Positions 1 through 64,000 of a stretch of DNA of 64,000 nucleotides are shown piece after piece (the first letter of the stretch is position 1; each line of letters starts with the position of its first letter). The notes beneath the pieces are model-generated. The model saw nothing but the letters and a program-made list of their open reading frames with translations, made no database searches and was not told the origin of the DNA. Both the position numbers and the translations under genes were made by a program. The stretch comes from Sulfuricurvum sp. (lineage in GTDB: Bacteria; Campylobacterota; Campylobacteria; Campylobacterales; Sulfurimonadaceae), in the NCBI RefSeq assembly GCF_028713855.1, contig NZ_JAQTNN010000001.1, positions 62,001 to 126,000 of the forward strand, written 5' to 3'.

Positions 1-1392
<1,392 letters not shown>

Positions 1393-1468
1393 ATAGATTT
1401 CCCCAATATTTTTGTGCAATGGTATCGCATTTTCAGAGGTTCTCAACTGTTATTGATAGGTAAATGGC

Positions 1469-1474
1469 TATAAT
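1469..1474 (+). promoter_or_regulatory. Candidate -10 element for the GGDEF/EAL gene
   Basis: TATAAT lies 64 bp before the ATG at 1538, in the short region between this gene and the divergent oxidoreductase. No convincing -35 box is seen, which is usual for Campylobacterota sigma-70 promoters. Confidence 0.45.
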
Positions 1475-1537
1475 TAAAATAAGATTTAAAAAAGAAGCTC
1501 CTTGTATACTTGTGAGGGATTAGGTAGAAGAGACGAT

Positions 1538-3808
1538 ATGCATGAAACAATACAACCGTTATCTTGTTCGATTGAAGATCTCGCAATAGAGGCAGAGTCG
1601 TTTCCATCTTCACAATACCTCGAAATTTTTACCCTTCAAAACCAAATATTAGAATTGATAGCATTGGGTGTAAATGATTCTGAAGTCTTGCATCGTTTGT
1701 GTGAACTTGAAGAAAAACTGGTTCCCGGAGCGGTAGCATCGATCATGATTCTGGATGAAGCTACAGGATTGATGAACGTTTTGGAAGCTCCTAGCATTCC
1801 TCAATCAGGTATCGAAATGTTAAACGGGTTGCGTCCCGGTCCAGGTGGCGGATCATGTGGGAATGTTTTGTATACCCAACAAGCCCAATTTGTCACGGAT
1901 ATCGAAAATGATGTGCGTTGGGACGAACTCAGATCGGTTGCGGAAGCTTTCGGGTTAGGTGCATGCTGGTCAATGCCGGTACGAAGCGAGGGAAATATCA
2001 TTATTGGAACGTTTGCCCTTTCATCGTTTGAAAAACGTATTCCCGATGCTTTTCATAAGAGTCTCCTCGAAATCGGAGCTTTTATCGTCGGTATTGTCTT
2101 AAAGCGGCGTGAACATGGTATCCAGATAAAAGCACACAAAGAACGAATCCGTATTTTAGGTGCCGCTTTTGAAAAAGCGCGTGAAGGGATTATGATTTCC
2201 AATGAATGCAATCAGATTATTGAAGTCAATCAAGCCTTTGTCGATGCATTCGGATATACGTATGAAGAAGTACTCGGGAAAAACCCGAAAATCCTTGCCT
2301 CAGGCCGACATAATCATATTTATTACGAACAGATGTGGAAAGCGATCAATGAAGAGGGTTATTGGAGCGGAGAGATATGGAATCGTCGTAAAGATGGTTC
2401 AGAGGTTGTCCAGTGGATGAGTATCTCGGTTATTCATGATTCTCAGACAAAAGCGAAAAGTTATTTAGCGCTGACTCTCGATATCAGTCAACTCAAAGCG
2501 AGTGAAGAGAAACTCTCTTATATGGCATTCCATGATCCACTTACCGGATTGGCAAATCGGACTAAGCTTTTTGATCGGATTGATCAATTCATTAAACGTT
2601 CCCGACGCAGTCATGCGATCGGGGCATTACTGTATCTTGATCTTGATCGGTTTAAAAATCTAAACGATTCCTTAGGGCACACGGTAGGCGATCAGATGTT
2701 GGTTGAAGTGGCGCAACGGCTTTCCTCACGTATCCGTTCACACGATCTTATTGCACGGGTCGGAGGAGATGAATTCGTTTTGTGGCTGGAAGATCTTCAA
2801 AGCGTCAATGAAGCGGAGATTGTTGCGGAGAAGTTTTTAAGTATTTTTAACGAACCGTTTGAAATAAACGCTCATGAGTATCTATTGCAGGGGAGTATCG
2901 GAATCGCATTGTACCCCCAAGACGCTCGTGAACGGGATTCATTGCTCAAAAATGCCGATGCGGCAATGTATCGTGCAAAAGAAGACACAAAACGTCATAT
3001 TGCGTTTTATCGTGCACAGATGACTCAGCAGGCAAAAACCTCTCTTCGACTCGAAACCGAACTGTATCAAGCGTTGAAAAATCGCGATTTTGAGCTTTAT
3101 TATCAGCCTAAAATCGATGCACACAGCGGAAAAATCAGAGGTGCTGAAGCGCTGATTCGATGGAATCACCCTACCCGTGGTCTTGTCATGCCAGGAGATT
3201 TTATCCCTTTTGCCGAACAAACATCGCTTATCTCACAGTTGGGTGAATACGTTTTGGAACGAGCATTCGAGCAGTTGCGTATTTGGCGAAAACATTCGAA
3301 TGTAGAGATGTCAATGTCAGTCAATATCTCAGGACGACAACTCAACGATGATGATGTCAATTCGCTTTTACGGATTATAGGGATAAATATCGATTTAGCC
3401 CCATTGATCGTGATTGAACTCACCGAAACCTTTTTGATGCATCATGCTCACAGTGCGGTTGGGATGCTAGAGAGGTTGAAAAACTCCGGAGTTAAACTCT
3501 CCATCGATGATTTCGGAACCGGATATTCATCACTGGGATATCTCAAACGCTTTAAAGTGGATGAGCTCAAAATCGATCGGTTGCTGATCAACGATATTGA
3601 AATCGATCCGAATGACAGAGTGATTTCCAGTGCAGTGATTGCGATGGCTCATACTCTTGGGCTAGAGGTTGTGGCTGAGGGAGTTGAAACATTGGCTCAG
3701 ATTGAGATCCTTCGTGAGAGCGGATGTGATCTGTTTCAGGGATTTTATTTTGACCGTCCACTCGATGCGGAGACATTTTTTGAGCATTATTTACAAGGAA
3801 ATGTATGA
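1538..3808 (+). CDS. GAF-PAS-GGDEF-EAL cyclic di-GMP signalling protein
   Basis: A 756-aa soluble protein with four domains: GAF (about 35-190), PAS (about 205-320), diguanylate cyclase (GGDEF at 409-413) and phosphodiesterase (EAL near 537). The GGDEF site is intact and carries an RxxD inhibitory site (RSHD) five residues upstream. The EAL domain keeps EALIRW, the TETF glutamate region, DDFGTGYSSL (near 657), the KIDR lysine and VAEGVET, so both activities look catalytically competent. Cyclic di-GMP controls motility and attachment; the GAF/PAS input signal is unknown. ATG 1538 is preferred over an in-frame TTG at 1502 because AGAAGAGA precedes it. The stop overlaps the start of tlyA by 4 bp, so the two are probably cotranscribed. 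Confidence 0.93.
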   Translation: MHETIQPLSCSIEDLAIEAESFPSSQYLEIFTLQNQILELIALGVNDSEVLHRLCELEEKLVPGAVASIMILDEATGLMNVLEAPSIPQSGIEMLNGLRPGPGGGSCGNVLYTQQAQFVTDIENDVRWDELRSVAEAFGLGACWSMPVRSEGNIIIGTFALSSFEKRIPDAFHKSLLEIGAFIVGIVLKRREHGIQIKAHKERIRILGAAFEKAREGIMISNECNQIIEVNQAFVDAFGYTYEEVLGKNPKILASGRHNHIYYEQMWKAINEEGYWSGEIWNRRKDGSEVVQWMSISVIHDSQTKAKSYLALTLDISQLKASEEKLSYMAFHDPLTGLANRTKLFDRIDQFIKRSRRSHAIGALLYLDLDRFKNLNDSLGHTVGDQMLVEVAQRLSSRIRSHDLIARVGGDEFVLWLEDLQSVNEAEIVAEKFLSIFNEPFEINAHEYLLQGSIGIALYPQDARERDSLLKNADAAMYRAKEDTKRHIAFYRAQMTQQAKTSLRLETELYQALKNRDFELYYQPKIDAHSGKIRGAEALIRWNHPTRGLVMPGDFIPFAEQTSLISQLGEYVLERAFEQLRIWRKHSNVEMSMSVNISGRQLNDDDVNSLLRIIGINIDLAPLIVIELTETFLMHHAHSAVGMLERLKNSGVKLSIDDFGTGYSSLGYLKRFKVDELKIDRLLINDIEIDPNDRVISSAVIAMAHTLGLEVVAEGVETLAQIEILRESGCDLFQGFYFDRPLDAETFFEHYLQGNV

Positions 3809-4515
3809 GACTTGATAGTTATTTGGTTGAAATGGGGCTGGTAGAGAGCCGTAACAAAGCGCAGCAGCTGATAAAAGAGCATGCCGTAAGTGTGGATGGG
3901 AAGATTGTTGATAAAGTTTCATTTGACATAACAGAGGGGATGAAGGCTGAGATAGCGGACACAGAGATGTACGTGAGCCGTGCGGCTATCAAGCTCAAAG
4001 GCTTTCTCCCTTATACCGAATGGAATATTCGGGGATTTAGAGCACTCGATATCGGTTCAAGTACGGGAGGTTTTACCCAAATTCTTTTAGAAAACGGTGT
4101 ATCAAGCGTAACATGTGTCGATGTCGGAAGTGATCAGCTGCATACGAGTTTACGAAATGATGCACGTATCAGCGTTTATGAAAATACGGATATACGGACA
4201 TTTTCGAGTGAAGTACCGTTTGAGATCGTGACGTGTGACGTTGCCTTCATTCCATTGGAATTGATACTCGAATCGATAGATCGATTAGCGTCAAACTATA
4301 TTATCGTACTTTTCAAACCGCAGTTTCAAGTTGGGCGTGAGGTAAAGAGGGATAAAAATGGTGTTGTCAAAGATGATAAAGCAATTGGAAAAGCGATGAT
4401 TCGCTTCGAAGATACCTGCGCTTTGATGGGATGGTTATGTATTGCTAAAGAGGTTGCCCATATAGCGGGTAAAGAGGGGAATCAGGAGACGTGTTATGCC
4501 TTTATCAAAGGTTGA
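3805..4515 (+). CDS. tlyA: TlyA family rRNA 2'-O-methyltransferase
   Basis: A 236-aa protein with an N-terminal S4 RNA-binding domain (MRLDSYLVEMGLVESRNKAQ) and an FtsJ-like SAM methyltransferase domain (ALDIGSSTGGFTQILLENG, then VTCDVAFIPL and LFKPQFQ). The family methylates 16S and/or 23S rRNA at 2'-O positions; older annotations call it hemolysin A. The lysine and aspartate of the catalytic K-D-K-E set are visible (AIKLKG, CDVAFI, FKPQF). It overlaps the preceding gene by 4 bp and ribF by 20 bp, which suggests translational coupling. The same pairing of tlyA with ribF is seen in other Campylobacterota. Confidence 0.92.
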   Translation: MRLDSYLVEMGLVESRNKAQQLIKEHAVSVDGKIVDKVSFDITEGMKAEIADTEMYVSRAAIKLKGFLPYTEWNIRGFRALDIGSSTGGFTQILLENGVSSVTCVDVGSDQLHTSLRNDARISVYENTDIRTFSSEVPFEIVTCDVAFIPLELILESIDRLASNYIIVLFKPQFQVGREVKRDKNGVVKDDKAIGKAMIRFEDTCALMGWLCIAKEVAHIAGKEGNQETCYAFIKG

Positions 4516-5323
4516 TTCGATTAGTATCGGCGGATTTGACGGGATGCACATCGGACATCAGTCCCTTTTTGATGAGTTAGGGGATAACGGTGCGATAGTG
4601 GTGATCGAAACGGGGTATGCAAACCTGACACCGGGGCGTGATCGCGAGCACTATACGCATTATCCGATCATTTATTATTCGCTCGAAGATATCCGTCATA
4701 TGGATGGAGAAGAATTTGTTAATATGCTTAAACAACGATTTCCTCGTTTGGCGAAAATAGTTGTCGGATATGATTTTCATTTCGGTAAAAATCGCCGTTA
4801 TTCGCATGCTAACTTGCATGAACTTTTTAAAGGAGATATTCGGGTCATCGAACAGGTTTGCCTTGATGATGATTCGGTTCATTCGCATAAAATACGAAAC
4901 AAAATCCAAATCGGAGATATTAGCGGAGCAAACCGTTTTTTGGGACATAATTATACGATTAAAGGATTGGTGGTAAAGGGGCAGGGGATCGGTAAAACCG
5001 ATCTTGTCCCAACCATTAATTTGGAGTGTAAGGGCTACTTACTCCCTTATGAAGGGGTTTATGCGGCGTTTACACGCATCGATAATGAAGAACATTTTCA
5101 TCCCTCTGTCGTATTTGTCGGGCATCGTGTAACGACGGACGGGAGTTATGCAATCGAGAGCCATATTTTAAGTGAGACTATTGAACCGTGTTCAAAAGCT
5201 TCCGTCAGTTTTGTTAAATTTTTGCGCAAAAATCAGAAATTTGAATCACTCGATGCACTGAAAGAAGCTATTAAAAATGATATTGTATTGGCCAAAACGG
5301 AGCTGCGTCATTTGAGTTTATAA
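4496..5323 (+). CDS. ribF: Bifunctional riboflavin kinase / FAD synthetase
   Basis: A 275-aa protein that would phosphorylate riboflavin to FMN and adenylylate FMN to FAD. The N-terminal half is the nucleotidyltransferase: GGFDGMHIGHQSLF carries the HxGH-type site, and VGYDFHFGKNRRYS follows. The C-terminal half is the flavokinase with GQGIGKTDLVPTINL, where the PTxN motif binds ATP and Mg, and YEGVYAAF. It is slightly shorter than the roughly 310-aa enterobacterial enzyme, as is usual in this phylum. The ATG at 4496 lies inside the end of tlyA, so expression probably depends on readthrough from that gene. Confidence 0.9.
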   Translation: MPLSKVDSISIGGFDGMHIGHQSLFDELGDNGAIVVIETGYANLTPGRDREHYTHYPIIYYSLEDIRHMDGEEFVNMLKQRFPRLAKIVVGYDFHFGKNRRYSHANLHELFKGDIRVIEQVCLDDDSVHSHKIRNKIQIGDISGANRFLGHNYTIKGLVVKGQGIGKTDLVPTINLECKGYLLPYEGVYAAFTRIDNEEHFHPSVVFVGHRVTTDGSYAIESHILSETIEPCSKASVSFVKFLRKNQKFESLDALKEAIKNDIVLAKTELRHLSL

Positions 5324-5354
5324 AAGTATAAGATATTTTTTAAATCTAAAGTGC

Positions 5355-5360
5355 TACTAT
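5355..5360 (+). promoter_or_regulatory. Candidate extended -10 for the cytochrome c gene
   Basis: TACTAT preceded by TGC (an extended -10) lies 32 bp before the ATG at 5387. A ribosome-binding site AAGGAG follows at about 5375. Confidence 0.45.
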
Positions 5361-5386
5361 TAATCATATCGATTAAGGAGCTGTAG

Positions 5387-5803
5387 ATGAAAACACGTGG
5401 TTTACTTATGATCGGGCTTGCATCATTATTGATGTCAAATGTATACGGTGCCAAAACCGTCAATAAAATGGATAAAATTTATAAAGAACGATGTGCGAAC
5501 TGTCACGGTGTAAAAGCAAACGGGGTTCCGAAACTTCATGAACAAGCAGGAACGACGGTAGAAGAAGCCGCTGCCCAGGGGGCTGCTTCCCAAGAGAAAA
5601 ATAATATCTACGGTCCTCCTCTCAATGTTTACACCAAAGATGAACTTTATCATAAACTGATGGACTTGAGAAACAAAGATTTTGACAGCGGTACTTATCA
5701 CTCGGTGATGCGTAAAAATTTGAAAGTCATTGAAGATCGTGAAGGTAAAATTTCCGATGAAAAAATGGCTGATTACATTTTTACGACGTTTGGTTCCAAA
5801 TAA
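5387..5803 (+). CDS. Periplasmic monoheme cytochrome c
   Basis: A 138-aa protein with a Sec signal peptide (hydrophobic run ending near VYGAKT, about residue 22) and one heme-binding CANCH motif near residue 38. A distal methionine ligand could be M113 (YHSVM) or a later one. It would carry electrons in the periplasm. A tail following KISDEKMADYIF matches the C-terminal helix of class I cytochromes c. The gene stands alone between ribF and atpB, with its own promoter. The redox partner cannot be told from sequence. Confidence 0.85.
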   Translation: MKTRGLLMIGLASLLMSNVYGAKTVNKMDKIYKERCANCHGVKANGVPKLHEQAGTTVEEAAAQGAASQEKNNIYGPPLNVYTKDELYHKLMDLRNKDFDSGTYHSVMRKNLKVIEDREGKISDEKMADYIFTTFGSK

Positions 5804-5815
5804 GCTTCCCTTTTT

Positions 5816-5835
5816 CCCCGGTTTATCTGGGGTCT
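5816..5835 (+). terminator. Weak hairpin after the cytochrome c gene
   Basis: CCCC (5816-5819) can pair with GGGG (5829-5832) around a 9-base loop, followed by a pyrimidine-rich stretch. The stem is short, so this is only a possible terminator. Confidence 0.3.
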
Positions 5836-5903
5836 TCTATCGTATGCCTCTTTTTTCTTCCATTTATGTCGTATCAATTACTTTAAAAATGGATCGATGA
5901 TGA

Positions 5904-5909
5904 TAATAT
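5904..5909 (+). promoter_or_regulatory. Candidate extended -10 for atpB
   Basis: TAATAT preceded by TGA lies in the 202-bp gap upstream of atpB and would give a leader of about 90 nt. A ribosome-binding site AAGGA stands at about 5992. No -35 box is evident. Confidence 0.35.
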
Positions 5910-6005
5910 AAGCGCAAAATAGGAGTTTCGTTATCTGAGTTTATAGGAATTTAATCTCAATAAGGATAGAATTCCACTAATTTTCTATGCAAAGGAACAC
6001 TACTT

Positions 6006-6683
6006 ATGGGTGAGTTGTTTACCTTCTTCGGCCTTATCAGCCACGAACACACGTTTATTTTTCTCACGCACATGTTGCTGACTGCGACAATTGTTCTTGT
6101 GATCGCAAAAATGGCGACGTCAAATCTTCGTCTTGTTCCTACCGGAACTCAAAATGTTATGGAAGCGTATCTTAGCGGCGTTCTTGCTATGGGTGCTGAT
6201 GTTATGGGTAAAGCGGAAGCACGCCGCTACCTTCCTCTTGTTGCGACTATCGGTCTTTTCGTCGGTATTGCGAACGTTATCGGAGTTATTCCCGGTTTTG
6301 AAGCACCGAGTGCGTTTTTGGATTTTACCCTTGCTTTGGCATTGGTAGTATTCACATACTATAACTTCGAAGGTATTCGCCGTAACGGTATCATCAGTTA
6401 TTTCAAACACTTTATGGGTCCTGTATGGTGGTTGGCATGGTTGATGTTCCCGATCGAGATCGTTTCACATATCTCTCGTATCATTTCTTTGAGCTTCCGA
6501 TTGTTCGGTAACGTCAAAGGGGATGACATGTTCTTGATGGTATTGTTGATGTTGGCTCCTTGGGTTCTTCCAATCGTTCCATTTGCATTGTTGACATTTA
6601 TGGCATTCTTGCAAGCGTTCATTTTCATGATGCTCACGTACGTTTACCTCGGCGGTGCAGTTCTTCTTCACGACGACCACTAA
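6006..6683 (+). CDS. atpB: F0F1 ATP synthase subunit a
   Basis: A 225-aa integral membrane protein, the proton half-channel of ATP synthase. The diagnostic helix has the essential arginine in [19 protein letters not shown] (Arg of LSFRLFGN), and the last helix ([25 protein letters not shown]) carries the usual glutamine. About five or six membrane segments can be counted. As in other Campylobacterota the gene is detached from the main atp operon, whose other subunits are not in this window. It is followed closely by a small membrane protein gene and thiE. Confidence 0.95.
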
Positions 6684-6692
6684 GCCACTGCT

Positions 6693-6971
6693 ATGAAGCG
6701 AAGTACGTATGACGCACTTTTAAGCTTCCTTGGCGGGGTCTCCTGGGCTTTCGTTATCATTGGAGCCTTGATCACCTTTAAGTCGTTTCTCTTTTTAGGT
6801 CTTGTCCCCGCATTGATGTTTACATTCGTTTTTCTGTTTTTGGCACTTTTTTTGATCTTAGTATTGGAAACAATGTCAATGTATCGTGATCGCCATGACA
6901 TAATGCTCAAACAAACGGCACTTCTCGAAGAGATTCGAGACAGTGTAAAGGAAGTTTCAGAGGAAGCGTGA
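6693..6971 (+). CDS. Small two-helix membrane protein
   Basis: A 92-aa protein with two hydrophobic segments (about 10-30 and 34-60) and a charged, probably coiled-coil tail (residues 65-92, ending KEVSEEA). I do not recognise the family. It lies 9 bp after atpB and overlaps the GTG start of thiE by 4 bp, so it is likely cotranscribed with both. Position next to ATP synthase subunit a could mean a role at the membrane, but nothing in the sequence proves it. Confidence 0.7.
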   Translation: MKRSTYDALLSFLGGVSWAFVIIGALITFKSFLFLGLVPALMFTFVFLFLALFLILVLETMSMYRDRHDIMLKQTALLEEIRDSVKEVSEEA

Positions 6972-7519
6972 AAACTTATCTAATCACCGATCCTATCTAC
7001 TATGGCAGTGAGCATTCTGCGCTCACTGCTTCTCTCGAAAATATTTTTATTCGTACAATTCCTGATTTTACCCTTTTCCGTGATAAACAAACGATCAATT
7101 ATCCAATCCTTGCACAGGCTTTTATTTCGGTATGCCGTCATAATAATGTTTCTAATGTTCTCTTGCATAGTGATTATCGTCTTGCGCACGATTTGGGTGC
7201 GGACGGGATACATCTCACTTCGACACAGTTTGACGAGATAACAGACGCGAAAGCCTTAGGACTTTATGTTATCATCAGTACCCATACTTACGACGAAGCA
7301 CTAAAGGCTCAGAATTTAGGTGCTGATGCGATCACTTACAGCCCGATATTCACCTCTCCGAACAAAGGAGAACCCAAGGGTTTAGAGGATTTAAAAGAAA
7401 TAGTGGATAAAATAGAAGTACCTATTTTTGCGTTGGGCGGAATTGTTACCCAAGAGCAGATAAAAGCGGTCGAAGAGTGCGGAGCCTACGGCTTTGCCTC
7501 CATCCGCTATTTTATATAA
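6968..7519 (+). CDS. thiE: Thiamine-phosphate synthase family protein (ThiE/TenI-like)
   Basis: A 183-aa TIM-barrel protein starting with GTG inside the stop region of the previous gene. Family landmarks in order are LFRDK (for the usual QLREK), [33 protein letters not shown] and FALGGI. ThiE joins hydroxymethylpyrimidine diphosphate to thiazole phosphate to make thiamine phosphate. It is about 20 residues shorter than typical ThiE, and the usual N-D after the third strand reads H-S-D here, so a TenI-like thiazole tautomerase role remains possible. No TPP riboswitch is seen upstream. Confidence 0.75.
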
Positions 7520-7536
7520 ACCAAGGAATTTTTCGT

Positions 7537-8967
7537 ATGTTTGAAACCATTATCGGTTTGGAAGTTCACGTCCAGCTCAACACTCAGTCTAAACTTTTTT
7601 GCTCATGCCCTACCAGCTTTAACCATACTCAAAACACGAACACCTGTCCGACTTGTCTCGCATTGCCGGGTGCATTGCCTGTTCTCAACAAAGAGGCAGT
7701 TCGTAAAGCCGGGATGTTCGGTACAGCGGTGGGTGCAACGATCAACCGTACCTCTTTTTTCGACCGTAAGAGCTATTTCTATCCTGACAGCCCAAGTGCC
7801 TATCAAATTACCCAACTTTATACCCCGATCGTTGAACACGGAACATTAGTTATCGATTTTGAAGACGGAACCCATAAAACCATCCGTATCAACCGTGCGC
7901 ACATTGAAGCAGATGCGGGAAAAAACATTCATGACGGTGCTATTTCAAAAGTGGATCTAAACCGTGCAGGGACACCGTTGCTAGAAATTGTCTCTGAACC
8001 CGATATGCGTTCTGCCGAAGATGCAATACTGTATCTCAAAAAGCTCCACTCTATCGTTCGTTATATCGATATCTCGGATGCTAATATGCAAGAGGGATCA
8101 TTCCGCGTCGATGTTAATGTTTCTATCCGTCCAAAGGGAGATGAAAAACTTTACACTCGTGTTGAGATCAAAAATATCAATAGCTTTCGCTTTATTCAGC
8201 GTGCGATTGAGCTCGAAGTAGCACGCCAACGTGAAGCGTGGGAAGATGGTATTTATGAGCAAGAGATTGTCCAAGAAACCCGTTTGTTTGACCAAGTGAA
8301 ACAAGAGACCCGTTCAATGCGCGGTAAAGAGGAAGCAGCCGATTATCGCTATTTCCCTGAACCCGATTTGCTCAAAGTGATCGTAGATGATGCAATGTAT
8401 GCTGATGTTATCTCAATCCCTGAACTTCCCGATGCAAAAAAAGAGCGTTTTGTCAGTGAATTCGGTCTTCGTGAATACGATGCAGCCGTTATCACGGCAG
8501 ATTTGGAGAGTGCTCACTATTTTGAGTCGATGCTACAGGAAGGGATTACAGCCAAGAATGCTGTTACATGGCTCACCGTTGAGTTACAAGGACGTCTCAA
8601 AGGGGGAATGGGTGCGCACGAATCAGCCGTTAGTGCAAAAACCCTAGGAACCCTCGTCAAGCGAATCGAAGAGAGTGTGATCAGCGGAAAAGCGGCTAAA
8701 GAAGTTCTCGATTACCTTCTTGAGAACAATGGCGGCGATATCGATGACGTTATCGGGAAATTGGGACTCAAACAGGTGAGTGACACGGGTGCTCTCGAAG
8801 CGTTGATCGATGAGATTTTGGCAGCCAATACCGATAAAGTGCACGAGTATAAATCAGGTAAAGATAAACTGTTCGGTTTCTTCGTCGGGCAGGCAATGAA
8901 AGCGTCAAAAGGTTCGGCAAATCCTAATACGCTGAATGAGATACTCCAATCTAAATTAGCGCAATAA
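7537..8967 (+). CDS. gatB: Aspartyl/glutamyl-tRNA amidotransferase subunit B
   Basis: A 476-aa subunit of GatCAB, which converts Asp-tRNA(Asn) and Glu-tRNA(Gln) to the amide forms in bacteria lacking AsnRS or GlnRS. It opens with the family signature [11 protein letters not shown]; the zinc cysteines are in LFCSCP and [10 protein letters not shown], and [14 protein letters not shown] and [15 protein letters not shown] follow. The C-terminal YqeY-like tail domain is present. I start at ATG 7537, 17 bp after thiE, with AAGGA upstream; a longer frame reading back into thiE is not credible. gatA and gatC are not in this window. Confidence 0.96.
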
Positions 8968-8976
8968 GGGAAAGGG

Positions 8977-10536
8977 ATGTTCAGCCAATGGATGGTAGGA
9001 ATCGCCTTTTTTCTTCACGCGTCTTCCCGCTATCGGCATGTGAAAAAGTTTTTTCACAACCTTCTCGAAAATCCTTCCTACCCCTATAAAAAGTTTTTTG
9101 ATTATACGATGATGGTATTGATCATCATCAGTGTCTATATCTTGATCTTGCATGTCAAACATGATGTGAGTCCTAAATGGATTTTTTTCAATAACTATGT
9201 TGTCTCGTTTATCTTTTTTATTGAGTATTTACTTCGCTTATGGATATTCAGTGACACCTCAAAAATAGTTATAGAACAGTATGAGCATGACGTATTTATA
9301 CAACGCCGTTTTAACTATTTCGACGCATTCCGTTCTATAGTAAAAAATAAACTTTCTTTTGTCACTTCCACATCGGCCATTATCGATATGCTGGCAATCA
9401 TGCCATTTTTCCACGAATTTAGGATACTTCGGGTATTTATCTTATTCCGTGTTTTTAAGCTATTCCGTTATTCCAGAAGTTTGACGCAGCTTGTTTCGAT
9501 CCTCTCGTCTAAAAAGTTTGAGATTTTCACCCTTGGCATTTTTGCTACGGTTATTATCATGGTCTCCTCGGTATTGATCTACGTCATGGAAGCACATAAT
9601 CCCGAATCGAAGATCAATACGCTCTTTGATGCCGTTTATTGGTCGGTTGTGACCATCTTTACCGTAGGGTACGGTGATTTTGTTCCGGTAACAGATGAGG
9701 GACGTATCGTTGCTATGGCGATTATCGTAGCAGGGATTGCGGTTATCTCTTTTGCAACATCGATCGTGGTATCGGCATTTACCGAAAAACTCGATGAGAT
9801 CAAAGAAGAAAAATTGATCGATGATGTGGGCAAGATTGACCAGTTTTATCTGATATGCGGCTATTCTCCCCTCTCAGCAGAGGTGGCTCGGCAGTTTATA
9901 CGCCACGGGAATAAGATTGTAATATTGGAACGGGATAAGGAAAAAGTTCAACAAGCGCACAAAGACGGTTTTACCGCATTGGCGTATGATTCCGGATCGT
10001 TGCACTCCTATAAAGCGATTAAGATTGATATTCCCACTCAGGTGAAAGCGGTCATATTACTGCGGGATAGCGATGTTTTAAATGTCTATACGGCTTTGAC
10101 GATTAGGGAAATCTCACCAACTGTTATTCTGCTTTCAATTTTGCATCAGGATGAGAACCGCCGTAAACTCTCTTTGGCAGGAATTAATGAGGTTGTATAC
10201 ACGCAAGAATTAATCGGCCTTATCAGCAAAGAAGTGAGCGGACGACCGGTTGCATTTGAGGTTATTCATGCGTTAAGATCTGAAAACAGCGGTGTATTTA
10301 TCGAAGAGATCGGATTGGATAGGATGATGGCAGAACGTTTTTTTGAGGTTGCCAGGCTCCCGTTGTTTTACAAACGATTGATTGTATTGGGAATATACAA
10401 AACATCGGAGAGTAAATTTTTATTTAATCCATCGACAGACTTGACAATCAATGAGGGGGATGTCGGTATTGTCATCGCTACACGCTCCTTGATCGATGAG
10501 TTTAAAACGCTCATGTACCAAAAGGGGAAAAAATGA
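8977..10536 (+). CDS. Voltage-gated-type potassium channel with RCK domain
   Basis: A 519-aa protein of the Kch/KvAP architecture. Six membrane segments lie in the first 275 residues. The S4-like helix is arginine-rich (EFRILRVFILFRVFKLFRYSR). The pore has the potassium selectivity filter TVGYGD at 229-234. An RCK (TrkA-N) domain follows from about 295, with the nucleotide-binding run FYLICGYSPLSAEVARQF, then a TrkA-C domain at about 425-515. It would conduct K+ across the inner membrane under ligand control. The next gene encodes a second RCK protein and overlaps by 4 bp, so the two probably form one channel complex. Confidence 0.9.
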   Translation: MFSQWMVGIAFFLHASSRYRHVKKFFHNLLENPSYPYKKFFDYTMMVLIIISVYILILHVKHDVSPKWIFFNNYVVSFIFFIEYLLRLWIFSDTSKIVIEQYEHDVFIQRRFNYFDAFRSIVKNKLSFVTSTSAIIDMLAIMPFFHEFRILRVFILFRVFKLFRYSRSLTQLVSILSSKKFEIFTLGIFATVIIMVSSVLIYVMEAHNPESKINTLFDAVYWSVVTIFTVGYGDFVPVTDEGRIVAMAIIVAGIAVISFATSIVVSAFTEKLDEIKEEKLIDDVGKIDQFYLICGYSPLSAEVARQFIRHGNKIVILERDKEKVQQAHKDGFTALAYDSGSLHSYKAIKIDIPTQVKAVILLRDSDVLNVYTALTIREISPTVILLSILHQDENRRKLSLAGINEVVYTQELIGLISKEVSGRPVAFEVIHALRSENSGVFIEEIGLDRMMAERFFEVARLPLFYKRLIVLGIYKTSESKFLFNPSTDLTINEGDVGIVIATRSLIDEFKTLMYQKGKK

Positions 10537-11234
10537 TCCATAACAGTGCATTGGTGTTTGGATTTAATGAGTATGCCAAACAAATCACTTTGCAAATATC
10601 ATCTGAATATCCTTCATTTACAGTATTTGTAATGAATGAAACGGAAAAAGCGGCAGCTCGATTAGCCGGTTTTGAAGCAGAACTTTTTGATCTGAGTGAA
10701 GATTGGAAGAGTATTGAAGATCGTTTCGATATTAATGATTTGATTATCTTTTGCGCTTTGGATAACGATGCCGAAAATGTCTTTTTAACGATTTCATTGC
10801 GTGCAACGTTTGAGCATATTCCTATTATTGCTTTAGCCGGAGATCATGAGAGTGCCGAAAAAATGAAAAGTGCCGGAGCGAATAAAGTCATGCCTATTTT
10901 GCAGATTACTGCCGGCATTATCAGTGAAATGCTTGAAAAGCCGACGGTTACCGAAGTTCTGCATGATATTTTTTATGAAGATTCCGCACTCAAAATCGCT
11001 CAGATTACTATTCCGGAAGAGAGTTTTGTGGTGGGAAAACATTTGCATGATATTGACTGGGGAAGTGAGTATGACGTATTGGTATTAGCTATTGTGGATC
11101 ACCAGTTGGGTGCAACCTTTAGTTTCACCTCACGTGGTCATAACCACCATATCGATCCCGATGACATCTTAGTGGTTATCGGGTATGAAGATAAAATAGC
11201 TACATTTTCGAGGGCAATGGGAGTAATGATATGA
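10533..11234 (+). CDS. Stand-alone RCK (TrkA-N/TrkA-C) channel regulator
   Basis: A 233-aa soluble protein with a Rossmann-like TrkA-N domain (ALVFGFNEYAKQIT at the start, then IIFCALDNDAENVFL) and a TrkA-C domain (ITIPEESFVVGKHLHDIDWG to DDILVVIGYEDKI). Such domains assemble into an octameric gating ring on potassium channels. The gene overlaps the channel gene by 4 bp and gpsA by 4 bp. The first strand lacks the full GxGxxG, so nucleotide binding may be altered. Its likely role is to complement the RCK domain of the channel next door. Confidence 0.82.
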   Translation: MIHNSALVFGFNEYAKQITLQISSEYPSFTVFVMNETEKAAARLAGFEAELFDLSEDWKSIEDRFDINDLIIFCALDNDAENVFLTISLRATFEHIPIIALAGDHESAEKMKSAGANKVMPILQITAGIISEMLEKPTVTEVLHDIFYEDSALKIAQITIPEESFVVGKHLHDIDWGSEYDVLVLAIVDHQLGATFSFTSRGHNHHIDPDDILVVIGYEDKIATFSRAMGVMI

Positions 11235-12121
11235 AAAAAGTGGGGGTCATCGGAGCAGGTAAATGGGGTGAAGCCCTTAGCTTTGCGATGAGCGAAAAAA
11301 ATGATGTTATCATTACCTCTCGTACCCATCGGGATTGGACTAATTTTAGAACACTCGAAGAAGTTCTTGCGTGTGAATATCTCATCATTACCGTTCCAGC
11401 TCAACAGATCGGGAAATGGCTGGAAGAGAATTTTATCTTTAGCGGACAAAAAATCCTCGTAGCGGCAAAAGGGATAGAAGCCTCAAGCGGGCGGTTTTTG
11501 AACGAAATCTACATGCAATACGTTCCGAGTGAAAATCTTTGTTTCTTATCTGGGCCTTCATTTGCGGCGGAAGTGATCCTCTCTCTTCCCACCGCATTGG
11601 TTATTAACTCGACTTCTCTCTCTACCGCCCGAGAATTTGCCGCATTGTTTCCGAAGTTTATCCGTACGTATGTGAGTGAGGATGTAATCGGTGCCGAGAT
11701 TACCGGGGCCTATAAAAATGTCATTGCTATTGCAGCAGGGATTTGTGAGGGGCTGGGACTTGGGCATAATGCGGCAGCCAGTTTGATTGCACGCGGCCTT
11801 GTAGAAATGGAGCGTTTTGGTCGGGCATACGGTGCCAGTACCGAGAGTTTTTTAGGCTTAAGCGGTGCAGGAGATTTGTTTTTGACGGCGAGTTCATCGA
11901 TGTCACGTAACTATCGTGTGGGCTTAGGACTTGCACAAGGATTGAGTAAAGAGACGGTGTGCGAACAAATCGGAGAAGTGAGTGAAGGGATCGGAACAGC
12001 ATATGCTCTCCATGAAATCGCCGCTTCACGCGGTGTTTATCTTCCCATTGCGGCAGAAGTATATGCTATTTTAGAGGGGAAATCTCCTCGACAAAGTTTA
12101 CAAGATTTAATAGAAAGGTAA
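11231..12121 (+). CDS. gpsA: Glycerol-3-phosphate dehydrogenase [NAD(P)+]
   Basis: A 296-aa enzyme that reduces dihydroxyacetone phosphate to sn-glycerol 3-phosphate for phospholipid synthesis. The dinucleotide motif GAGKWGEAL is at residues 7-15; LSGPSFAAE, the catalytic-lysine helix GAYKNVIAIAAGI, and LGLSGAGDLFLT are typical of the family. It is slightly shorter than the E. coli enzyme (339 aa), as common in this phylum. It overlaps the RCK gene by 4 bp and is followed 12 bp later by the Dabb gene, so it forms part of a tight co-directional run. Confidence 0.95.
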   Translation: MKKVGVIGAGKWGEALSFAMSEKNDVIITSRTHRDWTNFRTLEEVLACEYLIITVPAQQIGKWLEENFIFSGQKILVAAKGIEASSGRFLNEIYMQYVPSENLCFLSGPSFAAEVILSLPTALVINSTSLSTAREFAALFPKFIRTYVSEDVIGAEITGAYKNVIAIAAGICEGLGLGHNAAASLIARGLVEMERFGRAYGASTESFLGLSGAGDLFLTASSSMSRNYRVGLGLAQGLSKETVCEQIGEVSEGIGTAYALHEIAASRGVYLPIAAEVYAILEGKSPRQSLQDLIER

Positions 12122-12133
12122 AAGGTAATAAAA

Positions 12134-12424
12134 ATGCTCGTTCATATCGTCATGTTTCAGTTTAAAGAAGAGAATAAAGAGGCCAATATGTCTCGGGTCA
12201 AAGAGATGCTTGAAGCATTGCCCTCTAAAATAGAGACGCTTAAAAGTATGGAAGTCGGGATCGACATCAGCCGCTCTGAGCGATCATTTGATTTGGCACT
12301 TATTTCAACGTTTGATGATCAGGCAGGATTGGATATATATGCTCCGCATTCGGCGCATCAAGAGGTTGTCAGTTTCATAAAAGAGGTAACGACGCTTTCT
12401 AAAGTGGTAGATTACATAAAATAA
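12134..12424 (+). CDS. Dabb-domain (stress-responsive A/B barrel) protein
   Basis: A 96-aa protein matching the dimeric alpha-beta barrel family: it opens LVHIVMFQFKEE, has the central LKSMEVGIDISRSERSFDLALISTF, and ends with the His-rich helix APHSAHQEVVSFIKEV followed by VVDYI. Members form small dimers. Most have no known substrate, though some are heme- or polyketide-active. No specific activity can be assigned here. It follows gpsA by 12 bp and is probably the last gene of that run. Confidence 0.8.
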   Translation: MLVHIVMFQFKEENKEANMSRVKEMLEALPSKIETLKSMEVGIDISRSERSFDLALISTFDDQAGLDIYAPHSAHQEVVSFIKEVTTLSKVVDYIK

Positions 12425-12491
12425 TTTTTTCTCACTCTTATTATTGGGTATCAGTTAGCTAGTTATTAATGTTTTTGTAACAATATCGTCC

Positions 12492-12497
12492 TATAAT
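12492..12497 (+). promoter_or_regulatory. Candidate -10 for the Met/Gly-rich secreted protein gene
   Basis: A perfect TATAAT lies 27 bp before the ATG at 12524, with AAGGAG between them. No clear -35 is present. Confidence 0.55.
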
Positions 12498-12523
12498 GGT
12501 ACAAACCACTCAAGGAGTATCAC

Positions 12524-12910
12524 ATGAAAACGTTACTAACTGTTGTATCGGCTGTAGCCGTATTGTCTACATTTGCTTACGGTGAAACTGCCGCAATGAA
12601 CCAAGAAAGGGTACAAGTTCAAAACGAAATTCAAAACAAATTTCGAACGATGAGTACGGATGAACTGTTGGAAAAACGGGGAACGATGACCACTCAGCAG
12701 GAGCGTGAACAGCTTCATAATGAGCTTATGAGCCGTCAGAAAACAATGACGAAAGAACAAGCTGAGAAGTTTATGAACAAACCGGAAAATCGTGTTCCGA
12801 AAATGAAAAACCAAGGTTCAGGCAAAGGGATGATGCAAGGCGGCGGTATGGGCTCAGGCATGGGCGGTGGCGGAATGGGTGGTGGCGGAATGGGTGGCGG
12901 AGGGCGTTAA
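12524..12910 (+). CDS. Small secreted protein with Met/Gly-rich repeat tail
   Basis: A 128-aa protein with a clear Sec signal peptide (cleavage near AYG-ET, about residue 22). A helical, Gln/Glu-rich middle contains two related segments, MSTDELLEKRGTMTTQQERE and MTKEQAEKFM. The tail (about 104-128) repeats GMGGG. The middle resembles short DUF1104-type periplasmic proteins of Campylobacterota, but I cannot confirm that. The Met-rich tail could bind copper or be structural; this is inference. The gene has its own promoter and converges on the mutarotase gene. Confidence 0.7.
   Translation: MKTLLTVVSAVAVLSTFAYGETAAMNQERVQVQNEIQNKFRTMSTDELLEKRGTMTTQQEREQLHNELMSRQKTMTKEQAEKFMNKPENRVPKMKNQGSGKGMMQGGGMGSGMGGGGMGGGGMGGGGR
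12846..12905 (+). repeat. Tandem repeat encoding Gly-Met-Gly-Gly-Gly
   Basis: Within the preceding gene, a unit of about 15 bp (core GGTGGCGGAATGGGT) is repeated roughly three times, with degenerate flanking copies. Such arrays change length by slippage, so this tail may vary between strains. Confidence 0.7.
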
Positions 12911-12920
12911 TCGCCTCCAC
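12895..12920. terminator. Hairpin between convergent genes (weak terminator candidate)
   Basis: GGAGG and CG pair with CG and CCTCC around a TTAAT loop, with one bulged G. The hairpin spans the stop codon of the secreted-protein gene. No T-run follows on either strand, so intrinsic termination is doubtful. Confidence 0.25.
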
Positions 12921-12934
12921 TAAATATCTACTTC

Positions 12935-13834
12935 CTACTCGAGTGAATATACTGCCTTTAAAGTATAATCTTCATTCGATTGCAGTGTGATGATGTCATC
13001 ACCTGCATTTGCCGTTTCAACACAAACCATTTTTTTGTAGTCTTCCAGCGCTAAATCTGCTTTTTGCTCACACACCCGTATCCACGGATTCCACACGACC
13101 GCAGTTTTACTCCTCTCGGATTCAATACGTATGTTTCGCTTTAGTGTATCGTCTTGAATCACGATATCACCGCCAGCAGTGGGATAGACACGGTCGGTTT
13201 CGGCATCGATGCGGATGGCTATACCCTCTCTCTTGTCATGTCCGTTATCGGTTTGATCGGCATAGACCAATCCCTCTAGCCCTGTAATACTGACATGGGT
13301 GATATCTCCTATCGCAAAATAGGTATGTAGCGCCTGTGTAAGTTCCAATGGTGTATCTCCGAGATTGCGTGTCGTGAGCTCCATAGTGAGTTGTTTGCCT
13401 ACGGTGACTTTTAGAGTTAGGCGAAAACGGTGCGGCCAAAGCGCATAGGTTTCAGGGGTATCGGTAATCTCAAACGTAATAATGCACTCTCGATCCTGAG
13501 TAATGACTGAGGATGCAACACGCCACATACGGGTACGAACTAATCCGTGATCCGGACGATTTAGCTGTTTCGGATCGGGTCCGAACCATGGCCAGCAGAT
13601 CGGTACACCGCCTCGGATGGGAGTCCCCTCTTGGAAAATCGCTTTTTCGCTGAGAAACAGCAGTCCATTGTCGTTGTTAGCAAAACGGCATGATAGGAGT
13701 TGAGCACCGTACGGAGTGATTGCGGCAGTAGCGTCAGGCGTTGTGATGAGGGCGACAGGTATGCCTCCGGGACCTTCTTTAAAGACGAGATAACCTGCAT
13801 TGAAGTGCAGTGAGTTGAGAGTCTCGATATCCAT
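12935..13834 (-). CDS. D-hexose-6-phosphate mutarotase (aldose 1-epimerase-like)
   Basis: A 299-aa protein of the galactose-mutarotase fold, YeaD type. Landmarks are the N-terminal ITPYGAQLLSCRF, the substrate loop TPIRGGVPICWPWFGP, PDHGLVRTRMWRV (catalytic His region), LTQALHTYFAIGD and the late VVWNPW and MVCVETANA. The family interconverts the anomers of hexose 6-phosphates. I start at ATG 13834, which has AAGGAT upstream; a longer frame would run into the preceding ABC-F gene. It is the last gene of the long minus-strand run that begins with cobA. Confidence 0.85.
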   Translation of the reverse strand: MDIETLNSLHFNAGYLVFKEGPGGIPVALITTPDATAAITPYGAQLLSCRFANNDNGLLFLSEKAIFQEGTPIRGGVPICWPWFGPDPKQLNRPDHGLVRTRMWRVASSVITQDRECIITFEITDTPETYALWPHRFRLTLKVTVGKQLTMELTTRNLGDTPLELTQALHTYFAIGDITHVSITGLEGLVYADQTDNGHDKREGIAIRIDAETDRVYPTAGGDIVIQDDTLKRNIRIESERSKTAVVWNPWIRVCEQKADLALEDYKKMVCVETANAGDDIITLQSNEDYTLKAVYSLE

Positions 13835-13844
13835 AAAATAATCC

Positions 13845-15803
13845 TTAGCTGTTTTTAAGCGCTTCGATCTCTTCGGCTTTTTCTTCGATAGTAAGCAGTT
13901 CGTCCACTTTTTCTTCATAGAGGGCTTTGGTCTTTTCCAGCTCTTCGGCTAACACACTGATCCCGATTTTTTCGTATTTTTTCGGATCGGCGAGGGAAGC
14001 ATTTAGCTCATCGATCTTGGCTTCGAGTGCTTCGATTTCAGCAGGGAGTTTTTCAAGTGCGCGTTGTTCGTTGAAGGTGAGTTTGAATACTTTCGGCTTT
14101 TCGGTTTGCACCGTAACTGTAGCAGTTGAAGACTTGGAAAACTCGGCCTCCATCGCATCCATTTCAAGTAACTCTTTTTCATCTTCGAGATATTCGCTGT
14201 AAGGCTTATAACTCTCTTCGATGGTGCCGTCGCCTTTGAAGATAAAGAGTTTTTTCGCAATCTTATCGACGAAATACCTATCATGGCTTACGAGGATAAC
14301 CGCTCCCGGGAAGTTTTGAAGTTTCTCTTCGAGAATGTTGATGGTGGGGATATCGAGATCATTGGTCGGTTCATCGAGTATCAGACAATCTACTTTTTTG
14401 GTAAATAGCAGGGCGAGGGCAACGCGGTTTTTCTCTCCGCCGCTGAGAACTCCTATTTTTTTATCGAGAAATTCACGCGGAAAGAGGAAATTTTTGAGAT
14501 AACCGTAAACGTGATAATCCTGCCCTTGCGCATCGACACGATCTCCTCCATGAGGACAGAAGGTTTCGATGAGGTTGAGATTATCGTCCAGCATCTCACG
14601 GTGCTGATCGAAATAGCCGATGGTGAGTTCTCCTATCTTGATGATTCCGTTGGTCGGTTTGAGACGTCCGAGGAGTGCTTTGAGGAGGGTTGATTTACCG
14701 CTTCCGTTGGGACCGACGACGGCGATGACGTCTTTTTGCAAAATCCGCGTCGAGAAATCTTTAATGAGAGTTTTGTCCCCGAGTGTAAGCCCCAAATGTT
14801 CAATCTCAAAAAGCATCTTTTGTCGGTTTACCCCTTCTCCACGATTGAAGTGTTTTGCTTCGCGCTCCAACTCCAGTTTCATTTTTCGGATACGGCTTGG
14901 ATTGTTTTTGGCATCTTCTCGTAGCTGCAATACGCGCTGTTTCCGTCCTTCATTCCGTTTCAGACGCGCTTTTACCCCTCTGCGGAGCCACTCATTTTCA
15001 CTTTTTAGGAGTTTGAGGAGATTGTCGTGCTGCTGCGCCATGGTGCGAAGCAACTCCTGCTTTTGTTCGAGGTAGTTGCTGTAACCGCCGCTAAACTCGC
15101 GCAAGGTGCAATCCTCGACTTCGATTGTTTTGGTGGCGATTTGATCTATGAAATAACGGTCATGGGAGATAAAGAGGAGGGTAAAGCGCTCTTTGAGGAT
15201 TAGCTCTTCGAGAAATTCAACCATGTAGACATCGAGGTGGTTGGTCGGTTCATCGAGCAATAAAATATCAGGTTTAAGGAGGAGTAATGAAGCTAGGGCG
15301 ACACGGCGTTGTTCCCCTCCGCTGAGGAGTTCGACGTTTTTTGTTTCATACTCTTTGAGCATAAAATGGTGCATAATACGCTCGATTTTATCATCAAGAT
15401 TCCACGCATTGTGATGATCGAGAAAGGTAGTGAGCTGGGATTGTTCTTGGAGCAAAAATTCATTATCGAACGCTTCTGCGAGGAGGATGGAAATCTCATC
15501 GAAACGGACTTTCGCCGATTTGAGTTCCCCTAACCCCGCTTCGATCGCTTCACGGACGTTGTGGCTTGGATCAAATTTTGGTACTTGGGAAAGCATTTTG
15601 ATCTCGATTCCCTGACGGTTGATACGCTCCCCTTCATCAGCATCGAGCGAGCCGTGGACGATTTTCATCAGGGTTGATTTGCCGCTGCCATTTTTACCGA
15701 CAATGACGACCCGTTCCCCTTCGTCGATATGGAAGTTGATATTCTCTAAAATTTTTTGGGCTTCGTAGTGTTTACTGACACCCAGGAGATCGACTAATGC
15801 CAT
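13845..15803 (-). CDS. ABC-F family ATPase (Uup/EttA-like)
   Basis: A 652-aa protein with two ABC cassettes and no membrane segment, hence ABC-F. The first Walker A is GKNGSGKST at 36-44, the signature is LLSGGEQRRVALA, and LLLLDEPTNHLD is Walker B. The second cassette has GPNGSGKST, LSGGEKNRVALA and LILDEPTNDLD. A basic linker and a C-terminal coiled coil (about 570-652, ending EKAEEIEALKNS) match Uup. ABC-F proteins act on ribosomes or nucleic acid structures. It starts 5 bp after the 105-aa membrane protein gene, so it may be read with the nitrate operon although its function is general. Confidence 0.92.
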   Translation of the reverse strand: MALVDLLGVSKHYEAQKILENINFHIDEGERVVIVGKNGSGKSTLMKIVHGSLDADEGERINRQGIEIKMLSQVPKFDPSHNVREAIEAGLGELKSAKVRFDEISILLAEAFDNEFLLQEQSQLTTFLDHHNAWNLDDKIERIMHHFMLKEYETKNVELLSGGEQRRVALASLLLLKPDILLLDEPTNHLDVYMVEFLEELILKERFTLLFISHDRYFIDQIATKTIEVEDCTLREFSGGYSNYLEQKQELLRTMAQQHDNLLKLLKSENEWLRRGVKARLKRNEGRKQRVLQLREDAKNNPSRIRKMKLELEREAKHFNRGEGVNRQKMLFEIEHLGLTLGDKTLIKDFSTRILQKDVIAVVGPNGSGKSTLLKALLGRLKPTNGIIKIGELTIGYFDQHREMLDDNLNLIETFCPHGGDRVDAQGQDYHVYGYLKNFLFPREFLDKKIGVLSGGEKNRVALALLFTKKVDCLILDEPTNDLDIPTINILEEKLQNFPGAVILVSHDRYFVDKIAKKLFIFKGDGTIEESYKPYSEYLEDEKELLEMDAMEAEFSKSSTATVTVQTEKPKVFKLTFNEQRALEKLPAEIEALEAKIDELNASLADPKKYEKIGISVLAEELEKTKALYEEKVDELLTIEEKAEEIEALKNS

Positions 15804-15808
15804 TAAAA

Positions 15809-16126
15809 TTATTCCTTAGGGAGAGTAAAACAATGATTGCGTGATAAATACCATGTTGCAATCGCGTAATCATTGTAGGGAGTTTCGCGTTGAGCTGGAG
15901 GGATTGAGTCATTCCGGAGTTTGGATCGGATGATCCCAAAGACGATGAATCCTAATAATAAAGTTCCAAGAGCTATAAACCAGTCGCTCATCCACCAGGT
16001 GAGCAGGGCAATGAAGTAGTTCCCGTAGCTAAGGGTATATCCCATCATTCGCGCTAGTAGTCTACACTGGCGTGTTGGTAATGTGGGGGTTGGATCAATA
16101 TAAAAGGTTAAATGCTCATTATTCAT
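15809..16126 (-). CDS. Small membrane protein of the nitrate-reductase operon
   Basis: A 105-aa protein not recognised by family. It has two hydrophobic segments (about 27-44 and 48-66) joined by a Trp-rich stretch (ALLTWWMSDWFIALG), a basic loop, and a soluble tail with Tyr, Trp and His. It begins 25 bp after narB and ends 5 bp before the ABC-F gene. Position suggests a link to nitrate reduction or to membrane electron supply, but nothing in the sequence shows redox cofactors. It could equally belong with the ABC-F gene. Confidence 0.65.
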   Translation of the reverse strand: MNNEHLTFYIDPTPTLPTRQCRLLARMMGYTLSYGNYFIALLTWWMSDWFIALGTLLLGFIVFGIIRSKLRNDSIPPAQRETPYNDYAIATWYLSRNHCFTLPKE

Positions 16127-16151
16127 GTCTGGAATTATAGCGGATAGGAGT

Positions 16152-18188
16152 TTAACGGCGGTTAATAGGCTTTGGTTTTACTGTTACCTGTGCTGATTTA
16201 AGGGCGCTTTGAGATGAAAAAGGGTCGTTCAAGACAGGAACCAGAGTGTTGATCGGAGTTTGCGGATAGCCAAAGGGAGCAAAGAGGTGCTTTGGTGCTA
16301 ATGTTCCAAAACGAATAGGGAGTTCCAATGATCCAAGTTCATTGTAAATTACAGCAATATCTCCTTCTTTTAGCCCTTTTTCTTTTGCATCAGATTCATT
16401 GATCAGAAGATAGGCTGCTTCTTCGTCTTTGAGCAGTTCGGCGACGTTTCCGGTGCGGGTCATTGTATGCCACTGCTTTTTGGTTCGTCCAGTGAGGAGG
16501 ATGAATTCATTCTCATTTAACTGTGGGGCAGACGAGATGATCGGATGAAATTGCGCTTTATGGGTCGGTGTAGCAAAGCGTTCATCTGCATAGAGACGTT
16601 TATCTCCCCATTGGTAAGAAAGGGATTCGTATTCTTGGGTACTTTGATCGCATAGCCGAGACTCAGTCAGTACTTTGTACTCATCATAAATTGCTTTAGT
16701 ATTTGGATATTCAAAACCATTAAATCCAAGTCTCTTAGCAACCTCACAAACGATTTCACTGTCACTTTTAGCACTGATTGGTAATGGTTTAAAGACTCTA
16801 ACTCGTTTGATAAAACGCTCCGAATTGGTCATGCTTCCCTCTTTTTCTCCCCATGAGAAGGTAGGAAGAACGAGATTGGCAAGAGATGCCGTCTCACTGA
16901 GAACACAATCTTGGACAACCAAAAAGAGCTCTGAATTGTTGAATGCACGCTCCGTTTTTTTCATATCAGGAAGGGTAAGAAGCGGATTGGTACAAGCAAC
17001 CCATAAAAAGCGGATTTCATCGGCCAATATAGCGTCAATGGCATCGGTGATGGTGATGCCGGGAGTAGGGGAAATCGTATTTTCGGGAAGATTCCAATGT
17101 TTCTCACACGTTTCTCTGTCGTCCGAATTGCGTACATCGCGATATCCCGGAAGAGCGTTAGAGAGATATCCGACTTCCCGTCCACCCATGGCATTGGGTT
17201 GACCTGTGAGCGAGAGGGGAAGCCCCTTTTGAGCATTAACACGTCCTGTAGCTAAAAATAGATTGATGAAACCGAGATTACGCATGACACCATCGACAGC
17301 CTGATTGAGCCCTTGACACCATAGCCCGAGTATTTTTTTCTGGGATGCAAAGAGTTCAACAAGTGCTTTAGCATCGTTAAGGGAGAGTCCGCAGGATGCG
17401 ATGGATTCGGCAAACGGTATTTCTATGGCAGGATTAAGCGTTTGTTCAAATCCTTCGGTAGCACGATCAATAAATACGGTATCACATGCACTTCGTCGAT
17501 AGAGCTCGGCTAAGAGAGCGTTGTAAAGCGTTGTATCGCTTCCGCTGGAGAGACCGATCCATAGATCGCTCTTTTGGGCTGTTTCGGTATATATCGGATC
17601 GATGACAATGATTTTTGTATCCGGATGGGCTTTTTTACGAGCCAATATCCGACGGAAGATGACCGGATGTGCCCATGCAGGGTTGGAGCCGCTGATGATA
17701 ATGGCATCGGCATCATCGATATCGGCGTAATTGCCCACTGGGCCGTCACTTCCGAAGGCCATTTTATGGGCGACGACAGCGGTTGCCATGCAAAGGCGGG
17801 AGTTCGCATCGACGTTGTTAATTCTCAAATATCCTTTGATGAGTTTTGTAAAGAGATAGCTTTCCTCGGTAAGGAGCTGTCCTGAGAGATAAAAATAAAG
17901 GGCGTTTCTTGGAAGATCGGAAATATTTTGGGCGAGGATGGTGATCGCTTCATCCCACGAGATCTCCTGAAAAGGTTTTGTCTTATCCGAGCGATAGAGC
18001 GGGGAGGTCAGACGATGGATATCGAGCGCTTTGGCCATCTGAACCGGTTTGAAACATAAATCCCCTTGGGTAGAGGAGTTTGTTTTATCCCCTTTGACTT
18101 TGTACCCGTTCTCAGTACACTCAACATTAAGTGCACATCCCGTACCGCAAAACGGGCAGCCGGTTAAGGCAGTGCTATTTGCTTTCAT
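16152..18188 (-). CDS. narB: Assimilatory nitrate reductase catalytic subunit
   Basis: A 678-aa molybdopterin oxidoreductase of the NarB/NasC type. The [4Fe-4S] ligands are C11, C14, C18 and C45, followed by the electron-relay lysine K47. C133 in NSRLCMATAV is the expected Mo ligand of the Nap/Nas group. No signal peptide is present, so the enzyme is cytoplasmic and reduces nitrate to nitrite for assimilation. It lacks the extra C-terminal 2Fe-2S domain of some NasC proteins, so ferredoxin is the likely donor, as for the neighbouring nitrite reductase. It overlaps nirA by 14 bp. Formate dehydrogenase is excluded by the Cys and by the operon. Confidence 0.9.
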   Translation of the reverse strand: MKANSTALTGCPFCGTGCALNVECTENGYKVKGDKTNSSTQGDLCFKPVQMAKALDIHRLTSPLYRSDKTKPFQEISWDEAITILAQNISDLPRNALYFYLSGQLLTEESYLFTKLIKGYLRINNVDANSRLCMATAVVAHKMAFGSDGPVGNYADIDDADAIIISGSNPAWAHPVIFRRILARKKAHPDTKIIVIDPIYTETAQKSDLWIGLSSGSDTTLYNALLAELYRRSACDTVFIDRATEGFEQTLNPAIEIPFAESIASCGLSLNDAKALVELFASQKKILGLWCQGLNQAVDGVMRNLGFINLFLATGRVNAQKGLPLSLTGQPNAMGGREVGYLSNALPGYRDVRNSDDRETCEKHWNLPENTISPTPGITITDAIDAILADEIRFLWVACTNPLLTLPDMKKTERAFNNSELFLVVQDCVLSETASLANLVLPTFSWGEKEGSMTNSERFIKRVRVFKPLPISAKSDSEIVCEVAKRLGFNGFEYPNTKAIYDEYKVLTESRLCDQSTQEYESLSYQWGDKRLYADERFATPTHKAQFHPIISSAPQLNENEFILLTGRTKKQWHTMTRTGNVAELLKDEEAAYLLINESDAKEKGLKEGDIAVIYNELGSLELPIRFGTLAPKHLFAPFGYPQTPINTLVPVLNDPFSSQSALKSAQVTVKPKPINRR

Positions 18189-20085
18189 GGGCTGTTTTCT
18201 CGATATCGTTAGTGATCTCGGTAAAAACTTGATACCGATTGATAGGATTGGGATGGATCATTTTCTCGATAATTGCTTTAAAAGGCAGATAGCGTTTATC
18301 CAATACTTTTAAATCAAAAGCAAACGGTTTTTTCCCTTCCAATAAGGGGTCTTCAACATCATAGGCTTTGCCTCCGGTGATGGATTGAACGAGGGCCAAA
18401 CCAAAGGCATAAATTTCATCACTCTCTTTATGGTTTCCACCATGGGTTTTGAGATTAAAATGAAGTATAGATTCAAGAGATTGAAGCGTAATAAAACGGT
18501 TCCATCGCATCAAAAACCCGATCGCGTAGTTGCTGTAGCGGATTTGCAGGCGGTGGATAAAATGTTCTAAACTCTCTTTAGAGACTCGTAGATCACGGTA
18601 TTCACGCATTAACTCGGCAACAAATTCACGAGCCTCTTCGAGGACGATCCCTTTGAGCAACAGATGAGCTTCTTCCCCCTCACCGCTCAAGCTTCCGCCG
18701 ATGAATATATCGACTCCGAGTACCGTTTTTCCGTTGCGCGGCACTTTGCATCCGACAAACCCCAAATCTCCGGCACCATGTACTCCGCACCCTTTGATAC
18801 ATGCTGACCAGTAAAGGCGTACTTTTGCATCCTCTAAAGGGACTTCACGACTCAAATATTCACCCATATCAATTGCATCGGGTTTCCCCGGAATGACACC
18901 GAAAGGACAGTGTTCTGATCCTGCACAGGCGATGAGGTTCGCCATATAGGGTGAGGGACGGTTCGGATATTTGAGAAAGAGAGGGGAATCTAACGCCTCG
19001 CTCTCATTACTGATTCCGGTGATGATGAGGTTTTGCTCGATCGTGAGGCGGATGCCTCCCCCTTGCGATTGTGCAATATGAGCGGCATGGAAGAGATCGG
19101 TACCGCTAAAAACACCGGAGGGGACAGCGGCATAGAGGGCAAATGTACCATCATTCAGCGCAATTTTTCCGTAATGATCCCCCCCTTCGAGTTGGGCAAG
19201 ACCCATACCCGCTTTAGGCATCGGATGACCTAACTGCTCTTCAATTGCATCTCTAAAGGTATTCATTCCTACGGCTTCGATCAGAAACTTCAAACGGTTT
19301 TTATTACGGTTATCTCGAAATCCATAGGTTTTAAAGAGTGTTGCCACCGCTTCGAATACGGTTGCCGCTTCGTCCGGTGCGACAAACATATCGGCGTCAT
19401 GCGCCAAACTTCCTACCCGTCCTCCCAGATAAAGGTTGAACCCGTACATTCCCTCTTTTTGTGCGAGGGAAAGGGCGAAATCCTGACCAAAAATATTACA
19501 ACGGTTGCTAAGAGAACCGTTAAGCCCGATGTTGAATTTGCGAGGCAGTGTCGTAATCCAGTCAGGATTTTTTAAAAAGATCGATTGAATCTGCTCCATA
19601 ATCGCTTTAGTGGAGATAATATTATCCATCGCCAAGCCATCGAGTGGATCGATGAGGATATTGCGGAAATTATCCACTCCGGTTTGATAGCTTGTGAGTC
19701 CGACGTCTTCTAACAATTTCAACGCTTCAGGGATATCTTCGATACGCAGGTAACGTAGCTCGATTTGCTGGCGGGTGGTGATATCGATGTAGTCTTGACC
19801 GAATGTCTTTGCCACATACGCAACGACCAGTGCTTGTTCAACACTGAGTCCGCCTCCGGCGATCCGTACACGAATCATAAACCTCTCAGGTGTGGCGGGA
19901 CGATCGAAAACTCCGAAACTTTTAAGGACAAAATCTTTATCCTCATCACTGATCGAAGCGTAACCGCTTTTGGAATAACCAATTAGCCGTTCCCATGCTT
20001 CGGTTGCACTAAAAGAATCTTTGATCGTTTCGGTTTTGTGCCGTTTGGCACTGCGCTCGGCATTAGCTTGAGAGAGCGATGTCAT
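18175..20085 (-). CDS. nirA: Ferredoxin-type assimilatory nitrite reductase
   Basis: A 636-aa siroheme/[4Fe-4S] reductase that would reduce nitrite to ammonium with six electrons. The two ferredoxin-like half domains are seen as GGGLSVEQALVVAYVAKTFGQ and GGIRLTIEQNLIITG, and the first cluster/siroheme region includes LPRKFNIGLNGS. The cluster ligands are C-x5-C (CAGSEHC) and C-x3-C (CIKGC). No FAD or NADH domain is present, unlike NirB. ATG 20085 is chosen because AAGGAGG lies 5 bp upstream; this start sits inside the end of cobA. A sulfite reductase is possible on sequence alone, but narB and cobA neighbours argue for nitrite. Confidence 0.9.
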   Translation of the reverse strand: MTSLSQANAERSAKRHKTETIKDSFSATEAWERLIGYSKSGYASISDEDKDFVLKSFGVFDRPATPERFMIRVRIAGGGLSVEQALVVAYVAKTFGQDYIDITTRQQIELRYLRIEDIPEALKLLEDVGLTSYQTGVDNFRNILIDPLDGLAMDNIISTKAIMEQIQSIFLKNPDWITTLPRKFNIGLNGSLSNRCNIFGQDFALSLAQKEGMYGFNLYLGGRVGSLAHDADMFVAPDEAATVFEAVATLFKTYGFRDNRNKNRLKFLIEAVGMNTFRDAIEEQLGHPMPKAGMGLAQLEGGDHYGKIALNDGTFALYAAVPSGVFSGTDLFHAAHIAQSQGGGIRLTIEQNLIITGISNESEALDSPLFLKYPNRPSPYMANLIACAGSEHCPFGVIPGKPDAIDMGEYLSREVPLEDAKVRLYWSACIKGCGVHGAGDLGFVGCKVPRNGKTVLGVDIFIGGSLSGEGEEAHLLLKGIVLEEAREFVAELMREYRDLRVSKESLEHFIHRLQIRYSNYAIGFLMRWNRFITLQSLESILHFNLKTHGGNHKESDEIYAFGLALVQSITGGKAYDVEDPLLEGKKPFAFDLKVLDKRYLPFKAIIEKMIHPNPINRYQVFTEITNDIEKTAHESK

Positions 20086-20842
20086 GACATTCCTCCTTGG
20101 ATTCATATTGGTAGGTTGGGAGAACCTGTGCTAAATTAACGACATTGCCGAACACCAAAATAGCCGGTTTAGGAGCTCCTTTGGCAGCAGTAATCAGTTC
20201 ACCGAGCGTCGTGATAACAGAGCTTTGGTAGGCAGTTGTAGCATTAGAGATGATAGCAACAGGCAATGAAGAATCAATCCCTTTATCCAATGCCTCTTTG
20301 ACAATCTGACGGGTACGGCTTAATCCCATTAGGACAACGGTGGTGTGATCTTCGACACTTAACATAGGAATCCATGAAAGATTTACCCGATCCCCTGAGA
20401 GATGGGCAGAAACTACCGATACACCCGTACTAACGCCACGAGCAGTGGGGGCAATTCCGGCTGAGAGAGGAGCTGAGAGTGCCGATGAAATTCCCGGGAT
20501 TACTTCGGTCTCAATGGCATTTTGAGAAGCGTATATAGCTTCTTCCGTTCCTCGTCCAAAGATGTAAGGGTCACCGCATTTGAGCCGTCCTACTGTGAGA
20601 CCCTGCAGTGCATATTCAGTAATCATGGCATTGATCTGATCCTGAGGAAAACTGTGTTTCCCTTTCTCTTTTCCTACAAACACAACTTTTGTTCGTGAAG
20701 GGATCAGTGCGATGATTTCATCGGTGAGAAGATGATCGATCAGAGCGACATCAAGCTTATTGATGGTTTTAAGTGCTTTGAGGGTTAGCAAATCTGCATC
20801 ACCCGGACCGCATCCGATCAAATAAAGTTTTCCGTTCATCAT
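20063..20842 (-). CDS. cobA: Uroporphyrinogen-III C-methyltransferase
   Basis: A 259-aa SAM-dependent enzyme that makes precorrin-2 for siroheme. Signatures are YLIGCGPGDADLLTLKALK at the N-terminus, VGRLKCGDPYIFGRG in the middle, and VIPGISSALSAPLSAGIAPTARG. Siroheme is the prosthetic group of the nitrite reductase encoded next. The gene leads the minus-strand operon, has a nitrate-type dyad and -10 upstream, and overlaps nirA by 23 bp. Two adjacent ATGs (20842 and 20839) share the ribosome-binding site AAGGA. Confidence 0.94.
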   Translation of the reverse strand: MMNGKLYLIGCGPGDADLLTLKALKTINKLDVALIDHLLTDEIIALIPSRTKVVFVGKEKGKHSFPQDQINAMITEYALQGLTVGRLKCGDPYIFGRGTEEAIYASQNAIETEVIPGISSALSAPLSAGIAPTARGVSTGVSVVSAHLSGDRVNLSWIPMLSVEDHTTVVLMGLSRTRQIVKEALDKGIDSSLPVAIISNATTAYQSSVITTLGELITAAKGAPKPAILVFGNVVNLAQVLPTYQYESKEECHDIALSS

Positions 20843-20884
20843 AACTTCCTTGCAGTCTATATTCAGACTTTTTTATCTGTAAAA

Positions 20885-20938
20885 ATAATAGTGTAAAATA
20901 TCAATAAGTAAAACAAATTTATGATTATTTTTTAATCA
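20885..20938 (-). promoter_or_regulatory. Nitrate-type promoter upstream of cobA (dyad A and -10)
   Basis: The 17-bp dyad TGATTA-N5-TAATCA occupies 20922-20938 and the -10 (TATTAT on the minus strand) 20885-20890, exactly 31 bp apart. An A-tract element follows at 20864-20879 (plus strand CAGACTTTTTTATCTG). The same layout recurs upstream of nrtA and the MFS transporter gene. The dyad lies 80 bp from the cobA start and 31 bp before the divergent siroheme gene, so it might serve both. Confidence 0.75.
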
Positions 20939-20968
20939 ATACATTGACTTAATTTAAAGGATCAAAAA

Positions 20969-21538
20969 ATGGCGCTGTTTCCGATGTTTGTTGATATAAA
21001 AGATCAAGATTGTTTAGTGATCGGGGGAGGGGAAGTCGCATTGCGTAAAATCGAGCAATTGGTGAAGTTTTCTCCCAAATTGAGTGTTATTGCTCCGTCG
21101 ATTCATGAAGAGATTCGCTCTATCGCAGAGGAATATCCGATTACACTGATAGAGAGAGCCTATGAACTGCAGGATTTAGAGGGACGCTTTTTGGTCATCG
21201 GGGCGTTGGATGATATAAAGGAGCAGGAAAGAATCTATGAAACGTGTATGGCAACCAAAACTCCCGTCAATTGCGTCGATTCCCCTATGTTGTGCAGTTT
21301 TATTTTTCCGGCATTGATCGTCGAGGGCGATTTGTGTGTGGGGATAAACACGGCGGGGCGTGCACCGGCAGTAAGCTCGGCATTGCGTAAATTCTTAACG
21401 TCGGTTATACCTGAGGGGATTCATGATCTGATCGATAAGGTACATGCAATTCGTCAAAACGAGCCGGTAGGTAAAGCTCGTCAAGAGAAGATTATAGGGA
21501 TTTGTCGGGAGTTTTTTGATTTTCACCCCAAGGGGTGA
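20969..21538 (+). CDS. sirC: Precorrin-2 dehydrogenase / sirohydrochlorin ferrochelatase (CysG N-terminal type)
   Basis: A 189-aa protein equivalent to the N-terminal module of CysG or to yeast Met8p. It has the NAD-binding run CLVIGGGEVALRKIEQL, the strand-turn FLVIGALDD, and NCVDSPMLCSFIFPALIVEGDLCVGINTAGRAPAVS, the region containing the catalytic aspartate. It would oxidise precorrin-2 and possibly insert iron to make siroheme. It is divergent from cobA, completing the siroheme branch beside the siroheme enzyme NirA. The C-terminus is shorter than in full CysG because the methyltransferase is the separate cobA gene. Confidence 0.88.
   Translation: MALFPMFVDIKDQDCLVIGGGEVALRKIEQLVKFSPKLSVIAPSIHEEIRSIAEEYPITLIERAYELQDLEGRFLVIGALDDIKEQERIYETCMATKTPVNCVDSPMLCSFIFPALIVEGDLCVGINTAGRAPAVSSALRKFLTSVIPEGIHDLIDKVHAIRQNEPVGKARQEKIIGICREFFDFHPKG
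21523..21538. terminator. Palindromic hairpin at the convergent sirC/porin junction
   Basis: TCACCCC-AA-GGGGTGA forms a perfect 7-bp stem ending in the sirC stop codon, 4 bp from the end of the porin gene. No downstream T-run is present on either strand, so a role as terminator is uncertain. Confidence 0.35.
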
Positions 21539-21541
21539 GGA

Positions 21542-22762
21542 TTAGAATTTATATCCGAGTTGAAGCCAAATTTTAGTGACGTTTTTGGTATAAGTAGCGA
21601 CATCGCCGCCTTGGAAATAGGCAGCCTTAGCTAAGCCAGTCAAACCTTTAACTCCCGGAATGGCATTGGTATACAAAGCGTCCCACTCCGAACCTAAATC
21701 ACTTTTGCCGCCCATAGCAACATCGGTCTCAAAATCATGATAAACGAGCATCGCTTTCCCAAGACCCGCAGCCGTATAACCTAGGGTTGCACTCGCATCG
21801 CATAATCCGCCGGTCGGGGTTACGAGGAACTTGTCTGCCCATCCGTTGAATTTATGCAAAGTTGCCAACGGTGTTTGAAATGCTGTTTTCCCATCACTAC
21901 CGGTTGATCCGCTCAAGAACTCATATCCCGCACCGACGAGAAGTCCGTTGATATTGGCTAGTGCATCGAGATTGTAATACGTGGCATCGGCTTGAGCATT
22001 GGCTACTCCTTCGGTCGTATCACGGGATGCATCCCCTTGACTTGCATACTCGGCACGATAATCGATTTTAGCCATCGATACCGGAATATTACCCGTTAGT
22101 GCCAATCCCATAGTATCATGAAGTGAAGAGAGCATATAGTCATACGCCGTTACTTTGAGCATATCATTTACTTTATACGAACCGTTTAAAAGAATCGAAT
22201 CGGTTTCGCTTACCGGAAGATTGGTGATCCCTTTGATCCCCCATACATAGCCGCCGATCAAGGTTAAATTATTGATGGTGGTATCACTGATAACTGCTGC
22301 ATCAAAGCTCTGCATCATCTGTCTCCAGTCCACTGAACCGACAAAACGTTCATTATCCAAGTTAACAATCTGACGACCTACTTTAGCCGCAGTTTTTCCC
22401 AGTTTGTATTGGAGATACGCTTGTGAAAAACGGGTAGTTTCGGGATCTTTAACGATCTCGTAACCTGTATGCCCATTGGTTGAACTGTTATAGTTTTCAG
22501 CTCCGATACTTTGTACGGTTGTACCGTCAAGTTTCATGCTTAATCCATCGATCCCGAGCACTTTGGCTTCTAAACCGAGAGTTGCACGAACAGTAAACGC
22601 ATCCGCATCTTTTTTAGTCGAATCCTGTATGGAAACACTCTCATAACGAGGACGAATCTCTCCATTCACTTTTGCATCACTAAAGAGGGTAAATCCCTCT
22701 GCACTGAGTGCATTTGGCAACAATGTTAAAACAGCTACAGCTGATAATGTGATTCTTTTCAT
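21542..22762 (-). CDS. Outer-membrane porin, probably for nitrate or nitrite
   Basis: A 406-aa protein with a Sec signal peptide (cleavage near ALS-AEG, residue 21), many alternating beta strands, and a C-terminal phenylalanine (IWLQLGYKF) typical of outer-membrane barrels. The N-terminal VNGEIRPRYESVS and the internal LGKTAAKVGRQIVNLDNERFVGSVDWRQ resemble the alginate-export/OprD-like porins often found in Campylobacterota. It is the last gene of the nrtABC operon, 23 bp after the ATPase gene, so it may supply the outer-membrane step of nitrate uptake; that is inference from position. Confidence 0.8.
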   Translation of the reverse strand: MKRITLSAVAVLTLLPNALSAEGFTLFSDAKVNGEIRPRYESVSIQDSTKKDADAFTVRATLGLEAKVLGIDGLSMKLDGTTVQSIGAENYNSSTNGHTGYEIVKDPETTRFSQAYLQYKLGKTAAKVGRQIVNLDNERFVGSVDWRQMMQSFDAAVISDTTINNLTLIGGYVWGIKGITNLPVSETDSILLNGSYKVNDMLKVTAYDYMLSSLHDTMGLALTGNIPVSMAKIDYRAEYASQGDASRDTTEGVANAQADATYYNLDALANINGLLVGAGYEFLSGSTGSDGKTAFQTPLATLHKFNGWADKFLVTPTGGLCDASATLGYTAAGLGKAMLVYHDFETDVAMGGKSDLGSEWDALYTNAIPGVKGLTGLAKAAYFQGGDVATYTKNVTKIWLQLGYKF

Positions 22763-22785
22763 CTTTATATTCCTTGTTTAAATGT

Positions 22786-23586
22786 TTATTCGTCATCTTT
22801 GGCAAATTTTGAGTAGAGAAACTCGATAATTGCTCCACGGCACCGAAGGTACTCCTCGTTATGCTGTAATTCCAAACGATTACGGGGACGCGGAAGATTG
22901 ACTTCCAATATCTCTCCGATGGTTGCCTCAGGGCCATTGGTCATCATGATGACCCGATCACTGAGAAGTACTGCTTCATCCACATCATGGGTGATGATGA
23001 CGACGGTATTACCCGTTTGCATCTGTATCCGCATTAAGTGGTCTTGGAGATTGGCGCGGGTGAGAGAATCAAGCGCGCCAAACGGCTCATCCATCAACAA
23101 CACTTTCGGCTCTATCGAAAGAGCCCGTGCAATCCCGACACGCTGTTTCATCCCTCCGCTGATCTCACCGGGGTATTTGTCTTTGGCGTGATCGAGATTG
23201 ACCATATCGATGTATTTCATCACATGATCCCGAATTTCAGAGGGGGACAAATCTTCACCCAGAACTTTGCGAACCGCCATCTCAATGTTTTGATAGACAC
23301 TCAGCCACGGAAGTAAGGAGTGATTTTGAAACACTACAGCACGTTCCGGTCCGGGAGCGGTGATGTGTTGGTCTTCGAGTAAAATCGTTCCGTTACTGAT
23401 CGTATCCAAGCCCGCTATGAGGTTGAGGATCGTCGATTTTCCGCATCCTGAGTGTCCGATGATCGAGACGATCTCGTTTTCACGGATATCGAGCTGAACG
23501 TCTCGAAGAGCAACGTACTCTTTGCCGCCGCCGAGAGGAAAAATCTTATCGACGTGATCGATCTTTAAAAAAGGTTTTGCACTCAT
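22786..23586 (-). CDS. nrtD: Nitrate ABC transporter ATP-binding protein
   Basis: A 266-aa ATPase of the nitrate/sulfonate/taurine subgroup. Walker A is GHSGCGKST at 44-52, the Q-loop lies in VVFQNHSLLPWLSVYQNI, the signature is ISGGMKQRVGIARAL and Walker B is VLLMDEPFGALD, followed by the switch histidine in VVIITHDVDEA. It lacks the C-terminal solute-binding extension of cyanobacterial NrtC, so it is NrtD-like. It overlaps the permease gene by 4 bp. Substrate is inferred from the reductase genes and the shared promoter motif. Confidence 0.88.
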   Translation of the reverse strand: MSAKPFLKIDHVDKIFPLGGGKEYVALRDVQLDIRENEIVSIIGHSGCGKSTILNLIAGLDTISNGTILLEDQHITAPGPERAVVFQNHSLLPWLSVYQNIEMAVRKVLGEDLSPSEIRDHVMKYIDMVNLDHAKDKYPGEISGGMKQRVGIARALSIEPKVLLMDEPFGALDSLTRANLQDHLMRIQMQTGNTVVIITHDVDEAVLLSDRVIMMTNGPEATIGEILEVNLPRPRNRLELQHNEEYLRCRGAIIEFLYSKFAKDDE

Positions 23587-24365
23587 TTGAGTCCTCGCTT
23601 GCGATAATCAAAGAAATCGGCGATAAGCCCCATCAAGGTATCGAGAATATACCCGATAACCCCGATGAGAATGATGCCGATGATAATATGGGCATAGTTG
23701 AGATTGTTGTACTCATCCCAAATCCAAAAACCGATTCCTACCCCGCCGGTGAGCATTTCTGCCGCGACGATAACCAGCCATGCAATCCCCAGTGAGAGAC
23801 GCATTCCCGTAAAGATAAACGGTACGGCTACGGGGAGAATGATCTGAAAGACTCTCTCAAACGGGGTGAGTTGAAGTACCCGAGCCACGTTGAGATAATC
23901 TTCACTCACACTGCGTACCCCCAGCGCCGTATTGATAATGATCGGCCAGATTGAGGTGATAAATATGACGAAAATCGCCGTCGTATTGACCTCTTTAAAC
24001 ACGAACAATGCCAACGGAAGCCACGCAAGCGGCGATACCGGTTTGAGAATCTGGATGTAGGGATTGAACGCGGTATACGCGTTTTTAGACATACCGATCA
24101 ACAACCCTACGGGAACACCTACCGCGATAGCGATGGCAAATCCTCCGAAAACACGTGCGAGTGAATTCCCCAACTGTAACGCGATCCCCTGATCTCCCGC
24201 TCCGTTGTTATAAAACGGATTGGAAAGGACGACGAGAAGTTCTCTCCACACATCTGAGGGGGTAGGAAACCCTGGAATTTTTATCGCGGTATAGGACCAT
24301 ATCCCAAGCACGACCCCCAGAAGGAGTAAGGGAAGGAAAACGGCATTTAAATATTTTGGAACCAT
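23583..24365 (-). CDS. nrtB: Nitrate ABC transporter permease
   Basis: A 260-aa inner-membrane permease with about six membrane segments. The EAA-like loop that contacts the ATPase is recognisable around LNVARVLQLTPFERVFQIILPVAVPFIFTGMR. The family (SsuC/TauC/NrtB) imports nitrate, sulfonates or taurine. It lies 16 bp after the solute-binding protein gene and overlaps the ATPase gene by 4 bp. Nitrate specificity follows from the neighbours rather than from this sequence. Confidence 0.88.
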   Translation of the reverse strand: MVPKYLNAVFLPLLLLGVVLGIWSYTAIKIPGFPTPSDVWRELLVVLSNPFYNNGAGDQGIALQLGNSLARVFGGFAIAIAVGVPVGLLIGMSKNAYTAFNPYIQILKPVSPLAWLPLALFVFKEVNTTAIFVIFITSIWPIIINTALGVRSVSEDYLNVARVLQLTPFERVFQIILPVAVPFIFTGMRLSLGIAWLVIVAAEMLTGGVGIGFWIWDEYNNLNYAHIIIGIILIGVIGYILDTLMGLIADFFDYRKRGLK

Positions 24366-24381
24366 TGTTTCTCCTTTAGAC

Positions 24382-25665
24382 TTATTTCGCGGATACTTTC
24401 CACGTATTCACTTTCATAAGTGCTTCTTTGGTAATTTTCGGCGATTTGATCGGGGCGTTAAAGATATAATCGACCGATTTGTTCGGATCAAATGTTACGC
24501 CGTCGATAAATTTCTTTTCCACTTTCCACTGGGTGGCAGGGAGGGCGTAATTGACCTCTTTAGCCGCTTTAGCAAACAGATCGGGACGGTAGACGCTTTC
24601 AACCGCTTTTTTCATGTCAATCGCGTGATCGAGTTGTCCCCAACGGATCATTTGAGTCACTTGCCATAAACCATGGCTGTAATAGGGATAAAGAGCCTGT
24701 TTCTTACCGAAAACGTTGAAGTTCGGCATCGGCGTATTGACACCGTTGGTGAACATATAGGTTCCCGTCATCGAGTTGTCGATAACATCCGACGGTGCGT
24801 TAACGTAAGATTTACTTGAGAGGATTTTAGACGCCTCACGACGGTTATCCCATGAGGCATCGAGCCACATCCCCGCTTCGATGACCGCTTCGATCATTTG
24901 TTTGGTGGTTTCGGGATATTTATCGACAAACTCTTTTTGAACACCGAGCACTTTCTCCGGACCATCTTCCCAGAGTTGGTATCCTGTAATCAAAGTTTTA
25001 CCGACATTTCCCATAACTGTACGTTGATTCCACGGTTCACCGACACAAAATCCGTCGATATTTCCGGCGGTCATGTTCGCGACCATTTGAGGCGGTGGAA
25101 CGACTTTGAGGGCAACATCGGCGTCAGGATTAACTCCTCCGGCTGCCATCCAGTAACGGAGATGGTAGTTGTGCGTACCCGTCGGAAAGGTCATACCAAA
25201 TTCAGGAACTCCCATGGTTTTGGAAGCGATTACTTTTTTAAGCGCTGCGGCAGAACCTTTTTTCGTAGCAACCGGATCGGCCGCCATCATGGCGTCATAC
25301 ATTTTATTCGATACGCTGATGGCATCGCCGTTTTGCCCCAATGCCATCAAGGCAACCATGTTTTTTTGACTGCTTCCGACACCCAGCGTCGATGCGATCG
25401 GCATTGCCGCGAGCATGTGCGATGCATCGAGCTCTCCGACGGTCATTTTGTCACGAACGTTTGCCCAAGAAGCTTCTTTACTTAGCTCAACATTGAGACC
25501 GTGTTTGGCAAAGAATCCTTTTTCTTTCGCGATAACCAGTGCCGCACAATCGGTGAGGGGAATAAACCCAATTTTGAGATCTGTTTTCTCCGGTGCCGCC
25601 ATGGCGATAGTGGCAGCGAGGGATAGCAATAATGCACCTTTTCCTAAAACATTCAAACCTTTCAT
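24382..25665 (-). CDS. nrtA: Nitrate ABC transporter substrate-binding protein
   Basis: A 427-aa periplasmic binding protein of the NrtA/CmpA family. It has a Sec signal peptide (cleavage near AMA-AP, about residue 24), then LKIGFIPLTDCAALVIAKEKGFF, which is the classic NrtA start, and later ASTLGVG, FPTGTHNYHLRYWMAAGG and FCVGEPWNQRTV. The length fits NrtA, and no lipobox cysteine is seen. ATG 25665 follows AAGGAG closely; a longer frame adds only leader sequence. First gene of the nrtA-nrtB-nrtD-porin operon. Confidence 0.9.
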   Translation of the reverse strand: MKGLNVLGKGALLLSLAATIAMAAPEKTDLKIGFIPLTDCAALVIAKEKGFFAKHGLNVELSKEASWANVRDKMTVGELDASHMLAAMPIASTLGVGSSQKNMVALMALGQNGDAISVSNKMYDAMMAADPVATKKGSAAALKKVIASKTMGVPEFGMTFPTGTHNYHLRYWMAAGGVNPDADVALKVVPPPQMVANMTAGNIDGFCVGEPWNQRTVMGNVGKTLITGYQLWEDGPEKVLGVQKEFVDKYPETTKQMIEAVIEAGMWLDASWDNRREASKILSSKSYVNAPSDVIDNSMTGTYMFTNGVNTPMPNFNVFGKKQALYPYYSHGLWQVTQMIRWGQLDHAIDMKKAVESVYRPDLFAKAAKEVNYALPATQWKVEKKFIDGVTFDPNKSVDYIFNAPIKSPKITKEALMKVNTWKVSAK

Positions 25666-25702
25666 ATGAAAGCTCCTTAATAAGATTTTTTTGTCCGAAA
25701 TA

Positions 25703-25756
25703 ATTGTAGAGCAAAATATACGAAATAGATACAACTTTATGATTAAAAAATAATCA
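25703..25756 (-). promoter_or_regulatory. Nitrate-type promoter upstream of nrtA (dyad B and -10)
   Basis: The dyad TGATTA-N5-TAATCA occupies 25740-25756 and is identical, in the opposite orientation, to the one before cobA. The -10 (TACAAT on the minus strand) is at 25703-25708, 31 bp away. An A-tract element lies at 25682-25696. The dyad is 75 bp from the nrtA start. Confidence 0.78.
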
Positions 25757-25868
25757 ATATACTGTTTATAGTTTGTTATCTGCTACAGAAGTGTTTGAAC
25801 CGATCTATTGGTGGGCGGTTGCAGCTGTTAGTGTGATTGTTTTATTGGCAGAAGAAGGGAGAAAGTGA
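25743..25868 (+). pseudogene. Possible remnant of a membrane-protein C-terminus
   Basis: An open plus-strand stretch of about 41 codons ends at TGA 25866-25868 and encodes a helix with a charged end (core ATEVFEPIYWWAVAAVSVIV). It has no good start codon or ribosome-binding site and its 5' end runs into the nitrate dyad. The composition resembles the last membrane helix of cation-transporting P-type ATPases. This is a suggestion only; it could be chance. Confidence 0.25.
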
Positions 25869-25878
25869 CTGGTACGTC

Positions 25879-26304
25879 TTAAAGCCGTTTAATTTTGCGA
25901 AGCATTACATCATCCACAATTTCATTCAAACGCATGGCAGAGTACATTTCTAACATTTCTTGACGCCATTTATCCCATTGTGCGTGAAGCGCACACGGAG
26001 TTTCAGCTTCGCATTCACCGATCCCAAGTACGCACGCATCGAAAAACACCGATCCATCCACCGCTTCGATAATCGAGAGAAGGGTAATCTCTGCGGGGTC
26101 ACGAGCAAGAGTAACTCCCCCTGACGCTCCCCGTTGAGAGATTAAAATACCGCCATGGACGAGTTTCTGAAGTGATTTTGCCATAAAAGGAAATGGCAGC
26201 CCTAACGCATCACTGATCACTTGTATTCGATGAAATTCTCCGGCAGGGTGGGTCGAGAGCCATACGGCGGCACGGATCGTATCTTGGCAAGCGGAGGAGA
26301 GCAT
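25879..26304 (-). CDS. Rrf2 family transcriptional regulator with Fe-S-type cysteines
   Basis: A 141-aa regulator with an N-terminal winged helix (VISDALGLPFPFMAKSLQKLVHGGILISQRGASGGVTLARDP), the hallmark of Rrf2. Three cysteines follow in CVLGIGECEAETPC (C-x6-C-x5-C), like the cluster ligands of IscR and NsrR with one extra residue in the first spacing. It may therefore sense nitric oxide, oxygen or iron-sulfur status. It lies just upstream of nrtA on the same strand, so it is the nearest candidate to act at the nitrate dyads. The ATG at 26304 has AAAGG upstream. Confidence 0.88.
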   Translation of the reverse strand: MLSSACQDTIRAAVWLSTHPAGEFHRIQVISDALGLPFPFMAKSLQKLVHGGILISQRGASGGVTLARDPAEITLLSIIEAVDGSVFFDACVLGIGECEAETPCALHAQWDKWRQEMLEMYSAMRLNEIVDDVMLRKIKRL

Positions 26305-26410
26305 GGAAAACCTTTAAAAGAATGTGATGGAGAATTGTGACATATAAAAAGAAATTTTGGGTATTGGATAGGAAAAATATCGAAGTGAGAACTAAGTTGC
26401 GATCAGTAAA

Positions 26411-27145
26411 ATGCGAATCATGCAAAAAATAATTATTAATCAAAAATTTTATGGTTCTATCGAACTGGAAAATAGCGAAGAAGCTGCGCGCGTTTTTTCC
26501 AGAGTAAAAAATGCTTTTGGAGCGGGAAAGAGGATGGAAATCGGTATTATTTTCCCTCCCTATAAGCTCAAAGCATTGGAGAGTTATCAAAAGGGTGGGG
26601 CAAGGGAGGAATTGGCAGATATTGAGCTTTATATTGAGCTTGGCAGAATATTGAAATTTGATACATCGGATGCTTTGAAACTCAAAAATAAGATTGAACT
26701 GACCAACGATATCGCCCATAATCACTATAATATATCCAAACGTCTGACCCTTATCAATAAACAAAAAGCGACACAAAATGAGGGGCACTATTTATTTTGG
26801 GATATCGAAAATTTTTCCAATATTGGATCGATGTTTAATGACGTTATTGAAAAGTTTACTATCCCGGATAACCGAATTTACGTAGCTGCCAATCCCGATT
26901 CACTTTATTTGTTTAAAAGTACGTGGGAGGCAGATTTATATGATTACAAAAAAACACTCAATTCCTTCAACTTTACCAAGTGCAATCATGGGAAAAACGT
27001 CGCTGATGATGTGTTATTAGGATCTTTTTTAGGATTGTCACTTAAAAATACCAATGTGTATCTAATGACATTTGATCGCGAACTCAAAGAGCGATTTTCG
27101 GCGGTTACCGATCCAAGCAATAATCTCTATATCCTAGAAAAATAA
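26411..27145 (+). CDS. NYN-domain (PIN-like nuclease fold) protein
   Basis: A 244-aa protein divergent from the Rrf2 gene. The C-terminal half (about 125-244) looks like an NYN domain: it opens YLFWDIENFSN with the first acidic residue, continues through RIYVAANPDSLY, then CNHGKNVADDVLLGSFLGL with the paired aspartates, and VYLMTFDREL. Four acidic residues at the expected strand ends suggest a metal-dependent RNase fold. The N-terminal 120 residues are helical and unrecognised. Biological role unknown; it is not obviously part of nitrate metabolism. Confidence 0.65.
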   Translation: MRIMQKIIINQKFYGSIELENSEEAARVFSRVKNAFGAGKRMEIGIIFPPYKLKALESYQKGGAREELADIELYIELGRILKFDTSDALKLKNKIELTNDIAHNHYNISKRLTLINKQKATQNEGHYLFWDIENFSNIGSMFNDVIEKFTIPDNRIYVAANPDSLYLFKSTWEADLYDYKKTLNSFNFTKCNHGKNVADDVLLGSFLGLSLKNTNVYLMTFDRELKERFSAVTDPSNNLYILEK

Positions 27146-27233
27146 GGTCACTTTTTTCTTGAAGATTATTTGTAGCTTAGATTATCACCTCATGGGGCTT
27201 TCCATTGGAGTTGTAGATCATATTTATCCATAA

Positions 27234-27265
27234 AATGTCGATATAAATAGACATTATGGTATATT
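27234..27265 (+). promoter_or_regulatory. Candidate promoter with dyad for the diguanylate cyclase gene
   Basis: AATGTC (27234-27239) and GACATT (27250-27255) form an inverted repeat with 10-bp spacing, directly before an extended -10 (TGG-TATATT, 27257-27265). The dyad would overlap the -35 region, as expected for an operator. Translation starts at 27296. Confidence 0.4.
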
Positions 27266-27295
27266 TTAAGAACTAGGACGGAGAAAGTTGGTTTT

Positions 27296-29620
27296 ATGTT
27301 AAAAAAATTTATCAAATGCTGTCGTAGAAATTTTTTCTTACAGATAACCGTTCTATTTCTTCCTATAGCGATTGGGATTATAGGGATGGCTATTTACAGT
27401 TATGATGCTGAAAAAAAACGAGAATATACCCTTAATGCATCGAATCAATTAGCCATTCTAAATATGGGAAGAAATTCTATCCGCCAAGCTTTGGATAGAG
27501 TCAAGTATGATGTTCAATATCTTTCCCATTATCATGAGTTTGAGGATTATGTTATGACCGGCTCGTCTGAAATGGTGGTGCATCTGAGTCATGATTTCAA
27601 ATTTGTGATGGGAAATCGTCGTGTTTATGATCAGATTCGTTGGATCGATGAAACTGGAATGGAGCAGTTTCGGATTAATTTTAATAGCGGTTCTCCTGCC
27701 CTTATCTCTTCTCAATATCTTCAAAATAAAAAAGGGCGTTACTATTTTTCGGATGCGATGCGCTATCACGAAGGGGAAACTTATTTTTCTCTATTTGATT
27801 TAAATGTGGAGAATGAAAAAATAGAAATTCCCTATAAGCCGATGATACGTGCCGCTACACCGGTTATAGATAAAAACGGTCATAAAAAAGGGATATTTAT
27901 CATCAATTATCTAGGGGATGAATTGATTCGTAAATTTATTGATGCAACCGCTATCTCTAACGGGGATGTAATGTTGCTCAATAGTGAGGGATATTGGCTC
28001 AAAGGGATAAAAAATAGCGATGAATGGGGGTTCATGTTCAATCGTAACGATTTGTCTCTCGCACATCGCAATCCGTCTGTGTGGCAACGAATTAGCAAAG
28101 AGGAAGAGGGACAATTTGTCGATGAAAAAGGATTATGGACATTTATGACGATTCATCCACCGGTAAATACGCGGGAGGAAACCGAAAAATCGACATGGAA
28201 AGCCGTTATACTGCTTTCCACTGACAAACTTTATGCCAAATCCGATACTCTTTTTTTCCATCTCTCTATATTTGCGGTGCTGGGGTTGATCACGGCAGGG
28301 ATTGGGAGCTTCACTCTGGCATATCTATACCGGAAAAAGCAGTTGACACTCAAAGAACTTTCCAAACTGCATCAAAGAACGGAAGGGATTTTACGCGCTG
28401 TTCCTGACATGATTATGCAAGTCGATAAGGATAAACGGTATGTATGGGCTAATGATATAGGGATCGAGTTTTTCGGCGAAGATGTAATTGGAAAAGAGGC
28501 GCCGTATTATTTCGAAGGGGAACAAGATACTTATACGATTGTTCAGCCTCTCTTTAGCGGTGAAAATCATGCCGTTTATGTCGAAAGCTGGCAGCGGCGA
28601 CGTGACGGTGAAAAACGTCTTTTAGCGTGGTGGTGCCAAACACTTAGAGATGAAGAGGGCACCGTCACCGGAGTCCTCTCGACAGCTCGGGATATTACCG
28701 ACGAATATCAAATTCAGAAGAACCTGAAAGAGTCTGAAAAAAAATATAAAAATCTTGCTCAAGCGATGGAACAGGTCGATGATATTTTGTACATCACCGA
28801 TAAGTTCGGAAATATTTCGTATGTAAACGGTGCGTATTGCCGTCATACCGGCTACACCCAAGCGGAAGTTCTCGGACAAAATGCGCGCATTTCAAAATCG
28901 GGAATGCATGATCGTGAGTTTTATAAGGGATTGTGGACAACGATCCTCAGCGAAGAGGTGTATCGCAATACGCTGATAAACCGAAAGAAAAACGGTGATT
29001 TGTATTATGAGAAAAAAACTATTACTCCTCTCAAAGATGATAACCAGCAAATAGTTGGGTTTATTTCAAGCGGAAAAGATGTTACACAAGAAACGATGCT
29101 GCATCAGGAGGTCGAGCGTATCGCTACGATCGATAGTCTTACGGGCATCTATAACCGTCGTAAATTTGAAGAGCTTTTTACCCTCGAAAGTGAGCAATCA
29201 CGTCGATTTTACTATCCTCTTTCTATGATAATGATTGATATTGACCATTTCAAATCGGTTAATGACACGTATGGCCATAATGTTGGAGATGAGGTACTGA
29301 AACAGCTAGTAAATATTGTGCAGGAGAATATTCGTATAATCGATATATTTGCGCGATGGGGTGGTGAAGAGTTTCTAATATTAAGCCCGAATACGAATTT
29401 GGACAATATCCGAACATTGGCTGAAAAATTACGTATAGCGGTTGAAAAAGCAGTTTTTCCAACGATCGGGCATGTAACGATCAGTTTGGGAATCAGTACT
29501 TTTGGTAAAGAGGATTCTTTCAGCGGATTATTCAAACGCGTTGATCATAGCTTATATTATGCAAAAAAGCATGGAAGAAATCAGATAGGGATAGAATCGT
29601 ACGATGAGACTTTTGATTGA
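27296..29620 (+). CDS. Membrane sensor diguanylate cyclase (Cache-like, PAS, PAS, GGDEF)
   Basis: A 774-aa protein. A membrane helix (about 13-33) and a second (about 315-338) flank a periplasmic sensor of some 280 residues that looks like a Cache-type domain (YDQIRWIDETGMEQFRINF, then FSLFDLNVENEKIEIPYKPMIRAATPV). Two PAS domains follow (about 355-470 and 485-600), then GGDEF with GGEEF at 689-693 and an RxxD inhibitory site (RIID) five residues upstream. It would make cyclic di-GMP in response to an extracellular signal. No EAL domain is present. Its placement inside the nitrate region may be coincidental. Confidence 0.9.
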   Translation: MLKKFIKCCRRNFFLQITVLFLPIAIGIIGMAIYSYDAEKKREYTLNASNQLAILNMGRNSIRQALDRVKYDVQYLSHYHEFEDYVMTGSSEMVVHLSHDFKFVMGNRRVYDQIRWIDETGMEQFRINFNSGSPALISSQYLQNKKGRYYFSDAMRYHEGETYFSLFDLNVENEKIEIPYKPMIRAATPVIDKNGHKKGIFIINYLGDELIRKFIDATAISNGDVMLLNSEGYWLKGIKNSDEWGFMFNRNDLSLAHRNPSVWQRISKEEEGQFVDEKGLWTFMTIHPPVNTREETEKSTWKAVILLSTDKLYAKSDTLFFHLSIFAVLGLITAGIGSFTLAYLYRKKQLTLKELSKLHQRTEGILRAVPDMIMQVDKDKRYVWANDIGIEFFGEDVIGKEAPYYFEGEQDTYTIVQPLFSGENHAVYVESWQRRRDGEKRLLAWWCQTLRDEEGTVTGVLSTARDITDEYQIQKNLKESEKKYKNLAQAMEQVDDILYITDKFGNISYVNGAYCRHTGYTQAEVLGQNARISKSGMHDREFYKGLWTTILSEEVYRNTLINRKKNGDLYYEKKTITPLKDDNQQIVGFISSGKDVTQETMLHQEVERIATIDSLTGIYNRRKFEELFTLESEQSRRFYYPLSMIMIDIDHFKSVNDTYGHNVGDEVLKQLVNIVQENIRIIDIFARWGGEEFLILSPNTNLDNIRTLAEKLRIAVEKAVFPTIGHVTISLGISTFGKEDSFSGLFKRVDHSLYYAKKHGRNQIGIESYDETFD

Positions 29621-29631
29621 ATCCAGCTATC

Positions 29632-31269
29632 TTATTTTGAGACATAAAGCCAAAAAGTCAAAGTTTCGAGTGCCAAAAGGATAAAAAAACCGATTTTGTA
29701 AAACGTTACAGGGGAGCGTTCGATGAGCTGCGTCTCTTTGCAGAAGAAAGGTTTCACTTTTTCGGGTGATTTAAGTTCGTAAAAAAACTCAGAATAGTGA
29801 CGATAGCGCATATCCGGTGTGATCGCGATGGAGCGCATAATGACGGAATCCAGCCACAGCGGAATATTGCTGTTGAGTTTGATCGGATTCTTCGCTTTTT
29901 TAAACGTCGGATTCTGGAACGGTTCAATCTCTCCATAGGGGAATTCTCCCGTGAGCGCCCAATAGAGTGTCACCCCGATCGAGAAAATCTCAGTCGATTC
30001 GTTGATAACGCTTCCGCTAAAGCGCTCAGGTGCGAGGTAGGTTGGTGTTCCTGCACGGGAATTCGTCGAAAAAATCTCGACAATAGAGCCGAAATCAACC
30101 ATTTTAAATTCGACTCCAGCTTCACCATCTCGTTGGTATACGAGAATATTTTCAGGTTTGATATCACCGTGCACGAGACCTAAATGCAGCAGATGTGCTT
30201 CGGCACGATGGAGGAATTTTCCCAGTGCGATGGCATTGTCCACCGAAAGAGGGCGGTTTTTAAGATACTCTTGCAAATTTACCCCCTCCACCAGCTCCAT
30301 CAGATAATAGCGCATACTTCGCACCTCAGGAACCCACGCATGACCGAACGCTTTGTGGGTGATCTGTTTGGCAACCCATGCTTCACGGACAAAGGCATCA
30401 AGAGCTTCTTCATCATTCGACATGGGGAATTTCATCACGTATGTTTGCTCTTCTTTGGTTACTTTCCAAATACGGCCATGTTCCATCATAGGGCTGATGA
30501 GCGTGTATCCGTCGATAATTTCCCCGACACTGAGAGTTTCAGGGATGGGAAGGGGGATATTTTTGATGGCATGAAGGGGATCGAGGGATTCGATGCGGAA
30601 AATCTGGAGTGACATATCATCGCGATCACTCGGCTCACACGTTTGGGCTGCATGTTGGATAATCGTGGAGGAACCCAACCCTTTTTTCAGCAGTTCGAAA
30701 AAACTCTTTTCATCCAGCAGATTGTAAACCCCATCACTGCAAAGAATGAGCGTATCCCCGATCGCAATAGGGGTGGACATGATAACAGGATCAATATTTT
30801 CACTCAGTCCGCACGCCTGCGTTAAGACATGAGATAAGTATTCATCGTCCATCGTGTGATCGTTGCTGAGGCGGCGAAACTCTCCTTCTGCGGTGAGGAG
30901 ATAAATGCGTGAATCTCCGAGGTTGAGGGTATAGAGGGTTTCCCCTTCGATGATGGCGAGGCAGAGTGTCGTGAGGAGTTCGATTTGGCCGTATTGAGCC
31001 ATTGATTCTTTGAAAAGGAGACTGTTGATGTGGCGGGTAAACACTTCCATCGTTTTGGGAATATCCCACGCTTTGGGACGATTTTTGAACTGATCGATAA
31101 AAAATTTGACGCATTGGCGTGCGGCAGTCCCACCCCGCTTGGCACTTCCGACCCCATCGCACAAAACACTCACCAAAAGAGCATTATCGATGATGGTGTA
31201 AGCACACGCATCGTCTCCGGTGGTGTGCGGTTTGGGGAAAAGGTATTCGGAAGCTTGTACTGCGAGCAT
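29632..31269 (-). CDS. Fused PP2C protein phosphatase / Ser-Thr protein kinase
   Basis: A 545-aa protein. The first 230 residues are a PP2C phosphatase with metal-binding LCDGVGSAKRGG, LNLGDSRIYL, LILCSDGVYNLLD and DRDDMSL. From about 255 to 500 follows a Hanks-type kinase with the VAIK-like VMKF lysine, HGDIKPENILVY catalytic loop (HGD for HRD), VDFGS and GTPTYLAPE. One helix near 523-541 anchors it. The ATG follows the stop of the MFS nitrate transporter gene with no gap. The same pairing of nasA-type transporter and kinase gene exists in the Pseudomonas nitrate assimilation cluster (PA1783-PA1782), so a role in controlling nitrate use is reasonable. Confidence 0.9.
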   Translation of the reverse strand: MLAVQASEYLFPKPHTTGDDACAYTIIDNALLVSVLCDGVGSAKRGGTAARQCVKFFIDQFKNRPKAWDIPKTMEVFTRHINSLLFKESMAQYGQIELLTTLCLAIIEGETLYTLNLGDSRIYLLTAEGEFRRLSNDHTMDDEYLSHVLTQACGLSENIDPVIMSTPIAIGDTLILCSDGVYNLLDEKSFFELLKKGLGSSTIIQHAAQTCEPSDRDDMSLQIFRIESLDPLHAIKNIPLPIPETLSVGEIIDGYTLISPMMEHGRIWKVTKEEQTYVMKFPMSNDEEALDAFVREAWVAKQITHKAFGHAWVPEVRSMRYYLMELVEGVNLQEYLKNRPLSVDNAIALGKFLHRAEAHLLHLGLVHGDIKPENILVYQRDGEAGVEFKMVDFGSIVEIFSTNSRAGTPTYLAPERFSGSVINESTEIFSIGVTLYWALTGEFPYGEIEPFQNPTFKKAKNPIKLNSNIPLWLDSVIMRSIAITPDMRYRHYSEFFYELKSPEKVKPFFCKETQLIERSPVTFYKIGFFILLALETLTFWLYVSK

Positions 31270-32547
31270 TTAAATCCTTGCGCCGGTGTTTGCGCCCCAC
31301 GTTGTTCTCCAACGTGTTTTGACTAAGCTGATCCCTGAAATGGCGATCATCACCATTCCTGAAAAGATCAAAAATCCGGTTCCGTAGCCATCAAACGTGC
31401 TCTGGGACCATCCGAAGGTTTTGATAAGCGCAGATCCGCCCAGACCGCCTGCCGCACCGATAAGTCCCGTCATAATACCGATATCTTTACCGAATCGCTG
31501 CGGCACGAGCTGAAATACCGAACCGTTTGCCATTCCGAGATTTGCCATAATCAAAAACATCACCACAATCGCTGCCCAAAACGGCAGAGCAACAAACGCA
31601 CTGATCAGGGAGAGAACGACAATCATACCGAAAAAAATGTAAAGCGATTTAATTCCACCCATCTTATCGGCGAAAGCACCGCCTACAGGGCGAAGCATCG
31701 CACCGGCAAAGATACAAAGCGCGCCGAAATAGCCGGCGATTACTTTGACATTCCCTTCATTCATCACATCCAGTCCGAATGCAGACATGTCCGTTTGATA
31801 GGTATTCATCAAATAGACTTTCATATAGTTGGCGAATCCGATGAACCCTCCGAATGAGACCGCGTAAAAAAGGTTAAACCACCAGGTATCACGATCTCTC
31901 ATCAGTTTCATATAATCACGCAGTTTCTTCGGATTAGGTTTATAGACATTTGCGGGAGCATCTTTTGCTAAAAATACATACGCTACCAATACAATCGTAG
32001 AGAGGACGGCACCGACGAGAAAAACCGATTGCCATCCCCAAATCTCTGCAATTTTAGGGGCGAACAAAAAGTCGATGACAACACCGATATTTCCAGCCCC
32101 TGCAATACCTAAAACCGTCCCTTGAAGACGGGGAGGGTACCATTGACCCGCTTGCGGTAAGGCTACGGCAAACGATGCACCTGCAAATCCAAGACCCAGC
32201 GCTACCCACAACAGTTGGTTATACGTGATCGAGTCAGCACTCGCATAGGCAAAAAAGAGGGTGCAAATCACGATTATCTGAGAGACCAACGCCGTTTTCT
32301 TCGGTCCGAACTTATCGACAAAGACTCCCAATACAATCCGTAACAATGCTCCAGCTAGAACCGGAACGGCCAACAAGGTCGCTTGTTGCGCATCATTGAG
32401 GGCAAAGCCGCGTGAGTTGAGTGTTTCTGCGATCTCGGTTGCTAATGGCCCCAGCATGGTCCACATCATAAAACTAAAGTCGAAATATAAGAAGGCGGCG
32501 AGCAGTGACGGCCAATGCCCCTCTTTTTTTAAATCTCCGAATTTCAC
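31270..32547 (-). CDS. nasA: MFS nitrate/nitrite transporter (NarK/NasA/NrtP family)
   Basis: A 425-aa transporter with about 12 membrane helices. Nitrate-porter signatures are seen twice: GIAGAGNIGVVIDFLFAPKI and MTGLIGAAGGLGGSALIK. The substrate-binding arginines are likely those in AGALLRIVLGVFVDKFGPKK and GAMLRPVGGAFADKMGG. It imports nitrate, or exchanges nitrate and nitrite. It is first in a two-gene operon with the kinase/phosphatase and carries the third nitrate-type dyad upstream. It is a second uptake route besides NrtABD. Confidence 0.9.
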   Translation of the reverse strand: MKFGDLKKEGHWPSLLAAFLYFDFSFMMWTMLGPLATEIAETLNSRGFALNDAQQATLLAVPVLAGALLRIVLGVFVDKFGPKKTALVSQIIVICTLFFAYASADSITYNQLLWVALGLGFAGASFAVALPQAGQWYPPRLQGTVLGIAGAGNIGVVIDFLFAPKIAEIWGWQSVFLVGAVLSTIVLVAYVFLAKDAPANVYKPNPKKLRDYMKLMRDRDTWWFNLFYAVSFGGFIGFANYMKVYLMNTYQTDMSAFGLDVMNEGNVKVIAGYFGALCIFAGAMLRPVGGAFADKMGGIKSLYIFFGMIVVLSLISAFVALPFWAAIVVMFLIMANLGMANGSVFQLVPQRFGKDIGIMTGLIGAAGGLGGSALIKTFGWSQSTFDGYGTGFLIFSGMVMIAISGISLVKTRWRTTWGANTGARI

Positions 32548-32582
32548 TCTATACTCCTATTTAGGATTTTTTTATCTTGATA

Positions 32583-32636
32583 ATTGTAGCAGTTTTAAAA
32601 TACTAAGTAATCAGTATGATGGTTAAAAAATAATCA
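32583..32636 (-). promoter_or_regulatory. Nitrate-type promoter upstream of the MFS transporter (dyad C and -10)
   Basis: The dyad at 32620-32636 reads TGGTTA-N5-TAATCA on the plus strand, one base different from dyads A and B. The -10 (TACAAT on the minus strand) is at 32583-32588, again exactly 31 bp away. An A-tract element lies at 32563-32578. The dyad is 73 bp from the gene start. Confidence 0.75.
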
Positions 32637-32714
32637 ATCAAAAAATTAGTGTCACTGTTGTTTATACGTTAATACTTCTAAAGATAAAATTCTGAAAAGC
32701 AAAAGGATGCCAAT

Positions 32715-33008
32715 ATGACAAATAAAACAGTGATATCTTTTATTTCAGTACTTTTTATTACAATGGGAGCGAACGCAGGACAAATCGATGGTAATGCCGT
32801 ACTAGGCAGTATGGTGGGTGCCGGTGTCGGTTCGGCTGTAGGATCTTCAGCAGGCGGTAGAGACGGAGCAATCATCGGCGGAGGATTGGGCGGTGCCCTC
32901 GGTGCAGCAATCGGTAGCAGGAGAGAGCCTGCACGCGTAGAGAGTCGGTATGATCATCGAAGACATCATAGACATCATGAACACAGACATGAATATGATC
33001 GAGATTAA
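32715..33008 (+). CDS. Secreted glycine-zipper protein with His-rich tail
   Basis: A 97-aa protein with a Sec signal peptide (cleavage near ANA-GQ, about residue 22). The middle is a glycine zipper with repeated GxxxG spacing (GSMVGAGVGSAVGSSAGG and GGGLGGALGAAIGS), the pattern of YMGG-like or Rick-17-kDa-type domains in outer-membrane-associated proteins. The tail (from about 75) is basic and rich in His (HRRHHRHHEHRHEYDRD) and could bind metals. No lipobox cysteine is present. Function unknown. Confidence 0.75.
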   Translation: MTNKTVISFISVLFITMGANAGQIDGNAVLGSMVGAGVGSAVGSSAGGRDGAIIGGGLGGALGAAIGSRREPARVESRYDHRRHHRHHEHRHEYDRD

Positions 33009-33069
33009 TTCAACGATTCACGAACAATTTCACGGTATAGTATAAGGATTACATGTAAGGGAGTCTCTT

Positions 33070-33507
33070 ATGCTCAGTGAATTTAAAAAGTTTCTTATTT
33101 CAGGAAATGTTGTTGATATGGCAGTTGGATTTATTTTCGGTGCGGCGTTTGCGACCGTTATAAAATCATTGGTTGCCAATATCATTATGCCTCCGATCGG
33201 ATTATTGATGGGCGGTGTTGACTTTTCATCGCTGTTTATCGCACTGGACGGAAAAGAATACGTTTCATTGGCAGCTTTGGATGCGGCTGGCGCTCCGGCC
33301 ATCAAACTCGGCCTTTTTGTAAATGATGCGATTTCGTTTACCATTTTGGGATTTGTAATGTTTATGATGGTAAAAGCCTATAATAAGCTCAAATCTGCCG
33401 AACCTGAAGCCGAACCAGCCGTTGTGACAACCAAAGTATGTCCTGAATGTGCTATGGAGATTCCGTTGGCGGCAAAAACATGTCCGCACTGTCATACAGC
33501 GCAATAA
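33070..33507 (+). CDS. mscL: Large-conductance mechanosensitive channel with C-terminal zinc ribbon
   Basis: A 145-aa protein. Residues 1-115 are a normal MscL: EFKKFLISGNVVDMAVGFIFGAAFATVIKSLV is the first helix with its pore glycines, and a second helix follows near 80-100 (NDAISFTILGFVMFMMVKAYNKL). It opens under membrane tension to release solutes after osmotic downshock. Unusually, the C-terminus carries CPECAMEIPLAAKTCPHCH, two CxxC knuckles typical of a small zinc ribbon, in place of the usual charged helix end. RBS GGGAG precedes the ATG. It converges with the next gene with a 2-bp gap. Confidence 0.92.
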   Translation: MLSEFKKFLISGNVVDMAVGFIFGAAFATVIKSLVANIIMPPIGLLMGGVDFSSLFIALDGKEYVSLAALDAAGAPAIKLGLFVNDAISFTILGFVMFMMVKAYNKLKSAEPEAEPAVVTTKVCPECAMEIPLAAKTCPHCHTAQ

Positions 33508-33509
33508 AA

Positions 33510-34067
33510 TTACGCTTTTGTATCGAGTACGTTTCCGCCTAAGGCAGTGATTTTTTCATCGATTTTTGCTAATGCTTTATCGAGTGTCTCGTAGGAGATA
33601 TCGGGGAGTTTGCCTCCCCATAACTTTTCTGCTTCTGTAAAACCGCGAATAATACCTTCTCGACCTGCTCTGAGTTTTTCGAGATCGTCGCCTCCTGCGT
33701 TTAATACAAAATCCGATAATCGTGCCGAGGTTTGGGGTACACCGAAATAGCCTTCCTCACTCACTAAGGCTTTGGCCTCATCCGGGGTCAGATCCGTGAT
33801 CGGTTTGCCGCTGTATCCGATCGCATTGAAATCGACATCTTTTAAAATATCACGAATTTTTGTCAGATCGAGTGTTGCGTTTTGAGCTTTGATATTGTCA
33901 GAAGAATAGCTCTGTACTTTCAAACTGTATTCGACAAGATAGGCTTGTGAGATGGCTTTCGCTGATACCTCACCACTTTGGATTTTTTCTTTGAGCGTTT
34001 TTGTATCTGTTTCGCTCATCGTATTTTGGAGATAGGTATTAACGGCTGTTGAACTATTAACCTGCAT
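33510..34067 (-). CDS. Uncharacterised 185-aa protein
   Basis: A soluble, acidic and mostly helical protein without signal peptide. A conserved-looking stretch is ITDLTPDEAKALVSEEGYFGVPQTSARLSDFVLNAGGDDLEKL followed by AGREGIIRGFTEAEKLWGG. I have seen similar proteins in Campylobacterota genomes but cannot name a function, and I give none. The N-terminus (MQVNSSTAVNTYLQ) resembles that of surface-appendage-associated or exported small proteins. It lies 41 bp after the MacB-type permease gene on the same strand and converges with mscL. Confidence 0.6.
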   Translation of the reverse strand: MQVNSSTAVNTYLQNTMSETDTKTLKEKIQSGEVSAKAISQAYLVEYSLKVQSYSSDNIKAQNATLDLTKIRDILKDVDFNAIGYSGKPITDLTPDEAKALVSEEGYFGVPQTSARLSDFVLNAGGDDLEKLRAGREGIIRGFTEAEKLWGGKLPDISYETLDKALAKIDEKITALGGNVLDTKA

Positions 34068-34107
34068 AAGAACTCCTTTTTAACTGTAGATGGTAATATC
34101 GTCAAAA

Positions 34108-35316
34108 TCACTCATACCGTAAAGCATCGATCGGGTTAAGACGGGCCGCTTTTCGTGCAGGAAAGTATCCGAATACGATCCCAACAAGTGTCGAAAATAA
34201 AAATGCGATGACTACTATTGTCGAATTAAATACAAATGGGAGATCAAAAAAGAGATTGATCCCTACACCGACCCCGATGCCCAAAGCCATACCGATAATA
34301 CCTCCCAGGGATGATAGAACTACTGCTTCAACCAAGAACTGAAGCAATACTTCCCGTTCGAGCGCGCCGATGGCGAGACGAATACCGATTTCACGTGTTC
34401 GTTCTGTGACGGAAACCAGCATGATATTCATAATACCGATCCCTCCGACTAAGAGACTAATCGCTGCAACCGCACCCAATAAGAGGGTAAGCATTTTCGT
34501 TGTTGAGGAGAGAGTTTGAACCACTTCACGCAAATCTCGGACATTGAAATCATCTTCATCTCCCGTATGAATATGACGCCGCTCCCGCATAAGCGATGTG
34601 ACAGCCGATTTTATATTTTCGATTCCTGAGGCATTTTTAGCTGAGAGCATGATGATGGAAATGTCTTGGTTGCCACTGATGCGGCGTTGGAACATACGCA
34701 GAGGAACGACGATAATATCATCTTGATCCATACCGAACATAGATGCTCCTTTGGGATGAAGCACTCCGATCACTTGGCAGGAAAAATTTTCCAACCGAAT
34801 GGATGCATCGAGAGGGTCTTGGTCGCCGAAAAGCTCTTTGTGTACTGTTTCACCGATGATACATACCGATTTCCCCCCCTTTAGCTCTGCTTGAGTAAAG
34901 GGGCGGCCTTCATCAAATTGCCAATCTTTAACGGTGAAATAATCATTATCGCTTCCATCGATGGAGGTGGAATAATTCTGGTTGCCATAAACCGCCTGCA
35001 TCCCTTTTGACGCGGCAGGTGCGACCCCTTTTAGTCCACCAATTTCACGACGGATAGCAATAATGTCATCATGGGTAAACCGTTTAGCCGTGTTGTCTCC
35101 GCCGGGACCGTGCCGATCTTGTCCCGGACGGATAATGAGCATGTTACTGCCGAGTTTGGAGATACTATTAGTGACATAAGCAGTCGTTGCATCTCCGAGC
35201 ATCACCATAGCGATGACGGATGCGACACCAATCACAATTCCCAATGTTGTGAGAATAGAGCGCATTGCACTGCGTCGGATTTCGCGTAATGCCAAGAGAA
35301 AAGCATTCCAAATCAT
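34108..35316 (-). CDS. macB: MacB-type ABC transporter permease subunit
   Basis: A 402-aa permease with one N-terminal membrane helix, a large periplasmic domain (about 45-270) and three C-terminal helices, the FtsX/MacB layout. The start (LALREIRRSAMRSILTTLGIVIGVASVIAMV) and the late GGIGIMNIMLVSVTERTREIGIRLAIGA are family signatures. It would work with the ATPase, MacA-like adaptor and TolC-like protein to pump substrates out across both membranes. In E. coli MacB carries the ATPase in the same chain; here it is a separate gene overlapping by 4 bp. Confidence 0.88.
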   Translation of the reverse strand: MIWNAFLLALREIRRSAMRSILTTLGIVIGVASVIAMVMLGDATTAYVTNSISKLGSNMLIIRPGQDRHGPGGDNTAKRFTHDDIIAIRREIGGLKGVAPAASKGMQAVYGNQNYSTSIDGSDNDYFTVKDWQFDEGRPFTQAELKGGKSVCIIGETVHKELFGDQDPLDASIRLENFSCQVIGVLHPKGASMFGMDQDDIIVVPLRMFQRRISGNQDISIIMLSAKNASGIENIKSAVTSLMRERRHIHTGDEDDFNVRDLREVVQTLSSTTKMLTLLLGAVAAISLLVGGIGIMNIMLVSVTERTREIGIRLAIGALEREVLLQFLVEAVVLSSLGGIIGMALGIGVGVGINLFFDLPFVFNSTIVVIAFLFSTLVGIVFGYFPARKAARLNPIDALRYE

Positions 35317-36011
35317 GATATACCTTTGGTATCGAGCAACCCGTCGCGAAAGTGGATCGTACGGGAGGCATATGCCGCCATATCGACTTCGTGCGTGACC
35401 ATAATGATGGTAATTCCTTTATCACGGTTAAATGATTGCAGCAACTCCATAACTTCAATGCTTTTAGCGGTATCGAGATTTCCCGTAGGTTCATCGGCAA
35501 GCAAGATGAGCGGATTTGTCACAATCGCTCTTGCGATGGCGACCCGCTGCTGTTGACCGCCGGAGAGTTCGGCGGGAGTGTGATGCGCGACATATTCGAG
35601 TCCGACGTTGCGGAGAGCGTCCATCGCCATTCTTCGACGTTCATTAGCGGGAATACCGCGATAGAGGAGGGGAAGTTCAACATTTTCAACCGCAGAGGTT
35701 TTCCCCAGCAAATTGAAGCCTTGAAAGATGAATCCGATGTAGTTGCGCCGGAGTAAAGCTAGCTGATCTCGGCTGAGCATTCCGACATCGATCCCTTCAA
35801 ATAGGTATTTTCCTTCGCTTGGGGTATCCAGACACCCAACGATATTCATGGCGGTCGATTTACCGGAGCCGCTGGGTCCCATAATGGCAACGAATTCACC
35901 TTGACGGATTGTAAAATCTACCCCTCGCAAGGCGTATGCTGTGGCCTCTCCTGAACCGTAATATTTTTTGACCTCTTTAAACTCGATTACGCAAGAGTCT
36001 ATATCCTTCAT
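35313..36011 (-). CDS. MacB-type ABC transporter ATP-binding subunit
   Basis: A 232-aa ATPase of the LolD/MacB group. Walker A is GPSGSGKST at about 44-52, the Q-loop FIFQGFNLL follows, then the signature LSGGQQQRVAIARAI, Walker B LLADEPTGNLD and the switch histidine in MVTHEVD. It sits between the adaptor gene (2-bp gap) and the permease gene (4-bp overlap). Together they replace a one-chain MacB. The substrate (macrolide, siderophore, lipoprotein or peptide) cannot be read from sequence. Confidence 0.9.
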   Translation of the reverse strand: MKDIDSCVIEFKEVKKYYGSGEATAYALRGVDFTIRQGEFVAIMGPSGSGKSTAMNIVGCLDTPSEGKYLFEGIDVGMLSRDQLALLRRNYIGFIFQGFNLLGKTSAVENVELPLLYRGIPANERRRMAMDALRNVGLEYVAHHTPAELSGGQQQRVAIARAIVTNPLILLADEPTGNLDTAKSIEVMELLQSFNRDKGITIIMVTHEVDMAAYASRTIHFRDGLLDTKGIS

Positions 36012-36013
36012 GG

Positions 36014-37237
36014 CTACTCTTCGATTCCGGTGATCAGAAGATCGCCGATTTTGAGCGGTGAATCCAATAAGATTGTTGAAATGCCGTCTGTTTGTCCGAT
36101 CTGAACTTTGACCTGTGTCGGTACCCCTTTTTTCAAAATCCAGACATGATCCCCTTTATTGTTTTCATCGGTTGCGTGTTTTTTCTTATCATTGTCATCG
36201 CCGTTTTTAGAGACAGGAGGGATAAAACGCAATGCGGCATTCGGTACTACTGTGACATGCTTTTGGGTACCGGTAATAATAGAAGCATTTGCCGTCATAC
36301 CGGGGCGTAAGAGCAGATCATTATTTTCTACTTCGACGACCGCTTCATAACTTACGACACCGTTCACGACTTCGGAGTTTAACCGCAGTTGCGTAATTTT
36401 TCCTTCAAACTCGCGATTCTGATACGCATCGACACTGAATTTTACGCTTTGATTTTCTTTCACACCGCCGATATCCGCTTCATCGACACTGACGATCGCT
36501 TTCATTTTTGTCAAATCTTCCGCCAGTGTAAACAAGACAGGTGTTTGCATCGCGGCAACAACGGTTTGTCCCGGTTCGACTTTTCGGGCTAAGACGATCC
36601 CCTCGATCGGGGAGACGACCAGAGCTTTTTTGAGGTTTTCTTCATCGGTTTTAAGTTGTGCAAACGATTGATCCACTTGCGCTCTTGCGGCGGCAAGGGA
36701 TGCTTTTGCCTGTGCAACAGCCGTAACAGATGATTGCATCTCTTTTCGTGATGGGTAATTTCCTTGTGTGGATGCGTACATAGTCAATGCACGATCGTTT
36801 TCAATATTAGCATTGTCCAATCCGGCTTTTGCACTCTCTTCATTGGCTTTTGATTTCATCCAATTGGCTTTGGAACTGGTAACGACGGCACTTAGTTTGG
36901 TGGTATCGAGCCGTGCCATGGGTTGATTGATATGGACGCGATCGTTATAATCGACCAAAACTTCACTGATCGTACCGGAAACTTCGATCCCGACATCAAC
37001 GGTATTGGTAGGTTCTAAATTGCCGGTTGCCGAAACCGTTGTTGTGAGGTCTTGAACTTTGAGTGCGACAGTCGTGTAGGTAACGTCATTTTTGGCATTA
37101 CGCTTCATACCGATTACCACGACAGCTATAATAATAAGAAGGAGCAAAAGGGCTAATGAAATTTTTTTCCACCGTTTTGGAGTGGTGTTTTCACCTATTC
37201 CGAGGGTTTTTTCAATAGCGGTCGGATTGGATTTCAT
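36014..37237 (-). CDS. macA: MacA-like periplasmic adaptor (membrane fusion protein)
   Basis: A 407-aa adaptor with one N-terminal helix (about 27-44) after a short cytoplasmic tail. Then come a biotinyl-lipoyl-like strand set (VSATGNLEPTNTVDVGIEVSGTISEVLVDYNDRVHINQ), a helical hairpin rich in Ala/Lys (about 115-205), the second half-lipoyl motif SPIEGIVLARKVEPGQTV, and beta-barrel domains. The hairpin would contact the TolC-like protein. It overlaps the TolC-like gene by 4 bp and precedes the ATPase gene by 2 bp. Confidence 0.88.
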   Translation of the reverse strand: MKSNPTAIEKTLGIGENTTPKRWKKISLALLLLLIIIAVVVIGMKRNAKNDVTYTTVALKVQDLTTTVSATGNLEPTNTVDVGIEVSGTISEVLVDYNDRVHINQPMARLDTTKLSAVVTSSKANWMKSKANEESAKAGLDNANIENDRALTMYASTQGNYPSRKEMQSSVTAVAQAKASLAAARAQVDQSFAQLKTDEENLKKALVVSPIEGIVLARKVEPGQTVVAAMQTPVLFTLAEDLTKMKAIVSVDEADIGGVKENQSVKFSVDAYQNREFEGKITQLRLNSEVVNGVVSYEAVVEVENNDLLLRPGMTANASIITGTQKHVTVVPNAALRFIPPVSKNGDDNDKKKHATDENNKGDHVWILKKGVPTQVKVQIGQTDGISTILLDSPLKIGDLLITGIEE

Positions 37238-38448
37238 AACGGATTCTCCTGTGATTGTCGCATTTTATAGTGCAATGATGATAGTTCGGTTTGGATATTG
37301 ACTTCATTGATTTTAATTTCAAGTTCTTCGATTGATTTGGTGTTTTTCAATGTTTGCAGATCGTACCCGGCTTTGTATCCGGCCTTGACAGCGGCTTGGG
37401 TAGCATTGATTAATTCATCGTAAAATTTGAGATTGTCATGCGTAATAGAAATAACACGCGTATAACTCTCAATCTTGGCAACCGACTGTTCATAGATCCC
37501 TTCCATTTGTCTTTTCGTATCGGCGACGAGCGCTTGTTGTTTCAAGTAAATGCTTTGGGCTTCTTGGGTAGCGGCAGAGGCATTATAGGTCAGCGGCATC
37601 GAAAGTTGTAACCCAAAATCGTAAAAATTACCGTGATAATCGGCAGAAGAGAGTTCTTGTGCATTATAACGCTGATGTCCGGCATCCGCGATCAGAGTGA
37701 GTTTGGGGAGATAGGAACTTTTAATCTGACCGTATTGCTGTGCACTGCTTTGGCTTTGGGCATACGCATAACGGATATCCCATTCCTCGTCTAAAAAGTT
37801 CTCTTTTTTGCTCAGTGTAAATGTTGGGAGTTGAATTGATTCGATGGGTTGATTGCTTAGTTTGGAGGCTTCGAGACGTTGTTGGGCGAGGGTAAAGCGA
37901 ATTGATGTATTGTTTTTAAGTTCACTGCTTTGATTCATCAATGCATTATTGAGCAACGTGATATCGATATCACCCGCTTCATATTGCTTGCGTTTTAGAA
38001 AAATTTCGATTTGGGCATTTTTGAGTTTGAGTTCGCTTTGCTCCAGCAGCAGAATGTTTTTTTGATAGGTTAAAACCGCAACGGCCAACTCTTGACGAAT
38101 TCCTGCAATCTCTTTTTGCATCCCAATAGTATCGGCATTTTTTTTGGCATCGGCATATCCGATCGAATACATGATACCGCCCGATCTGAAAATATCCTGT
38201 GCAATACCGGCACTGAGACTTTGACGGCTATCATGCATACCCAATGAAGCCGATTTTTCGTAGGTATCAGATCCTTTTAGATTGATCGGAGAGAGCCAGT
38301 CATAATAGAGCTTTTCATATCCGGCACCGATTTGCTGCTGTTGTTGTTCATAGTAATGCTGCTTCTCCGGTGAAAGGAGGAAATCTTCCTCCCCCAAGAG
38401 GTTGGCAGTGATAAGAAAAGGGAGTATCGTTAAGTATCGTTTTTCCAT
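37234..38448 (-). CDS. TolC-family outer-membrane efflux protein
   Basis: A 404-aa protein with an N-terminal signal peptide and two repeats of long helices with beta strands, as in TolC. Recognisable are ILLLEQSELKLKNAQIEIF in the first repeat and AGYKAGYDLQTLKNTKSIEELE, the second-repeat motif. It is somewhat short for the family (usually 420-480). It heads the efflux operon. ATG 38448 is preferred to a TTG further upstream; the ribosome-binding site AAGGA is about 13 bp away, rather far. Confidence 0.82.
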   Translation of the reverse strand: MEKRYLTILPFLITANLLGEEDFLLSPEKQHYYEQQQQQIGAGYEKLYYDWLSPINLKGSDTYEKSASLGMHDSRQSLSAGIAQDIFRSGGIMYSIGYADAKKNADTIGMQKEIAGIRQELAVAVLTYQKNILLLEQSELKLKNAQIEIFLKRKQYEAGDIDITLLNNALMNQSSELKNNTSIRFTLAQQRLEASKLSNQPIESIQLPTFTLSKKENFLDEEWDIRYAYAQSQSSAQQYGQIKSSYLPKLTLIADAGHQRYNAQELSSADYHGNFYDFGLQLSMPLTYNASAATQEAQSIYLKQQALVADTKRQMEGIYEQSVAKIESYTRVISITHDNLKFYDELINATQAAVKAGYKAGYDLQTLKNTKSIEELEIKINEVNIQTELSSLHYKMRQSQENPL

Positions 38449-38593
38449 GCCATCATAGTATTCCTTTTTCGGTAACAAAAAAGTAAATCGTATCAATGAA
38501 ATATAAACGGATAAAAAATAGTTAATAAAGGAAAAAAATTATCCTTTAAGTATAAAACTTTTATGATTGATAAAATTTTTTAAAAGGACAAGT

Positions 38594-39478
38594 ATGAAAA
38601 TTATTGTTGCCTTGATCAGTGCTGCCGCAACGCTTTTGGCGATTGAGCCGATTGTTACCGTGCAGTGGCTGAATGAACATAAAAATGATACCAATTTACG
38701 AATTGTTGAAGTCTCAGACGGAGATATGTACGCTTTGGAACATATTCCGGGAGCTGCCCATACGGCTATCGGTAAATGGCGCTTTGATAACGGTACCTTT
38801 CTCTCTGTCCGTCCGGAAGGAGAAATTGAAAAAGAGATTGGCGCTCTGGGGATTGATACAAACGCTGATGTGGTATTGTATGCTCCGATCAATGAACCCA
38901 AAGATGTTCTTAAAACCAGTTATATCTATTGGGCACTTAACTATCACGGGATTAAAAATGTTGCACTTTTAGACGGTGGACTTAACGCATGGAAAAATAG
39001 TAAATTAGACTTAACCCAAGCAGAACCCTCTATCAAACCGACCGCGTTTAAAGCCTCAGTGGATCAATCGAAAATCGCCGATATCACCTACGTCAAAAAC
39101 CACCTCGGCAAACTTCCGATGATCGATGCCCGTCCGAGTGATATGTATCTGGGTGTCACGCCGACACCTACGGTACAACGTAACGGACATATCAAAGGGG
39201 GGATGAGTTACTCATGGAACTATTCGGTGGACAAAGAGTATAGGCTCAAACCTAAAATGATGTTGGAATCGGTATTTAAAGAGGGATACGATCTGGATAA
39301 AAACAAAGAGGTACTTGTCTATTGCACAGGGGGGTTAGAGACATCGTTTAACTATTTCGTCCTTAGCGGCGTTCTTGGCTATAAAAACGTTCGACTCTAT
39401 GATGCGTCGATGAAAGAGTGGGGAAACCGCGAGGATACCCCTATGGTACAGTACCGTTATGAGATGTTTAAAAAATAA
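38594..39478 (+). CDS. Periplasmic two-domain rhodanese (sulfurtransferase)
   Basis: A 294-aa protein with a Sec signal peptide (about 1-18). Two rhodanese domains follow: an inactive N-terminal one (HIPGAAHTAIGKWRFDNGTF, no catalytic Cys) and an active C-terminal one with VYCTGGLETS as the catalytic loop (Cys near 251). The tandem plan is that of thiosulfate or 3-mercaptopyruvate sulfurtransferases. A periplasmic location suits inorganic sulfur metabolism, in line with a sulfur-oxidising organism. ATG 38594 has AAAGGA upstream. Confidence 0.85.
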   Translation: MKIIVALISAAATLLAIEPIVTVQWLNEHKNDTNLRIVEVSDGDMYALEHIPGAAHTAIGKWRFDNGTFLSVRPEGEIEKEIGALGIDTNADVVLYAPINEPKDVLKTSYIYWALNYHGIKNVALLDGGLNAWKNSKLDLTQAEPSIKPTAFKASVDQSKIADITYVKNHLGKLPMIDARPSDMYLGVTPTPTVQRNGHIKGGMSYSWNYSVDKEYRLKPKMMLESVFKEGYDLDKNKEVLVYCTGGLETSFNYFVLSGVLGYKNVRLYDASMKEWGNREDTPMVQYRYEMFKK

Positions 39479-39480
39479 TT

Positions 39481-39636
39481 TTACTTCTTTAACGCCGTCG
39501 GGTTGCAGAGATATTCTTTATCTTTAGCAACCCGCGCGCATTTCTCACAGATAAATTTTGGCTTTTTGACAATCTTGATGATTTTTTTGAAATCGGTAGT
39601 CAATTCGTTTTTTGTGAGTTTGCATAGTGTTTTCAT
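39481..39636 (-). CDS. Small 51-aa cysteine protein
   Basis: A short ORF with ATG at 39636 preceded by GGAG and ending TAA at 39481-39483. The 51 residues are strongly basic, with cysteines at 5, 30, 33 and 44; the core is KPKFICEKCARVAKDKEYLC. Four cysteines including a CxxC pair suggest a zinc or iron-binding knuckle. It converges with the rhodanese gene at a 2-bp gap and follows desulforubrerythrin, separated by a palindromic repeat. I do not know a family name for it. Confidence 0.65.
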   Translation of the reverse strand: MKTLCKLTKNELTTDFKKIIKIVKKPKFICEKCARVAKDKEYLCNPTALKK

Positions 39637-39659
39637 TATAAGCTCCTACTCATTCGTGG

Positions 39660-39697
39660 TGAGCTTGTCGAAACAAGAATACCCTTCGACAAGCTCA
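39660..39697. repeat. Palindromic dispersed repeat (GAGCTTGTCGAA type)
   Basis: TGAGCTTGTCGAA (39660-39672) and TTCGACAAGCTCA (39685-39697) form a perfect 13-bp stem with a 12-base loop. The half sequence TTCGACAAGCTCA followed by GTGAACGG is a widely dispersed intergenic palindrome in many bacteria. It sits between two minus-strand genes and may end or stabilise the desulforubrerythrin transcript. Confidence 0.75.
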
Positions 39698-39709
39698 TGG
39701 TGAACGGAA

Positions 39710-40357
39710 TCAGTTTAAACACTCTCGTTTAAAATATTCACGTCCTACTTTGCACAATGGACACGCAACCGGCGGTTTTTTCCCTCGGTGGATATGTCCG
39801 CACACTTCGCAGACCCAAATTTCATCTTCATCACTGGCAAAGAATCCATCGGCGATGAGTGCCTCTTTGAGCGCGGCATATTCGCGTTCGTGTTCGACTT
39901 CGACTTTGCCGATGGCAGTAAACAGCCGTGCGAGATCGTTATGCCCTTCGGCTTTTGCAATCTCCGAAAATCCCGGATACATGAAGGTGTGCTCATAGTT
40001 TTCTCCACCCATCGCGCTGTCGAGATTTGCAGCCGTTGTATCCACTTCGCAGCCGTGTATGAGTTTATGATATGCTTTGTACTGCGCACGGGCATGATAC
40101 ATCTCGTTAAATGCCGCTTCACGGAAATGGCGCTCTATAGCATGCCACCCCTCATCATGGGCAATATCGGCAAACAACTCGTATTTGTTGCGTGCCATAC
40201 TCTCTCCGCCGAACGCTTTCATCAGATTCACTGCGGTGAGACTTTCCGTAATCATCTCCATCTCATTGCCGCAGCAGACGAGGGTCCCCCCTCCGACATT
40301 TTGAACTTCGACTTCGTTTCCACAGGTGTTACAGTGGTAGGTTTCATATTGGCGCAT
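39710..40357 (-). CDS. Desulforubrerythrin (peroxide-reducing iron protein)
   Basis: A 215-aa three-domain iron protein. Residues 1-35 form a desulforedoxin-like centre (YHCNTCG, then LVCCGNEM). The ferritin-like diiron domain follows (about 45-175) with its Glu and ExxH ligands (GGESMARNKY, EAAFNEMYHARA, KVEVEHEREY). The end is a rubredoxin (WVCEVCGHIHRG, ACPLCKVGREYF). This domain order matches Campylobacter jejuni desulforubrerythrin, an NADH-linked peroxide scavenger. ATG 40357 has GAGGAG upstream; a longer frame adds ten residues and is not favoured. Confidence 0.9.
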   Translation of the reverse strand: MRQYETYHCNTCGNEVEVQNVGGGTLVCCGNEMEMITESLTAVNLMKAFGGESMARNKYELFADIAHDEGWHAIERHFREAAFNEMYHARAQYKAYHKLIHGCEVDTTAANLDSAMGGENYEHTFMYPGFSEIAKAEGHNDLARLFTAIGKVEVEHEREYAALKEALIADGFFASDEDEIWVCEVCGHIHRGKKPPVACPLCKVGREYFKRECLN

Positions 40358-40427
40358 GGTGACTCCTCTTACTTCGTACATGAGCAAATGATAGCAGAAG
40401 AATTAAAAATAGAAGCAACTATTTAAA

Positions 40428-40442
40428 TAATAATGCTTATCA
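40428..40442. promoter_or_regulatory. Candidate Fur box 1, between desulforubrerythrin and the iron-uptake cluster
   Basis: TAATAATGCTTATCA matches the 7-1-7 Fur consensus TGATAATnATTATCA at 12 of 14 fixed positions. It lies just upstream of the -35 at 40446. The same core, AATAATGCTTATC, recurs before the siderophore receptor gene. Confidence 0.6.
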
Positions 40443-40445
40443 CTA

Positions 40446-40489
40446 TTGACAAGCCATATCCCTTTTTGATATTATGATACTAATTATCA
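40446..40489 (+). promoter_or_regulatory. Promoter and Fur box 2 for the HemP/TonB-receptor operon
   Basis: TTGACA (40446-40451) and TATTAT (40470-40475) are spaced 18 bp. TGATACTAATTATCA (40475-40489) overlaps the end of the -10 and matches the Fur 7-1-7 consensus at 13 of 14 fixed positions. Fur-Fe binding there would block transcription. The ribosome-binding site AAAAGGAG follows at 40492. Confidence 0.75.
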
Positions 40490-40506
40490 ATAAAAGGAGT
40501 TTCGGC

Positions 40507-41295
40507 ATGCGAAAGATCGGATTTACCCTCACGAATCATCGTACAAAAGAGATATTGCCTCACAGTTACCATATCCATTCTCTAAGTGATCGACGAAAGA
40601 TGTTTTTTTCAATGCTTAATACGATGTTGCCTCAAAAGGCTCAGATGAACGTAAGTCATTGTAAAAAAGTGAAGCAAGATGTTTATACATTATTGCGTGA
40701 GAAAGTGATGTCATTTTTACCGATGCATCGCTTGGGTCCTGAGATTTCTCAACCGATTATGAGGATTCTTATTCATGAGAGCGGTGTGATCAACCGGTTT
40801 CTCTATCGCATCGATACTCCTCTGGGGGATTATCTTTCTTCACGGGGCTACAAAGGGATTTTGTATTCAACCTCCGGATTCGATCATCCTGCAACAGCAT
40901 TGGCTGCATTAATGATGCAGAATGGGAAAATCGAGATGATGCTTGATTTGGACGAACTCTTTACCCAAACGGTCTTTAAACGGATCAAACCACAAGACGG
41001 TGCTGTGATTACGCGTGAGAATAGTTTTATTCATATCTCTTCGGGTGGACAGATTACACGTCTGCATCCTAGATGGAAACGGATGAATTCTGATTCTTTG
41101 GCTCTACGTCGCAATCATATTGAGACGGCTTTTGATGAACTAAACCGTGATGCAATTGATTCGTATTATCTCATCTACCCCAAAATGGATGACTTTACAC
41201 GTCATATCCTTATTAAAAATTCAGATGAAAATCCGATCAAAATTATTCCCTATTCATTTACATTCTGCACAAAGGTAAAACATGGAATCCAATAA
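40507..41295 (+). CDS. Uncharacterised 262-aa protein of the iron/heme uptake operon
   Basis: A soluble protein with no signal peptide and no family I recognise. It is rich in His, Met and basic residues (LTNHRTKEILPHSYHIHSL; VSHCKKVKQDVYTLLREKVM), with a central run LGDYLSSRGYKGILYSTSGFDHPATALAALMMQNGKIEMMLDLDEL. ATG 40507 follows GGAG at good spacing. It directly follows a Fur-regulated promoter and precedes hemP and a TonB receptor, so a cytoplasmic role in heme or iron handling is possible, but this is inference from position only. Confidence 0.7.
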   Translation: MRKIGFTLTNHRTKEILPHSYHIHSLSDRRKMFFSMLNTMLPQKAQMNVSHCKKVKQDVYTLLREKVMSFLPMHRLGPEISQPIMRILIHESGVINRFLYRIDTPLGDYLSSRGYKGILYSTSGFDHPATALAALMMQNGKIEMMLDLDELFTQTVFKRIKPQDGAVITRENSFIHISSGGQITRLHPRWKRMNSDSLALRRNHIETAFDELNRDAIDSYYLIYPKMDDFTRHILIKNSDENPIKIIPYSFTFCTKVKHGIQ

Positions 41296-41352
41296 TGTGA
41301 ACAAGCCGGTCGGTAATCTTAAAATACATCGTCTCATACGGAGCGGACGAGC

Positions 41353-41523
41353 GTGTTAAAAGAAGAACAAGTAATTGTTTCGTCATCTTCAACTGAGTAT
41401 AATGTCACGGTTATAGACGCTAAAGTGCTGTTTAAAAATGATAATTCGATACGTATCGTTCATGGCAATGAAATCTATACCTTGAGAATTACCAAAGGCA
41501 ATAAGCTTATTCTCACCAAATAA
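41353..41523 (+). CDS. hemP: HemP-family small protein
   Basis: A 56-aa protein starting with GTG at 41353. The C-terminal half is the HemP signature: VLFKNDNSIRIVHGNEIYTL, then LRITKGNKLILTK. HemP proteins are encoded at the head of heme-uptake operons and in some bacteria are needed for expression of the heme receptor. Here the gene directly precedes a TonB-dependent receptor gene. The N-terminus is poorly conserved, and the ribosome-binding site is weak, so the exact start is uncertain. Confidence 0.82.
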   Translation: MLKEEQVIVSSSSTEYNVTVIDAKVLFKNDNSIRIVHGNEIYTLRITKGNKLILTK

Positions 41524-41541
41524 TCGGTGCATTTGCACCGA
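41524..41541. other. Perfect hairpin between hemP and the receptor gene
   Basis: TCGGTGCA-TT-TGCACCGA is an 8-bp perfect inverted repeat starting directly after the hemP stop and ending 10 bp before the receptor ribosome-binding site. No T-run follows. It could attenuate or stabilise the downstream mRNA. Confidence 0.6.
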
Positions 41542-41557
41542 CTCTCCAAGGAATATT

Positions 41558-43585
41558 GTGTTTTATCGTCCCCTGATACTTTTTACCTGTACCTTTTCTC
41601 TTGCATGTGCACAGGAGATTATTCAACTCGATAAAATCGCAGTCGAAGAGAGCTATAGCGTCATCGAAGAGCGTAAAGACAATTCCATAGCTAAACGTAT
41701 TATCAAAGGTGAAGAACTGACTCAATACGGTGATATGAATGCTTTGGAGATACTTAAACGTACACCGGGCGTGACGATCAGCGATGGCAAGGGAAAAAAA
41801 GGTTCTCCCGGTAAGGGGTACACGAAAGTGTTGATCGACGGAGAAGAGGTATCTTCGACAAAACGGGGTAATCCGCTGGAGCAGATCAGCCCCGAGATGA
41901 TTGAACGTGTGGAAGTTATGACCAACGGTTCAGCCGAATATACCGCCGAATCAATGGGGGGAATTGTCAACATCGTCCTTAAAACCCCCTCTTCGGAAAC
42001 CAAAACAATGGCTAAACTCACTGCAGGAGCCTATGCAGGTGAGCCGATGAGCTCACTGTTTGCACAGCAAGAGGGGAAGAACGGGAAACTCTCTTACCTT
42101 TTTAATACGACTCTCGCGGATAATTCGCAAGACGATACCACCTCAATCCATACCAATACCTATGATGAAAATACCGATACCGACGGACGCTTCCGATCCC
42201 TCAGTTTGAATGGTAAACTCATCTATACCCCCTCATCGAGCGATAAATATATGTTTGACGGCGCTCTCAATCGAAGTGACTACCATAAAAACAGTCTCAA
42301 AAACCGATACGGCGGTGTCAATGAAGTTATTCACCAAAGTGATGACGGAGATGCTTTAATGGTTTGGAGCAAGTTATCGGGTACACATAATCTCTCGGGA
42401 ACCGAGCTCGTTGAGTGGAAACTCAAATATCATGAAAACGATTCAGACGGGATAACCCGCAGTGATAACGGGACAATACTGCGTGAGCAGAATGATGAAG
42501 GCTCATTTCGGGTGCTTGGCGCAGAGGGAAGTTACTCACTGGCGTTAGATGAGCATTTTATCAAAACAGGGGCTGAGATCAAGCAACTGCATCAGCGCGA
42601 TGATGTTGTCAACTATACGAGCGGTATAGTGAGCTCGAACGATCATCAGCGTCTTCGTGAAGACAAAGGTGCATGGTATGTTCAAGATGAAATCAGTGTC
42701 GGTGAAAAAATGGTTATCACTCCAGGGATTCGTTTTGAGCGATCGGTTCGGCATTTTGATCAGACGGTCAATGTCGGTTATGTTGCCCCTTCGCTTCATG
42801 CCCTTTACAAACTGAGTGAGAACGATAACCTTCGTGCAAGCGTTGCCAAAACGGTGAAATTGCCCCGTTTGAGTGAACTTTCCGCTTCCATAGACAGTTC
42901 ACTGGATCAAAATGATCTAAATCACCCCGATGTCACCGGAAATGCAAATCTCAAAGAGGAAAAAGCCCTCAGTTACGAGGTGCGTTATGAACACTTTTTT
43001 GACGATAAAGGGATCGTGAGTATCGGCGGATTTTATCGCAATATCAGCGACAAGATTGAAAAAATGACCACCTTTGAATCGGGGCGATACGTACAACGTC
43101 CTTATAACTCGGGAGAGGGGAAACTGTGGAGTTTGGAATTGGAACTCAAAAAATCGCTTGATCGTTATGTGAGTGGTTTGGGAATTTTTGGAAATGCGAC
43201 GTTACAAGACTCATCCCTGGTTAGTAATGGGGTGAAGCGTACTATCAAAGGAACCAACGATTATCTCTACAATGTCGGGATCGATCACACCCTCAAAGAG
43301 TATCGTATCACCTACGGCGCGGCGTATCGCTATGTCAGCGGATACGATGACCCTATCGATGAGAACGGTGTGTCTGAATCGCAAGCGGGGTACGGAACCC
43401 TCGATTTGTATGCGACCAAACGGTTGAGTCCGACCTATAAGCTGGGGCTAAACCTCAAAAATATTACCCAAGAGAGTATCACTACCACCTCTAAACGCTA
43501 TAGCGGAGGCGTTCTAAGTGAAACCCAGATCGACAATGAAAACTCCCGATTCCATTTCCTCGTTACTCTAGAGGGGCGCTGGTAA
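41558..43585 (+). CDS. TonB-dependent outer-membrane receptor
   Basis: A 675-aa receptor with GTG start and AAGGAAT upstream, and a signal peptide (about 1-18, ending ACA-QE). The plug domain spans about 45-155 (MNALEILKRTPGVTISDGKG, KVLIDGEEVSS, IERVEVMTNGSAEYTAESMGGIVNIVLK), followed by a 22-stranded barrel ending in a terminal aromatic (LVTLEGRW). The ligand is unknown; hemP upstream favours heme, but the FRAP/NPNL heme motifs are not seen, so a siderophore is possible. A strong terminator follows. Confidence 0.88.
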   Translation: MFYRPLILFTCTFSLACAQEIIQLDKIAVEESYSVIEERKDNSIAKRIIKGEELTQYGDMNALEILKRTPGVTISDGKGKKGSPGKGYTKVLIDGEEVSSTKRGNPLEQISPEMIERVEVMTNGSAEYTAESMGGIVNIVLKTPSSETKTMAKLTAGAYAGEPMSSLFAQQEGKNGKLSYLFNTTLADNSQDDTTSIHTNTYDENTDTDGRFRSLSLNGKLIYTPSSSDKYMFDGALNRSDYHKNSLKNRYGGVNEVIHQSDDGDALMVWSKLSGTHNLSGTELVEWKLKYHENDSDGITRSDNGTILREQNDEGSFRVLGAEGSYSLALDEHFIKTGAEIKQLHQRDDVVNYTSGIVSSNDHQRLREDKGAWYVQDEISVGEKMVITPGIRFERSVRHFDQTVNVGYVAPSLHALYKLSENDNLRASVAKTVKLPRLSELSASIDSSLDQNDLNHPDVTGNANLKEEKALSYEVRYEHFFDDKGIVSIGGFYRNISDKIEKMTTFESGRYVQRPYNSGEGKLWSLELELKKSLDRYVSGLGIFGNATLQDSSLVSNGVKRTIKGTNDYLYNVGIDHTLKEYRITYGAAYRYVSGYDDPIDENGVSESQAGYGTLDLYATKRLSPTYKLGLNLKNITQESITTTSKRYSGGVLSETQIDNENSRFHFLVTLEGRW

Positions 43586-43603
43586 GCGCCCCTTCTCCTT
43601 TTT
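43573..43603 (+). terminator. Rho-independent terminator of the hemP/receptor operon
   Basis: GGGGCGCT (43573-43580), loop GGTA, AGCGCCCC (43585-43592), then a pyrimidine/T-rich tail ending TTTTT. The receptor stop codon lies in the loop and first stem base. Confidence 0.8.
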
Positions 43604-43656
43604 GGAACATCTTCTACTCTCATTAATGGAGTCTTAACGTTTACGATTGATTTAAT

Positions 43657-43671
43657 TAATAATGCTTATCG
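43657..43671. promoter_or_regulatory. Candidate Fur box upstream of the Fiu-like receptor
   Basis: TAATAATGCTTATCG matches the Fur 7-1-7 consensus at 11 of 14 fixed positions and shares the core AATAATGCTTATC with the box at 40428. TTGACA follows at 43675 with TAAAGT 17 bp later, a plausible promoter. Confidence 0.6.
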
Positions 43672-43711
43672 ATATTGACAAAAAAAGCTATATTGGTTAA
43701 AGTTCTGCAAT

Positions 43712-43726
43712 TGAAAGTTATTATCA
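43712..43726. promoter_or_regulatory. Second candidate Fur box upstream of the Fiu-like receptor
   Basis: TGAAAGTTATTATCA matches the Fur 7-1-7 consensus at 12 of 14 fixed positions and lies just downstream of the proposed -10 (43698-43703). Two boxes around one promoter are usual for strongly iron-repressed receptors. Confidence 0.6.
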
Positions 43727-43818
43727 TTAACTTTTTCCATAACCTATTTAGCCAGCAAACGCTTTTAATTCTCCTTTCAAGCTTGTAGCCAGCCACTTCC
43801 ATAACTTAAGGAGTGCCT

Positions 43819-46110
43819 ATGGCCTATCACAACCGTTTTTTAAATACACAAATGCTCCCTATCGGAGCGATGTTGCTTAGTATGAGTGCGAGCTCGTTGT
43901 TGGCATCTAACAGTGATTCCAATGCTACGATCAAAGCGATCGATATTCAAGATACGATAGAGGTAGAACTTCCTCGCTATCAACCGGGAGTCTCTAAAAC
44001 GGCTAAAACCGGTCAATTAGCACATGATGTCCCTCAAGCGATCACGGTAGTAACGAAAGAGTTACTGCACGATAAATCAGAATTTACCCTCAAAGAAGCT
44101 CTTAGTAACGTCTCCGGTCTTACTTTCAATGCTGCAGAAGGTGGTCGTATCGGGGACAATATGAATTTGCGAGGGTTTTATACCTTTGGTGATTTATATC
44201 TCGACGGGATTCGTGATGTTGCTCAGTACAATCGTGATACGTTTAACCTCGAATCGGTTGATGTACTGCGTGGTGGCGCGGCGATGCTGTTTGGCCGAGG
44301 TCAAGCAGGTGGTGTTATTAACCAAGTTAGTAAAGATGCCGAAGCAGAAAATTTTGGAAAACTATCAATCACTGCCGGCACGGAGGATTATAAACGTGCG
44401 TCGACAGACATTAATGTGATGATAAATGATACGACGGCGTTAAGACTTAATGCGATGGGAATGGACTCGGGGAGTACTCGTAATGATGTCTATAATGAAA
44501 CGACAGGTATCGCTCCGACGATTACCTTTGGTCTCAATACCGATAACGAGTTTAGTCTATCCCATATGTATATGAAAACCCATATTACACCTGATTACGG
44601 TGTTCCGTTTGATAGAGCGACACAGCGTCCGGCAGACGTAGGCAATGAAGTCTATTATGGATTTACAGATGATTATGAAGATAATCGCGTCAATATAACC
44701 ACTGCGAGCTATACACATAAATTTTCCAAAGATACCCAGCTGCGTACCGTAATTCGACATGCTGACTATCTACGTGATAACTGGGCAACGGCACCGGGCG
44801 GATACGATACAACCAGCGGAGCAGATAATGAGATTACCCGTGGAACCAAAGGAAACGGTGCTAAAGAGAAAACCGATACATGGCAAAATGATTTTACGAC
44901 CAAATTTGAAGCCCTAGGATTTAAACATGAAGCCCTTGTCGGGACAGAATTTTTGAAAGAAGAGCAAGTACGTTGGGGACATGATGGATTGTCCTCGTAT
45001 TATCCAAATATTACCGATGCTAATGGTCCTGCCAATGGATTACCCGATAGCGCTACCGGTCGATATGTGGCAAGCAATGGAATAATCTATTCACGTACCA
45101 GCGCAACAGGTGCATGGGCAGCACAAATGCCAACTACAGCGGAATCAGGCTCAACTTTGCCGGATGCGTATAAGGCAATTTACGGAAATAAAGAGCGTAA
45201 CATCAGCGGCGGATACAAAGGGCGTACATGGGCAGTCTATGCTCAGGATATTGTTGAAGTGGTACCGAACTGGAAAGTGATGGCTGGTTTTAGAAAAGAC
45301 TGGCTAAATATGGACTATTACACCGGAGCAGATATGGTTCAAAACGGTGAGTTGCATTTTAACGAGATGAGTTACCGTGCCGGATTATCGTATCAACCGA
45401 ACAAGCAACAGCACTATTATTTCGCATGGAATAACTCGTTTAATACGACAGGGGATCTGTACTCCTTTTCAAATGCGTATGATCCTGAACGCAGTGAAAC
45501 CTATGAATTAGGAGCTAAATTCGAGCTTTTTGAAGGTGATCTTTCATTGCGTACAGCGATTTATCGTACGATCAAAGAGTGGGAACGCAATACTGACGTC
45601 GCCAGCGCCTCAAGTAACCCGATTTTATCGAAAGAGCGTCATACCGATGGGATAGAGGTTGAAGTGGCAGGACGCCTATCTGATAACTGGGATATTTTCG
45701 GTGGAATTGCTCTGATGGATCCTGAAGTAGACGAAGTTACTCCGGGTAAAGATGATATGTACATCGGTCAAAAACCGCCGAACTCTACGGATTATACCTT
45801 TAATCTTTGGACAACGTATACGTTACCGCTTGGCTGGAAAATTGGTGCCGGTTTAGAAGGAAAAGGGGATCGTGCAGTTTACAGCTATGCCAATGAGAGT
45901 GCATCGAATGTGTTTAACCCAAATACAGCTGTGAGTTATATCCGATACGATGCGATGATCGCGTATATCCAAAAAAACTATGCAGTGCAACTGAATGTGA
46001 AAAATCTCTTAGATACAACGTATTATGAATCCGTATATATCAATGGCGGTTTCGCAGTACCGGGAACGGGACGTACGGCACAAGTGACACTGGATTATAA
46101 ATTCTTTTAA
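43819..46110 (+). CDS. fiu: TonB-dependent siderophore receptor, Fiu-like
   Basis: A 763-aa outer-membrane receptor with signal peptide (cleavage near LLA-SN). The plug shows AHDVPQAITVVTKELL, LKEALSNVSGLTFNAAEGGRIGDNMNLRGF and LESVDVLRGGAAMLFGRGQAGGVINQVSK, typical of catecholate siderophore receptors such as Fiu. The barrel ends QVTLDYKFF with the terminal Phe. Immediately downstream is a PiuC/YbiX hydroxylase gene, the same pair as fiu-ybiX in E. coli. ATG 43819 has AAGGAG at 5 bp; an in-frame GTG at 43813 is less likely. Confidence 0.9.
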   Translation: MAYHNRFLNTQMLPIGAMLLSMSASSLLASNSDSNATIKAIDIQDTIEVELPRYQPGVSKTAKTGQLAHDVPQAITVVTKELLHDKSEFTLKEALSNVSGLTFNAAEGGRIGDNMNLRGFYTFGDLYLDGIRDVAQYNRDTFNLESVDVLRGGAAMLFGRGQAGGVINQVSKDAEAENFGKLSITAGTEDYKRASTDINVMINDTTALRLNAMGMDSGSTRNDVYNETTGIAPTITFGLNTDNEFSLSHMYMKTHITPDYGVPFDRATQRPADVGNEVYYGFTDDYEDNRVNITTASYTHKFSKDTQLRTVIRHADYLRDNWATAPGGYDTTSGADNEITRGTKGNGAKEKTDTWQNDFTTKFEALGFKHEALVGTEFLKEEQVRWGHDGLSSYYPNITDANGPANGLPDSATGRYVASNGIIYSRTSATGAWAAQMPTTAESGSTLPDAYKAIYGNKERNISGGYKGRTWAVYAQDIVEVVPNWKVMAGFRKDWLNMDYYTGADMVQNGELHFNEMSYRAGLSYQPNKQQHYYFAWNNSFNTTGDLYSFSNAYDPERSETYELGAKFELFEGDLSLRTAIYRTIKEWERNTDVASASSNPILSKERHTDGIEVEVAGRLSDNWDIFGGIALMDPEVDEVTPGKDDMYIGQKPPNSTDYTFNLWTTYTLPLGWKIGAGLEGKGDRAVYSYANESASNVFNPNTAVSYIRYDAMIAYIQKNYAVQLNVKNLLDTTYYESVYINGGFAVPGTGRTAQVTLDYKFF

Positions 46111-46118
46111 AAGATATT

Positions 46119-46138
46119 ACTCCCCCAGCGGGAGTTTT
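46119..46138 (+). terminator. Terminator after the Fiu-like receptor gene
   Basis: ACTCCC (46119-46124), loop CCAGC, GGGAGT (46130-46135) followed by TTT. The short T-run suggests partial termination, so that receptor expression exceeds that of the downstream piuC-exbBD-tonB genes. Confidence 0.6.
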
Positions 46139-46191
46139 GGATTGAGAAGATAGCGATTTTTTCACTTCAAAACTTAGGCAAAGGAAAATAA

Positions 46192-46875
46192 ATGTTACTC
46201 CATATACCCAATGTTCTTACTCAAGAACAAGTAGCACAATGCCGTGAAATACTAACATCCTCTACATGGGTAGACGGTAATGTTACCAGCGGTACACAGG
46301 CGGCGAAAGCTAAAAATAATTTACAGCTCCCCGAAGAATCCGAAAGAGCAATTGCGTTGCAAAAAATCGTCTTGGACGCACTGAGCAATAACGCGCTGTT
46401 TTTTACGGCGGCATTGCCAAAAAAGATTTTTCCACCGTTATTTAACTGTTATACGGGTGAGTTTAACACGTTCGGAAACCATGTAGACAATGCAGTACGC
46501 ACTATGCGTGGCGGTGGGAAGAGGGTGCGGAGCGATCTCTCTTTTACCCTCTTTTTTTCCGATCCTGAGGAATACGATGGGGGAGAATTGGTAATCGAAG
46601 ATACGTTTGGGTCTCAAGTGGTCAAACTCCCTGCTGGAGATTTGGTTCTCTACCCCTCATCGAGCGTCCATCGGGTTGAACCGGTGACACGCGGAGCACG
46701 TATTTCGTGTTTTACGTGGTTGGAGAGCATGATTCGCGAAACGGATCGCAGGCGATTGCTGTTTGATTTGGATATGTCGATCATGGCGTTTCGTGAGCGG
46801 CTAGGGGATGATCAAGATACAGTAAAACTGACCAGTATCTATCATAATCTGCTTCGTACGTGGGCCGATACCTAA
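46192..46875 (+). CDS. piuC: PKHD-type Fe(II)/2-oxoglutarate hydroxylase (PiuC/YbiX)
   Basis: A 227-aa double-stranded beta-helix dioxygenase. The iron ligands are H and D in [10 protein letters not shown] and the distal H in [12 protein letters not shown]; the Arg that binds 2-oxoglutarate is probably in [11 protein letters not shown]. The N-terminal helix region ([16 protein letters not shown]) and C-terminal tail ([18 protein letters not shown]) are typical of YbiX. The substrate is unknown in the family, but the gene is consistently linked to catecholate receptors. AAAGGAAAATAA precedes the ATG. Confidence 0.9.
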
Positions 46876-46900
46876 ACAATAGAAAAAAAAGGAGATAAAA

Positions 46901-47323
46901 ATGGAAGAGTTAAAATTAGTGGTCGATTATGCGACATTGGGAATTTTAGGTTTGATGAGTGTTATCGCGTTTGCGTATGGGTTTGAACGATTTTTTTATT
47001 ACCGTTCTATTGATATAGCTGAATATAAAACGAAAAATGAAGCAGAGGGAGAGTTGACCAAAAATCTCACATCTATCTCTGTAATCGGCTCAAATGCTCC
47101 TTATGTTGGGCTTCTGGGCACGGTTGCTGGGATCATGGTCGTTTTTTATGAGATAGGTCAGGGTGGTGGGATGGAGCCCTCACAGGTAGTCATCGGTCTC
47201 TCTTTAGCACTCAAAGCAACGGCATTAGGACTGTTAGTCGCGATTCCGTCGATGATGATTTACAGTGCATGTTTGCGTAAAGTTGATTTACTGATGGGAG
47301 CGTGGGAAGATGCGCGCGCTTAA
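46901..47323 (+). CDS. exbB: ExbB-like energising protein for TonB
   Basis: A 140-aa membrane protein of the MotA/TolQ/ExbB family, of the short type found in Helicobacter and Campylobacter. Three helices are seen: about 8-30, 65-85 (SNAPYVGLLGTVAGIMVVFYEIG, the signature) and 100-125 (GLSLALKATALGLLVAIPSMM). With ExbD it uses proton flow to drive TonB. The start follows AAAGGAG. It overlaps exbD by 14 bp. Confidence 0.9.
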   Translation: MEELKLVVDYATLGILGLMSVIAFAYGFERFFYYRSIDIAEYKTKNEAEGELTKNLTSISVIGSNAPYVGLLGTVAGIMVVFYEIGQGGGMEPSQVVIGLSLALKATALGLLVAIPSMMIYSACLRKVDLLMGAWEDARA

Positions 47324-47693
47324 AAGAGTAGAGGGGATCAATGTTGTTCCTCTGATTGATGTTGTTTTGGTCCTTTTGGCAATCGTTTTAACGATTTCTA
47401 CGTTTGTAGCATCGGGTGCCATAAAACTTGATTTACCGAAAGCAGCGAGTGCGAAGGAGACTCCACCGCAGAAAATTGAAATCGCAATCAATGAAAACGG
47501 GAGTATGTTTTACAATGGTAAAGAGATGAGCCAACGTGAGGTAACACAAGCTATTGCGACTCTGGGCAGTGATTCGAGGGTCAGTGTTTTAGGGGATAAA
47601 AAAGCATTTTTTAATGATTTTATTTTTATTCTGGATCAATTGAAACTTCAACACATCGAAAAAATTTCGATTATTACGAAGAGGGAATCATGA
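47310..47693 (+). CDS. exbD: ExbD-like energising protein for TonB
   Basis: A 127-aa ExbD/TolR protein with one N-terminal helix. GINVVPLIDVVLVLLAIVLTIS contains the essential aspartate (D of PLIDVVLVLL) that carries protons. The periplasmic part has the usual IAINENGSMFYNGKEMSQ and ends in KISIITKRES. It overlaps exbB by 14 bp and tonB by 4 bp, so the three are certainly cotranscribed. Confidence 0.92.
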   Translation: MRALKRVEGINVVPLIDVVLVLLAIVLTISTFVASGAIKLDLPKAASAKETPPQKIEIAINENGSMFYNGKEMSQREVTQAIATLGSDSRVSVLGDKKAFFNDFIFILDQLKLQHIEKISIITKRES

Positions 47694-48367
47694 AAACGAA
47701 ACGCTCTTTTCTCCTCTCCTTATTTTTACATGCAGGTATTATTACAGGTGCCGTTGCTCTTTCAACTCTCCCCCTGGAGGAAAAAGAAGCGGAGGTTGTT
47801 TTAGAACTTTCTCTTAGTGAGCCTTCGCCCTCTAGCGAGGTACAACCCGTCGTGAAACAAACGGTATCACAGCCGCAAAAAAATCAGCTTGCACAGAACA
47901 ATATCACCCCCTCTGTGACACCTGAACCCATTGTAGATGAAAAACCTGAGCCGATAGTTCAAAAAGAGGTTGTTGTACCTCCTCAACCAGTTGCTATAAC
48001 ACAAGTGACGCAAAATGAGCCAAAAATTATTTCTATGATCAAACCAGCACCAGTCACTCCTAGCATTGACATAGATGAGCAGTATTTAGAGGATCATCTC
48101 TCAACGATTCGCGATGTTTTGGTGAAATATCGTAAATATCCTTCACAAGCCGTCCGTTTAAAGCAAGAAGGAGCTGTGAAAGTAACGTTTCGACTAAAAC
48201 AAAACGGAGAAGTGGAAGATATCAAAATTGTAGGCAGCTCAGGATATGAATTATTAGACGAAGATGCATTAAGATTGATCCAAAAAACAGCAGAATATTT
48301 TCCAAAACCTCCAAAAGCAGTAAGAATTACCGTCCCATTAAACTATGCGCTGAAAGTTCGTGCTTAG
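47690..48367 (+). CDS. tonB: TonB energy-transducing protein
   Basis: A 225-aa protein with an N-terminal membrane helix (about 6-26), a Pro/Glu/Val-rich periplasmic spacer (about 45-125, e.g. PEPIVDEKPEPIVQKEVVVPPQP), and a TonB C-terminal domain (about 140-225: KYRKYPSQAVRLKQEGAVKVTFRL, then IKIVGSSGYELLDEDALRLI). It would reach the TonB boxes of the two receptors encoded upstream. It ends the iron operon. An inverted repeat follows. Confidence 0.93.
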   Translation: MKTKRSFLLSLFLHAGIITGAVALSTLPLEEKEAEVVLELSLSEPSPSSEVQPVVKQTVSQPQKNQLAQNNITPSVTPEPIVDEKPEPIVQKEVVVPPQPVAITQVTQNEPKIISMIKPAPVTPSIDIDEQYLEDHLSTIRDVLVKYRKYPSQAVRLKQEGAVKVTFRLKQNGEVEDIKIVGSSGYELLDEDALRLIQKTAEYFPKPPKAVRITVPLNYALKVRA

Positions 48368-48415
48368 TTAGCGTAAAAATAATCAAACTTAAGCTGTCAA
48401 TTTAGGGATAAATCG

Positions 48416-48443
48416 TTAACCATTTGTAGGTTAAGATGGTTAA
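48416..48443. repeat. Inverted repeat downstream of tonB
   Basis: TTAACCAT (48416-48423) and ATGGTTAA (48436-48443) are perfect 8-bp arms around 12 bp, in the 109-bp gap between tonB and the next gene. It may be an operator for the 65-aa gene or a weak terminator for tonB. Confidence 0.4.
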
Positions 48444-48476
48444 GATTCTTTTAATATCATTTATAAGGAGATACCT

Positions 48477-48674
48477 ATGAAAGACAATGAGCCTACCCTC
48501 GAATCGATTGATGACTACAATACTTTAAAGGGTTCTAAAAAACGGGTTGTATGGACCGTTATCCTCGTAGGATTGATGATCGGAGTTATTCTCCTTGTGG
48601 CCAAAAGCTATTACGGCAGTGTAAACGATTCTATTCCCGTGCAGGAGACTATCGGTAAAGTTCCCGTAAAATAA
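48477..48674 (+). CDS. Small single-helix membrane protein
   Basis: A 65-aa protein with one membrane helix (about 24-42, VVWTVILVGLMIGVILLVA) between an acidic N-terminus and a short C-terminal tail. RBS AAGGAG precedes the ATG. I do not recognise a family. It stands between the iron operon and the M48 protease gene, with a 34-bp gap to the latter. Confidence 0.65.
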   Translation: MKDNEPTLESIDDYNTLKGSKKRVVWTVILVGLMIGVILLVAKSYYGSVNDSIPVQETIGKVPVK

Positions 48675-48708
48675 TGGTAAAATCACGTTTTTTTTACCAA
48701 GGAAGTTT

Positions 48709-49953
48709 ATGATCGCAACCATTATCGGTATCTATACCCTTTATATTTTCATCAGAGTGTATGTAAGTGTCATGCAGATCGGTTATATCAATCAGGTTAA
48801 ACGCAAAGGCGCTGTACTGATGGGTGAAGTAGAGTACCGTGATGCTGCAAATTATGCCGTTGCCAAAGAGAAACTCGGTATTGTAGAAACTTTTGTCGAA
48901 TTTCTCCTTTTCTTAGTCTGGATGGGCGGGATGATGGCATGGTTGGATAGTGCGTTAGCGATAGAGAATGCAGCGCTTCATACGATCATTGCGGTGATCG
49001 GAATGATCATGATTAATTCACTGGTTCAGCTCCCTTTCGGATGGATCACTAAATTCAAAATTGATGCACAATACGGTTTTAACCGCTCTACGAGTGCGCA
49101 ATTTATCAAAGACACCCTTATCGGAACGGTTTTGACGATTGTAATCGGAAGTTTGATGGTGTGGATTGTTTCAATGATTATTACGTCGAGTGCATTGTGG
49201 TGGTTATGGAGTTTTGCCTTTATCTTTGCCGTAGTGATCGCCATCAATATGTTTTTCCCGACGATTCGGGCCCTTTTCTTTGATAAAGTGACTCCGTTAG
49301 AGAACGGTGAATTACGCGAAAAGATCGAAGAGCTGATGGCTAAAACGGGGTTTGTGAGCAGCGGTGTGTTTGTGAGTGATGCCAGCAAACGTGATGCGCG
49401 ATTAAATGCCTATTTCGGCGGACTAGGGAAAACGAAACGGGTCGTTTTGTTTGATACATTGATTGAAAAACTCTCTCCGACCGAACTGATAGCGGTATTG
49501 GGGCATGAGCTTGGGCACTTTGCCCACGGTGATTTGTACAAAAATATCGCGATGGTGGGGGTTATGCTTTTTGGGATGTTTGCGTTGTTTGGCAATCTTC
49601 CGGAAACTCTTTATATGGAACTCGGCGTGGCACAATCTCCGCAGATCGTGATGATGCTTTTTATTCTCCTTCTTCCGGTTGTTAGTTTTATTATGATGCC
49701 GCTGATGGGGATGATGAGCCGTCATAACGAGTATGAAGCCGATCGTACCGGTGCGGAACTCGGCGGTGCGGAGTATCTCGTCAATGCGCTTAAAAAACTG
49801 GTTGCTGAGAATAAAAGTTTTCCCCTTTCTCATCCTCTTTACCGTTTTTTCCATACGACTCATCCCCCGGTAGTTGATCGGCTTCGGGCTTTGGGGTATG
49901 ATATCCATGCAACGGTTGATGAAGGATATCCCGATCCATGTCCAAAAGATTAA
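48709..49953 (+). CDS. M48-family membrane metalloprotease (Ste24/CAAX protease type)
   Basis: A 414-aa multi-pass membrane protein. The zinc site is HELGH in AVLGHELGHFAHGD, with the third ligand Glu in SRHNEYEADRTGAELGG. Preceding features FDTLIEKLSPTEL and an N-terminal four-helix region match Ste24-type CAAX proteases, which in bacteria act on membrane proteins. The C-terminal HPLYRFFHTTHPPVVDRLRAL is characteristic. It overlaps prmC by 16 bp. Confidence 0.92.
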   Translation: MIATIIGIYTLYIFIRVYVSVMQIGYINQVKRKGAVLMGEVEYRDAANYAVAKEKLGIVETFVEFLLFLVWMGGMMAWLDSALAIENAALHTIIAVIGMIMINSLVQLPFGWITKFKIDAQYGFNRSTSAQFIKDTLIGTVLTIVIGSLMVWIVSMIITSSALWWLWSFAFIFAVVIAINMFFPTIRALFFDKVTPLENGELREKIEELMAKTGFVSSGVFVSDASKRDARLNAYFGGLGKTKRVVLFDTLIEKLSPTELIAVLGHELGHFAHGDLYKNIAMVGVMLFGMFALFGNLPETLYMELGVAQSPQIVMMLFILLLPVVSFIMMPLMGMMSRHNEYEADRTGAELGGAEYLVNALKKLVAENKSFPLSHPLYRFFHTTHPPVVDRLRALGYDIHATVDEGYPDPCPKD

Positions 49954-50771
49954 AAGAACTTCACGAAGAGATTACCCAAACTCTTAATGGGGTTGTCGAA
50001 TCTCCGCGACGTGAAGCGGAACTCATGTTAATGGCATATTTGGGTAAAGATCAGCTCTATTTCATTACCCATCAAGATGAGATGATTGATGAGAATTCCC
50101 CTGAGCTTTTAGAGTGGATAGAGAAACGAAGCTGTAATGTTCCTCTCGAATATCTTACTAACCGTGTCAGTTTCTACTCCAGAGAGTTCTATATTGATGA
50201 AGGTGCATTAATTCCACGTCCCGAAACAGAGCACCTGATTGATGAAGTGTTGGCGTGTACTGCAGCGGATGAAGCGATAACAGTTGTCGAAGTAGGGGTT
50301 GGGAGCGGTATTATCTCTATTATGTTAGCTCTTCATCTCCCTAACGCCCGTTTTATCGCCGTAGATATCTCTCCGAGAGCGTTAGCGGTAGCACGCCGTA
50401 ATATCGAACTGTTTGGACTCAGTGATCGAATCGAACTGCGTGAGGGGGATTTACTCTCCTGTGTTAGCGAAAAAATTGATTTGCTTGTCTCTAACCCTCC
50501 CTACATTGCGCAGGATGCACCACTGGAATCGAACCTCTCGTATGAGCCGCAAAATGCTCTTTTCGGAGGAGAAATTGGGGATGAGATCATTCGTCGTTTG
50601 ATGGATGAAGTGTATGTTCGCCATATCCCACTATTTGTGTGTGAGATGGGATATGATCAACGGATAAAAGTGCAGGAATATCTAAAACCATTTTCGGTAC
50701 AATCGTTGGAATTTTACAAAGATTTAGCCTCGTTTGACCGAGGATTTGTATTAAAGGCAATTCATGAATAA
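49938..50771 (+). CDS. prmC: Release factor glutamine N5-methyltransferase
   Basis: A 277-aa SAM methyltransferase that methylates the GGQ glutamine of release factors RF1 and RF2. The catalytic NPPYIA is present, preceded by the SAM site VVEVGVGSGIISIMLA and by the typical PRPETEHLID. The N-terminal helical domain binds the release factor. It starts inside the end of the protease gene and overlaps the next gene by 8 bp. Confidence 0.93.
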   Translation: MSKRLKELHEEITQTLNGVVESPRREAELMLMAYLGKDQLYFITHQDEMIDENSPELLEWIEKRSCNVPLEYLTNRVSFYSREFYIDEGALIPRPETEHLIDEVLACTAADEAITVVEVGVGSGIISIMLALHLPNARFIAVDISPRALAVARRNIELFGLSDRIELREGDLLSCVSEKIDLLVSNPPYIAQDAPLESNLSYEPQNALFGGEIGDEIIRRLMDEVYVRHIPLFVCEMGYDQRIKVQEYLKPFSVQSLEFYKDLASFDRGFVLKAIHE

Positions 50772-51246
50772 AAAAGCACTTATTGACAGTACGTATCTCT
50801 TATTGGTCGGTATGACGGCCGGAGCAGTTTTCATCTTGGGTGTATTTGTCGCCGCAGTCGTTTTTCACTCCGAGATGTATTTGACACTGCCGCTTCTTTC
50901 TCGATACGAAGAGGGAAAAATCATGGGTGAGATTTTTCGCCGGTTCACGTACTGGGCCTATTTTATGACAGCCGTTATTGCGATTTATGAAGTCTCCCGA
51001 TACAAAGTGATGCAGATAGATAAAATATCGATTTTAAGCGCATTAGGATCGATCGGAACACTGCTTTTGTTTAGTGCCGTATATACTCCAAAAATTTTGG
51101 AATATCAAACGCAAGGCGAAGCGGTAATGATGCAAAACTCTTTTGAAGCGTTGCACAAAGCAAGTGAAATCGATTTTAAAATTCTTCTGGTGAGCCTCTT
51201 AATTTTATTTATGCGTCGAGCGTATGTAATGGTGGCCAAAAAATGA
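50764..51246 (+). CDS. DUF4149/TMEM205-like membrane protein
   Basis: A 160-aa protein with four membrane helices (about 8-33, 58-78, 88-107 and 137-153). The sequence AAVVFHSEMYLTLPLLSRYEEGKIMGEIFRRFTYW resembles the DUF4149 family, in which a conserved region follows the first helix. No enzymatic motif is present. It overlaps prmC by 8 bp and the following ATPase gene by 4 bp. Function is unknown. Confidence 0.75.
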   Translation: MNKKALIDSTYLLLVGMTAGAVFILGVFVAAVVFHSEMYLTLPLLSRYEEGKIMGEIFRRFTYWAYFMTAVIAIYEVSRYKVMQIDKISILSALGSIGTLLLFSAVYTPKILEYQTQGEAVMMQNSFEALHKASEIDFKILLVSLLILFMRRAYVMVAKK

Positions 51247-51995
51247 TCCGTTTTGAAAATGTGACCAAACGCTTCGGCAAGCGGGAGATTCTCAAAGGGG
51301 TAAACCTTGAGATTGAGAAAGGTAAAACAACGGTAATTTTTGGAGTATCTGGAGGGGGAAAATCGACGATTATAAAACATATGGTCGGTTTGCTAAAACC
51401 CGATAGCGGTACGATTAGTTATAACGGAGCACGGATTGATAATGTTGATGAGACAACATTGCGGGAGATTCGTAAAAAGATCGGATTCTTATTTCAAAGC
51501 GGTGCCTTATTTGACAGTATGAACATTAGTGAAAACGTTGCCTTTCCTATGCTCGAACACCAAAAATTGACTCCAAAAGAGTTAGTCTACAAAATCGATG
51601 AAAAACTCACTATGGTTGGGCTTGATCCCAAAATCGTCAAATCCCTTTACCCTGAAGAACTCAGCGGCGGAATGCGTAAACGGGTAGGGCTTGCCCGCAC
51701 ACTCGCATTAGAACCGGAGGTTATTTTATACGATGAACCTACTTCGGGTCTTGACCCGGTTACAAGTGATTTTATAACCCAGATGATTTGTCGTTTGCGT
51801 GATGAGATCGGTATGACTTCAGTCCTAATCAGCCATGACATTGCCGAGAGTTTCAAAGCAGGAGATAATTACGCGATGTTATTTGATGGCGTCATTGTCG
51901 AAGCAGGGGACAAAGAATCGTTTCAGAACTCAACGAATGCAGTTGTTCAACAGTTTATCCATGCACGTTCCGAAGGACCGATAGCGTTTCATTAG
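51243..51995 (+). CDS. mlaF: MlaF-like ABC transporter ATP-binding protein
   Basis: A 250-aa ATPase of the MlaF/Ttg2A group. Walker A is GVSGGGKST at about 36-44, the Q-loop FLFQSGALFDSMNISENVAFP is typical of Mla, followed by the signature LSGGMRKRVGLARTLA, Walker B ILYDEPTSGLDP and the switch histidine in LISHDIAE. Mla proteins move phospholipids between the membranes. The matching MlaE and MlaD genes are not adjacent, so the partners must lie elsewhere. Confidence 0.85.
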   Translation: MIRFENVTKRFGKREILKGVNLEIEKGKTTVIFGVSGGGKSTIIKHMVGLLKPDSGTISYNGARIDNVDETTLREIRKKIGFLFQSGALFDSMNISENVAFPMLEHQKLTPKELVYKIDEKLTMVGLDPKIVKSLYPEELSGGMRKRVGLARTLALEPEVILYDEPTSGLDPVTSDFITQMICRLRDEIGMTSVLISHDIAESFKAGDNYAMLFDGVIVEAGDKESFQNSTNAVVQQFIHARSEGPIAFH

Positions 51996-52038
51996 AATAA
52001 TTTGATACAATGACATATTATGATCTAAAAGAGGATAT

Positions 52039-52326
52039 ATGACAAAACAGGATGTTTTGAACTATTTATCATCACACAAAGAAAAATTTCAAAAAGACTT
52101 TGGCATCAATAAAATAGGACTTTTTGGCAGTTTTGCGCGTGATCAAGCAACGCAATACAGTGATATAGATTTGGTTATTGAAATGAATCCTAAGAGTTTA
52201 GAGAGACGTATTGCATTTAAAAAACAGGTAGAGTCGGATTTAAACCGATCATCTGATGTGGGTTATATGAGCACATTGCGTAGTTTTATAGCTAAAGAAG
52301 TCTCAAAAGATATAATTTATGTCTAA
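52039..52326 (+). CDS. mntA: MntA-type nucleotidyltransferase antitoxin
   Basis: A 95-aa minimal nucleotidyltransferase. The motif GSFARDQATQYSDID fits GS-x10-DxD exactly. In the characterised Shewanella system, MntA inactivates the HepT toxin by adding AMP units to a tyrosine near its active site. It overlaps the HepT gene by 8 bp. The pair is more AT-rich than its neighbours, which fits horizontal acquisition. Confidence 0.9.
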   Translation: MTKQDVLNYLSSHKEKFQKDFGINKIGLFGSFARDQATQYSDIDLVIEMNPKSLERRIAFKKQVESDLNRSSDVGYMSTLRSFIAKEVSKDIIYV

Positions 52327-52765
52327 AAGAGTCGTAGAGTTTTTTATCGTTGATATTTTGATCGCTATTGAGAAAGTCAAACGCTACACCTCTGAATTTA
52401 ATCATTCTCAAGATTTTATGCACGATGAAAAAAGTTTTGATGCGACGATGCGAGAATTGGAAATTATCGGTGAAGCAACAAAGCATCTGATCCGTGGAAA
52501 TCTTTTAGATAATGAGTGGCAGATTGTTGTCGATTTTCGTAACGTTATAGCGCATGAATATTTTGGAATAGATAGTGATGAGATTTGGGAAGTGATAACG
52601 ATTTATTTGGATAAATTTGGAAATGAAATTACCAAGTTATTTGAAAATAGCGATAAAGAAATTTTGGATGACGTTATAAAAAGTAATCTTGAAGATTTTA
52701 AATACAGTACGAAAACAGTTGCATTATTAGAAAATTTATTGAGAATTGTAGAAATTAAAAAATAG
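52319..52765 (+). CDS. hepT: HepT-type HEPN RNase toxin
   Basis: A 148-aa HEPN protein. The catalytic R-x4-H-x-Y is seen as RNVIAHEY (in VDFRNVIAHEYFGID), with the Tyr being the expected target of MntA. The N-terminal helices (ILIAIEKVKRYT; MRELEIIGEATKHL) match the DUF86 family. The length is a little greater than usual (about 115-140) because of a C-terminal extension. It forms a toxin-antitoxin pair with the upstream gene and converges with the J-domain gene 6 bp away. Confidence 0.9.
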   Translation: MSKRVVEFFIVDILIAIEKVKRYTSEFNHSQDFMHDEKSFDATMRELEIIGEATKHLIRGNLLDNEWQIVVDFRNVIAHEYFGIDSDEIWEVITIYLDKFGNEITKLFENSDKEILDDVIKSNLEDFKYSTKTVALLENLLRIVEIKK

Positions 52766-52771
52766 AAGATT

Positions 52772-53062
52772 TTATCTCCCTCCAAACTTCTTAGCCCACC
52801 ACTCTTGCGGTGTAAGGGTCTGCTCTTTTAAAAAGCTTTCTTCGAGATTATATTCATAGTTGGAACAGTATTCGAGCAATAGGGCATAGGCTTCATTGAT
52901 TTGGGTGCTCATAGCATGCGCAGTATCGGGATCGTCGGGATGCTTGTCGGGATGCCATTGCTGCATCATAGATTTGTAACGGGATTTGATATCGGAGAGG
53001 GTAGCTTTGTCGTGGAGGCCAAGGAGCGTTTTGGCCTTCACTAATGTGTCAAAAGAGAGCAT
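52772..53062 (-). CDS. Small J-domain protein
   Basis: A 96-aa protein consisting of little more than a J-domain (about 10-67) with the essential HPD in MQQWHPDKHPDDPDTA, plus a short tail with paired Trp (QEWWAKKFGGR). J-domains stimulate DnaK ATPase. It lacks the Gly-rich and zinc regions of DnaJ, so it is a specialised co-chaperone; the client is unknown. It follows ftsZ by 11 bp on the same strand. Confidence 0.85.
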   Translation of the reverse strand: MLSFDTLVKAKTLLGLHDKATLSDIKSRYKSMMQQWHPDKHPDDPDTAHAMSTQINEAYALLLEYCSNYEYNLEESFLKEQTLTPQEWWAKKFGGR

Positions 53063-53073
53063 GGAGAGGTGAA

Positions 53074-54204
53074 TTAATCTTTTTGTTGACGCATAAACGT
53101 CGGAACATCCAAGAAATCTTCACTGTAATCGCCATTGGCTACCATTGCAGGGCGTACAACGACGCGAGGTTTAATAGCGGCAAGAACCTCTTTGTTTTCA
53201 AATTCGTGGTTATTGATTCCCATCGCCGCTTTTTTCTCAAAACCGGTAGCTACAAGAGTGATACGGATGAAATCTTTTGGAAGTGAGTCATCGGTAGTTG
53301 TACCGAAGATAACATCAGCAGACTCATCAACACTTGTATGTACGACATTCATCGCTTCACTAAGCTCCATAAACGGGAACTCAGGGTGCATACTGAAGTG
53401 TACCAATACACCGAGAGCGCCGTTAACTGACATATTGTCAAGCAACGGAGATTCGATAGCATTTTTGATCGCTTCGTATGCGGCATTGTCCCCTTGGTAT
53501 TCACCCACACCCATGAGTGCCAATCCACGGTGGCTCATAACGGTTTTGAGGTCGGCAAAGTCAAGGTTGATGTCATTGTCACCGCTTGCAAGGATAACAC
53601 CTGACGTACCGCTAACGGCACGTGCAAGAACGCTGTCAACGATTTTAAAGCTCTCTTTGATTCCGAGTTTCGGATCGATGATAGAGAGAAGTTTGTCATT
53701 TGGGATAACAACAATACAATCGGATTCATTTTTAAGCTCTTGAAGACCTTCTTCAGCAAGCTTAAGACGCTTTTTACCTTCGAATGAGAACGGTTTGGTT
53801 ACCACTGCAATTGTCAAAGCACCGATTTCTTTAGCGATTTTAGCAATGATCGGAGCAGCACCCGTACCGGTACCGCCACCAAGACCGGCTGCAACGAATA
53901 CGATATCCGCACCTGATAATGCATGTGCCAAATCTTCGTAGCTCTCTAACGCCGATTCTTTACCCACTTCGGGTTTCATCCCCGCACCCAATCCTTTGGT
54001 GAGTTTAGCACCCAATTGGATTTTAGTTGCCGCACTGCCTTGTTCCAAAACCTGAGCATCAGTATTCGCGATAATCAGTTCAATACCCGGAATAGCCTCT
54101 TTCAGCATATAGCCGATCATATTTCCACCGCCGCCGCCGACACCGACTGCTACGATACGTGCTCCTGTGAGAGTTGTTGATTCTTCAATTGAAAATGGTT
54201 CCAT
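53074..54204 (-). CDS. ftsZ: Cell-division GTPase FtsZ
   Basis: A 376-aa tubulin homologue that forms the division ring. [13 protein letters not shown] is near the N-terminus, the tubulin signature [18 protein letters not shown] is near 113, and the T7 loop with catalytic acids is in [11 protein letters not shown]. The C-terminal end PTFMRQQKD resembles the usual anchor peptide that binds FtsA. AAGGAG precedes the ATG. It follows ftsA by 18 bp. Confidence 0.97.
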
Positions 54205-54222
54205 GCTTGCTCCTTGACGTGA

Positions 54223-55632
54223 TTAAAATAGTTGAGTTGCCCAATTCCAAAACTTGGAAATTGGGTTTGGTTGATCGGTTTGAGCAGGTTTATTAGACCC
54301 GATATTAACCATTTTTTGAGCTTCCGCTTTTTTCTCTTCCTTCAACGGTGGCGGTGTTGCCGCTGCCGCTGGTGGAATAGAAGAAGTAGAAGGCTCGAAT
54401 CGTGGCGCCTCTTCGTGGATTGGATACTGAACATGAGCTGCTGTAGGCTCTTCGCCGGCATGGCGCATACGTCGATTGACGTCTATCTCATATGGCGTAT
54501 AATTTCCGGCCATATATTTAACCAGGCCGACCGCTCCTGAATAGGCAGGGTCTCTAAGGGTATCAAAAAGTCCTCCGACATCGGTCGGTTTTGCAAGACG
54601 AACCGGCATGTTGTCTAAAATAGCGACGGCAAGTTCACGGAGCCCTTCGATTTTGGTAAATCCACCGGTGAGAACAACTCCGGCTCCCATATGATCTTTG
54701 AGACCGCTTTTTTCAATTGATTGAGCGATAATCATCAGTGTTTCTTCAACCCGTGCGTAGATAACGTTATGTACTACTTCAAGAGAGACTTCATGGGTTG
54801 ACGTTTCATCACCGATAACCGGGAGTTCAATCAAATCATTACTAGGCGCATACAGTGAGCCGTAGCTGATTTTTACGTTGTCTGCCGTATGAAGAGGGGT
54901 GTGCAGTGCCATTGACAAGTCGTTTGTAATATGGTTCGAACCAACACCCAAAAAGTCGTTATAACGGATTGCATGACCGGCATGGATAACGATGTTGCTC
55001 GTATTACCGCCCATATCGACAACGGCGGCACCGAGTTCTTTTTCATCGTTGTTGAGAACAGCGATAGCAGATGCATAACCGCTAAGCACAACACTCTCGA
55101 CATCGACGCCGGCAGCCTTGACCGCTTTACGCAGATTGTTAAGATTGGATTTTTGAGTGGTAATGATATGCGTTTCAACTTCAAGACGCGCGGCATTCAT
55201 CCCAAGAGGATCTTCGATGAAATCTTGATCATCGACTTTGAAGTTATACGGGAGGGCGTGTAACACTTCAAATTCATTAGGGATGTTTGCATTATAAAGA
55301 GATGTGTGCATAACACGTTGAATCTCGTTGAGTGTGATCTCTTTGTTCGGGATATTGACGATACCGCTGGAATTGAGACTTTTTGTGTAAGCACCGGAAA
55401 TGGTTACAACGGCGCTTCGAAGCTCGGTTCCTGCAACTCGTTTCGCATCATTCAACGCGCTCTTGATCGATTTGGATGCAAGCTCGATGTTTGTAATGCT
55501 CCCTTTACGAAGACCTTGTGCTTTTGCAATACCGGCTCCGATGATTTGTGCAACATTATCATCATCGATTTCCGCAATGAGCGCACAAACTTTTGTTGAG
55601 CCGATATCAATGGCTAAAACGGTTCGTTTCAA
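54223..55632 (-). CDS. ftsA: Cell-division protein FtsA
   Basis: A 469-aa actin-like protein that tethers FtsZ to the membrane. The N-terminal AIDIGSTKVCALIAE is the first phosphate loop, AAVVDMGGNTSNIVIHAG the second, and GAGVVLTGGFTKIEGL the adenosine loop. A long linker of about 70 residues rich in Pro/Ala/Glu leads to a C-terminal amphipathic helix (NPISKFWNWATQLF) for membrane binding. The start codon is TTG at 55632, one base after the stop of the preceding gene, with AGGGGA upstream. Confidence 0.95.
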   Translation of the reverse strand: MKRTVLAIDIGSTKVCALIAEIDDDNVAQIIGAGIAKAQGLRKGSITNIELASKSIKSALNDAKRVAGTELRSAVVTISGAYTKSLNSSGIVNIPNKEITLNEIQRVMHTSLYNANIPNEFEVLHALPYNFKVDDQDFIEDPLGMNAARLEVETHIITTQKSNLNNLRKAVKAAGVDVESVVLSGYASAIAVLNNDEKELGAAVVDMGGNTSNIVIHAGHAIRYNDFLGVGSNHITNDLSMALHTPLHTADNVKISYGSLYAPSNDLIELPVIGDETSTHEVSLEVVHNVIYARVEETLMIIAQSIEKSGLKDHMGAGVVLTGGFTKIEGLRELAVAILDNMPVRLAKPTDVGGLFDTLRDPAYSGAVGLVKYMAGNYTPYEIDVNRRMRHAGEEPTAAHVQYPIHEEAPRFEPSTSSIPPAAAATPPPLKEEKKAEAQKMVNIGSNKPAQTDQPNPISKFWNWATQLF

Positions 55633-55633
55633 A

Positions 55634-57100
55634 TCAAATCCCCTCTACATAGATTTCAACTGGGTACTTGCTCTCAAGTGCTTTGATCAGCCCTTGATCC
55701 AACAAATTTCCCTTGAGCTTGAGCACGGTATTTTCATCCGCTATTGTTTTGTCTTGTAGCAACTTTTGTTCCAAAACGTTATAGATAACAACATTTCCAC
55801 TCTCCAAAGTAACAAAACCTTGTTTTTGTTTGGAAGTAAAGAGTTTTGTGAGGAATTCTGACCCCTCCGTCGCACTCAATCCCGCTAATTTAGAGCCATC
55901 AGCATGGGTGATGAAATCGCTTGTTGTCCCTGTAAATGTTTTATAAGTGTTTTGAGCTAACTCTTGCAGTTTGGTTTTTTTAGCTTCAGCGGTATAGAGT
56001 GCACTAACGTCTGTTTTTGCTTCATCAAATGTTTTAATGCGTGACGGATTCATTTTTTCCAGTTTCACAACGATGTATTCATTGCCGTTTTTGCGTGGTT
56101 TCAAAAATGGTTTTTGATCGTTTAGATCCATTATCTCTTTTGTTAACTCAGGACTAAAAGGTGATAATGAAGCGTTAATGGCTACTTTCTGAGCTGTGAT
56201 CCCGGGTTGAAGAGCACCTTTTTTATAATCGATATACAGACGAAGTGCTTCTTTCTCGGTTGCTTTATTATTTAATGCAGATAAAATGGTGCTTCTTGCA
56301 TCGGCAAGCGAGAGAATCTTTCCACTGCTGTCTTTGAGAAGCTGGCGGTTCATTTCATAATAATCACTGATCTCTTTTTCAGAAGGGGATAGTGAATGTC
56401 GGATTTGGGTTACGAAGGCAATATCGTAGCTAGGCTCGGTTTTAAACTCTTTTTGGTGTTTTTCCCAGAATACTTTGAGCTCGCCATCACTTGCAGTGAG
56501 AGAAATCATAGCGGGGGTAAGCAATTTATAATTGATTTTATCTGAAACACTTAACGCGCTGTCAAGAGATTTTTGTTCGATCGGCTTGTTGCCCGATGCG
56601 AGAAGGTAGAGTGTTTTTTGGATCAATAGCTCTTTTCTTGTTGACGCTTCATATTCTTTAATGGTTAAGTGGTTTTGTTTTAGAGTCTCTTCGTAAGCTG
56701 TTTTGCTAAACGTGCCGTCTTTCGCAAAAAGCGGTTGAGATTTGATAATGTTCCAAAGCTCTGTGTCGGTGACAATGAGACCGTAGCTTTCAGCCAGGTT
56801 TAGTACAAGGGCTTGATTAACAAGTTGGTGAAGCGCTTGTTTCTGAAGTCCAAACTGCTTTGCCTGTTTTTCATCAAACTTTCCTTGGAAAAGTTGATTG
56901 TATTGGTTAAAAAGATTGGAATAGCTTTTTTGCAATTCTGCGGAAGTGATAGATATGTTTCCTACTTTTGCGACAGCACCGGATTTATTTCCGTAACTGT
57001 ATTCTCCCCATCCGACGAATCCGGCTCCGATAAAGGCAATCGTAGAGATCCAGATCGTAATGACCAAGTATTTTCGATGGCGTTGCATCCAAGTAATCAT
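55634..57100 (-). CDS. ppiD: Membrane-anchored SurA/PpiD-like periplasmic chaperone
   Basis: A 488-aa protein with one N-terminal helix (about 10-33) and a large periplasmic part. Residues about 36-165 match the SurA_N domain (VAKVGNISITSAELQKSYSNLFNQYNQLFQGKFDEKQAKQFGLQKQALHQLVNQALVL is the core, residues about 43-100). A rotamase-like region follows, with weak conservation. It helps outer-membrane proteins fold. The position before ftsA-ftsZ is the same as Cj0694-Cj0695-Cj0696 in Campylobacter jejuni. Confidence 0.85.
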   Translation of the reverse strand: MITWMQRHRKYLVITIWISTIAFIGAGFVGWGEYSYGNKSGAVAKVGNISITSAELQKSYSNLFNQYNQLFQGKFDEKQAKQFGLQKQALHQLVNQALVLNLAESYGLIVTDTELWNIIKSQPLFAKDGTFSKTAYEETLKQNHLTIKEYEASTRKELLIQKTLYLLASGNKPIEQKSLDSALSVSDKINYKLLTPAMISLTASDGELKVFWEKHQKEFKTEPSYDIAFVTQIRHSLSPSEKEISDYYEMNRQLLKDSSGKILSLADARSTILSALNNKATEKEALRLYIDYKKGALQPGITAQKVAINASLSPFSPELTKEIMDLNDQKPFLKPRKNGNEYIVVKLEKMNPSRIKTFDEAKTDVSALYTAEAKKTKLQELAQNTYKTFTGTTSDFITHADGSKLAGLSATEGSEFLTKLFTSKQKQGFVTLESGNVVIYNVLEQKLLQDKTIADENTVLKLKGNLLDQGLIKALESKYPVEIYVEGI

Positions 57101-57218
57101 ATTAAACGATCCTATTGTAAAATTCAGATATTCTATTCAGTTTACCATTAAACCTGGATGAAAATAGAGAACAACTAACACATGTTATCACATAATAACT
57201 CAAACTTAAAGGTTTCGG

Positions 57219-58529
57219 ATGAATAATTTAGAGATGTCAAAGCGGGATTTGGACGTTTTGTGGCATCCGTGTACCCAAATGAAAGATCATGAAACGATTC
57301 CTCTCGTACCTATTGCAAAAGGGGAAGGAATTTATCTTCACGATTTTGACGGTAACCGATATATCGATGCTATAAGCAGCTGGTGGGTAAATCTTTTCGG
57401 TCATTGCAATCCTTATATTAACGGGAAAATTATCGAGCAGCTCTCACGACTCGAACATGTTATTTTGGCCGGATTTACCCATGAAAGTGTAATACGGCTT
57501 TCTGAACGTCTTGTGGCATTATCTCCTGATGGACTAACACGTTGTTTTTATGCGGACAACGGTTCGAGTGCGATTGAAGTGGCGTTGAAAATGAGCTACC
57601 ATGCTCATAAAAATCGAGGAACAGAGCGTAGCTTGTTTGTGTCTCTCACTGATAGCTATCATGGAGAGACCCTCGGTGCGTTGTCGGTCGGGGATGTTGC
57701 GTTGTATAAAGAGACATATGAACCGCTGTTGATTCGAGCGGTTCAAACCCCATCTCCGTCAAATCAGACTCCCGAAGCTGCCCTCGAAGCGGCGGATGCA
57801 TTTCGAATATTGTTGCAAGAGCGAGGAGAAGAAATCGCGGCATTGATCGTTGAACCGTTGGTTCAGGGAGCCGGTGGGATGAAAATGTATCATCCTCTAT
57901 TTCTTTCAGAAGCCAAAAAAATCTGTCAGGAATTTGGGGTACATTTTATCGCCGATGAAATATTGGTCGGATTTGGTCGGACCGGAAGTATGTTTGCGTG
58001 TGAACAAGCCTCCATTACTCCTGATTTTTTGATTCTCTCCAAAGGGCTTACGGGAGGATATCTTCCGCTGTCGGTCGTTATAACAACTGAGGATATTTAC
58101 GGAGCGTTTTATTGTGATTATGATCCTGCACGCTCATTTTTGCACTCACACAGTTATACCGGAAATGCGCTTGCCTGTTCCGCTGCCAACGCGACATTAG
58201 ACCTTTTTGAAACCAATGATGTGATAACAAAAAATCAAGAAACAATTACGTTTATGGGTGAGCAGTTGAAGCGGTTTGAAATGTTTGGGTGTGTTAAAGA
58301 GAGTCGTCAATGTGGGATGATAGGCGCGGTTGAATTACAGGGATTTGACTCTCGTGAGCGAATCGGGCTGAAAATACATCGGCATTGCTTAGAAAAAGGG
58401 GTATTGGTGCGGCCTTTGGGGAGTGTAATTTATGTTATGCCCCCCTATGTGATCTCTCTTGAAGAGTTAAAATATGTTTTTGATGCGATAGAAAGTGCAT
58501 TGAGAACGATTTGTGCTAACGAAAACTAA
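57219..58529 (+). CDS. bioA: Adenosylmethionine-8-amino-7-oxononanoate aminotransferase
   Basis: A 436-aa class III PLP aminotransferase of biotin synthesis. It converts KAPA to DAPA with SAM as amino donor. The N-terminal LDVLWHPCTQMKDHE and SSWWVNLFGHCNP are BioA-specific; LVSLTDSYHGETLGALSVGD, LIVEPLVQGAGGM and FIADEILVGFGRTGSMFACEQA are family motifs, with the PLP lysine in LSKGLTGGYLPL. No other bio gene is adjacent. It overlaps the N-terminal extension of the following reading frame, but the LysR start itself lies 10 bp after the stop. Confidence 0.95.
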   Translation: MNNLEMSKRDLDVLWHPCTQMKDHETIPLVPIAKGEGIYLHDFDGNRYIDAISSWWVNLFGHCNPYINGKIIEQLSRLEHVILAGFTHESVIRLSERLVALSPDGLTRCFYADNGSSAIEVALKMSYHAHKNRGTERSLFVSLTDSYHGETLGALSVGDVALYKETYEPLLIRAVQTPSPSNQTPEAALEAADAFRILLQERGEEIAALIVEPLVQGAGGMKMYHPLFLSEAKKICQEFGVHFIADEILVGFGRTGSMFACEQASITPDFLILSKGLTGGYLPLSVVITTEDIYGAFYCDYDPARSFLHSHSYTGNALACSAANATLDLFETNDVITKNQETITFMGEQLKRFEMFGCVKESRQCGMIGAVELQGFDSRERIGLKIHRHCLEKGVLVRPLGSVIYVMPPYVISLEELKYVFDAIESALRTICANEN

Positions 58530-58539
58530 GGAGTCGTCC

Positions 58540-59421
58540 ATGTTTACGTTACGTCAGTTGGAAATCTTTGTCGCAATGGTTCAATCGTCTCGGGTGATTG
58601 ATGTCGCTGAACAATTAGCTATGAGCCCATCGGCCGTTTCCATGGCGGTGCGTGAGCTTGAAAAAGAGTTGGGGGATGTGTTGTTTGAACGTATCGGGAA
58701 ACGATTGATTCTCAATGAACGGGGACGCTATTTTTTTGATCATTCTGCAAGCATATTAGAACATTCTCAACAGCTGTATGATCATTTTCGAGACGATTTA
58801 AGTGCCGGGCATTTGTATATTGCCGCGAGTGTCACAATCAGTAACTATCTTCTCCCTAAATGGATCGGAAATTTTCGATCTGACCATACACAGGTCAAAG
58901 TCTCACTGAAAACTACTAACAGCACCGATGTGATCAATATGGTACGGGAAGGAATCTGTGATTTAGGATTTATCGAAGGGCGCTTTAGCGAGGGAGACCT
59001 CGCGTCAGAGTCGTTGATGACTGATGAACTTGTGGTGGTCGGAAGCGATCCGAGACTGAACGATCGGGAGTACTACATTGATGAATTGGCACAGAAACGG
59101 TGGATTTTACGCGAACGCGGTTCCGGTACCCGAGAGATATTCCTTTCTCAGATTGCACCGATTGACAAAGAACTGAATATCGATATGGAATTTGAACATA
59201 ATGAAGCAATCAAGGGATATTTGCTTAATGATACAGAAGCTCTCTCCTGTTTGCCGCGAATCAGTATCATAGAAGAACTGAAAGAGGGGAAAATGTTTGA
59301 AGCTCGTATTAAAGGGCACCGATTTGAGAGAGAATTTCGTCTTGTATGGCGTCAAGAGAAGACTATGAGCCGTACGATCAGCGATTTTAAACGTTATGTT
59401 AGTGAGCATAAGCTATCATAA
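58540..59421 (+). CDS. LysR-family transcriptional regulator
   Basis: A 293-aa regulator. The helix-turn-helix is FTLRQLEIFVAMVQSSRVIDVAEQLAMSPSAVSMAVRELEKELGD (residues 2-46), followed by the co-inducer-binding domain (ISNYLLPKWIGNFRSDHTQVKVSL). ATG 58540 with AAGGAG is preferred. It lies between bioA and rsmH; LysR proteins normally regulate neighbours, but no clear T-N11-A operator was found. Its effector is unknown. Confidence 0.9.
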   Translation: MFTLRQLEIFVAMVQSSRVIDVAEQLAMSPSAVSMAVRELEKELGDVLFERIGKRLILNERGRYFFDHSASILEHSQQLYDHFRDDLSAGHLYIAASVTISNYLLPKWIGNFRSDHTQVKVSLKTTNSTDVINMVREGICDLGFIEGRFSEGDLASESLMTDELVVVGSDPRLNDREYYIDELAQKRWILRERGSGTREIFLSQIAPIDKELNIDMEFEHNEAIKGYLLNDTEALSCLPRISIIEELKEGKMFEARIKGHRFEREFRLVWRQEKTMSRTISDFKRYVSEHKLS

Positions 59422-60371
59422 TGGCCAATAAAACCAAAGGTAGCTCAGTGCAGGAAACGCCTCATATCCCCGTCCTTTACCGCGAAGTGGTTGATGCGTT
59501 TGCCCCCTGTGAAAAAGGTATTATCATAGATTGTACGATGGGATACGGTGGGCATTCCTCGTTGTTACTCGATAACAAACCCTCGCTTTCTTTGATCGGC
59601 ATCGATCAAGACCCTACGGCTATCGCATTTTCATCGCAGCGGCTTGCTCCGTACGGGGCGCGTGTCGAGATACGTCAAGGACGTTTTTCAGAGGTTGCCG
59701 CAGAAGCTATGACAGAGAAAGGTGATAATATTTGCGGTATCTTGGCAGATATCGGCGTCTCTTCGCTTCAGCTCGATCAACGTGAACGGGGGTTCTCATA
59801 CGAGAGCGATACCCTCGATATGCGGATGAACCCTAATGCGCAGCTCAGTGCCTCCGAGGTAGTAAATGAATACTCGCAGGGGGCATTAGAAACAATTTTG
59901 CGAGAATACGGTGAAGTAACTAATGCCCGAAAAGTGGCAGAAACGATCGTACAGCGTCGACCGTTCGCTTCGGCTAAAGAACTTTCCCAAGCGATTTTTC
60001 ATCTCATGCCCAAAGGGAAAAAAATCCATCCTTCAACTCTCGTTATGCAGGCGATTCGGATCGAAGTCAACGATGAACTTGGGGAATTGACCCGACTCTT
60101 AGACGCGATTGAAGCATCCGTGATTAAAAAGTTACGTGTTGCAATTATCACCTTTCATTCGTTGGAAGATCGGATTGTTAAAAATCGGTTCAACAAATGG
60201 TCTAAGAACTGTATTTGTCCCGATGATGCGATGCGGTGTACCTGTGGGAACAACCATTCTATCGGAAAAGTGATTACGAAAAAACCGCTAACGGCGCAAG
60301 AGGATGAACTTCGCGCCAACTCACGAAGCCGCAGTGCAAAACTAAGAATATTTGAAATACGAAGAGATTGA
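59421..60371 (+). CDS. rsmH: 16S rRNA (cytosine-1402 N4) methyltransferase
   Basis: A 316-aa SAM methyltransferase (MraW). HIPVLYREVVDAF, IDCTMGYGGHSSLLL (SAM site), GILADIGVSSLQLDQRERGFSY and MRMNP are typical, and VAIITFHSLEDRIVK closes the core. It adds the N4 methyl to C1402 in the ribosomal P site. The ATG overlaps the stop of the LysR gene by one base. It is followed by an FtsL-like gene, as in division clusters of other bacteria. Confidence 0.95.
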   Translation: MANKTKGSSVQETPHIPVLYREVVDAFAPCEKGIIIDCTMGYGGHSSLLLDNKPSLSLIGIDQDPTAIAFSSQRLAPYGARVEIRQGRFSEVAAEAMTEKGDNICGILADIGVSSLQLDQRERGFSYESDTLDMRMNPNAQLSASEVVNEYSQGALETILREYGEVTNARKVAETIVQRRPFASAKELSQAIFHLMPKGKKIHPSTLVMQAIRIEVNDELGELTRLLDAIEASVIKKLRVAIITFHSLEDRIVKNRFNKWSKNCICPDDAMRCTCGNNHSIGKVITKKPLTAQEDELRANSRSRSAKLRIFEIRRD

Positions 60372-60377
60372 GTATCC

Positions 60378-60656
60378 ATGAGTGAAAAACACGATATTTT
60401 AGATGAAACCCAGCATATTATCTCGCCCGATGATTCGATGGATTTCCGATTCTTGGTAAGAGTTGGTTTAGGCATTGCGTTTGTGTTGATGCTTGTATTT
60501 CCAAAAATTTTTATTAACACTCAAATCTATTTTAAAAGTCGTGAAATCTCTACTCTAACTCATGAACACGATGCGTTGTTGGAAGAAAACCGTCTGATCA
60601 AATCCAAAGTAGAATCCATGAAATACAAAAGCCAGATTTCAGATACACTTTTTTAA
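60378..60656 (+). CDS. ftsL: FtsL-like division protein (single helix and coiled coil)
   Basis: A 92-aa protein with a short cytoplasmic N-terminus, one membrane helix (about 28-47, VRVGLGIAFVLMLVFPKIFI) and a periplasmic coiled coil (about 57-80, EISTLTHEHDALLEENRLIK). Size, topology and position right after rsmH match FtsL. The sequence is too short and variable to be certain. In Campylobacter the homologous gene (Cj0692) has the same place. The gene is 6 bp after rsmH. Confidence 0.7.
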   Translation: MSEKHDILDETQHIISPDDSMDFRFLVRVGLGIAFVLMLVFPKIFINTQIYFKSREISTLTHEHDALLEENRLIKSKVESMKYKSQISDTLF

Positions 60657-60669
60657 ATTTTTGTATGTT

Positions 60670-60690
60670 ATTCCCAGTTTAATCGGGAAT
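60670..60690. repeat. Palindromic repeat ATTCCC-GGGAAT
   Basis: ATTCCC (60670-60675) and GGGAAT (60685-60690) with a 9-base loop, followed by CCAG. This pattern belongs to a palindromic intergenic repeat known from many bacteria. It is flanked by partial copies of CCAGTTTAAT. It could end the ftsL transcript. Confidence 0.5.
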
Positions 60691-60772
60691 CCAGTTTAAT
60701 AATCCAGTAAATTTATCTCATTCTTTTATTTTTTCTCCTCACTTCTTTTTTTTACGCACCTAAGAATTCAGA

Positions 60773-60781
60773 TGGTATAAT
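60773..60781 (+). promoter_or_regulatory. Extended -10 promoter for the DUF2018 gene
   Basis: TGG-TATAAT, a perfect -10 with extended TG, stands 32 bp before the ATG at 60813; the ribosome-binding site GGAG follows. The gap from ftsL to here holds only the palindrome and this promoter. Confidence 0.6.
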
Positions 60782-60812
60782 CGCCCTCTTAAATTGATAC
60801 TTTGGAGATACG

Positions 60813-61097
60813 ATGTATAATTTGTTTGAAGACGAAGACGATATTTTCCAAGGTTCACCGAAAAGTAAGTTTTTGGATATCGTTTTTAACGCAAATCGAG
60901 ATTTGGTTCATAATGAACTGGAGCGATTGATGACACGTATGGCGGCGATGGAACTTATGTTGCAAGAAGCACATGGTGAAGATAAAATCGACCGTGTACT
61001 TCAGACGATGCAGTTTGAACGTGCCGATGAAATTGATATGATGGCCAAAAATCTTTATATCATTTCAGTTGGAAACGTGTTAACGCAAAACGAGTAA
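60813..61097 (+). CDS. DUF2018 family protein (HP0242-like)
   Basis: A 94-aa helical protein. The run IFQGSPKSKFLDIVFNANRDLVHNELERL corresponds to IFEGNPLDKWNDIIFHASKK... of Helicobacter pylori HP0242, and the C-terminal IISVGNVLTQNE to its last residues. HP0242 forms an intertwined, knotted homodimer; its function is unknown. The following genes (secreted protein, polyprenyl synthase, hemA, proS) are in the same order as HP0241-HP0238, supporting orthology. Confidence 0.85.
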   Translation: MYNLFEDEDDIFQGSPKSKFLDIVFNANRDLVHNELERLMTRMAAMELMLQEAHGEDKIDRVLQTMQFERADEIDMMAKNLYIISVGNVLTQNE

Positions 61098-61104
61098 GAT
61101 CGTA

Positions 61105-61515
61105 GTGAAACGATTTTTCGTCTTTTTGTTACTCGGCAGTGTGTTGTGTTTACACGCCGCTGCGTGGAGAGAACAAAAAAGTTTTATCCTCAAAAAAGAT
61201 CAGGTTGTTAAAATTTTGGTCAAAAGTGAGGGATTAGAACGTATCTTGAGCTTTCGCTGGACCCTTTACACGGATAAGGTGCTGGTTGTTCATGAGAGTT
61301 TTGATCGGTTTGTCGGACAGCATATGCTCTCTGCCACGTACGGTAATCAAAGTTTTCAAAAGCGACTTCTGCCTCCTAAGCGAAGCGAACTGGATATTCC
61401 CTATACCGTCGTCGTTTTTAAAAAATTTGACGAAGGAAACAATACGGCGCAAATGGATCTTCTTTTGATCGATAAAGAGAAGCGGATCGTGTTGGATTAT
61501 TTAACGGAGAAGTGA
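61105..61515 (+). CDS. Conserved secreted protein (HP0241-like position)
   Basis: A 136-aa protein with a Sec signal peptide (about 1-19, ending LHA-AA) and a mature part rich in beta strands. It begins with GTG at 61105, 7 bp after the DUF2018 stop. No enzymatic motif is visible. Its place between the DUF2018 gene and polyprenyl synthase corresponds to HP0241 in Helicobacter pylori, of unknown function. Confidence 0.65.
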   Translation: MKRFFVFLLLGSVLCLHAAAWREQKSFILKKDQVVKILVKSEGLERILSFRWTLYTDKVLVVHESFDRFVGQHMLSATYGNQSFQKRLLPPKRSELDIPYTVVVFKKFDEGNNTAQMDLLLIDKEKRIVLDYLTEK

Positions 61516-61524
61516 TTACAGGTA

Positions 61525-62415
61525 ATGTTGGAAAAAGTAGAAACACTTATCGCAAAACTCATCAGTGAAGTCGATTACCCGAAAGCGAGTGCACTTTTTG
61601 CCGAACTCTCCGGAGGGAAACGGCTTCGTGCACGGCTTATTTTGACGATTGCCCCTGCGGCGCCTGCCGCACCTTTGCTCGGTGCAATCGTTGAGTTGAT
61701 TCATGCTGCGAGTCTACTGCATGACGATGTTATTGATGATGCGATGCTGCGTCGCGGAGTACCGTCGGTGAATGCAACACAGGGGAGCAAAACAGCAATT
61801 ATGCTCGGTGATATTCTCTATTCCAAAGCGTTTAGTGAGTTGACTTCCTTTGATCCTTCTATCGCTCGTGCGGTTGCGGAATCGGTTACACGGCTTTCAG
61901 TGGGTGAGATGATGGATGTCGAAATGGCGGAGACATTTAATAGTGATCGTGATCTCTATCTCAAAATGCTATATCTAAAAACGGCAACACTTATCGAAGC
62001 ATGCGCTTACAGTGCCGCGATATTGGCAGGAAAAGATGAACAAGCCCATGCGACCTATGGTAAAAATTTAGGCTTGGCATTTCAAATTGTCGATGATATT
62101 CTCGATATTACGGCAGATGAAGTGACGCTTGGTAAACCTTCTTTGAATGATTTTTCAGAAGGAAAAGTGACATTGCCGTACATTGATCTTTATGATGAGT
62201 TAAATGATGATGAAAAAATTCGTCTTGTAAGCAGTCATTCCAAAGTTCTAAATGAGAACGAAAAAATGTGGATTCGTTCCAAAATGGATGACTTCAAAAT
62301 TATTGAACGCTCATACGCCCATGCGAGAATGTTATGCGATGAAGCGATCAGCGCTATTGGAGAGGATGTGGCTTTACGTGCTATCATCGAAACCGTCATC
62401 CAAAGAAGTCATTAA
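61525..62415 (+). CDS. ispB: Polyprenyl diphosphate synthase
   Basis: A 296-aa all-helical trans-prenyltransferase that would make the side chain of menaquinone. SGGKRLRARL is the isopentenyl diphosphate site, the first aspartate-rich motif is LLHDDVIDDAMLRRG, and the second is FQIVDDILDI. The length suits a long-chain (octaprenyl-type) synthase, which fits quinone synthesis. It follows the secreted-protein gene by 9 bp and abuts hemA. Confidence 0.92.
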   Translation: MLEKVETLIAKLISEVDYPKASALFAELSGGKRLRARLILTIAPAAPAAPLLGAIVELIHAASLLHDDVIDDAMLRRGVPSVNATQGSKTAIMLGDILYSKAFSELTSFDPSIARAVAESVTRLSVGEMMDVEMAETFNSDRDLYLKMLYLKTATLIEACAYSAAILAGKDEQAHATYGKNLGLAFQIVDDILDITADEVTLGKPSLNDFSEGKVTLPYIDLYDELNDDEKIRLVSSHSKVLNENEKMWIRSKMDDFKIIERSYAHARMLCDEAISAIGEDVALRAIIETVIQRSH

Positions 62416-63708
62416 ATGCACTATTTGATTATCAGTTTTTCTCACAAAAACTCTACCATCGCTATTCGTGAGAAGCTTGCCTTTGTGGATGAGATGCAAC
62501 AGCTTCAATCGATGGATAGACTCAACACTACTGCGGCTATCAGCGAGTCTATGATTCTATCTACCTGTAATCGCGTCGAGATTTTTTGCAGTTGTAATGA
62601 TACCGATGCGGCCAGTGAATCTGTATTTGAGCTTTTAAGCAGCCGTTCAGGGATGTCTCGTGACGAATTGCATGGGCGTGCCGATATTTTCGACGATGAG
62701 GGGTGTATTCATCACCTTTTCAGTGTCGCGAGTTCACTTGATTCGATGGTAGTAGGTGAGACCCAAATCGCAGGACAGCTCAAAGATGCCTTTAAACTTT
62801 CCCAAGAAAACGGTTTTTCGGCGCAAAAACTTTCGCGTGCAATGAGTTACGGATTTAAGTGTGCCGCCGAAGTACGCAATGCGACCAATATCTCTTCCAA
62901 GCCGGTTTCAGTGGCAAGTGTCGCCGTAGCAAAGGTTAAAGAGAGCGTAGGTGAATTGAACGGGAAAAAAGCATTAGTCATAGGTTCAGGTGAAATGTCG
63001 GTTATCACCTGCAAACACTTGATCGCGCAAGGAGTGGATGTCACCATTATGAACCGGACGTTCGAGAAAGCCGAAGCTATTGCCAGAGAGTGCAATGCAA
63101 GAGCACAATCGTTTGAAGAGATTGCGTATGCAATCAACGAAAATGAGCTTTTATTTACGGCAACCGGATCGATTCACCCTATTATTACCGAAGAGATGAT
63201 CAAACCCTGTTCGTATGATCGGTATTGGTTTGATATGGCTGTTCCAAGAGATATCGAATGCGATGCGGAAATTTGGGGGATTCATCTCTTTAGCGTTGAT
63301 GATCTCAAAGAGATTGTTAATGAGAACATTGCTCTGCGTGAGGATGAAGCAAAACTCTCCTATGTGATTATTCGACGTCATGTAGTCGGATTTTTCGAGT
63401 GGTTAAAAACCCTGTCGATTGAGCCGCTTATCAAAAATATGTATCTTAAAGCCTATCGTGCCGCAGCTCGTGAGACGGAGCGTGTTATCGAGAACGGATA
63501 TATCCCCCAAGAACATGCCGAAGCAGTGCAAAAAGCGACGGAACAAGCACTGAAACGATTTTTACACCCGTTCGCACAGCGGATGCGTGACGGTTCGGAT
63601 GCAATGCGGGTGGATGCCCTGATTGAATCGATGAGCTTTTTGATGGATCAAGATGAAGGCGAAGAGATGAGCCAAACCAGCTGTAAATATTACCCTAAAG
63701 GAAAATAA
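62416..63708 (+). CDS. hemA: Glutamyl-tRNA reductase
   Basis: A 430-aa enzyme that reduces Glu-tRNA(Glu) to glutamate-1-semialdehyde, the first step of heme synthesis. The catalytic Cys is in [10 protein letters not shown] (near residue 52), the NADPH site is [17 protein letters not shown], and the C-terminal dimerisation helix follows. The ATG comes directly after the stop of the polyprenyl synthase gene. It overlaps proS by one base (TAATG). Confidence 0.96.
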
Positions 63709-64000
63709 TGCGTTTTTCAAGAGCCTATATCCCTACGACAAAAGAGTCACCTAAAGATGCTCAGCTACCCAGTCATATTTATCTCTCACGAGCAGGATTT
63801 GTAGCACAGGTGGCAAGCGGTCTGTATAATTTTTTGCCGTTGGGAAAACGGGTACTTCGTAAAATTGAGAATATCATCAATGAAGAGATGGCTGTATGCG
63901 GTGCATTAGAAGTTGATTTGAGTTTTGTTACTCCGGCAGAGTTGTGGCAGGAGAGTGGACGAATCGAAAAATTTGGAAAAGAACTTCTCCGTTTCCGTGA
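63708..64000 (+). CDS. proS: Prolyl-tRNA synthetase, N-terminal part (partial)
   Basis: The first 97 residues of ProS; the gene runs off the window. [22 protein letters not shown], then [20 protein letters not shown] and [19 protein letters not shown] are the bacterial class II ProS start with motif 1. It charges tRNA(Pro). The one-base overlap with hemA shows cotranscription, in the same order as in Helicobacter (HP0239-HP0238). Confidence 0.94.

Follow-up and report, generated by a model that had tools for sequence, protein, structure and literature searches.

A gene within a 64,000-nt stretch of Sulfuricurvum DNA, referred to below as the window, encodes a 262-amino-acid protein (X262; positions 40507–41295, forward strand) that belongs to a family, hereafter X, homologous over both of its halves to McrC, the nuclease (endonuclease) subunit of the McrBC restriction system. 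With a probability of roughly 55%, we read the X family as catalytically dead McrC-like proteins domesticated into the iron-starvation response, nucleic-acid binding being their likeliest action. A narrower version of this reading is possible but more tentative: that Campylobacterota, including Campylobacter jejuni, took over a disarmed restriction subunit, probably on a single occasion, to regulate the switch from ferredoxin to flavodoxin during iron starvation by binding nucleic acid. Flavodoxin is an electron carrier that replaces the iron–sulfur protein ferredoxin.

The X262 reading frame is a real coding gene under purifying selection, with a dN/dS of 0.13 against its counterpart in a sister genome (G046, locus L017), a pairwise average that gives no date for the loss of flavodoxin described below. 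All control elements lie on the forward strand. The ribosome binding site (AAGGAG, 40494–40499) follows a σ70-type promoter (40446–40475), assigned by consensus match and composed of TTGACA (40446–40451) and TATTAT (40470–40475) with an 18-nt spacer. Two Fur-box-like sites, like those of the relatives called as consensus matches, flank this core: site A (AATAATGCTTATCACTATT, 40429–40447) overlaps the –35 element and agrees with the consensus GATAATGATAATCATTATC at 14 of 19 positions, while site B (TATTATGATACTAATTATC, 40470–40488) overlaps the –10 element and agrees with the Fur consensus at 15 of 19. Fur-like sites of such strength occurred by chance 0–3 times per 64 kb in mononucleotide-shuffled windows, and a site of the same kind is found upstream of the X gene in the sister locus. 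Judged from these matches, the X262 operon carries Fur-type control sites. The initial annotation had correctly described a strong Fur box overlapping the –10 element, to which site A adds a second, and had rightly placed a protein devoid of recognised domains at the head of the operon. Its two downstream genes were likewise borne out, namely hemP (41353–41523, forward strand; PF10636, E 5e-16) and a TonB-dependent receptor gene identified by Pfam search (41558–43585, forward strand).

X262 itself has no match in Pfam or NCBIfam at E ≤ 10, whether to HugZ, HmuS or any other known heme-handling family. When the PDB was queried, a single-sequence search gave no meaningful match and a profile search only chance matches (E 0.02 or worse); sequence alone thus did not reveal McrC in this database. 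Nor do Pfam and NCBIfam recognise the family as McrC, with no McrBC match at E ≤ 10 in Pfam for X262 and six relatives. Direct comparison of profiles built from 36 X sequences and from 20 McrC sequences of the same phylum, by contrast, yielded a probability of 96, a score of 71 and, for a single comparison, an E-value of 3e-9 in hhalign, vs. scores of at most about 19 for the controls (reversed McrC, eight column-permuted and 25 unrelated profiles). Partial X profiles also matched McrC, be it with the window's own family alone (probability 89) or with the other families alone (91.5). The N-terminal half of X matched only the N-terminal half of McrC (probability 85), and the C-terminal half only the C-terminal half (96). 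In HMMER searches with a McrC model, X members took the top ranks and outscored some 1,100 decoys (best E 1.7e-6); reciprocal searches placed the members of the other family above the decoys in both directions (best E 1.7e-6 and 1.8e-4). Mrr (15) and SfsA (17), tried as alternative homologues in hhalign, gave no profile match.

The two families also share recognisable motifs. These are an EILPK-type motif near the N-terminus (EILP at residues 15–18 of X262), a helix–strand motif that reads MLDLNELF in X and LLFDMNxLF in McrC (extending to LFDMNxLFE), and a terminal strand with YLVYPK in X and YLIYPK in McrC. X262 can accordingly be divided into an N-terminal McrC-like part and a C-terminal, inactivated PD-(D/E)XK-like domain (about residues 127–257). 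Five of its residues are invariant (P225, F230, K245, P248 and Y249).

Structure prediction pointed in the same direction. An AlphaFold2 model of X262, built from an alignment of eight sequences and of moderate confidence (mean pLDDT 66.8), had a McrC chain as its best Foldseek match (7vsr_M, E 2e-4, probability 1.00). Upon realignment, it superimposed on McrC chain 6ut7_G with a Z score of 12.9 over 248 residues (rmsd 4.5), covering X262 residues 1–257, vs. a Z score of 8.0 for the best non-McrC entry; many other PD-(D/E)XK folds align structurally with the C-terminal part at Z scores of 6–8. A second model, of an X relative, found no Foldseek match at E ≤ 0.001, and its realignment placed two McrC chains at the top (Z 7.3 and 6.2 vs. 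4.5 for the next). X262 thus resembles McrC (PF10117; 6ut7, 6hz4, 7vsr) in overall fold over about 250 residues, while the X family differs in its Fur-type control, its linkage to flavodoxin and a similarity that lies below Pfam detection.

X also differs from McrC in having lost the catalytic residues. In E. coli McrC, the catalytic residues are Asp244, Asp257 and Lys259 (PMC6624300), and in our alignment the McrC proteins of the phylum keep them as PD and DxK. X262 has F174, H187 and R189 at these positions, and across the family they are occupied by Y/S/F/I, Y/M/H/L and S/R/F, respectively. Not one of the 36 X members carries an aspartate at either catalytic Asp position, and only two carry a lysine at the third; the QxxY motif is lost as well. 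We therefore rejected the notion of X as an active McrC nuclease. The alignment further revealed that about 85 residues from the middle of McrC are absent from X, between X262 residues 69 and 112. The McrC stalk enters the McrB ring (PMC6624300), and the missing segment presumably corresponds to this docking stalk. No McrB GTPase was present among the named operon genes at the window or the sister locus, where some neighbors are unannotated. In 25 of the 45 X-carrying genomes, McrC is missing altogether, so that X presumably does not act as part of a McrBC complex encoded by its host.

Within the taxonomic family to which the X262 genome belongs, 16 of 228 genomes (this one included) carry the protein or a relative, the better matches sharing 31–79% identity. 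A profile search extended the family to 136 of 397 sampled Campylobacterota genomes and 27 of 68 genera. To characterize the gene neighborhood, we surveyed 51 X-family loci with downstream sequence, where the figures are counts rather than probabilities since related genomes are not independent. Flavodoxin was the gene directly downstream of X in 45 of these loci, often overlapping it, and a DUF2325 gene lay at most four genes upstream in 28, both neighbor identities having been checked by Pfam; ferritin occupied this upstream interval in five. Fur-like sites matching at least 14 of 19 positions preceded 36 of the 51 X operons, vs. 87 of the 778 further genes that these loci contain. Some X relatives (L028, L023) lack an adjoining flavodoxin gene.

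At L078 and L079, two or three tandem flavodoxin paralogues immediately follow the X gene. In genus g39 (L088, L100 and the G330/G478 matches), the N-terminal half of X is absent or interrupted by stop codons, and the 148-amino-acid C-terminal domain alone is open, with flavodoxin still adjoining. Some f10 genomes likewise retain an open frame for the C-terminal 148 residues only, with flavodoxin downstream. One copy, closest to Sulfurimonas sequences and 76% identical to a fragment from that genus, lies on a possibly misbinned contig labelled Desulfurellales (L065).

The conserved gene order leads to C. jejuni. In two loci, the DUF2325–X–flavodoxin arrangement adjoins catalase and ankyrin genes (L119, L120), and for L120 catalase, ankyrin, DUF2325 and flavodoxin were all confirmed by Pfam. 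C. jejuni Cj1384c is a 104-amino-acid DUF2325 protein whose gene cluster also includes katA (Cj1385) and Cj1386, which encodes an ankyrin protein (PMC9426514), and Cj1383c is listed beside Cj1382c, or fldA (PMC9612045). Based on this shared order of DUF2325, X and flavodoxin beside catalase and ankyrin genes, the X262 family is apparently the Cj1383c family, an identity that rests on gene order. In line with the Fur-like sites found here, cj1383c–cj1384c have been reported to be highly iron-responsive and to be derepressed in a fur mutant, the derepression of Cj1383c being strong both there and when iron is limiting (PMC4491227, PMC3815106). The window copy differs from this type in that it adjoins hemP and lacks both flavodoxin and DUF2325, so that of the Cj1383c-type order only X remains.

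Comparison with the sister genome clarifies how the window locus came to differ. There, the genes run from DUF2325 through ferritin, X, flavodoxin, a micro-ORF, hemP, receptor, second receptor, PKHD hydroxylase, exbB and exbD to tonB. Alignment of both loci revealed that the flavodoxin gene between X and hemP is missing from the window, and that the ATG of the window's own micro-ORF occupies the position of the flavodoxin ATG in the sister genome. DUF2325 is absent from the entire window genome. The sole good match to the sister's flavodoxin in that genome (G000:C12:78439–78933; L112) is 37% identical and resides within a nif cluster; because of this nitrogen-fixation context, the ordinary flavodoxin seems to have been lost from the genome. 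X262 was nevertheless kept and hence cannot depend on that particular flavodoxin. As flavodoxin stands between X and hemP in the sister, and most of the other inspected hemP operons of the Sulfuricurvum type lack X, the direct contact of X with hemP is a local, secondary arrangement.

The micro-ORF (MESNNVNKPVGNLKIHRLIRSGRAC; 41282–41359, forward strand) comprises 25 amino acids, had previously gone unlisted, lies between the X262 gene and hemP and overlaps both, its stop overlapping the hemP start codon. A conserved micro-ORF of ~25 codons overlaps or abuts the hemP start at all nine Sulfuricurvum-type hemP loci examined (the window, L017, L090, L091, L093, L094, L095, L097 and L108), and is absent where exbD precedes hemP. 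The encoded peptides end in HRL(I/L)R(S/R)G(R/C)(A/P/T)C-stop, more loosely so in L108, and several of these micro-ORFs have a Fur-like site of their own. The element resembles a leader micropeptide with translational coupling.

With regard to function, we rank non-cutting nucleic-acid binding first, docking onto flavodoxin second and heme handling third. When iron is scarce, Fur would release the X operon, and the very basic X protein would be made together with flavodoxin. X would cut no DNA and form no partnership with McrB; instead, it would most likely serve as a regulator or adaptor that binds nucleic acid but leaves it uncut, e.g. on the DNA or mRNA of its own operon. Docking onto the acidic flavodoxin would be the next likeliest action. 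All 36 X members have a pI of 9.1–10.2 (vs. a mean of 4.2 for flavodoxin) and a mean net charge of +16 (vs. –19). In X262, the basic excess is mostly N-terminal (net +10 in the N half vs. +2 in the C half), and the 148-residue relatives keep the C half only. The basic charge by itself does not distinguish nucleic-acid from flavodoxin binding.

The strongest competing explanation, albeit an unlikely one, makes X262 a pseudo-nuclease that binds protein: its basic surface would sit on the acidic flavodoxin to protect, load or steer it under iron limitation. In favor of this explanation are the opposite charges and the position of X immediately upstream of flavodoxin in most loci, yet co-transcription is no proof of contact, and the relatives at L028 and L023 do without a flavodoxin neighbor. 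The window genome itself speaks against this explanation, having kept X while the linked flavodoxin disappeared and the remaining relative is a distant one in the nif cluster. This retention provides a mild argument for nucleic-acid binding over flavodoxin docking.

The initial annotation had instead suggested a new heme- or iron-handling factor, acting with HemP and the receptor. Fur-type control, the presence of hemP and a TonB receptor gene downstream of X in both the window and its sister genome, and a C. jejuni table tying Cj1383c to haemin uptake through co-expression (PMC6338021) fit this suggestion. Across the family, however, it finds little company: hemP occurs in 27 of the 397 sampled genomes in which X was counted 136 times, and among the 51 loci it lies near X in only four, while a TonB receptor is no more than eight genes away in six. 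The expected co-occurrence with hemP and receptor across Campylobacterota was thus not seen. The abundance of potential ligands that had drawn attention to X262 is genuine (13 His, 14 Met and 2 Cys), but H233 is the only one of these 29 residues that the family conserves (34 of 36 sequences), and both cysteines vary among the 36 sequences. Moreover, the fold search that had been proposed as a check returned McrC, as did the profile comparisons; clear similarity to such a protein, of unrelated known function, is what the initial annotation had named as refuting its suggestion. X262 is therefore probably not a heme-handling protein, and we rejected a role in heme handling or iron storage for lack of conserved ligands; as an explanation of the locus, a factor of this kind appears improbable.

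Least probable is that X262 belongs to an antiphage or RNA-targeting system akin to the CoCoNuTs, in which inactivated PD-(D/E)XK McrC homologues are kept for likely nucleic-acid binding (PMC11090510), as the genes for CoCoNuT McrC homologues are invariably accompanied by those for other nucleases and McrB-type GTPases, whereas X lacks the presumed stalk region, has flavodoxin, DUF2325, ferritin and catalase as partners alongside Fur-type sites and, unlike a defence island, retains its gene order across families. Type II and III CoCoNuTs nonetheless provide a precedent for non-cutting nucleic-acid binding by X, sharing a McrC-derived fold, a lost catalytic motif and a suggested affinity for nucleic acid (PMC11090510). 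They differ in that they comprise McrB-type GTPases, HEPN nucleases and coiled coils, whereas X is short and encoded within an iron operon.

While the fold family is already known, the link between an iron-regulated Campylobacterota gene and McrC appears to be new, at least in the literature searched: we found no paper connecting McrC with Campylobacter, Fur and flavodoxin, and no predicted fold or function for Cj1383c, and a census of McrBC systems mentions neither flavodoxin nor Campylobacterota (PMC11090510). In C. jejuni, a major food-borne pathogen, Cj1383c counts among the genes that respond strongly to iron; its identity as a disarmed McrC would offer a first structural handle on this family and connect iron and redox homeostasis with a lineage of defence nucleases. 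The window locus, in which X was kept after the loss of flavodoxin, constitutes a natural experiment that may help separate the nucleic-acid from the flavodoxin reading.
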